From the NCBI GenBank assembly GCA_023379555.1, contig JAMCQR010000064.1, positions 1-29,740 on the forward strand: 29,740 nucleotides of DNA, given 5' to 3'. Position numbers and translations under genes: made by a program. Source of the DNA: Thermoplasmatota archaeon (GTDB lineage Archaea; Thermoplasmatota; Thermoplasmata; Thermoplasmatales; GCA-001856825). The notes under the pieces were generated by a model. It worked only from the letters and a program-made list of their open reading frames with translations. It did no database searches and had not been told where the DNA came from. Positions 1-29,740 of the stretch are shown here, in pieces. The stretch's first letter is position 1; each line of letters starts with the position of its first letter.

Positions 1-142
1 CATTCAGGCTTACATGGAGAGGACAGTCACAAAATTTGGATCTGGTGCCAAAGTTGACTGTCCTAAGGAGTTTCTGGGGAAGAAGGCCTTCCTGATCATA
101 AAGAAGGATGAAGATTAGTCACTTATGTCCCAATGTCCGTGG
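1..142 (+). mobile_element. Right-hand end of an IS element (truncated by window edge)
   Basis: A small transposase-associated reading frame ends at 118 and is followed by a terminus-like sequence (GTCCCAATGTCCG, about 127-139). This resembles the inverted repeat of the complete IS at 27963-29301, whose inner-to-outer order is GTCCC, then TCCG. In both elements the DUF2080-type gene ends just inside the IS end. The rest of the element lies left of the window. The exact boundary is uncertain because the other end is not visible. Confidence 0.65.
2..118 (+). CDS. DUF2080 family transposase-associated protein (C-terminal part only)
   Basis: The 38 visible residues contain ERTVTKFGSGAKVDCP and LGKKAFLII. 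These align closely with ERTVTKQGTSAKADVP and LGKRVYVII of the small gene at 27977-28177. The family is small archaeal proteins carried by insertion sequences beside a DDE transposase; their biochemical role is not settled. The start codon lies outside the window, so the length cannot be given. The two copies differ at many positions, so they come from related but distinct elements rather than a recent duplication. Confidence 0.75.
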   Translation: MQAYMERTVTKFGSGAKVDCPKEFLGKKAFLIIKKDED

Positions 143-332
143 AGCACATGACCTATACTCACTCTGGAAGAAAGAATGAATCTATATGAGGGTTTGAAAA
201 TAGAGTCAGTAACCGTCAATTTATCAACATCTTTGATTCTTCATTCAATAGAAGCAATCATTTGTTCTGGCATTGTTCTGGGGGGTCCTCCATTTTAAAT
301 TGAATGTTCCATGAAGCTTTCCTAATACACAT

Positions 333-1265
333 CTAGAAAGTATCGACTTTGGACTTTATCTCCTGGAAAGAGTCTTCAATTCTTTTCATTTGAGCGTCAT
401 TTAGTCTCCATCCTGCTGACTGTAGATTTATGGTCGCCTGGTCCCTGTTCTTGGCTCCTGGTATAGGTATAACTTTTTCGTGCGCAATCAGCCAGTTCAA
501 GGCAATTTGCACCACGGAGTGCCCAGTTTCATAGGATATTTCCCTCAGGACATTCAATAAGGGAGTTATAGAGTGAATGTTGTCTTCGCTGAATAGTCTG
601 TTCGACTTTCGCACGTCGCTTGTATCAAAGTTTACGTGATCATATTTTGAGGTGAGAAGTCCCTGAGCCAGAGGTGAATATGCAATTACTCCTATGTTCT
701 CTTTCGTGAGATAAGGCAACATTTCGTCCTCTATTTCTCTTTGAACTATATTGTACCTGACCTGGTTGGAAACAATATCCATTGTAGACAGGTAGGACCG
801 TACCTCTTCAATCTGGCAAATACTGAAATTCGACAGCCCGATGTATCTTATCTTCCCGTTATTGGCAAGTTTTTCAATCGTCTTCACTGTGTCCCTCAAT
901 GGTGTGTATATGTCTGGCCAGTGAATCTGGTACAGATCAACGTAATTGGTATTAAGTCGTTTAAGGCTACCTTCTAATGCTCTCTCTAGATAGTCTGGCC
1001 TTAGATGCGCCCCAGAAACCTTTGTTGCTATAACAATCTCATCCCTGAAATCCTTTACGACCTCGCCAATAAGCTTCTCCGAATGCCCATCGCCATAAAC
1101 TTCTGCGGTGTCAATAAAGTTGATGCCGAGTTCTATTGATGTCAAAAGTGCGTTTTTCACGTCATTATCTGAAATCTTTCCCCAACCCTTCGCTCCTGCC
1201 TGCCAAGCCCCCAAGCCTATAGCTGAAACCTTTAGATCGGAATTACCTAGGTTCTTATATTCCAT
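333..1265 (-). CDS. Aldo/keto reductase
   Basis: A 310-residue protein of normal family length, probably a cytosolic NADPH-dependent carbonyl reductase of the aldo/keto reductase superfamily (TIM barrel). The catalytic tetrad is visible: Asp52, Tyr57 (in AEVYGDG), Lys82 (IATKVS) and His115 (YQIHWPD). The C-terminal IPIPGAKNRDQ segment matches the cofactor-binding loop seen in this family. The ATG at 1265 is the natural start. Its promoter region is shared with the divergent Orc1/Cdc6-type gene that begins 48 bases away. The substrate cannot be deduced; sequence style is like the sugar or xenobiotic aldehyde reductases common in archaea and bacteria. Confidence 0.92.
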   Translation of the reverse strand: MEYKNLGNSDLKVSAIGLGAWQAGAKGWGKISDNDVKNALLTSIELGINFIDTAEVYGDGHSEKLIGEVVKDFRDEIVIATKVSGAHLRPDYLERALEGSLKRLNTNYVDLYQIHWPDIYTPLRDTVKTIEKLANNGKIRYIGLSNFSICQIEEVRSYLSTMDIVSNQVRYNIVQREIEDEMLPYLTKENIGVIAYSPLAQGLLTSKYDHVNFDTSDVRKSNRLFSEDNIHSITPLLNVLREISYETGHSVVQIALNWLIAHEKVIPIPGAKNRDQATINLQSAGWRLNDAQMKRIEDSFQEIKSKVDTF

Positions 1266-1279
1266 GCCCCTTTATCATG

Positions 1280-1294
1280 GCTTTTATATTTATT
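1280..1294. promoter_or_regulatory. Shared TATA-like box of divergent genes
   Basis: The A/T run CTTTTATATTTATTT lies between the start of the aldo/keto reductase (minus strand, 1265) and the ATG at 1314 of the Orc1/Cdc6-type gene. Its centre is about 26 bases from both start codons. That is the archaeal TATA distance for leaderless transcripts in both directions. Confidence 0.5.
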
Positions 1295-1313
1295 TTTCCT
1301 ATGGGTGGTGCAA

Positions 1314-2381
1314 ATGAACATTGTGAAGGACATTCGTGCCCTCCGGCAGGATTTCATTCCTGAACAGGTACTTGCAAGGAGGGATGTCCTTCAAAAGACA
1401 GAAACTGTGTTCCGGGGAGACGGGATATCTTCAACAATCATCCTGAAAGGGAATCCAGGTACTGGCAAAACGCTCATCGCCAGATATTTGATCAAGAGCC
1501 ATCCAAATTATCACGGGTACTACGTCAATTGCTACCTCACTCCGTCTGATAGGGCAATTATATCAGAATTGATAACCGGTGGAACCTTCAGGGGAGATCT
1601 ACAGTCAGCCGGGATGGAAAGGTTGACAAGATTACTTATGGACAGTCTTCCCCAAGACCGAAATTTCATCGTTCTCGACGAAGCTCAGAGCCTCAGAAGA
1701 TCAAATGCGTCCATCGTCTATTTATTGTCTCGGAGTTTAGAGCTGGGTGGGCCTCCAATTAAACTTATGATTTTGACAATAGAGGACCCGGAAATGTTCA
1801 TGGATAAGAGCACTCTAGCAGGAATTGGGACCCCCAAGATTGTGACCCTCCAGGAATACAACGCAGAGGAATTAAATGAAATATTGAAGCAAAGAACTGT
1901 TCTGTCTTTATATGAGGGAATGTACACGGAGAGTGCGATTTCATTGATAGCTGAGTTGAGTGAAGATACCGGAAGTGCGAGAGTAGCAATAGAGCTTTTA
2001 AACAGATCAATACAGGCGGCAGAAAGAAATGGCACCATCCTGGATGAAGCTTCGGTGTTGACGGCCTACAAGGAATTCTCCCCTCCAATAGAAGAGAATT
2101 CTCTCCTGGACCTAGAAGAATGGGAACTCGCTTTGCTCAGTAAACTTATTGAAAACAGTACGGATTCAAAATTCAGAGCGTCTGAGTTGAAATCACTGGT
2201 ACCCGATCAAAACGACTCAAGAATATACAGGTTCCTGAGACATCTGGAGAATTCAGGCTTTATAAAGAAGACAAAGGTTGGAAAGGGTTATGGAGGCGGT
2301 GTCGAAAATGAATATGTGTTCAGGATCCCGCCCAAGATGTTGGAAGAAAGAGTTAATAAAGCCCAAAAGACGATCCACTAG
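1314..2381 (+). CDS. Orc1/Cdc6-type AAA+ ATPase (first copy, atypical)
   Basis: The protein is 355 residues from the ATG at 1314; a GTG at 1305 would add three residues. I prefer 1314 because a TATA-like box sits 26 bases upstream. Counting from 1305, the Walker A motif GNPGTGKT is at 49-56 and the Walker B motif FIVLDEAQ at 121-128. A winged-helix region with a glycine-rich wing follows near residues 275-345. This matches archaeal initiator proteins that bind origin DNA and load the MCM helicase. Walker B ends in DEAQ rather than the DEID/DEVD usual in Orc1-1, and the N-terminal P-RLPHRE segment is missing. It may therefore be an Orc paralog or a regulatory ATPase. A second Orc gene lies 3 kb downstream. 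Confidence 0.8.
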   Translation: MNIVKDIRALRQDFIPEQVLARRDVLQKTETVFRGDGISSTIILKGNPGTGKTLIARYLIKSHPNYHGYYVNCYLTPSDRAIISELITGGTFRGDLQSAGMERLTRLLMDSLPQDRNFIVLDEAQSLRRSNASIVYLLSRSLELGGPPIKLMILTIEDPEMFMDKSTLAGIGTPKIVTLQEYNAEELNEILKQRTVLSLYEGMYTESAISLIAELSEDTGSARVAIELLNRSIQAAERNGTILDEASVLTAYKEFSPPIEENSLLDLEEWELALLSKLIENSTDSKFRASELKSLVPDQNDSRIYRFLRHLENSGFIKKTKVGKGYGGGVENEYVFRIPPKMLEERVNKAQKTIH

Positions 2382-2407
2382 TCAGTTATACGTAACCATT
2401 CCAAAAA

Positions 2408-2418
2408 ACTTAAATATT
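2408..2418 (+). promoter_or_regulatory. TATA-like box of the FtsZ-like gene
   Basis: ACTTAAATATT is centred about 26 bases before the ATG at 2439. This fits a leaderless archaeal transcript separate from the upstream Orc gene. Confidence 0.45.
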
Positions 2419-2438
2419 GTCATATCAATGTCTTAATA

Positions 2439-3194
2439 ATGTCAGACAAAATAAAGATAATAGGAGTAGGAGGTGCTGGCAAGAACAGCATCCCAAAGTC
2501 ATTTTCAGATAGGTCATACATTATAGCATCAAATCTTTTTCATTCTGTGGCGGAGGTCAAGCCATTTGTAGACAGTCTCCCTAAAACTGATAATACGGTC
2601 ATTGTGACTTCTCCAGCCGGCCTGTATTCATCTAAAGTCCTTCCCGAGATCTGCAGAACTTTTCACACCAGAGGGGAGAGAACATACATTGTATCAATCA
2701 TGCCGTTCAATTCAGAATCACAGGAAAGGAGAAAAAGGGCTTATGATACTTTGAAATCAGTCAAGGGATTGGTTGACTCGACTGTTTATGTCGAAAATGA
2801 AAACTTCGCCTCCTCGATGAGCGAAAGCAGGTGGGATGAGATGATTGACAGGATCAACTCAAAGATTCTATCCCTTATAAACGGATTCCTAGGATCAATC
2901 GAACTGCTCCCTCAAGTGAAGGAAATGGGCATTTATCATTCAGAGGGAAGAACCATAAATGAACTGGAGAGGAATCTTATTCTCAGTACTGGAAGACCAT
3001 CAGAGGGAATGATTGGGACTGCAGAGGTCACGAATAATGCCGACCTAGAAAGAATTACTTCGATGCTTCCGATTGAGATCTTGGAATTCAGCATCGGAAA
3101 CAACTATTCTATTTCAGGAGCTCTGCTCTATTCTCATCTGGACGCGTACGGCATTCCAGCGCACCCATCAGCACCCTATATTCATATTCATTGA
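2439..3194 (+). CDS. Divergent FtsZ/tubulin-superfamily-like protein
   Basis: A 251-residue protein. Its N-terminus, IKIIGVGGAGKNS (residues 5-17), is almost identical to the first nucleotide-binding loop of FtsZ (GVGGAGNN). Residues 85-101 (VSIMPFNSESQERRKRA) match the FtsZ strand and helix with the pattern PF..E...R...A. VDSTVYVENENF (112-123) matches the FtsZ VD..IVI.N segment. The tubulin signature GGGTGTG is absent: the equivalent place reads TSPAGLYSS (57-65). The protein is also 70-130 residues shorter than canonical FtsZ. It is likely a non-canonical member that has lost or changed GTP hydrolysis; a role in division or membrane remodelling is inference. It lies between two Orc1/Cdc6 genes, and its last 86 bases overlap the convergent TrmJ-like gene. 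Confidence 0.72.
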   Translation: MSDKIKIIGVGGAGKNSIPKSFSDRSYIIASNLFHSVAEVKPFVDSLPKTDNTVIVTSPAGLYSSKVLPEICRTFHTRGERTYIVSIMPFNSESQERRKRAYDTLKSVKGLVDSTVYVENENFASSMSESRWDEMIDRINSKILSLINGFLGSIELLPQVKEMGIYHSEGRTINELERNLILSTGRPSEGMIGTAEVTNNADLERITSMLPIEILEFSIGNNYSISGALLYSHLDAYGIPAHPSAPYIHIH

Positions 3195-3834
3195 TCAGTG
3201 CCCGTGAAATTATCCTCCTGAACATCAGGGTAGTCTTGCTGATCCTGTGTGGCGGATAGCCGTTTTGCTCTAGATTGCTTTTGAATTTGTTGATCAGCAG
3301 TTCCAGCTCTTTTCTATCTGCCACAGGTCTGGTCCCAGCATTTCCAATTGAGGCCAGTTCCTTAAGAATGATGGCAGCGGCGTGAGATACATTCATGATG
3401 GGGTATTCTTCTGAGGCAGGAATGTGGATGAAATAGTCGCACATCGATAACTCTTCGTTTGTCAATCCTATGTCCTCCCGTCCCATGACTATCCCTATCT
3501 TGCCCTTTACTCCACGGACCTTTTGTGCGAATTCAGTAGGAGTCATATGGTTCCTGACTACCCCTTTTATGGAGTCAGTTTTGACCCCGGAAGTCCCTAC
3601 AACGTATTTCAGCCCCTCGACTGCATCACCGAGACTTTTGACCAGACTTGCTTTTTTCAGTATCTCACTACCTTTCATCGACCTGAATTGGTCTTCCGGG
3701 GGTATCCTGTAAGTGTTTGTGATGTATAATTCGCCGAATCCAAAATTTTTCATTATCCTTGCTATCGATCCCAAGTTCCCTGGGTTTTTTGGCTCCACAA
3801 ATATCAACCTAAACTCTGGCACAATCGTCAACAT
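3109..3834 (-). CDS. trmJ: TrmJ-like SPOUT (SpoU) RNA 2'-O-methyltransferase
   Basis: A 241-residue protein with all three SpoU motifs: NPGNLGSIAR (17-26), GIVMGREDIGLTNEE (114-128) and IPASEEYPIMNVSHA (138-152, the knotted SAM-binding part). The length and C-terminal extension match archaeal TrmJ, which methylates the ribose of nucleotide 32 in tRNA. The exact target is inference from family. The 3' end runs 86 bases into the convergent FtsZ-like gene, so the last 28 codons are read on both strands. It is transcribed divergently from folC. Confidence 0.88.
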   Translation of the reverse strand: MLTIVPEFRLIFVEPKNPGNLGSIARIMKNFGFGELYITNTYRIPPEDQFRSMKGSEILKKASLVKSLGDAVEGLKYVVGTSGVKTDSIKGVVRNHMTPTEFAQKVRGVKGKIGIVMGREDIGLTNEELSMCDYFIHIPASEEYPIMNVSHAAAIILKELASIGNAGTRPVADRKELELLINKFKSNLEQNGYPPHRISKTTLMFRRIISRALINEYEYRVLMGALECRTRPDENRAELLK

Positions 3835-3840
3835 CTCCTT

Positions 3841-3858
3841 AGATAAACCTTTTTATCT
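3841..3858. promoter_or_regulatory. Palindromic TATA element between trmJ and folC
   Basis: AGATAAACCTTTTTATCT is a near-perfect dyad with arms AGATAAA and TTTATCT. The trmJ start (3834) and the folC start (3879) both lie about 20-25 bases away. It reads as a bidirectional TATA region; an operator overlapping it is also possible. Confidence 0.45.
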
Positions 3859-3878
3859 AAACTTCATTTGGGCGTAGA

Positions 3879-5174
3879 ATGGACGCAGAGCGGTTTCTGT
3901 TTTCGCTGTCAAGATTCGGAATCAAATTGGGTCTTCAGCCAACCATCAGTTTTACGCAAAAACTTGGCAATCCACAGAATTATTTCAGAAGCGTCCATGT
4001 TGGTGGGTCAAATGGGAAGGGATCAACGACCACATTCATATACAGGATACTGCAAAAGAAATATACAGCGGGCCTGTACGTTTCCCCCCACATTAGGAAT
4101 TTCACCGAAAGGATCGTTGTATCGGGTGAGGAAATTAGCTGGAATTTCATTGAGAACTTTATCAAGAGAAATAGAACGAACATAAATTTAAACGGAAACT
4201 ATGTCCAATTGACATTTTTTGAATATACGACCGCCATGGCATTTCAATATTTCAAGGACAAGAACGTAGAGTATGCCGCAATTGAAGTCGGTATGGGCGG
4301 AAGGCTTGATTCCACAAACGTGATCACTCCGGAACTGTCGGTGATTACTAGCATTTCAATGGAACACGCAGATAAACTCGGTGGAAACATTGACGACATC
4401 GCAAGAGAGAAGGGTGGGATCATCAAGAGTGAACGACCAGTTCTGCTGGGAAGGATGCCAGAACGTGCGAAAGCGGTTTTAACCAAGATAGCGGAGGGGA
4501 AAAAATCAAGAATACTCGATATAGAGCAAACGGAAATAAGCAACATTGATTTCAGGCTTGATGGCACCTCATTCAAACTCAAAACCGACAAAGACGTTTA
4601 TGACGTTAATCTGAGAGCACTTGGAAATCACCAGGTAATTAACTCCACGATGGCCATCCTGGCATATGAGGATATAGGAAATGGAATATCAAAGGAGGAT
4701 ACGATGGCTGCCATTGCTTCTGAGGGCATACCAGGGAGATTTGAGATAAGGAGGACTAATCCACTGATAGTTTTGGATGGCGCACACAATTCAGAGGCAG
4801 TTAGAACATTAGCAAGCAACGTCAAACTGTACCACATAAAGAATCCCCTGATTGTCTTGGGGATTCTTCGAGACAAGAACAGCTATAACATGCTTCAGCA
4901 GTTATCCGAAATAAGCGACAGGGTCATAGTGACTGAACCCAACGAAAGAGAGAGAAGGAAAACGCATGACCAACTTGCTAGAGAAGCATCTTTCTTCTTC
5001 AAGGATGTCGAGAAGTTCCATAAACCTGAAAGTGCGATAGATGCAGCACTCGCAGAGAACACAAATGTCATAATCACCGGCTCGCTATATCTTGTTGGAG
5101 AAGCTGAAAAAATACTGGACAGGAAATTTGGACCTAATTCTCTTCCAGTGGAAAGTACTGAAGTCAATACTTGA
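3879..5174 (+). CDS. folC: Folylpolyglutamate/dihydrofolate synthase (Mur ligase family)
   Basis: A 431-residue Mur-ligase protein of the usual FolC length. The P-loop GSNGKGST is at residues 43-50. YVSPHI and FTERI follow, as in FolC folate binding, then the central-domain segment AAIEVGMGGRLDSTN. A C-terminal ligase domain contains ILDGAHNS-like VLDGAHNSEA. It joins glutamate to dihydropteroate or folate, supplying folyl cofactors in the cytosol. The start is the ATG 24 bases downstream of the shared TATA element. The 3' end holds an origin-recognition-box-like motif (5143-5154) and leads into the candidate origin before the second Orc gene. Confidence 0.93.
   Translation: MDAERFLFSLSRFGIKLGLQPTISFTQKLGNPQNYFRSVHVGGSNGKGSTTTFIYRILQKKYTAGLYVSPHIRNFTERIVVSGEEISWNFIENFIKRNRTNINLNGNYVQLTFFEYTTAMAFQYFKDKNVEYAAIEVGMGGRLDSTNVITPELSVITSISMEHADKLGGNIDDIAREKGGIIKSERPVLLGRMPERAKAVLTKIAEGKKSRILDIEQTEISNIDFRLDGTSFKLKTDKDVYDVNLRALGNHQVINSTMAILAYEDIGNGISKEDTMAAIASEGIPGRFEIRRTNPLIVLDGAHNSEAVRTLASNVKLYHIKNPLIVLGILRDKNSYNMLQQLSEISDRVIVTEPNERERRKTHDQLAREASFFFKDVEKFHKPESAIDAALAENTNVIITGSLYLVGEAEKILDRKFGPNSLPVESTEVNT
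5143..5154 (+). promoter_or_regulatory. Origin recognition box-like motif 1
   Basis: TTCCAGTGGAAA is identical to the core of the archaeal origin recognition box bound by Orc1/Cdc6. It sits in the last codons of folC, about 170 bases upstream of the second Orc gene. The G-rich tail of the full box is not present here (GTACTG follows). Confidence 0.45.
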
Positions 5175-5310
5175 ATGGTGGCAAATAGGTTCTTCAAACA
5201 TATCTGTGTTTTCCACTCGAAGGAAGGGGGGCAAGAGTGGGGCAGACCCTATAAACATTTTGGTAAAAGACCTGATAAGAAACCATTTTAATAGTGATGG
5301 GTTTTGATAC
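5175..5310. other. Candidate chromosomal replication origin (oriC)
   Basis: This 136-base gap separates folC from the second orc1/cdc6 gene. It contains ORB-like motif 2; motif 1 lies just to its left. A moderately A/T-rich stretch (about 5249-5300, including TATAAACATTTT and CCATTTTAATAG) could serve as the unwinding region and also holds the orc promoter. Only two boxes are seen, all pointing one way, so the call rests on motif plus location. Confidence 0.5.
5211..5231 (+). promoter_or_regulatory. Origin recognition box-like motif 2 with G-tract
   Basis: TTCCACTCGAA followed by GGAAGGGGGG keeps the order of the archaeal ORB: a TTCCA..(T)..GAA core, then an A/G spacer and a G string. It has the same orientation as motif 1, 68 bases away, and lies in the non-coding gap immediately upstream of an orc1/cdc6 gene. 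That is the usual position of archaeal origins. Confidence 0.55.
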
Positions 5311-6576
5311 ATGTTAATAATGGAAAGGGAGATGCACAACTTATTCGACAGATTTCAATACAATTCAAGGATACTGAAAGGGGAGAGGAAGGCACTTGAT
5401 CCCGGCTTTGTTCCAGACCGACTTCCTCACAGAGAGAGCGAAGCCGAGAAAATTGCAGAAATACTTGTCCCTTCCCTTTCTGGGCAAAGGCCCTCAAATA
5501 TTATAATATTCGGTAAACCCGGAGTGGGAAAGACAAGCGTGATGCAATTCGTTGAAAGGGAGGCAAATAGGGTGATCGATACGAGGTTCAGTCTCAAGCT
5601 GAAAATAATTAACATTAACTGCGGAGTGATCGATAATCCTTATGGCATCCTTCTGAACATAGGAAATCACTTGCTTGGGGACTGGGAGGATAAACTTCCA
5701 TTTACTGGTTGGCCAATTGATAAGTTATTCAATGTAGTTCAGGAAAAAATAGATAATTTTGGCGGGATAGTCATTGTAGTGATGGATGAAATTGACAGAC
5801 TCGTAAAGAAGAGTGGCGATGGGGTTCTCTACCAGCTACTGAGAATTAACGAGACATCCTCCGCTGGGAAGCTATCCATTATTGGCATAAGTAATGACCT
5901 GAGATTTACAGACTACCTCGATCCAAGAGTGAAAAGCAGACTGATTGAGGAAACGCTGGTTTTCCCCCCATACAATGCAACTCAAATATATGATATACTG
6001 CGAGACAGATCATTATTCTCAGGGATACTCGACTCAACCGATGATTCCGCACTTCAGTTGTGTGCCGCCATTGCCGCGCAGGATCAGGGGGACGCAAGAA
6101 GAGCGATAGATCTCCTGAGAATTTCGGTAGAATTGGCTGAAATGAAGCAACTTGAAAAGATAAATGATGACCTCATTTATGAAGCGAAAAAGAAACTGGA
6201 GAGAGACATAGTCACCGAAACAATATCTACCCTCCCACTTCACAGCAAGATTGCATTGCTATCAATAGTGCTTCTTGATGAGATCAAAAGAGGGACCAAG
6301 ACGTCCATGGGCGAGGTGTACGATCTCTACTGCAAGGCTACTCAACGGATTGGAGTAAGCTCCCTGACTCCACGAAGGATAGCTGACATTGTGGGCGAGC
6401 TGACAAATCTTGGATTAGTAGACTCTGTCGTGCAGAGTTTCGGAAGATACGGCAGAACTACAATGATCTCTATGAATTATGATGGGGACAAGATCAAGGA
6501 ATTGCTTATGGAAGACGACTCAATTGGAATGCTTCAGGATGTGAAACCTTCACAGAAATCGCTCACTGAATCTTAA
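5311..6576 (+). CDS. orc1: Orc1/Cdc6 replication initiator (second copy, canonical)
   Basis: A 421-residue protein of typical archaeal Orc1/Cdc6 length. The N-terminal FVPDRLPHRE segment (33-42) is the family hallmark. Walker A GKPGVGKT is at 68-75, Walker B IVIVVMDEID at 153-162, sensor 1 in IGISNDLRF, and the sensor 2 region QGDARRAIDLLR follows. A winged-helix domain occupies roughly 320-405. It should bind the ORB motifs upstream and load MCM. The start could also be the ATG at 5320 or 5332. The adjoining intergenic boxes make it the likely cognate initiator of a local origin. Confidence 0.93.
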   Translation: MLIMEREMHNLFDRFQYNSRILKGERKALDPGFVPDRLPHRESEAEKIAEILVPSLSGQRPSNIIIFGKPGVGKTSVMQFVEREANRVIDTRFSLKLKIININCGVIDNPYGILLNIGNHLLGDWEDKLPFTGWPIDKLFNVVQEKIDNFGGIVIVVMDEIDRLVKKSGDGVLYQLLRINETSSAGKLSIIGISNDLRFTDYLDPRVKSRLIEETLVFPPYNATQIYDILRDRSLFSGILDSTDDSALQLCAAIAAQDQGDARRAIDLLRISVELAEMKQLEKINDDLIYEAKKKLERDIVTETISTLPLHSKIALLSIVLLDEIKRGTKTSMGEVYDLYCKATQRIGVSSLTPRRIADIVGELTNLGLVDSVVQSFGRYGRTTMISMNYDGDKIKELLMEDDSIGMLQDVKPSQKSLTES

Positions 6577-6605
6577 ATTTATATTCCTCTTCCACATAAG
6601 GAAAG

Positions 6606-7151
6606 GTGAAATTCAAGGCAATTCTTATAGTTGGGATGCCGGGATCAGGGAAGGATGAATTCGCTGATGTGGCAAGATCAATGAAAGTTGAAGTAGTTAA
6701 CATGGGGGACATCGTGAGGGAATACACGAGAGAAATGGGACTGGACGTCAGCCAGAGCGGCCTTGTGGCCTCCCAGGAAAGGGAAAAAAATGGGAAGGAT
6801 ATATGGGCTAAAAGAACCCTAGAAAAGATAAGGACGAGTTTTGTTGTCATAGAAGGAATAAGAAACGAAGAAGAAATTGCCCGTTTCAGAAAGGAGGCGG
6901 ATATTGGGCTTGTTGTCGGAATTGGGTCTGGAAGGAAGAATAGATTTGAAAGAATGGTAAAGAGGGGGAGAGGAGACGATCCAACGACTATGGAAGAGTT
7001 CGAGACAAGGGAAAACAGGGAGCTCTCGTGGGGAATCGGAAGGGTCCTTGCCACAAGCGATTCCTACATATGCAATGATGGTCCCATAGATGAATTCCGT
7101 ATTAAGGTGAGACAGTTCCTCAGCGAACACATAGTTCAACAAAATTCCTGA
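6606..7151 (+). CDS. UPF0200 family P-loop nucleoside/dephospho-CoA kinase-like protein
   Basis: The protein has 181 residues. The P-loop GMPGSGKDE is at 10-18. VVNMGDIVRE and IEGIRNEEEI match the archaeal UPF0200 family, related to nucleoside monophosphate and dephospho-CoA kinases. The precise substrate is not known from sequence. The start is GTG, with AAGGA just upstream and a TATA-like AAATTTATA about 26 bases before it. It begins 29 bases after the orc1 stop, and its 3' end overlaps the convergent guaA subunit gene by 32 bases. Confidence 0.82.
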   Translation: MKFKAILIVGMPGSGKDEFADVARSMKVEVVNMGDIVREYTREMGLDVSQSGLVASQEREKNGKDIWAKRTLEKIRTSFVVIEGIRNEEEIARFRKEADIGLVVGIGSGRKNRFERMVKRGRGDDPTTMEEFETRENRELSWGIGRVLATSDSYICNDGPIDEFRIKVRQFLSEHIVQQNS

Positions 7152-7686
7152 ATATTTTCTCCCCAAATTGGGTATGCTCAACTTCAGGATGAAACTGTAT
7201 TCCGTATCGCTTTGTATCATCATTCGAAAAGGCCTGGATAGGACAGGTACTGGAAGATGCCAACAATTCGAATCCATCTGGAATCTCCTTTACTTCATCA
7301 TTATGACTTTCCCATGCATAAAATTCGTCGGGGATTCCATCAAGTAATGAACCTTTATTTGCCACCGTAATTTGGACTCTGCCAAACTCAGGATGTGCTG
7401 CTGGACCAACTTTCCCGCCGTAATGCATACCAATGTACTGGGCTCCGATACATATTCCAAGTATTGGTATCTTTAACTGATCCAGGTATAGTCCTGTGTT
7501 TCCGAGCTTGAAACTTTCGTAAGTGATTGATGGTGCTCCGCCCGAAAGTACAAGCGCATCAGCGTCACTGATGCTTTCTATGGGGCTGTCGTTTCTCCTG
7601 ATCTCCGTATCAATTCCGAGGTCCCTGAGCACCCTCCACTCCCTATGAGTCCACTGCCCCCCATTATCCATCACATAAACTTTCAT
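7120..7686 (-). CDS. guaAA: GMP synthase, glutamine amidotransferase subunit A
   Basis: A 188-residue class I amidotransferase. The nucleophile is Cys79 in GICIGAQ; His166 and Glu168 in QFHPEVEHT complete the triad. In many archaea GMP synthase is split into this glutaminase and a separate ATP-pyrophosphatase subunit, and the length here fits the stand-alone glutaminase. It supplies ammonia for XMP to GMP conversion. The subunit B gene is not in the window. Its start overlaps the stop of the TrmB-type regulator by 4 bases, so the two are probably co-transcribed. Confidence 0.93.
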   Translation of the reverse strand: MKVYVMDNGGQWTHREWRVLRDLGIDTEIRRNDSPIESISDADALVLSGGAPSITYESFKLGNTGLYLDQLKIPILGICIGAQYIGMHYGGKVGPAAHPEFGRVQITVANKGSLLDGIPDEFYAWESHNDEVKEIPDGFELLASSSTCPIQAFSNDDTKRYGIQFHPEVEHTQFGEKIFRNFVELCVR

Positions 7687-8411
7687 AGTAACCTTTTCAT
7701 TCCCTCGCTGTTTCGTGTTGTGAGTATGTCCACAAAACTATTTAGGTGCTCTGCCAGGATTGGATTGTCGGTGAATCCACATGCAGAAAGATCAGGCGAT
7801 GCAATGATTGCTCTCACCCCGTCTGAAACTACATCGGTTGCTATCAGGCTATTGTTCCTAAATATTCTGGTCCCCGGAGGGGCACGCTGATTGTCAGGTG
7901 CAACAATACTTATGCTCACGTTCCTTGATAGTGCGGACTCTATCTCCTTGCTAAGTTCCTGTCTTATCTCCCTCAGCTTTGGAGTGGAAATCATCGCATA
8001 TTTTTCTGCAGAATTGAGTACTTCCTTCATCTTCTCTATAACCCTTTCCTTTCCATATATTGTGTAAATGAGTTGTGGTTGCCCACGCTCCGTCAGCGTA
8101 TCACTCAGTTCTGTCAGTTTTTCAAATAGTGAGTCAAGATTCTCTGAGAAACTCTTCCTTATTTCGTAAACGTTCCTAGCCTTGAAGACTCTCGGCCTGC
8201 CCTCCAGGGAGGTGATTAACCCGCGTTCTTCAAGTCTCTCTAGTATTTTGTATGTTGAGGTTCTGGGTATTTTAGCGTTCATTGCTATATTATCAGGGGT
8301 ACTTGTCCCCAGCAAAACCAATGCAAGAAAGGCTCTAAGTTCATACTCCGTCATTGCGAATTTTTCAAAATATTTTGAAATTTCTGCAAGCTCTTGTTCA
8401 AAATCTTCCAT
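7683..8411 (-). CDS. TrmB family transcriptional regulator
   Basis: The protein has 242 residues. The N-terminal winged helix-turn-helix (about 18-75) contains AKIPRTSTYKILERLEERGLI, the TrmB pattern, followed by a coiled segment (80-110). The C-terminal half resembles the phospholipase D-like/TrmB sensor region (YGKERVIEKMKEVL; IIASPDLSACG). TrmB proteins control sugar or other metabolic genes in euryarchaea; the ligand here is unknown. It heads a two-gene unit with guaAA, overlapping by 4 bases, and is divergent from the ttuA-like gene. Confidence 0.85.
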   Translation of the reverse strand: MEDFEQELAEISKYFEKFAMTEYELRAFLALVLLGTSTPDNIAMNAKIPRTSTYKILERLEERGLITSLEGRPRVFKARNVYEIRKSFSENLDSLFEKLTELSDTLTERGQPQLIYTIYGKERVIEKMKEVLNSAEKYAMISTPKLREIRQELSKEIESALSRNVSISIVAPDNQRAPPGTRIFRNNSLIATDVVSDGVRAIIASPDLSACGFTDNPILAEHLNSFVDILTTRNSEGMKRLL

Positions 8412-8430
8412 AGATTAGTATAAAGAAGCC

Positions 8431-8440
8431 TTTAATATTT
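8431..8440 (+). promoter_or_regulatory. TATA-like box of the ttuA-like gene
   Basis: TTTAATATTT is centred about 24 bases before the ATG at 8459. AAGGTGG abuts the ATG with no spacer, so a Shine-Dalgarno role is unlikely and leaderless initiation is favoured. Confidence 0.45.
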
Positions 8441-8458
8441 TTTTTCACTACAAGGTGG

Positions 8459-9370
8459 ATGAAATGTAACTCTTGCGGCAGGGAATCGGTAGCATTCATA
8501 AGGTATAATGGCACACACCTATGCCAGGAGCACTTCAACAGATACGTAGAAAGGAGGATAAGACTGGAGTTCAGGAACGAACTTACTATAAAAGGGGATA
8601 CCAAAATTGGTGTTGCTCTTTCAGGGGGCAAGGATAGCGCTGTAGCTCTATATGAAACAAAGAAGATATTTGGAAATAGGAAGGATGTCAAGATAATAGC
8701 AATTACGGTAGACGAAGGAATTTCCTCGTACAGGCCAAAAACGATGGTCTCCGCCAGGAAACTAGCAGAGAGGCTTGGAGTAGAGCATCATATTGCAACA
8801 GTGGAGGAAAAATATGCAGTTACCATGGATAAAGTTGCAGAGAAAGGGGAACTGATTCCTTGCAGCTATTGTGGTGTATTCAGGAGAAGATTACTTAACG
8901 ATCTCTCTTTGGACCTGAAGATAGATTACCTCGTTACTGGGCTCAATATGGATGATACCGCTCAGTCCATCATAATGAACCTGGCCAGGGGGGAAGTTGA
9001 CAGACTTGGGAGAATGGGGCCTCATTTAAGGGCCAAGGAGGGGCTCATTCCAAGGCTCCAACCTCTCAGGAAGATCCCTGAAAAGGAGGTTCTTTTGTTT
9101 GCCATTCTTAACGGCATAGAATTTTCCCACGACACATGCCCCTACGCCAATTTTGCGCTAAGAAATGAATTCAGAGATTCAATTGACAGATGGGAAGAGA
9201 GAACTCCCGGTACCAAATTCGCAATTTTGAATTCTTACGACAGAATAAGGGAAATACTAGATCATAATATTTTACCGAACATGAATAAGTGCAAGATCTG
9301 CGGGGCCCCAACTGCAGGTGAGATTTGTAAGAGCTGCACGATGAAAAGGGAGATGGAAGAATGGAAATGA
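8459..9370 (+). CDS. TtuA/Ncs6-like tRNA 2-thiolation protein
   Basis: A 303-residue PP-loop ATPase of the TtcA/TtuA superfamily. Its N-terminal zinc site is formed by CNSC (3-6) and CQEH (22-25). The PP-loop SGGKDS is at 55-60. Cysteines in CSYCG and HDTCPYA match those that hold an Fe-S cluster in TtuA. A C-terminal zinc ribbon carries CKICG and CKSC. Members thiolate tRNA uridines: U54 for TtuA, or wobble U34 for Ncs6; sequence alone does not decide which. The sulfur-carrier partner is not nearby. The 3' end overlaps the next gene in an ATGA arrangement. Confidence 0.9.
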   Translation: MKCNSCGRESVAFIRYNGTHLCQEHFNRYVERRIRLEFRNELTIKGDTKIGVALSGGKDSAVALYETKKIFGNRKDVKIIAITVDEGISSYRPKTMVSARKLAERLGVEHHIATVEEKYAVTMDKVAEKGELIPCSYCGVFRRRLLNDLSLDLKIDYLVTGLNMDDTAQSIIMNLARGEVDRLGRMGPHLRAKEGLIPRLQPLRKIPEKEVLLFAILNGIEFSHDTCPYANFALRNEFRDSIDRWEERTPGTKFAILNSYDRIREILDHNILPNMNKCKICGAPTAGEICKSCTMKREMEEWK

Positions 9371-9855
9371 TGCAAGTCGAAGGAATCACGTTATTTGCTA
9401 TAACTACCGCAGTCGTATATTACGCTAGATATGTCTGGAACAAGAAAATGCTTTCAACCAAAGAGGTCCTGTACAGGAACCTGCCGATACATACAGTCGA
9501 AGGAAGCTATACTGGGCCAATGTACTATCTTGTCTCAATCATCGTTCTTGTCCTGGGGCCATTGTCATACTCTGTATACCCTGTGACTCTAACCCAATAT
9601 CTTGTCCTAAATTTTATCGCTGGTTTCATATTTGTGTATGGGTACTCGCCATTTGCACCCATAACAGGTTTTGCCACATTGACTGTCTACAGGCAGCAAG
9701 GTAAAACAATGTGCCTAGTAGGAAATCTTTTAGGACGGAAATATGAGGTACTTACCATTTTAAAGGAAGATGGCCTGAAAGTGAGGTTGAAGAAAAGAAA
9801 CAGGGATTTCACAATCTCTGCAAGACTTACGCCTGACTCTTCTCCATCAGCCTAG
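9367..9855 (+). CDS. Membrane protein of unknown function
   Basis: A 162-residue protein from the ATG at 9367, whose ATGA overlaps the ttuA-like stop; an ATG at 9361 is possible. Three hydrophobic segments are visible: around GITLFAITTAVVYYARYVW, MYYLVSIIVLVLGPLSYSVY and LVLNFIAGFIFVYGYSPFAP. They are followed by a basic soluble tail (about 60 residues, with LKVRLKKRNRDF). I do not recognise the family. The coupling to the thiolase gene suggests co-expression, not necessarily a shared role. The last 29 bases overlap the convergent gene. Confidence 0.7.
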   Translation: MMQVEGITLFAITTAVVYYARYVWNKKMLSTKEVLYRNLPIHTVEGSYTGPMYYLVSIIVLVLGPLSYSVYPVTLTQYLVLNFIAGFIFVYGYSPFAPITGFATLTVYRQQGKTMCLVGNLLGRKYEVLTILKEDGLKVRLKKRNRDFTISARLTPDSSPSA

Positions 9856-10471
9856 AGAATATGTTAATTGCCTGGGTCATGAACCGCTCATCCATAATGT
9901 AGGTGATATCGTTGTAGAATGAGGCAATCTGATAGACATTAATGCCGTTGACTGATATTATGGATGAAATATAGGCGACATACCCCCTAAGATTCTCTAT
10001 CTCGAGTGGGGACACGATCACCAGTTCACCAAGGTCGTATCTTTCAGAGAGTATATCCAGTGAGCCAAATTTTTCGAATATGTCACCAATATTGTTTTTA
10101 TCAGTTATCATAACAATCCCCTGGCTGCCCTGTATTACTCTGATTCTCCCTCCCTTTTCAAATATCTGCCTGTAGACTTCTGATGTTTTTTGAAAATTCT
10201 CCGGCGAATTCCTAACTGTTATGTTTATTATTGAGTAATAGGCTTCCAGCCTGGACCTTATAAGCGCCCCTCTGTACTGAGATTCAAGGGAAGGATTGAA
10301 CTCCGGGTATCTCTTTAAGGCAGCCAAAACAGCGTTGAACTTCTGAGTATTCAACTTTTTCATAACGACCCGGGCTAGAGAGGAATAATTTACCACGCCA
10401 TCCTGCAACGCGTGTAAAGTGCAGGGATTAGATGAAAGATATTCTGCAACTCTACTGCTGATCCTTTCCAT
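9827..10471 (-). CDS. ACT-like domain protein with N-terminal helical/HTH-like region
   Basis: The protein has 214 residues from ATG 10471. A longer frame to 10519 exists, but a TATA-like TTTTTAAA about 26 bases upstream of 10471 favours the shorter one. The N-terminal 70 residues (MERISSRVAEYLSSNPCTLHALQDGVVNYSSLARVV) look like a small helical DNA- or protein-binding unit. The C-terminal half (ELVIVSPLEIENLRGYVAYISSIISVNGINVYQIASFYNDI) has the beta-alpha-beta pattern of an ACT domain, with GINVYQ as the typical turn. A ligand-sensing regulator is inferred; the ligand is unknown. Confidence 0.68.
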   Translation of the reverse strand: MERISSRVAEYLSSNPCTLHALQDGVVNYSSLARVVMKKLNTQKFNAVLAALKRYPEFNPSLESQYRGALIRSRLEAYYSIINITVRNSPENFQKTSEVYRQIFEKGGRIRVIQGSQGIVMITDKNNIGDIFEKFGSLDILSERYDLGELVIVSPLEIENLRGYVAYISSIISVNGINVYQIASFYNDITYIMDERFMTQAINIFSRLMEKSQA

Positions 10472-10596
10472 GATATACGAAGCATGAGCTACTTTAAAAA
10501 TTGAACGATTAAGAATCAAACGACCTCACTTACTAAAACTACCAAAAGGCAGGAAGGGAAAATCAAAGATTATTTATCTGATTGCCATACGAAGAT

Positions 10597-11022
10597 GTGC
10601 CAGCCACGGAGAATAGTGATAACTCAAGGAAATTTGTATACGAGCATCGCATAGCTTGGGTCGAGACAGACGCAATGGGAATCGTTCATTTTTCTAATTA
10701 TTTCAGACTGTGTGAAAGGACGGAGCAGGAATTCATGCACCATCTTGGAGTCAAAAACAGGCAAGTATTCCTACCCAGGGTACACGCTACGTGTGATTAC
10801 AAGTATCCCTTGAAGTATGATCAGGAAGCCAGGATCACAATGGTGGTAGAGGAGGTTGGAAAGAGACACATAACCTTTAATTACGACATAATTAACAAGA
10901 CGGAGGAAAGAGTAAGCGCGAAGTGTAAGGTGGTGGTCGTCCCCGTTTTGATTGACATGAAACCGGCAAAAGTAGGTGAAGATATTTTATCGCTCTTGGA
11001 GCCATACGTAATCAAGAAGTGA
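10597..11022 (+). CDS. Hotdog-fold acyl-CoA thioesterase (YbgC/4-hydroxybenzoyl-CoA type)
   Basis: The protein has 141 residues from GTG 10597. A TTG at 10582 would add five, but the TATA-like ATTATTTAT at 10569-10577 is centred about 25 bases before 10597. The hotdog signature is clear: ETDAMGIVHFSNYFR, with the Asp and the GIVHFSNY helix start seen in YbgC-type thioesterases. CDYKYPLKYD and HITFNYDI follow. It should hydrolyse an acyl-CoA thioester; the chain is unknown. No operon partner is evident. Confidence 0.87.
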   Translation: MPATENSDNSRKFVYEHRIAWVETDAMGIVHFSNYFRLCERTEQEFMHHLGVKNRQVFLPRVHATCDYKYPLKYDQEARITMVVEEVGKRHITFNYDIINKTEERVSAKCKVVVVPVLIDMKPAKVGEDILSLLEPYVIKK

Positions 11023-11130
11023 GAAATGATAGAAGCTTGCCTGAGGACTTATTTTTATTCCTGGTCACCAGCATGTCGCCCTTCATTAGCATCTAAGGAT
11101 AACAATTTATACTTCTCGTAATTGATATAC

Positions 11131-11337
11131 GTGACTGATAGGGAAAATAGGAAAATAATCATCGTACATAATTTTGACAAAGGGGAGTATATAGATGTGC
11201 TGAAGGTACTGGAGTCAACGGGTCTAGCAAAGAAGACTATAGTCGCCAGAACGACCCCGACGACCATGAACTGGAAATTGAAAGATTTGATCGCAGAATT
11301 ATTTCTGGAAGATGAAGAAATAAAGAAAAATAGATAG
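11131..11337 (+). CDS. DUF3783-like small protein
   Basis: The protein has 68 residues from GTG 11131; TTG 11122 is an alternative. The GTG is preferred because AATTTATAC lies about 26 bases upstream. The pattern KIIIVHNFDKGEYIDVLKVLESTGL, then a short basic run, then TTMNWKLKDLIAELFLEDEE, resembles DUF3783 proteins, whose hallmark is a conserved N-W-L-L-EL stretch near the end. Function is unknown. The gene ends one base before the convergent rubrerythrin gene. Confidence 0.65.
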   Translation: MTDRENRKIIIVHNFDKGEYIDVLKVLESTGLAKKTIVARTTPTTMNWKLKDLIAELFLEDEEIKKNR

Positions 11338-11338
11338 T

Positions 11339-11842
11339 TCAGAATTTTTTGAAGGATGTGCCAGCGGTTCCACAGACAGGGCATTTCTCAGGTACCTTGC
11401 CAGTAGTGGTATAACCACAGACAGGGCATATGAACACGTCGCCGATCTCAATGTCTTTTTTTTGTCTCACATTTTCCAGTGCATCCTTGTAGAGCTTCTC
11501 ATGGATTTTTTCGGCTTCGAGGGCATATTTTGTTGACAGCTCGGCCCCTTTTTCATTTTGAAACCTTGCAACTTCGTTGAAGACAGGGTACATCTCCTCT
11601 ACTTCATAAGTCTCTCCTGCAATCGCGTCTAAAAGATTCTCGTCTGTTCCCTTTATCATTCCGATGTTACGATAATGATTTGTTGCGTGTACTTGCTCAG
11701 CGTACGAGATCGCCCTGAACAGACGGGATATGTTCCTGAATCCATTTCTTTCTGCTACATCTGAATATATCAGATATTTCATGTGAGCCTTGCTCTCCCC
11801 GCAGAATGCATCTTCCAAATTCCTCTGGGTCATCTTTCTCAT
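11339..11842 (-). CDS. Rubrerythrin
   Basis: The protein has 167 residues from ATG 11842; an ATG at 11833 and a longer frame to 11890 are also open. A four-helix ferritin-like domain carries the diiron ligands in AFCGESKAHMKYL, YAEQVHATNH, ETYEVEEMYP and EAEKIHEKLY. A C-terminal rubredoxin-like domain has CPVCG twice, 16 residues apart (CPVCGYTT and KCPVCGTAG). It should reduce peroxide and protect against oxidative stress in the cytosol. I prefer the shorter start because archaeal rubrerythrins typically begin with M-x-x-MT. Confidence 0.93.
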   Translation of the reverse strand: MRKMTQRNLEDAFCGESKAHMKYLIYSDVAERNGFRNISRLFRAISYAEQVHATNHYRNIGMIKGTDENLLDAIAGETYEVEEMYPVFNEVARFQNEKGAELSTKYALEAEKIHEKLYKDALENVRQKKDIEIGDVFICPVCGYTTTGKVPEKCPVCGTAGTSFKKF

Positions 11843-12036
11843 GTAGATCCCGTAATTATCAATCTTGACATTAAAGAATTTTCTGCACACGGGAAACTCT
11901 AAATCTGATAATTTTCCTAGTGTGAATAGATGAACCGTTCTTGCAATCCCAAATTGATCAATATTTGCGGAACAAATTGTCTAATGGGTAGATTTCGTTA
12001 TGATGCTAAAAGTGAACTCCTCATATTTATAGCAGG

Positions 12037-13224
12037 ATGGAATTTCAGGTAGGTGATCTTCTGCGGTATCAGGGAATGGCTGCTTCGGTGAATACCGCCC
12101 GGGCCATCTATGCGCTAAACTGGTTTGACATTACTCCTGGCTTCATCTACATAGCAGCTGATCTGAAACTCAGAGTTGTCGATCTCGGCATTATGACCGC
12201 CAGTTTCTATGTGGGCCTGGCACTTTTCCAGTTGGTAGGGGGCGTCCTTGCCTCAAGGATGGGGGCAAAGGTAGTTGCGTTCATCGGGATAATGACACTG
12301 GGCATTTCCGCCATCCTTTCTGGCTATTCATATAATTTGACGGAACTGGCTATTTTCAGGTTCATGGCAGGAGTCGGTTCTGCCCTGTTCTTCTCTCCCG
12401 GCCTCAGCGTCTTGAAGAACATCTCTCCCCCGGAATCCTTTGGACTGCAGGTAGGCATCTATAATGGAGCTTTCAACTTAGGGGCTGGAGTGGGGGCATT
12501 TGGTTGGGTATTCGTTGACAGGATCGTTGGCTGGAGATTGTCCCTGGTAGTTGGTGGGTTGCTAGCGGTTGGCATTGCCGTAGAGAATGCGCTTGCCCTC
12601 AGGGACGTGAAAGAGGAAAAGGTGAGAATGGAAGGCATCACGGTGAGACTTGCAGGTATAGTCTGGAACAGGCTTCTGTGGCTGCTGTCAATAGGCACGA
12701 TAATTGTTATTTTTTCGGAAACCATCATTGGCCAGTTCATAATATTTTTTGGCGAGAAATATCTCAGTTTTAGCAGTTTTCAGGCTGGCCTGGTCGATGG
12801 AGTCTTCCTGATACTGGGATTCGTCGGCGGCGTAGTTGGGGGTCATATCATTTCAAAGACGTCAAGAAGGAAAATGTTCACTTACTTTATCTTGGTGGTT
12901 GATGGTGTCCTTTTCATGTTCATTCCTTTTGCTTCATCCTTTTACCTGCTTCTGGTTGTTGTCACTGCACTGGGTCTTGTAGTAGTTTCAGGTTTTTCGA
13001 TACTGTACACTCTAGCCGCGGAAATAATAGAGGATAAGACGATGACATCATTCTCGCTTTCATTTGTCAACTTTATTCAGTTGGTTTTAGGATCCCTTTC
13101 GCCCCTCCTTTTCACTGAGATCCTGGCCCATTCCGATTACATAGATCCCTGGATCATTCTGGGTGCAATTGGGCTGGCAGCAGTACCATTGTTGGTCCGT
13201 GTAGAAACAAAGTACTTCAGGTAA
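12037..13224 (+). CDS. MFS transporter
   Basis: A 395-residue integral membrane protein with about 12 hydrophobic segments and the two-bundle layout of the major facilitator superfamily. The short cytoplasmic loop GGVLASRMGAKVV corresponds to motif A between segments 2 and 3. The middle loop (around LRDVKEEKVRMEGITVRL) is charged, as expected. Substrate is unknown; sugar, organic acid or drug export are all possible. ATG 12037 is taken as start, with an ATG at 12076 as alternative. A second MFS gene of different sequence is at 16246. Confidence 0.88.
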   Translation: MEFQVGDLLRYQGMAASVNTARAIYALNWFDITPGFIYIAADLKLRVVDLGIMTASFYVGLALFQLVGGVLASRMGAKVVAFIGIMTLGISAILSGYSYNLTELAIFRFMAGVGSALFFSPGLSVLKNISPPESFGLQVGIYNGAFNLGAGVGAFGWVFVDRIVGWRLSLVVGGLLAVGIAVENALALRDVKEEKVRMEGITVRLAGIVWNRLLWLLSIGTIIVIFSETIIGQFIIFFGEKYLSFSSFQAGLVDGVFLILGFVGGVVGGHIISKTSRRKMFTYFILVVDGVLFMFIPFASSFYLLLVVVTALGLVVVSGFSILYTLAAEIIEDKTMTSFSLSFVNFIQLVLGSLSPLLFTEILAHSDYIDPWIILGAIGLAAVPLLVRVETKYFR

Positions 13225-13274
13225 TTATAGCTGGACCCATGAGAGGATTCCTATAATAAGTGCTTGAAGATATG

Positions 13275-13281
13275 TTTAAAT
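13275..13281 (+). promoter_or_regulatory. TATA-like box of the 348-residue unknown gene
   Basis: TTTAAAT is centred about 26 bases upstream of the ATG at 13304. Confidence 0.4.
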
Positions 13282-13303
13282 TGTAGGCACTATTTTATTA
13301 CTA

Positions 13304-14350
13304 ATGAGTAAAATTCACTTTGAACCTTATATGGATAATCTCTGCATCTTTAAAGTCGATTATCACAACCAGGTCTCTCAAAAGTATAAAGGGATGATAT
13401 TTGGAGACACATCGTCCCATTATTATGCGGGGGGACTGGTGAGAGAAAAGAATGATTGGGCCATTTACATAAACCAATACATTGCTCTCCCTCTTGATGA
13501 AATTGACTTGATAGTAAAAAAGATGAACTCCGAATACTCAGCAAAGGGGTACAACGAGAATGTCACTCTTGAAGGAAAATTTATCGTGAGGAGACTGTCC
13601 AGCGAACTGAATGATTTCCTTGACTCATTGATTAGGACACCTGGGGTCATTGTCTATTCGATAGTAATGCTAGGCGAGAACGATACCCTGTTTGCCTTCA
13701 AGTACTCAAACACTGAGGCTGAGGCAGTGACCAAATTACTAACCGAACCAATGTCTCACCAAAGCCTCGGTTTTGAGGTTTTGTACATAAATGACGAGAG
13801 GCTCGGGAAACTCCCGGGATTTTTCAAATTTGCATCCTATGTAAGCCTCAACTTTTCTGATTTCGTTCTAGTAAGCACAAAGTGGGAGATAAGCCCTGAC
13901 AACATAAAGAACCAGAACGAAGGCATTTTTCAAAATGAGATGTATTTCAAGCCGAAATTTTTCGGTGAGAGCCTTTCCCCCATTTACGGGCAACTTGTCA
14001 CTGCGGTCAAGGGAGAGGAAATAAAGGGAAATTCAAAATTCCGCCTAGTTGGAAAAAGGGACGAGGGAAAGAATGTTGAGTTTGACGTTCGATCGTACTG
14101 GTTCAACGACTTTTACAATAAAGTTATAAGGAATATCAATGGAGCATTTACTTATTGGGGGTACTGCGATGGGAAGGGGGAAGTTGATAATTATTATGTG
14201 ATATACGAAAATGTCCTAAGGGATTTCCTCCTCGGCATCAAGATGCTCTGGGGTGCAGAAGCACGCATGAATCATTATAATTATATCACTACTGTTTCGA
14301 ATCTAGATTCCGTTGCCACATCTGAATTAAGCGCATCGATACAAATTTGA
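13304..14350 (+). CDS. Unknown protein (348 residues)
   Basis: I do not recognise this protein. It is soluble, rich in aromatic residues (Phe, Tyr), and has no signal peptide, membrane segment or metal-binding cysteine cluster. The first 200 residues alternate predicted strands and helices. The segment ending GGLVREKNDWAIYINQYIA and the later FKFASYVSLNFSDFVLVSTKWEI suggest repeated beta-alpha-beta units. This architecture is reminiscent of the N-terminal region of bacterio-opsin-activator-like regulators, but no C-terminal helix-turn-helix is seen. It has its own promoter and no operon partner. It is probably lineage-specific. Confidence 0.7.
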   Translation: MSKIHFEPYMDNLCIFKVDYHNQVSQKYKGMIFGDTSSHYYAGGLVREKNDWAIYINQYIALPLDEIDLIVKKMNSEYSAKGYNENVTLEGKFIVRRLSSELNDFLDSLIRTPGVIVYSIVMLGENDTLFAFKYSNTEAEAVTKLLTEPMSHQSLGFEVLYINDERLGKLPGFFKFASYVSLNFSDFVLVSTKWEISPDNIKNQNEGIFQNEMYFKPKFFGESLSPIYGQLVTAVKGEEIKGNSKFRLVGKRDEGKNVEFDVRSYWFNDFYNKVIRNINGAFTYWGYCDGKGEVDNYYVIYENVLRDFLLGIKMLWGAEARMNHYNYITTVSNLDSVATSELSASIQI

Positions 14351-14531
14351 AGCGATATTTATTCATGATTAGCTATCAGGATGCGAATGTGGCTGAGCGT
14401 ATCCTTAGGATGTCTATAGATACTTGTTGTAAAACTTCTTAATTATACCGCCTTCCGGTTTATATTATTCTTGTCCTCAAGCTTCCGTGGAACTAATTTT
14501 CCGTCTCTCAGACGCAGTAGTTTATCAGAGA
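14351..14531. other. Intergenic stretch before tRNA-Arg(GCG)
   Basis: No gene was recognised in these 181 bases between the convergent 348-residue gene and the tRNA 3' end. A T-rich tract near 14430-14475 could act as terminator for either side. Confidence 0.4.
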
Positions 14532-14606
14532 TGCCCGAGCCGGGATTCGAACCCGGGTCTGAGGCTCCGCAGGCCTCTAGGATTATCCAAACTACCCCAC
14601 TCGGGC
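14532..14606 (-). tRNA. tRNA-Arg (anticodon GCG)
   Basis: Reading the minus strand from 14606, the acceptor GCCCGAG pairs with CTCGGGC. The anticodon stem GAGGC/GCCTC encloses the loop CTGCGGA, giving anticodon GCG (codons CGC and CGU). The T arm is CCGGG-TTCGAAT-CCCGG and the discriminator base is A. No intron and no encoded CCA are seen. Its first 15 bases are also the last codons and stop of pcc1, so it is very probably cut from a pcc1 transcript by RNase P. Confidence 0.93.
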
Positions 14607-14828
14607 CTTTAGGTCATTGTTGACCTTGTCAATAAACATTACTGATTCCAGGAATTCATTGATTGTCTTCCTGACATTGTTTGCATCTCCGCTGACCCTG
14701 CACAGAAAACCTGATTTAGATTTCCTGCACTTTATGTATTTCCTGTTCTCTGGCAAGATCGATCTGACAATCTCCTCAGATTCCTCTCCTTCCAGCCTCA
14801 GGATAGCTTCAATCTGCAGGTCTACCAA
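14592..14828 (-). CDS. pcc1: KEOPS complex subunit Pcc1
   Basis: The protein has 78 residues, the normal size for archaeal Pcc1. IEAILRLEGEESEEIVRSILPEN and the later VRKTINEFLESVMFID match the small alpha-beta Pcc1 fold, which dimerises and binds Kae1 in the KEOPS complex that makes t6A in tRNA. The start is probably a TTG (14828) inside the end of the upstream gene, a 20-base overlap. The reading frame ends A-R-V-G-stop within the first 15 bases of tRNA-Arg(GCG). This places the stop codon in the tRNA D arm. Confidence 0.82.
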   Translation of the reverse strand: MVDLQIEAILRLEGEESEEIVRSILPENRKYIKCRKSKSGFLCRVSGDANNVRKTINEFLESVMFIDKVNNDLKARVG

Positions 14829-15720
14829 CCCCCGAAATTCTCGGAGTAGAGTTGAGGGATGTCAGAGCGTAATTGATTTTTGCGATTGGGACCTTCCTCT
14901 CAGTATCTATCAGATATCTCCCATCAGACACATCCGATACCTCAGCATTGACGTTGCTAAATAGGAAATTGAGCTGAATTTTTTCACCAAGCTGCGTTCT
15001 GTTCTTTATTGAAGGATTCACACGGACGTCCAGGCGGATGGAATCCGAAAATTGCAATTCGTCCTCGTGAAGTATGGTCCCCTTTGAGACCTCTTCGGGT
15101 TCTACTCCCTTGACGGCTAGACCCACCCTCGAATACGGAACCGCAGTCTCAAAGTCCACGTCCATTATCTGTATGCTTCTGATCTCCACTTTTTTTCCGG
15201 AAGGGTAAGATGAAAGATGCATGTGTTTCCTAATTTCTCCTGAAATTACAAATCCAAGAATCACCGTCCCGACTCCTTTCACAGAGAAGGATTGATCTAC
15301 CACGACCATTGCATTCCCAGCTCTTACTGGAACCTCCCTTGAGACAAAGTTCTCGAAATTTCCAAAGTCATTCTGAAGATGAGTCATCTTGACATCCATG
15401 GTACTGGATATCTTCTGAAGCGTTTCGAATACGTCGTCTCCACCGACGATTCCAATATCCCTGATTCCGTAATAATCAACTGCTAGAAGGAATTCCCCGA
15501 CAGTCCTGTCTACTGTCTCCACGTTCAAGATAACCTTGTTGGCCACCGAAGCGGCATTTACGAGTGGCTGTATCCTCTCCGGATATTTGAAGGGATAAAG
15601 GAATGCGTAGCCATTGCCCTGGATTTTAGAGTTGTAGTAGTGAATATCTGTCTCAGAACCTTTCTTGGTAAATTTCTGGATATATTCCTCGTCACCATAA
15701 GTAAGTATTATCTGATCCAC
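14809..15720 (-). CDS. EF-Tu/SelB-superfamily protein with degenerate GTPase domain
   Basis: The protein has 303 residues. The first ~125 residues look like a worn translational-GTPase fold: VILNVETVDRTVGEFLLA and GIRDIGIVGGDD resemble the strands around G3 and G4. The GxxxxGK P-loop and NKxD are missing. Residues ~130-217 (EVPVRAGNAMVVVDQSFSVKGVGTVILGFVISG) match EF-Tu domain II and ~220-300 a domain III-like barrel. It is likely a tRNA- or ribosome-binding factor that does not hydrolyse GTP. The start is GTG 15720, with a TTTTTTATG box about 25 bases upstream. It is co-directional and overlapping with pcc1. Confidence 0.72.
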   Translation of the reverse strand: MDQIILTYGDEEYIQKFTKKGSETDIHYYNSKIQGNGYAFLYPFKYPERIQPLVNAASVANKVILNVETVDRTVGEFLLAVDYYGIRDIGIVGGDDVFETLQKISSTMDVKMTHLQNDFGNFENFVSREVPVRAGNAMVVVDQSFSVKGVGTVILGFVISGEIRKHMHLSSYPSGKKVEIRSIQIMDVDFETAVPYSRVGLAVKGVEPEEVSKGTILHEDELQFSDSIRLDVRVNPSIKNRTQLGEKIQLNFLFSNVNAEVSDVSDGRYLIDTERKVPIAKINYALTSLNSTPRISGVGRPAD

Positions 15721-15801
15721 AGATGAGAATAGGTACGTTCATAAAAAACTTGGTTTCATTAAAGTGAAAACAACAAACACCCGACGTATGAGATGAGCTC
15801 T

Positions 15802-16155
15802 CTATTTTCCTGAGTCTTTGTCTACCTTTGCCATGAAATCAAGTAACTCTTCCATTATTGGTCCGACAGTCATCAGAGGAGTTCTGTGTTTCATGAAGAA
15901 CTTCCTCCCTTCTGGATTTATCTCATAATATCTTCTGACCCTTCCATTTTCAACTTTTGTGTGACTCTTCACAAATCCTCTTATCTCCATGTGTTTCAAT
16001 AGCGAATATATCTCTCCCTCGGACAGTTTCTCTCCAATTCTTTCACTTATTTCATTTTCTAGGTTGTAGCCGTGCTTCGGAGTGGACCAAATACTCTTGA
16101 GCACCAACAGGGAGATTATGCCCTTAAACTGCCTCTCTCTCTTCTCATTCCTCAT
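15802..16155 (-). CDS. PadR family transcriptional regulator
   Basis: A 117-residue winged-helix protein from ATG 16155; a longer frame begins at 16167, but a TATA-like TATTTAT lies about 28 bases upstream of 16155. The motif GYNLENEISERIGEKLSEGEIYSLLKHMEIRGF matches the PadR recognition helix region (GEIYSLLKxLE.RG), and GRVRRYYEINPEG is the wing. It probably represses a nearby gene. The divergent MFS transporter at 16246 is the obvious candidate target, an inference from layout. Confidence 0.88.
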   Translation of the reverse strand: MRNEKRERQFKGIISLLVLKSIWSTPKHGYNLENEISERIGEKLSEGEIYSLLKHMEIRGFVKSHTKVENGRVRRYYEINPEGRKFFMKHRTPLMTVGPIMEELLDFMAKVDKDSGK

Positions 16156-16245
16156 ACAGCGTAGCATAGGATTTTGATAGATAAATATGTAATCCTGACT
16201 TGATTCACTTGGTAAACAATAATTACTTGAAATGATTCCAAGACA

Positions 16246-17451
16246 GTGAAAAACTGGAAGGTCAGCGTTCTGATATTCACTTCACTTGCTCATTTCATAA
16301 ATGATGGTTATGGCCTCATGTTTTCAGTTCTCATCGCCTATTATGATAACATTCAAGGAGTTCAGCTATGGGTACTCGGAGCGATAGCAATCATTTACAC
16401 TCTCATATCGGGGTTTATCAGCACTCCGGCGAGCATATACGCTGACCGGAGAGGGCTCCAGAAAGAACTGATGGCTTTAGGACTCTTACTTGACGGCATC
16501 TCGGCACCCTTTTTTGCACTACCCTTTATCCTGCCCCATTACGCTTATCCCCTTATGGGTATTGGAGCTGTATTCCTCGGGATAGGACAATCTCTGTATC
16601 ACCCGATGGGAGCATACTTAATTTCAGTGGCGTTCGAACATTCATCGGCCCCATCCGCAATGGGTTTGAACGGATCATTTGGTAGCCTCGGAAGGGCCCT
16701 TTTCCCAATACTGGTAGTAGCGGTCATATCAACTCTTGGCAGCTTCGCGGGAGTCAACATTCTGGGTGCAGTCGCGATAGTATCTGGTATATTGATCCAG
16801 ATTCTCCTGACTGGACGCAATCAGCCGACATTGCACAAGGATATAGGGAAGGGACAATCATTTTCGGGGATAGGAAGATTCAGATACTTCATTTTACCAG
16901 TCACGGCAATAACCTTTTTCAGGTCAATGACTCTTTCAGCCTCAACCACTTATGCACCTGTCTATGTCACCAGACTTTTCAATTCGCACATACTAATGGG
17001 AGAAATATTGACGATTTCGTATGCTACTGCAATAATAGGGCAACCATATTTCGGGAGAGTAACATCGAAGAGAGGAGGCAGGTTCACCGTTACTCTCACC
17101 ATTCTGGCTTCGACTCTCATGTTCATCGTCTTTCTATACGTCGGAAAAAATCTCCCCCTCCTTCTGCTTTCTTTTTCTGCTTATTCATTTTTTGCCATGA
17201 GTGCATTCCCGGTACTCCTGGGATACGTGAGCCAGGTGATTCCCAAGGAGTTTTCCACGACAGTGTCTGGGATCACTTGGGGTCTTGGGACCACTATTGG
17301 AGGGGCAGTTGGAATTGCCCTGGCGTCAACGTTGATCCTGTTCGGGATGTCAATTTACTTCTCATTCTGGGTACTCACTGCCTTTTCAATTCTTGCCTCA
17401 GCCTTATTGCCATTTCTTTACAGCAGGAAGTTAGACCTCCCTCCATCTTGA
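16246..17451 (+). CDS. MFS transporter
   Basis: A 401-residue protein with about 12 membrane segments. The motif A loop reads PASIYADRRGLQKE, and residues near 120 (GQSLYHPMGAYL) recall fosmidomycin/efflux-type MFS proteins, which share a GxxxxHP motif. The start is GTG 16246, with an AATAATTACT-type box about 25 bases upstream. It is divergent from the PadR regulator, a common arrangement for a drug or metabolite exporter with its repressor. The last 21 bases overlap the convergent ABC permease. Substrate is unknown. Confidence 0.88.
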   Translation: MKNWKVSVLIFTSLAHFINDGYGLMFSVLIAYYDNIQGVQLWVLGAIAIIYTLISGFISTPASIYADRRGLQKELMALGLLLDGISAPFFALPFILPHYAYPLMGIGAVFLGIGQSLYHPMGAYLISVAFEHSSAPSAMGLNGSFGSLGRALFPILVVAVISTLGSFAGVNILGAVAIVSGILIQILLTGRNQPTLHKDIGKGQSFSGIGRFRYFILPVTAITFFRSMTLSASTTYAPVYVTRLFNSHILMGEILTISYATAIIGQPYFGRVTSKRGGRFTVTLTILASTLMFIVFLYVGKNLPLLLLSFSAYSFFAMSAFPVLLGYVSQVIPKEFSTTVSGITWGLGTTIGGAVGIALASTLILFGMSIYFSFWVLTAFSILASALLPFLYSRKLDLPPS

Positions 17452-18180
17452 CCTCTTAAGGGCAAGATAGGTTATTACCAGTGTGACTGCAACAAGGATT
17501 AACCACGATTCAATGAAACCATTTGTCCCCAGGTTGATGAAACCCGTCGCACTCTGGGCGATTTCTGCCGAATATGTGGTCGGTGAAAGATAAGTGAGAT
17601 ACCTGTAGGGAAATGGAATATAACTGATGGGATAATATACAGGAGGAAGGGTAGTGAGGATGGGGGAAAGTATACCGGAAAAGGCCCAGCTCTGGATGAT
17701 ATCCGAAGAAAAAGTTGACAGAAGGAATCCAAGAGATATTGAGAATACAAAAATAGTTGACATATCCAAGAACACGAAAACCCATCCGATGATTGTAGAT
17801 TTTACGAACAGCGCGTTCAGTATTATCAGCAAGGAAATTGTTGGTAAAGAATAGACCAATTCGGACAGTGCCATTCCCGTTATATAAACTCCAGCTGAAG
17901 TTGGAGAGCTGACTACCATGTCCTGCACTCTCATGTCATTTTTCAAATGAGAGAGATCCCCTTGAAGTGAAGTCCCGCTCATTACCATGTTCATTATAAG
18001 TGCTCCTTCTGCTGCTACAGCAAGCAGCTTTCCGTGGCTCGCAAACGTCACGACAGCCAGCATAGACAGGGGGGCTAGAAGAGTGCTGATCAGTACGACG
18101 GGATAGTTCAGCATTGCGTATATTGAATTCACCAGAACAGACGCATATATCTGGCTGGCAACATTTCTCTTAATACTCAT
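17431..18180 (-). CDS. ABC-2 type transporter permease
   Basis: A 249-residue membrane protein with about six hydrophobic segments and the ABC-2 pattern, including the late SGILSPILTTLPPVYYPISYIPFPYRYLTYLSPTTY loop, typical of drug- or lipid-exporter permeases. It overlaps the ATPase gene upstream by 11 bases, so the pair is translated together as one exporter. The exported compound cannot be named. Confidence 0.87.
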   Translation of the reverse strand: MSIKRNVASQIYASVLVNSIYAMLNYPVVLISTLLAPLSMLAVVTFASHGKLLAVAAEGALIMNMVMSGTSLQGDLSHLKNDMRVQDMVVSSPTSAGVYITGMALSELVYSLPTISLLIILNALFVKSTIIGWVFVFLDMSTIFVFSISLGFLLSTFSSDIIQSWAFSGILSPILTTLPPVYYPISYIPFPYRYLTYLSPTTYSAEIAQSATGFINLGTNGFIESWLILVAVTLVITYLALKRSRWREV

Positions 18181-19066
18181 CCTCTCCCCCCACCAGTTTC
18201 TCGAATATGTTGCCTAGCGATACTTCCTCAACGGTGAATCTTGTTTTGGTTTCTATCAGAGTCGGTATGAGTTCATAAATGGTCTTCTGGTTTCCGTAAA
18301 CAAAATATTCATCAGGAGATACCCTTGAAACACTACCATCTTCGATTTTCAGGTTTGTGGTAGATGAATATACCTTGAGCACGTATGGATGTTTTATCCT
18401 CTTCCTTAGGTCAGATATAGTACCATTATCCATGATTTTCCCGTGGTCCAGGATGCATATCAGGTCACCCAGTTTCTCAGCCTCTTCCAAATAATGTGTG
18501 GTGAGGATTATCAGCCTATCTCTCTTCAATTTGTCAAGAATACCCCACAATTCTTTTCTCGATATGTAATCAAGACCAGTGGTTGGTTCATCGAGGAAGA
18601 TTACTGACGCTTCGCTTGCAATTACCGTTGCGACCATAAGCTTTCTCTTCTGCCCACCTGATAGCTTCCTATTTTTAACATTTTCAACTTCTGCAAGGTC
18701 CATGGACCTCAGAGCTTCTTTTGCAATGGATCTAGCTTCACTGTGGGTATAACCTCTCCACATTAAATATGAGGAGACAGTCTGAATCGGGGTAAGCCAG
18801 GGGGCCGGACGTGCTTCCTGGGGGACAGCCGCTATCTGTTCTCTGACCTTATACGGCTGGGTGATAATATCATACCCATTTAGGGTCGCGCTACCAGAAG
18901 TTGGGAGCAACTGGGTGGAGAGTATCCTGACCAGAGTTGTTTTACCAGCCCCATTTTTGCCTATTATAGAATATATACCATTCATGCTGATTTCAAGGTC
19001 TATACCACTCAATGCCGTGTTTTTCCCCTCGTAAGTCTTTGCTAACTGGATGCTGGTTATATCCAT
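18170..19066 (-). CDS. ABC transporter ATP-binding protein
   Basis: A 298-residue nucleotide-binding subunit. Walker A GKNGAGKT is at 36-43, the signature LSGGQKRK near 136, Walker B VIFLDEPTTGLD follows it, and the switch histidine is in ILTTHYLEEAEKLGD. A C-terminal extension (~210-298) is typical of the ABC-2 exporter group. It pairs with the overlapping permease gene. CTTATAACC about 26 bases upstream of 19066 is the likely TATA box. The regulator is unknown. Confidence 0.93.
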   Translation of the reverse strand: MDITSIQLAKTYEGKNTALSGIDLEISMNGIYSIIGKNGAGKTTLVRILSTQLLPTSGSATLNGYDIITQPYKVREQIAAVPQEARPAPWLTPIQTVSSYLMWRGYTHSEARSIAKEALRSMDLAEVENVKNRKLSGGQKRKLMVATVIASEASVIFLDEPTTGLDYISRKELWGILDKLKRDRLIILTTHYLEEAEKLGDLICILDHGKIMDNGTISDLRKRIKHPYVLKVYSSTTNLKIEDGSVSRVSPDEYFVYGNQKTIYELIPTLIETKTRFTVEEVSLGNIFEKLVGGEDEY

Positions 19067-19197
19067 AAACTTCGAGGGAATCCTAAATGGTTATAAGAAT
19101 TTTTTAGTACTAAAAGAAATTGACGGATACGGATAGGACATTACTCCCTACAAGGGAAAAAGCTAATAGTCTGAAAATAGAATCAAAAAGGGAAAAT

Positions 19198-20058
19198 TTA
19201 GGAACCAGTGTTCCCGCTAGAAATCTTTATGATTTTTTCCACAATTCCTCTAAAACTCACAGCACTCCTTGACTCTGGATGTGCGAGAGTGAAAGGAGTT
19301 CCCTCATCTCCATCCTCGACTACTGTCGGCTCGAGAGGTATTGAACCAAGGAAATTTATCCCGTATTCTTTTGAAATTCTTTCGCCACTTCCTTTGTTGA
19401 AGATGTACGTCACCTTTCCACAATGGGGGCAGACAAATTCACTCATATTCTCAATGAGTCCAACAATTGGCACCTTGAGCTGCTTTGCGAAATTTATCGC
19501 CTTTTTGACGTCCAGCATTGCAACTTCTTGAGGCGTTCCGACTATTATGAAACCGTTAATTTTAGGGATAAGTTGGATGATGGAAAGAGGTTCATCTCCT
19601 GTGCCAGGCGGCAGATCAAATATCAGATAATCCAACGGACCCCATTTTACGTCCTTTATAAATTGTTCTATCATCTTGTGTTTGAGGGCACCTCTCCAGA
19701 CCACAGGGGTATCCCTTGAAGGGAGGAAATATTCTATAGAGATTACCCTGAGATTGTTGTTGTATCTTACAGGGATGATCTTGTTGTCCTCATCAGGATA
19801 TGGTTTATCGTCTATTAGCCCAAGCATCTGCGGAATGTCTGGTCCGTGAATATCCGCATCGATCAAGCCTACATTCAGTCCCTTGTTTGAAAGCTCTACT
19901 GCGAGATTCACTGCGACGGTGGTCTTCCCTACCCCTCCCTTTCCACTTATTACCACAAGGATATTCTTTATGTTCTTTATACTTTCATCTTCCGGGCTTA
20001 TCTTGAAGTCCACAGGGATCTTTGGAGGGGGCTCATTCTTGGTTATCGTACCGGGCAT
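19198..20058 (-). CDS. Mrp/NBP35-like Fe-S cluster carrier ATPase
   Basis: The protein has 286 residues. The deviant Walker A GKGGVGKTT is at 39-47, with DADIHGPDIPQMLG and DLPPGTGDEP, hallmarks of Mrp/ApbC/NBP35. The CPHCG motif near 209-213 provides the bridging cysteines of the cluster-carrying dimer. It should transfer Fe-S clusters to target enzymes in the cytosol. An Fe-S-dependent thiolase is encoded at 8459. The start overlaps a CATATG palindrome shared with the divergent frame; upstream TATA is at about 20088-20096. Confidence 0.93.
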   Translation of the reverse strand: MPGTITKNEPPPKIPVDFKISPEDESIKNIKNILVVISGKGGVGKTTVAVNLAVELSNKGLNVGLIDADIHGPDIPQMLGLIDDKPYPDEDNKIIPVRYNNNLRVISIEYFLPSRDTPVVWRGALKHKMIEQFIKDVKWGPLDYLIFDLPPGTGDEPLSIIQLIPKINGFIIVGTPQEVAMLDVKKAINFAKQLKVPIVGLIENMSEFVCPHCGKVTYIFNKGSGERISKEYGINFLGSIPLEPTVVEDGDEGTPFTLAHPESRSAVSFRGIVEKIIKISSGNTGS

Positions 20059-20127
20059 ATGGTCACCACCACCGTTATCCTAAGTCGATATAAGTATTCT
20101 TGTCAGTCATTCGAAAATTGTATCAAA

Positions 20128-20138
20128 TTACTTTATAT
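20128..20138 (+). promoter_or_regulatory. TATA-like box of the surface protein gene
   Basis: CTTTATATGGA is centred about 27 bases upstream of the ATG at 20161. This supports a start there rather than at the more distant upstream ATG codons of the same frame. Confidence 0.5.
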
Positions 20139-20160
20139 GGAAATAGAAATACTGAATAGA

Positions 20161-21630
20161 ATGAAAAGTCTGGTCGCTCTTTCAGTGCTCGTCATTCTTT
20201 TGCTGTCCACCGTCTACGCAGTCGGATCCTCGCCCCAGCATTCAAGGGAGTATAATGGTACCTATGTTCAGTACTGGACCTACGGCCAGAACATCATCAA
20301 TTTTTCAGCAAAGATAAACGGAGTAAATGAACTGGTTTTCAGGAGCATAAATGAGAGTCAAGCCATAACAATGATCGGCATGAATAGTTCAATAGTTGCT
20401 TATGACACATTCATGACTCCAATATCATTCCGTGGTCTCGGGACTCTCAGCTTCCTGCTGGCAAGTGGTCTGGAGACCGAGAATGATTCGATGTTTGGGG
20501 CGAATGAGATCACAATTTCAAATGACTTTTTCAGGGGGATGATAGTGACTGACGGAACTATCACGCAACAGGGTGGTTGGATCCAGATAAACGACACAGT
20601 TCCATTCTTTGCACTGTACGTCACACTACCATTTTCTTACATCAATGTAATGGTCAATAATTATGTCATGAGCGGAAATGATTATCTGGGAAATTATAGC
20701 GAATATGAAGAGGAAGGAGGGAATATAATGAACTATTCCTTGCTCAGCGAAAACAGTTCTGTCACAGTATTCCGTTCATTGTCATTTAACTCGAGTGGAG
20801 GAATTATGGAGGATAACGTACTTGCCCAGCCAATTCTGCAATTACACGATGCACAATCCCCTTCGATCTATGGATATACCGGGTCCGGTACATACAACAT
20901 TTCACTTTCTGAGGGGTATACACTGGCAGAGTCATCGAGGTCCAATGTTACGATCCCTTCAATTCCGAACATGATTCTGTCAAATATGACATTCATTAAT
21001 TTTCAATCTGAGACATTTATGATAGACCTTGATGGAAGGAATATCGGACTAATTCACGTGTTCGGTTCCTCTATAACTGAAGGAAGTAATCAACTGCTTA
21101 TTTCTCCATATTCAACCTTTTCCATCAATTTCAAGCCGGTTCCGCTATCATCCACTGGGCTCATGGCGAACAGTTCAAACAATGTGACTGTTTCTGCTGA
21201 AATACTGCTAGACCAATCTCCGTCATTTTTCTCCTATTCCTACAACGTTTCCATAAGATCAGTTGTGTTCAAGAACGGTACTTTCTCTGCCGATGTGTAC
21301 CAGATGGGAAATTCCACATACCTGATAGTACTTCCCAGGGGTTTCCGTGTACTGAACGTAACCGTAAATGGACATGCATTTCATTCCGGAGTTATGAACA
21401 ATGGCTACAGGACAATCAATAATACTAACGGAAGTGCAATTCTTCTTGCAATAAACCAGACAGGAAACATATCAATTGCCCTTTCTGTCATCAGTATCAA
21501 TGAGTTTCATAGGATCATTTCTCTATTTGGATTATTCCTCATCGTATCTGCAGCCCTCATAATAGCGGCCATAAGCTTGATATTTTACGCACGGCGGAAG
21601 TCCTTGAAAATTTACGAAAAAGATAATTAA
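20161..21630 (+). CDS. Secreted, C-terminally anchored surface protein of unknown function
   Basis: The protein has 489 residues from the ATG at 20161; the frame stays open to 20059. The N-terminus MKSLVALSVLVILLLSTVYAV is a signal peptide, and a C-terminal membrane helix (LFGLFLIVSAALIIAAISLIFYA) is followed by a short basic tail. The body is rich in N-X-S/T sequons (for example NGT, NFS, NES, NSS, NYS, NMS), so heavy N-glycosylation is expected, and has few cysteines. Such architecture fits an S-layer-associated or cell-surface glycoprotein. No catalytic motif is seen. It is divergent from mrp. Confidence 0.78.
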   Translation: MKSLVALSVLVILLLSTVYAVGSSPQHSREYNGTYVQYWTYGQNIINFSAKINGVNELVFRSINESQAITMIGMNSSIVAYDTFMTPISFRGLGTLSFLLASGLETENDSMFGANEITISNDFFRGMIVTDGTITQQGGWIQINDTVPFFALYVTLPFSYINVMVNNYVMSGNDYLGNYSEYEEEGGNIMNYSLLSENSSVTVFRSLSFNSSGGIMEDNVLAQPILQLHDAQSPSIYGYTGSGTYNISLSEGYTLAESSRSNVTIPSIPNMILSNMTFINFQSETFMIDLDGRNIGLIHVFGSSITEGSNQLLISPYSTFSINFKPVPLSSTGLMANSSNNVTVSAEILLDQSPSFFSYSYNVSIRSVVFKNGTFSADVYQMGNSTYLIVLPRGFRVLNVTVNGHAFHSGVMNNGYRTINNTNGSAILLAINQTGNISIALSVISINEFHRIISLFGLFLIVSAALIIAAISLIFYARRKSLKIYEKDN

Positions 21631-21649
21631 CCTTATTCGTTGCAGTCTC

Positions 21650-21937
21650 ATGGAAATATTCAAGGTCCCAGTTTCTAAGAAAAAGGAGCTAGACGTCGTA
21701 CTCTCGAAAGACCCAATTTTCAGGCTGTCCATAACAATCAAAGATTCTTCTGTCATAAGTGAAAGTGGTTTCCTGTACGTCGTCGTGGAGGGACTTGAGG
21801 AAAGGATAGTCATTGCTAGGAGTGAATTCTCAGCGATATCTGAGAAGATTTCAGAGGAAGAGAAATCAAAGGTCGTGGCATATATAGAGAAGGAAAGGGA
21901 GAACGTTTATAGCGGACTTGGTTCTATTTTCGGATAG
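21650..21937 (+). CDS. Unknown 95-residue protein, coupled to nep1
   Basis: No family recognised. The sequence is charged, with FRLSITIKDSSVISESGFLYVVVEGLEERIVIARSEF suggesting a small beta-sheet followed by a helix (SEEEKSKVVAYIEKERENVYS). The stop is one base before the nep1 ATG (TAG-G-ATG), so the two are translationally coupled. A role beside ribosome assembly is inference. GATAATTAA, about 24 bases upstream of its ATG, is the likely TATA box. Confidence 0.68.
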   Translation: MEIFKVPVSKKKELDVVLSKDPIFRLSITIKDSSVISESGFLYVVVEGLEERIVIARSEFSAISEKISEEEKSKVVAYIEKERENVYSGLGSIFG

Positions 21938-21938
21938 G

Positions 21939-22547
21939 ATGAAATTCCTTCTTGCTGATACTGAAATAGAATTGATACCTCCTCTGATGCACAGTGAGAA
22001 TCTGGTTGTTGAGTCCTGCAAGAGGAAGGGTAAATCTCCTCAGAACTGCATTCTGGACTATTTTGAATTCCCTAACCTGATCAAGAAATACTTCCCGGAG
22101 AAGGAAAAAAGAATGGCAAGACTATACATTCCTTACTTCTTTGCTAGACTTAATGAGGAATCAGTAGTTGGAAATTATCTTCCTGTAGATTATGCTGTAC
22201 ACACCAAGAACAACATCATAATTGAAAGGGATGAGATAGGCGACATTGTGGATTATGACTCCTTCAAAAATGAGCTGGAGAATAAATTGAATAATCCAAG
22301 AAGAATTTCACACCTGAATGATTACCTGAGTACTTGGGAGGACAGAGAAATCGCAGTGCTTCATCCCCGCGGAAGAAGAATAAAACGATTTGACAGGGAG
22401 TCGATACTGATCATTGGAGGATTTGCTGAAGGAGACTATCTGTCAGATCTCAAGAATTTCAGCAAAATCTCGGTATACGATAAAGAGCTGACTGTTCCAG
22501 CGACTCTTGAGCTTGTCCATTCCATGCTGATAAATCAGAGACAATGA
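21939..22547 (+). CDS. nep1: Nep1 (16S rRNA pseudouridine N1-methyltransferase)
   Basis: A 202-residue SPOUT protein. LLADTEIELIP at the start, VHTKNNIIIE in the middle, IPRR-like NNPRRISHLNDYL, and LIIGGFAEGDY near the C-terminus match archaeal Nep1/Emg1 landmarks (VHTRN, PRN.NRF, IGGFPHGDF). The closing VYDKELTVPATL corresponds to the SAM-binding knot end. It should methylate the pseudouridine at position ~914 of 16S rRNA and help 30S assembly. ATG 21939 follows the upstream stop by one base. Confidence 0.85.
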   Translation: MKFLLADTEIELIPPLMHSENLVVESCKRKGKSPQNCILDYFEFPNLIKKYFPEKEKRMARLYIPYFFARLNEESVVGNYLPVDYAVHTKNNIIIERDEIGDIVDYDSFKNELENKLNNPRRISHLNDYLSTWEDREIAVLHPRGRRIKRFDRESILIIGGFAEGDYLSDLKNFSKISVYDKELTVPATLELVHSMLINQRQ

Positions 22548-22596
22548 CATTCACCTGATGGTAATTTACTAAGGCAATGTTGATTAACCCGTGCAC

Positions 22597-23907
22597 TTAG
22601 AAGGGACCAGCAAGGCGCTGCATAAATGTTCTCTTTCTTGTGATAGAATCTGCGTTTCCTATGTCCTTTCTCATGTAATAATCTCCCCTTATAGCATCTT
22701 CCAGACCTTGGAATTTTGTAAGTGCGCCTTCTAGATTATTGTCCTCCGACAAAATCGCCAAGCTCCTAGACTTCGTTTGAATCAGGTATTTACCACGCGA
22801 GTTCACTGACGCGTAAAAGAATCTCAGTCCCCTGGAGATCAATAGTTCTTCATTCACCAGAATTTTAGATGGATTAGGATCCTGCCCGTACCCAATCGGA
22901 ACAAGGTACCTGAGTATGCTGACAGAATCCCTAAAACTCAATCTGACAGAGCCTCTGTTGAATATTGAAATCGCAACATCCATTATCGAATCGTTTAGGA
23001 GTGAGAGGACGTTTATTCCCTCAGGGTCTCCCATTCTTGCATTTATTTCAATAACTTTTGGTCCTTCACTTGTTGACATGAACTGACCGTAAATTGGACC
23101 TGTATAATTAATCCCGTCCTCTGCTAGAGCAAGAACTATTTTTCTGAGTATCGTCTGGGCAGCAGTTATGTGGCTCGGTGGTATGAATGGCAACCCTCTT
23201 GTCGAAAAAGAAATTGAGCCCATTCCTCCTGTATTCGGTCCGCTATCTCCTTCATATGCTCTCTTATAATCCTGGACTATCGGAAAAAAGTGGATCGTGT
23301 CATTAAAGACAAGAGCCTGCAGGCTGAACTCCTCACCCTCGACCTTCCTTTCAATAAGGATTTTGCTGTAATTTGAACCCAGGTATTTTCCAATGACCGC
23401 AATTCCCTCTTCTCTTGAATTGAAATGGGTTCCCTGCACCATTACACCCTTCCCTCCGGTCAGTCCATCCGGTTTGATTACAAAGTCATAATCAATTGCA
23501 TCTACGTATTTTCGTGCCTTATCTAAATCTGTAAAAGAGGCGCTATCAACTCCCCCCTCAATCCCCTTTTCTTTCATTAGGATCCTCAGGAAGGCCTTCG
23601 ATGTCTCAAGTTTTGCGGCTTTAGATGACGGCGCAAATACTCTGAATCCATCTGAGATAAGGACGTCGCTGACCCCAGATGCCAGTGGAGTCTCAGGTCC
23701 AATAAAAATGCAATCAGGCTTGTACCTTGTTGCTACTCCCCTTATGAAATCTGTATCGTGATCCTGAAAAATATAGAACTTCTTGGATACTCTGGCAAGT
23801 CCGGGATTTTTATTAGGAGATATGGTAATCAGTTCTGCACCTGACTTTATAATAGAGAGGGCGAGAGCATGTTCCCTCCCTCCGCCACCAATCAGCAGCG
23901 CCTTCAA
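22597..23907 (-). CDS. purD: Phosphoribosylamine-glycine ligase (GAR synthetase)
   Basis: A 436-residue ATP-grasp enzyme of usual length. The N-terminal Rossmann segment LLIGGGGREHALALSI is followed by the ATP-grasp core: KPDGLTGGKGVMV, GEEFSLQALV, and the metal-binding EINARMGDPEG. It catalyses the second step of purine synthesis. It overlaps scpB by 4 bases and so shares its transcript. No other pur genes are adjacent, which leaves purine genes scattered in this genome. Confidence 0.95.
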   Translation of the reverse strand: MKALLIGGGGREHALALSIIKSGAELITISPNKNPGLARVSKKFYIFQDHDTDFIRGVATRYKPDCIFIGPETPLASGVSDVLISDGFRVFAPSSKAAKLETSKAFLRILMKEKGIEGGVDSASFTDLDKARKYVDAIDYDFVIKPDGLTGGKGVMVQGTHFNSREEGIAVIGKYLGSNYSKILIERKVEGEEFSLQALVFNDTIHFFPIVQDYKRAYEGDSGPNTGGMGSISFSTRGLPFIPPSHITAAQTILRKIVLALAEDGINYTGPIYGQFMSTSEGPKVIEINARMGDPEGINVLSLLNDSIMDVAISIFNRGSVRLSFRDSVSILRYLVPIGYGQDPNPSKILVNEELLISRGLRFFYASVNSRGKYLIQTKSRSLAILSEDNNLEGALTKFQGLEDAIRGDYYMRKDIGNADSITRKRTFMQRLAGPF

Positions 23908-24389
23908 GTGACCACCTTGGGCTCCTCTTGAATTTTCTCCTTCAGCTGCTTACCATATTTTGAGTAGAATGTCTTTGTGAGCTTTAATAACCTCCTGGTT
24001 CCTCTCTGTTCTATCTCGACATAACCTACCCTCACCAGGTGGTCTATTTCCTTCTGCGCTTTATTCCCCCTCACTCTCTCCACCGTTGAAAAATAAACAT
24101 TCCTTCGGTTGTAAAGGATTCCAATTATCTCCAATTCTCCTTTGCTAAGTTCACTTTCCGAATACCTGAATGCAATTTCAGAGTACTGATTCCTTATTCC
24201 AATTTTATATTTCTTCCCTATTTTCTTCAGTTCTAGTGATGTGTTTGTAAACCTCTTTTCCAGGTGCCTGAAAATCCTGCTGACATCGTTTGCTCCTAGG
24301 GAAAGAGCTTCACATATCTCAGATTTACTTAAAGGGTTGAGAGTTGCTAAAAGTAGTGCTTCAACTTTGTTCTCCAGTTCCTCAACCAT
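23904..24389 (-). CDS. scpB: Segregation and condensation protein B
   Basis: The protein has 161 residues with two winged-helix units. The first (KVEALLLATLNPLSKSEICEAL) and the linking KKIGKKYKIGIRNQYSEIAFRYS match ScpB. The second (LSKGELEIIGILYNRR...VERVRGNKAQKEIDHLVRVGYVEI) is the typical C-terminal unit. ScpB works with SMC and ScpA in chromosome organisation. It is the first gene after the RNase P RNA gene on the same strand (about 40 bases away) and overlaps purD by 4 bases. Confidence 0.85.
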   Translation of the reverse strand: MVEELENKVEALLLATLNPLSKSEICEALSLGANDVSRIFRHLEKRFTNTSLELKKIGKKYKIGIRNQYSEIAFRYSESELSKGELEIIGILYNRRNVYFSTVERVRGNKAQKEIDHLVRVGYVEIEQRGTRRLLKLTKTFYSKYGKQLKEKIQEEPKVVT

Positions 24390-24428
24390 TGTGGCTTTAT
24401 AGTAATCTCAATTATAGTTTTTATGTTG

Positions 24429-24730
24429 AGGGGGTGCCCCTGGTAAGCCCCCTTCTGTTAGCCTCAAAGAGGTTCGTGGCATTTGACTGTGCATCCTACC
24501 CGTTCCTCAGGCAGTTGTTCACTGGAACTGCTTGGATTTGCTTCCATCTCGTTTCCCCTGTCTCAACATATTTTCAGGAACGTCACCTTCCAAAGGATCA
24601 CCCTTTGCTGAAACTGTGGCATTTCTTATGAGGGAACGCAGGTCTCTCAACCTGGGATTTATCCAGACTACTGCCGGAAGGGGGGACTTTCCTCACCATT
24701 TAATGGCGACGGCCACTCCGGGGCTCCCCA
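24429..24730 (-). ncRNA. rnpB: RNase P RNA
   Basis: Read on the minus strand, the 5' part carries GGGGAGCCCC and the 3' end GGGGCACCCC, which pair as helix P1 with one A-A mismatch. The universal core GAGGAAAGTCC (about 24684-24694) and the 3' ACAGAAGGGGGCTTACC (about 24442-24458) are the CR-I and CR-V landmarks of RNase P RNA. The section GACAGGGGAAACGAG lies between. The length of about 302 bases fits archaeal type A. It is the catalytic RNA that cuts tRNA 5' leaders. Ends are set by P1 pairing, so a few bases are uncertain. Confidence 0.93.
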
Positions 24731-24748
24731 ATCAGTGATGAGGATTGT

Positions 24749-24757
24749 CTATTTATC
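24749..24757 (-). promoter_or_regulatory. TATA-like box of the RNase P RNA gene
   Basis: The minus-strand GATAAATAG lies 23 bases upstream of the proposed RNA 5' end, preceded by a purine-rich run (AAAAGGA) compatible with a BRE. Confidence 0.45.
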
Positions 24758-24769
24758 TCCTTTTAATGA

Positions 24770-25335
24770 GACCCTCAGTTCCAGTGGTAGGTAATTTACT
24801 TCAGGCCCAAATTCTGAGGCAAATTTGGCTATAGTAGTGGTGAACAATCGGCTGGTTTTATTCACTCTATTTGCCCGTGAGGGTAGTCAAATCCTTGAAA
24901 ATGGAGAAATAAATGGACCTATTTTAACAATTTTTCCGGTGCAGAATAGGTACGATAAGTTTTTCCTTTAGGCTTAAATAAAACTATACTTCCTCACCTG
25001 GAGCATCCGAATAGAGTGTACCATCGAATGTGTTCTGCTAATTGGCCCCCACCGCAGAGGAGGAACTTATCTGCTATGGTATAGCGTCCCATCCCGAACT
25101 TCATATTTCCAGAATTGTGCATTTGCCTTCCTCAATCATAAAAATTCACTTCCATGTTCACTGATAATACCCTGATGCCTGATGAATTTCAAAATAATCA
25201 GTCAACCTGTAACAACAGGCAGCGTCCGTGTGTAAGCATTTACATTTCACCAGGAACCTGCTTCGATTGTGAAGTAATTCAATAATCTTAGAAAACATAA
25301 TATTCACAGAGTAATTACTGGCAAGTCCTAATAAT
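24770..25335. other. Gene-free stretch between rnpB and tRNA-Arg(TCT)
   Basis: No convincing protein frame was found in these 566 bases. A TATA-like GCTTAAATAA (24972-24981) is followed 20-150 bases later by small hairpins: GCAGA/TCTGC at 25053-25073 and GCTAT/ATAGC at 25072-25084. An unrecognised small RNA is possible. CATAATATT near 25297-25305 fits the tRNA promoter. Confidence 0.35.
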
Positions 25336-25410
25336 GGGCCCGTGGCCTAGTCTGGATAAGGCACTGGCCTTCTAAGCCAGTGAGCCCGGGTTCAAATCCC
25401 GGCGGGCCCG
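25336..25410 (+). tRNA. tRNA-Arg (anticodon TCT)
   Basis: The acceptor GGGCCCG pairs with CGGGCCC, with discriminator G at 25410. The D arm is GCCT/AGGC. The anticodon stem CTGGC/GCCAG encloses CTTCTAA, giving anticodon TCT (codon AGA, also AGG by wobble). The T arm is CCGGG-TTCAAAT-CCCGG. It has no intron and no encoded CCA. Accessory-type DNA starts right after it, a common place for element insertion, but no duplicated tRNA end was seen. Confidence 0.96.
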
Positions 25411-25668
25411 TCTAGAAAATATAATTGAATCCCTAATTTTTTCTAGATTAGTACTTAAAAATACGACTTCAATAGCATAAAAACAAGACAGTGAAAAATA
25501 AAAATTAATCACTTTTCAGAGTATTTAGGATAGAGGTCGAGGTAACCAACCTAGAACTTCTTTGGGATGATGACATTTGTGAGATTCATTCTTGAGATAC
25601 CATCACGAGAACGGACCTAGGAAACCATGAGCACTAATGCCGAGGTCTTTATTGTCTGGAAGCTTAAA

Positions 25669-25858
25669 TTTTAAAGTGAGCCTACCAAATTTTGTAAAGT
25701 CACTTTCCCCCTCTGCCGACAGGTAGCCTAACCCGGCCATTGCGGAGTCAGGAAAGAAAGGCAAGATACTGGAAAAATTCTTTACCTATTCAATTACAAC
25801 CGTTAAGGCTACAATCAATGAGATACCTGAAAAAGGCAATCAAACTATTCCAGGTTAA
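25669..25858 (+). pseudogene. Decayed reading frame, unknown origin
   Basis: A plus-strand frame reads SLPNFVKSLSPSADR, then an in-frame TAG (25724-25726), then PNPAIAESGKKGKILEKFF and INEIPEKGNQTIPG before a TAA at 25856. It looks protein-like but has no start near its 5' end and is broken by the stop. The family is not recognised. Confidence 0.3.
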
Positions 25859-25965
25859 ACCTATTTGCATTCACCTCTATTTTCCTGAGCTCTTTATAAA
25901 AATTGATAACTTCCTTCAGTAAATTATTTACTTCATCATTGGTGAATTTTATAGAGTCTGTCACT

Positions 25966-26262
25966 CTAGGTGGAACCTTGATTTCCCACAGCCTGGACAA
26001 AATAGGCCCCCATTATGGAGAGCCTCACCTTTCTCTTTTTCTCCTTCCTCTTTGCCTTCTTCTGTGCGCACTTGGGAAGGTGAATGAAATTCCATTCAAA
26101 CCAGTTGAGGTTCTCCCGGAGTCCAAAGAGCCCCTCGTATCTGAGCCTAGTAAGGAGAAGGCAATCCATCGGGAGCTTTTTGTCCATTTCGGCCAGTTTC
26201 TTTATTTTCCCTTTATTCCGATGGTATGAGCATCCTTGTACCTGATTTCAGTATCGCATGTT
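25966..26262 (-). pseudogene. Fragment resembling a transposase C-terminus
   Basis: The minus-strand frame runs from about 26262 through DAHTIGIKGKIKKLAEMDKK, LLLTRLRYEGLFGLRENLN and WFEWNFIHLPKCAQ to a very basic KKAKRKEKKRK tail. The frame begins directly after a stop (TAA), with no clear start. The basic, aromatic character and the surroundings of IS debris suggest the end of a transposase. I cannot name the family, and a real small protein is not excluded. Confidence 0.35.
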
Positions 26263-26565
26263 CCTTAAATATAAGTTGTTCTCTCTCGTTCTCTCACTTT
26301 TCATCATAATATAGAGAAATTTATCCTTTTCAAGTTGGAAACTATATAAACTCGAACATCGACAACTGTAGGTTCTATACCTTTTGATATAAAACATTTA
26401 CAAGAAATATTCAACACCAGGTATCCGTAACTTATACAAAATGTGTGATGCTGCCCATCAATTTTCATGAAGTTAATAGACAACCCTTTATAGGTTGCAA
26501 AAGATGTATATTTTTGATAGAAGAAGATGTGCCTGTCATATCATATGCGAAGGGAGCGCTAGTGT

Positions 26566-26847
26566 GTGAGTAATGAGACCATGACTGTCTCCGAAGTGGA
26601 AGCTGCAGTAAGGCTTGTGAATAAAAGGGTGAACCAGAATGCAGGGATATTATTGAGCGCTTCAGTGGATGATCCAATGAAGGGGGCGATAAACGTGCTT
26701 GTCTTCCTGACTGGCGTAAAATCTCCCTACATGTTTGATTCAACTGGCAGCGTCTCTGAAGCAATGAAGACCACGGGACTTAAGAGACTGGACTGGAGGG
26801 TCAACATAGGTTTAAAAAACTACTACAAATTTTTGGCCTTAATTTGA
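26566..26847 (+). pseudogene. FtsZ C-terminal domain fragment
   Basis: The 93 residues match only the C-terminal domain of FtsZ. MTVSEVEAAVRLVNKRVNQ (6-24) corresponds to the helix after the FtsZ T.EEV..A strand, and VDDPMKGAINVLVFLTGV (34-51) to the near-universal D..MKG.I.VTVIATG. segment. The whole N-terminal GTPase domain (about 230 residues) and the linking helix H7 are missing; a stop (TAG, 26560) precedes the GTG. It is either a decayed ftsZ paralog or, less likely, a small stand-alone regulator of FtsZ. A tail of ~40 residues without FtsZ similarity follows. Confidence 0.7.
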
Positions 26848-26943
26848 TTGTCAAATCAGGCATCAACACACGTATCATACGCATTCTGATTGTCGTCCCT
26901 ATGACCACACTTATTAATCGCCGCAGAATAGCCCTCTGAGGTT

Positions 26944-27576
26944 ATGAAAGGCAATTTAGGAGCATTCATTTATTCATTCATCGCAGACAATTTTCATCCA
27001 CTGGACGATCTGTATGGAATGATGGTTGCAGAAGTGCTCCTGAGACTGAAATCGGGGAAGGTATTGGATGTAGGAACAGGAACCGGTCGCTTGCCTATGG
27101 AAATGGTAAAAATTGAGAAAGGATTGGACGTAACAGGCATAGACGTATCACAGGGAATGATAAAAAATGCAGTCAGAAGATCAAAGGAACTCTGTACGTC
27201 GAGCAATGTGAATCTTCTTGTTGCTGACGTTAAGAGCCTTCCCTTTGATGATTGCGTTTTTGATCTTGTGATAAGTTCTATCAGTTTTCACTACTGGAAG
27301 GAACCGGTGAAATCACTTATGGAACTGTACAGGGTCACAAAGGAAGGTGGGGAATGCTGGATTTATGACGCTGTGGTTGATATTGAGGAGAATGAGAAAA
27401 AGGAGTTTATAAAAAAATATGGTCTCCTTTCTTATTGCTTAGTAAGGTCTCATATACGCTTAAGATACCGCGAGCTTCTAAAAATTATTCAGCTTCTCGA
27501 ACTCTCCCAGTCTAAAGTCATTCTGGAACGCAAAGGATTCCTGTTCAGGATAAGAATGATAAAGAGCTCCCCCTAG
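26944..27576 (+). CDS. Class I SAM-dependent methyltransferase
   Basis: The protein has 210 residues. Motif I VLDVGTGTGRLP is at 40-51, motif II VTGIDVSQGMI near 73-83, and DLVISSISFHYWKEP is the motif IV/post-motif region of UbiE/type 11 methyltransferases. The substrate is unknown. The charged, arginine-rich C-terminus (SHIRLRYRELLK) may bind substrate or membrane surface. CTTATTAATC, about 30 bases upstream of the ATG, is the probable TATA. It stands alone between the FtsZ fragment and a membrane protein. Confidence 0.88.
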   Translation: MKGNLGAFIYSFIADNFHPLDDLYGMMVAEVLLRLKSGKVLDVGTGTGRLPMEMVKIEKGLDVTGIDVSQGMIKNAVRRSKELCTSSNVNLLVADVKSLPFDDCVFDLVISSISFHYWKEPVKSLMELYRVTKEGGECWIYDAVVDIEENEKKEFIKKYGLLSYCLVRSHIRLRYRELLKIIQLLELSQSKVILERKGFLFRIRMIKSSP

Positions 27577-27654
27577 AGTGTACGACTCCTATGGTAGTCT
27601 TTCTAACGGACGATTGATGTGCTATCCTGAAAACTGTAACAATTTTCCTTACTT

Positions 27655-27921
27655 TTATTTCAACCTCCTGAGTTTCAGGTATCTTGAATAAACTCTTTCT
27701 GAACTAAATCCAATTATGAATATGCCAAATATGATCAAGGCAAAGCCTAAAATTTGCTCGAGTATGGAACCTGCTAATAAGGCCCATCCATATGAAATTA
27801 TGAAGATCCCTGCAACAATTATTACAGAGTCCCACTTCCATATCCCATACTTATCTAATAAAAGAACATCCTCCCATTTAATTTCCAACTCACTGTGACT
27901 ATTGTCATTCGAGGGAGCCAT
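27655..27921 (-). CDS. Small two-helix membrane protein
   Basis: The protein has 88 residues. A charged N-terminus (KWEDVLLLDKYGIWKWD) precedes two membrane helices (SVIIVAGIFIISYGWALLAG and LGFALIIFGIFIIGF) and a basic tail (RYLKLRRLK). Function is unknown. The minus-strand TATA box CTTATATAAT (27941-27950) lies about 24 bases before the ATG, supporting a real gene. The complete IS begins 42 bases upstream. Confidence 0.68.
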   Translation of the reverse strand: MAPSNDNSHSELEIKWEDVLLLDKYGIWKWDSVIIVAGIFIISYGWALLAGSILEQILGFALIIFGIFIIGFSSERVYSRYLKLRRLK

Positions 27922-27940
27922 AAATCAATATTCACTTTAT

Positions 27941-27950
27941 ATTATATAAG
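27941..27950 (-). promoter_or_regulatory. TATA box of the small membrane protein gene
   Basis: On the minus strand CTTATATAAT is centred about 24 bases upstream of the ATG at 27921. Confidence 0.5.
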
Positions 27951-27962
27951 CTCTGTGCCAAA

Positions 27963-27983
27963 GCGGATGCGGGACACTATTCT
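27963..27983 (+). repeat. Left terminal inverted repeat of the IS
   Basis: It pairs with 29281-29301 with one mismatch. The stop codon of the DUF2080-type gene (27977) lies within it. Confidence 0.88.
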
Positions 27984-28177
27984 TCGTGTCTCACTTCTTC
28001 CCTCTCTTCTCCCTTTGATGTCGTGATTATTACGTATACCCTCTTACCCAGATAACGCCTGGGCACATCTGCCTTTGCTGAAGTGCCCTGCTTCGTGACA
28101 GTTCTCTCCAAGATACCCTCTATCTCATCGTCCTTTAGCGTCGGGGAATTGTTCAACACGAATATCTTCCTGCTCAA
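27977..28177 (-). CDS. DUF2080 family transposase-associated protein
   Basis: The protein has 66 residues, with ERTVTKQGTSAKADVPRR as the family core. It starts with TTG (28177), downstream of the divergent promoter region, and its stop falls inside the left terminal repeat, so it fills the whole left side of the IS. It is present together with a transposase in related elements (see also the fragment at 2-118). A regulator of transposition is a plausible but unproven role. Confidence 0.82.
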   Translation of the reverse strand: MSRKIFVLNNSPTLKDDEIEGILERTVTKQGTSAKADVPRRYLGKRVYVIITTSKGEEREEVRHEE

Positions 28178-28205
28178 CTGTTGATAATAGAATGGATGTT
28201 AATAC

Positions 28206-28223
28206 GCATGTCTATAGACATGC
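28206..28223. promoter_or_regulatory. 18-base perfect palindrome overlapping the transposase TATA box
   Basis: GCATGTCTATAGACATGC is its own reverse complement. It lies between the divergent DUF2080-type and transposase genes. Its centre CTATAG is about 22 bases before the transposase ATG at 28236, so it overlaps the core promoter. It is a likely operator for a self-regulating protein of the element. Confidence 0.5.
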
Positions 28224-28235
28224 TTGCATAACTCC

Positions 28236-29282
28236 ATGGATATACTATACCAACGAATGTCCAGGGTCTTCGATGAGGACATAAAGTTCAAGCTCGAGGA
28301 AATCGATAGGATCATGGCAAAGAAATACAAACTTGAGCATCCTATGAAGGAGAGGGACTGGAGGACATATGAGCAGCAGTTCTCCCACAGGATAAAAACT
28401 GCCATGAAGGAACTCGATCCTCTTGTGAAGGAGGTAGTTTCCACCACCCACATACATCACGGTCCCGGTCATCCTTATGGTCTATCACTTGAGAACCGGG
28501 TGAGGCGGCATCTGATAAAGCAGCTTGTCGAGGAATCCAATAGGATGTTCAGCAACATGCTTGTAATATTCTCAATGCTCTCCGGCATTGATGTTAGCTA
28601 CAAGAGTGTGGAAAGACTGTACTCAGACCAGGAGGTTATTCTAGCCTTCCACAGTCTCCACATCCTGATACTGAAGAATAAAGGCATAGACTCTTCCGAA
28701 GCGACAGGTGACGGTACTGGATACTCACCCACCATAAAGAAGAACTACGAATCCTATGCCCAGAGATTGAAGGACAATGCCAAGGAGAACAGCAAAGACT
28801 CAAACAGGAATGGGAGATCGGGTAGAAGGAGACTGTTTGCATACTCGTTCTTTATGATGGATCTCAAGACCGGGATGTATGTGGCATTCGGCTCTTCGAT
28901 GAAGTCTGAGAGGGGTGCATATGACAGGGCACTGGGAATGCTGGGATCAACAGGAATAACTCTCAGCTCATTGAGGCTGGACAGGTACCACTCTTCTCCA
29001 TCGTATATGGATGCGCTCAAGGGGACGAAGACGTTCCTGATATCCAGGAAGAACTGGATGCTCAACGGTTCCGTTGAATGGAAATCCATGATGAAGGATT
29101 TCCTTTTGAATACCGTCCCCTACCTTGAACAGTATCACCAGAGGAGCAACTCTGAATCTGGATTTGCAGCTGACAAGAAGATGCTAGGACAGAATGTAGC
29201 TCAGAGGAGGAATGACAGGATTGACAGCGCAATATTCTGCAAGGGTTTATGGCACAACCTGTTCAATATTGGGCGATCTTAG
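28236..29282 (+). CDS. DDE transposase with IS4-type YREK signature
   Basis: The protein has 348 residues from ATG 28236; a TTG at 28224 would add four. The first Asp is in ATGDGTGYS, the second in LRLDRYHSS. The stretch YHQRSNSESGFAADK fits the IS4 signature Y-(2)-R-(3)-E-(6)-K exactly, giving the catalytic Glu. The N-terminal 110 residues are basic and helical, suited to binding the inverted repeats. The relation to ISA1214/ISNCY-like archaeal elements is inference from the paired DUF2080 gene. The stop TAG lies in the right terminal repeat. Confidence 0.88.
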   Translation: MDILYQRMSRVFDEDIKFKLEEIDRIMAKKYKLEHPMKERDWRTYEQQFSHRIKTAMKELDPLVKEVVSTTHIHHGPGHPYGLSLENRVRRHLIKQLVEESNRMFSNMLVIFSMLSGIDVSYKSVERLYSDQEVILAFHSLHILILKNKGIDSSEATGDGTGYSPTIKKNYESYAQRLKDNAKENSKDSNRNGRSGRRRLFAYSFFMMDLKTGMYVAFGSSMKSERGAYDRALGMLGSTGITLSSLRLDRYHSSPSYMDALKGTKTFLISRKNWMLNGSVEWKSMMKDFLLNTVPYLEQYHQRSNSESGFAADKKMLGQNVAQRRNDRIDSAIFCKGLWHNLFNIGRS

Positions 29283-29301
29283 AATAGTGTCCCACATCCG
29301 C
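29281..29301 (+). repeat. Right terminal inverted repeat of the IS
   Basis: Reads AGAATAGTGTCCCACATCCGC and mirrors the left end with one difference. The last two bases of the transposase stop codon lie inside it; CAAA follows directly. Confidence 0.88.
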
Positions 29302-29403
29302 CAAAGGGAGAAAGCCACCGTGGATTCTTTCATATCAACATGCAAACAATCAACAGCAACAAAAAGGATTCGTGGCAATTGTAAGGATTAAGACAGTTCA
29401 TAT

Positions 29404-29740
29404 GGATTCTCCACTAAGGGAATGGGAATACGGAACGAAAGGGAGCATCTCTCTTGACATAAATTCATTGTCACAAAGGAGTGAGAAACAACAACTGCAT
29501 CCGTCAATGACAAGAATATTGCATATCCTATAGTAAATTCTGTCAGGGATTACTGCTATGTGATTATGGATGCTGTTTACGATACTTCAGACATATATGA
29601 ATACATATTTGAAAATACACAATGCTCTCCAATAATTGATACAAACAGGAGAAGAGGGATAGTTGATTCAAGACTCTCGCATTCAGGAATGGAGGGCATA
29701 AAGATCAGGAAGGAAGTGGCATCCAGATATTCATTTAGAT
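29404..29740 (+). pseudogene. Frameshifted transposase remnant (truncated by window edge)
   Basis: Two frames together read like one transposase. The first, from about 29404, has SPLREWEYGTKGSISLDINS and ends at a stop near 29529. The second, from 29485 (after a stop), has YPIVNSVRDYCYVIMDAVYD, then PIIDTNRRRG and MEGIKIRKEVASRYSFR to the edge. The D-YD and IDTNRRRG pattern is that of DDE transposases, with the second catalytic Asp in IMDAVYD. A +1/-1 slip separates the parts. The remnant lies right next to the intact IS, which may have landed in it. Confidence 0.65.

Follow-up and report, generated by a model that had tools for sequence, protein, structure and literature searches.

One gene of the window, by which we mean the whole 29,740-nucleotide stretch of Thermoplasmatota archaeon DNA analysed here, was found to encode a paralogue of archaeal FtsZ, much diverged and very probably now a pseudo-GTPase, since by sequence its catalytic residues are gone and the gene is still under selection. 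The best overall explanation, which we judge on balance probable, is that this pseudo-GTPase FtsZ paralogue acts on the FtsZ polymer. The preliminary description of the open reading frame was borne out: GVGGAGKN, PFxxExxxRxxxA and VDSTVYVENEN were all found on it, and alignments placed TSPAGLYSS where FtsZ has GGGTGTG. The features are listed in Table 1. The nearest genome (G001), which had 86% of the sampled 31-letter words in common with the window, was used as stand-in for the source assembly.

Table 1. Positions of the FtsZ-like gene, its parts, its promoter elements and its neighbours in the window
Feature	Position	Strand	Remarks
orc_a, Orc1/Cdc6 paralogue, direct upstream neighbour	1305..2381	+	TIGR02928, Cdc6_lid
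Upstream promoter element GTTATAC	2385..2391	+	kept in 13/13
TATA-box-like TTAAATAT	2410..2417	+	starts 29 bp before ATG
TGTCATATCAATGTCTTAATAATGTCA, TGTC(A/T) repeats every 11 bp entering the start codon	2418..2444	+	sequence comparison
FtsZ-like gene, very probable pseudo-GTPase (long form)	2439..3194	+	251 aa, ATG start
T1 loop GVGGAGKN, residues 9-16	2463..2486	+	G11, A13, G14, N16 invariant in 37/37
Rewritten T4 loop TSPAGLYSSK, residues 57-66, replaces GGGTGTG	2607..2636	+	SP[AS]Gx[FY]S[SG] in 37/37
T5 region, residues 88-98	2700..2732	+	invariant P89, F90, E93, S94, R97
T6 region VENENFA, residues 118-124	2790..2810	+	invariant N120, N122, F123
Shortened C-terminal domain without T7 NxDxxD	2907..3140	+	missing from relatives' short forms
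Tail, residues 235-251, predicted disordered (pLDDT <50)	3141..3191	+	structure model
trmJ-type tRNA methyltransferase, convergent, overlaps FtsZ-like gene	3109..3834	-	profile matches
folC	3879..5174	+	NCBIfam match
orc_b, second Orc1/Cdc6	5311..6576	+	364.5 bits

The window protein matched Pfam Tubulin/FtsZ (PF00091) at E 1.3e-6 and 29.3 bits, below the gathering cut-off of 33, and NCBIfam ftsZ (TIGR00065) at E 3e-8 and 33.4 bits, short of the equivalog cut-off of 295.2; FtsZ_C (PF12327) was absent from its Pfam matches at E<=10. All 37 family members matched PF00091 at E<=0.01 (best 1.9e-9), and the profile-profile comparison with five canonical FtsZ proteins of the order gave a probability of 96.7 and E 3.7e-10. 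In a fold search, the predicted structure matched the FtsZ fold of the tubulin/FtsZ superfamily, with CetZ and FtsZ scores tied. These findings show that the FtsZ likeness exceeds chance. An unrelated Rossmann-like protein with chance motif likeness would suit the Pfam score slightly below the cut-off, but this identity is contradicted by the fold search, as well as by the alignment and the profile-profile comparison, and is hardly credible. The preliminary description would have been contradicted by a plain Rossmann oxidoreductase fold or by a protein not conserved in related genomes; the fold found was that of FtsZ and the protein is kept in related genomes (37 members; 13 genomes with the locus). 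The degenerate FtsZ that it proposed thus stands, and the role as a pseudo-GTPase partner is one that we infer.

The T1 glycine loop of FtsZ was present throughout the family. In contrast, the phosphate loop T4, GGGTG(S/T)G, was found in 0/37 members, and its replacement always contained a Phe or Tyr (37/37). G61 corresponds to the first Gly of GGGTGTG in both T4 alignments; after it the register shifts by one residue between them, and the partners of the Ser residues are uncertain. Protein length, alignment and model indicate a deletion of the FtsZ segment H2-S3-T3, which comprises loop T3 and the helix and strand that flank it. The long forms have lost the T7 motif, and the T7 domain is missing in 26 of the 37 proteins (short forms). 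Any NxDxxD between residues 131 and 220 was found in a single member (P0002, NEDLPD), approximately 15 residues before the aligned place of T7; the string was not common to the nearest kin of P0002 and is read as chance.

The nucleotide contacts of FtsZ are the Asn of T1, the Glu and Arg after PF, the Asn of T6 and the Asp of H7. E93, R97, N120 and N140 of the window protein align with the guanine and ribose contacts of FtsZ, and an Asn (N140) was found in 35/37 members where H7 of FtsZ has Asp. By these alignments, the pocket keeps its nucleoside side and has a rewritten phosphate loop. Twenty-one residues were invariant across the 37 proteins. The M and S of the invariant MSD start overlap the DNA repeat that enters the start codon and may be held by it; of the 18 invariant residues after MSD, 16 fall in pocket stretches, which cover only 38 of 153 positions (P 1.3e-9), the stretches having been set by the analyst from the secondary structure of the model. 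On this pattern the family has kept its pocket and lost the catalyst, and is not a case of decay. A nucleotide or metabolite sensor, whose pocket would bind a nucleoside or nucleotide and signal via the tail without contact to the FtsZ polymer, is unlikely, with a modest chance of being correct. The concentration of invariant residues in the pocket loops, the Asn in H7, which could shift base preference, and the terminal Asn of 20/26 short forms are consistent with it; however, the Phe or Tyr in every phosphate loop and the promoter pair common to an ftsZ, which points to division, argue against it.

The family members were found to be 173-260 aa long, compared to approximately 330-400 aa for FtsZ. 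The gene is under purifying selection, with dN/dS of 0.07-0.27 over seven pairs, of which five were saturated at silent sites and the two unsaturated ones gave 0.14. The missing catalytic parts and a broken ftsZ remnant at 26563-26844 of the same window would fit a decaying, functionless ftsZ copy, but this is contradicted by the selection, by the family-wide retention, by the 21 invariant residues and by the conserved promoter, and is very improbable. The remnant itself, on the plus strand, is a 94-aa frame with the end of a canonical FtsZ only (FtsZ_C E 3.9e-7); its tail is similar to the C-terminal peptide that the 396-aa ftsZ encodes, and it looks like a truncated copy. A contig scan found 12 loci with relatives, and a scan of viral contigs found no relative.

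Elsewhere in the order, family f3 (L095-L104 and L112) has separate FtsZ-like proteins of approximately 260 aa, with T4 as GLGGxxG[TS] in the 11 loci inspected, shortened T2/T3 and no clear T7; at L101 and L102 the gene adjoins methyltransferase-like and enolase-superfamily-like genes (by eye). Kinship with these proteins was rejected, as the tree, built without CetZ, did not join the two, and a join with L025, between long branches, was distrusted. At L110:85-1315 and L109:4316-5472, a short FtsZ-like gene is immediately preceded by a ribbon-helix-helix-like gene; GGGTG is retained in the FtsZ-like protein of L110 and lost in that of L109; Pfam gave RHH_8 below the cut-off only for L109 and no match for L110. 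The arrangement is reminiscent of the cdrS-ftsZ2 pair described in PMC7439475.

The promoter of the FtsZ-like gene has a pair of elements in common with that of one canonical ftsZ. The spacing of the TATA-like box would give a leaderless transcript. GTTATAC-N26-TGTCATA, a fixed 40 bp spanning the TATA box, was found at the FtsZ-like gene in 13/13 genomes, compared to six scattered other sites and seven for the reversed-pattern control (13 genomes; G034, without the FtsZ-like gene, was excluded). The 60 bp upstream had a mean identity of 74%, second of the nine locus genes after trmB (79%). In the promoter of the 396-aa ftsZ, too, the TATA box adjoins GTCATA, the string seen within the repeat. 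Among 14 loci inspected for this promoter, L183 and L186 were set aside as a 385-aa paralogue; in the remaining 12/12, GTCATAC directly followed the TATA box and GTTATAC lay 81-84 bp further up. By scan, the pair was found at this ftsZ in 14/14 genomes with one stray match (reversed control, 8), the open frames being 392-396 aa, or 324 in G033, where the frame is cut. With seven and eight matches in the reversed controls (13 and 14 genomes), single sites mean nothing. Start to start, the elements are 34 bp apart at the FtsZ-like gene vs 81-84 bp at the 396-aa ftsZ. Intermediate spacings of 34-62 gave 15 scattered sites, fewer than the control; one was the FtsZ-like promoter, two were already known from the 40-bp scan and one recurred, only in the close relatives G031 and G036. 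The spacing scans used the right-hand patterns TGTCATA, GTCATA and GTCATAC, exact matches and one element order.

Neither element was found in 14 upstream stretches of the 337-344-aa ftsZ or in five of the third ftsZ paralogue, so that at most one of the three FtsZ genes has the pair. The pair was absent from sepF promoters, with GTTATAC alone in 3/14. Within the scans, the two conserved pair sites per genome, both at FtsZ-type genes, suggest one common regulator, for which the ribbon-helix-helix-like gene next to L004 is a candidate. The shared pair is a strong lead and not proof, because the elements are short and their spacing differs between the two genes. Scanning seven genomes for TGTCATAWYAATGTCA with up to two mismatches gave mostly scattered sites; of the eight loci inspected, no gene begins behind the site that recurs in four genomes, and the one recurring in two genomes enters the start of a membrane-protein-like frame. 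ATANNGTCATA was rejected as a regulon marker, as its frequency was about that of the control and it defines no regulon alone. At G026:C1:425464-425479 (L133), GTTATACGT comes immediately after TGTCATACAAATGTCA, a leucyl-aminopeptidase-like frame (by eye) lies downstream, and the first part of this site recurs at G036:C11:54405. The 337-aa ftsZ (e.g. L167, L168) has another box, AATTTGTCAAA[GT]TGGTA, after the TATA box in several genomes by eye, and seems to be under different control.

The nine-gene order, aldo-keto reductase (-), orc_a, ftsZ-like, trmJ (-), folC, orc_b, kinase-like, guaA-like (-) and trmB (-), with the outer names assigned by eye, was the same wherever the contig reached (11/13 loci whole, 2 cut). 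The FtsZ-like protein and orc_a were the most diverged of the nine products; orc_a scored 108.4 bits with TIGR02928 against a cut-off of 181.3, and Cdc6_lid was above its cut-off. Of the two Orc1/Cdc6 genes said to flank the FtsZ-like gene, orc_a is indeed directly upstream, but orc_b comes after trmJ and folC and so is not adjacent. On the other side, the last 86 bp of the FtsZ-like gene (3109-3194) are antisense to trmJ, and this overlap may be what keeps the tails of the long forms alike.

The proposed conservation of the orc-ftsZ-like order held in 13/13 genomes with the gene (one orc_a is cut by the contig end), but within one family only. The two genes stay immediately adjacent also at loci where an insert of 1.1-2.7 kb lies on the other side, the insert being a PALP enzyme gene in both loci inspected of eight such loci. 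In contrast, at 17 wider orc_a loci (approximately 30% identity, elsewhere in the order), no FtsZ-like gene was found within approximately 1.5 kb on each side. The orc_a linkage is real and local to one family, and its function is unproven. This position is what speaks for the nucleoid/division coordinator of the preliminary description, in which the FtsZ-like protein would bind or be governed by Orc1/Cdc6 and couple origin firing to ring assembly. However, conservation of the whole nine-gene order makes proximity weakly informative on function, the wider loci are without an FtsZ-like neighbour, and each gene apparently has its own promoter: GTTATAC and GTCATA were absent by eye from 11 upstream regions of orc_a (a twelfth row of the set, L040, is orc_b and was excluded). 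We consider coupling through Orc1/Cdc6 improbable.

Canonical FtsZ over the cut-off numbered three (13 genomes) or four (one) in 14/15 genomes of family f1, plus one SepF. ESCRT-III was found in 0/15, with a model that gave only sub-cut-off matches in Sulfolobus as well. A division system of two FtsZ plus SepF has been described for archaea (available part of PMC7613921).

A division role is favored because of the promoter pair common to the FtsZ-like gene and the canonical ftsZ, and we lean toward a modulator of the FtsZ ring. The FtsZ-like protein would be expressed together with the 396-aa FtsZ and would act on FtsZ polymer via the nucleotide (top) face. Within an FtsZ filament, each nucleotide site is closed by the T7 face of the adjoining subunit. 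A nucleotide face without T7, or without the T7 domain, would accept one neighbour and never complete the next site, which leads us to prefer capping or dilution of filaments by an inactive FtsZ: it may dock on the T7-exposed filament end, so that growth is stopped or tuned, or co-assemble as an inactive subunit. Capping or co-assembly would be the likeliest modes because the nucleotide face is the most conserved and, in short forms, the sole assembly face. End-capping as the specific mode is tentative, and capping by a missing T7 face fits the long form less, as the C-terminal domain is kept there. More speculative still is a dedicated filament cap made from a duplicated FtsZ without GTPase parts (in one branch without the T7 domain); it would be switched on jointly with a canonical FtsZ and encoded next to a replication initiator, a position that would let the cell cycle set limits to ring growth.

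The protein shares with archaeal FtsZ (TIGR00065), which occurs in the same cells, the fold, the T1 loop, PFxxExxxR and the T6 Asn; unlike it, the family has no GGGTGTG, T3 or T7 NxDxxD in place, and the window protein has no FtsZ_C match. CetZ (3zid, 4b45, 4b46) binds GDP and GTPgS according to PDB titles, whereas the family is without the phosphate loop. SulA and MciZ bind one end of FtsZ filaments and are not known to be homologous to FtsZ. The fold-search matches included the FtsZ complexes 1ofu and 4u39, which we take to be those of SulA and MciZ; the end-binding mode proposed here would be alike, with the cap made from FtsZ itself. To our knowledge, pseudoenzyme partners are familiar for kinases and hardly for FtsZ. 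In the available part of Makarova and Koonin 2010 (PMC2875224), some archaeal FtsZ paralogues are already reported without functional motifs, and FtsZl1 and FtsZl2, likewise non-canonical FtsZ-like proteins with altered regions, keep GGGTG(S/T)G and have a large C-terminal addition (coiled coil plus helical domain, or approximately 300 aa); on that account, the window family, with GGGTG in 0/37 and 173-260 aa, is the reverse, short and loop-less. The FtsZ/tubulin family has also been surveyed (PMC9871819, in part). Among the matches listed from the open literature, as titles and abstract openings with few subscription papers, the family, the replacement motif and the orc and promoter links were undescribed.

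A natural FtsZ that selection maintains in a form cut down to the nucleotide-face domain is a ready probe of the function of each FtsZ face, and offers a lead to division-ring control in acidophilic archaea whose genomes encode three or four canonical FtsZ paralogues.
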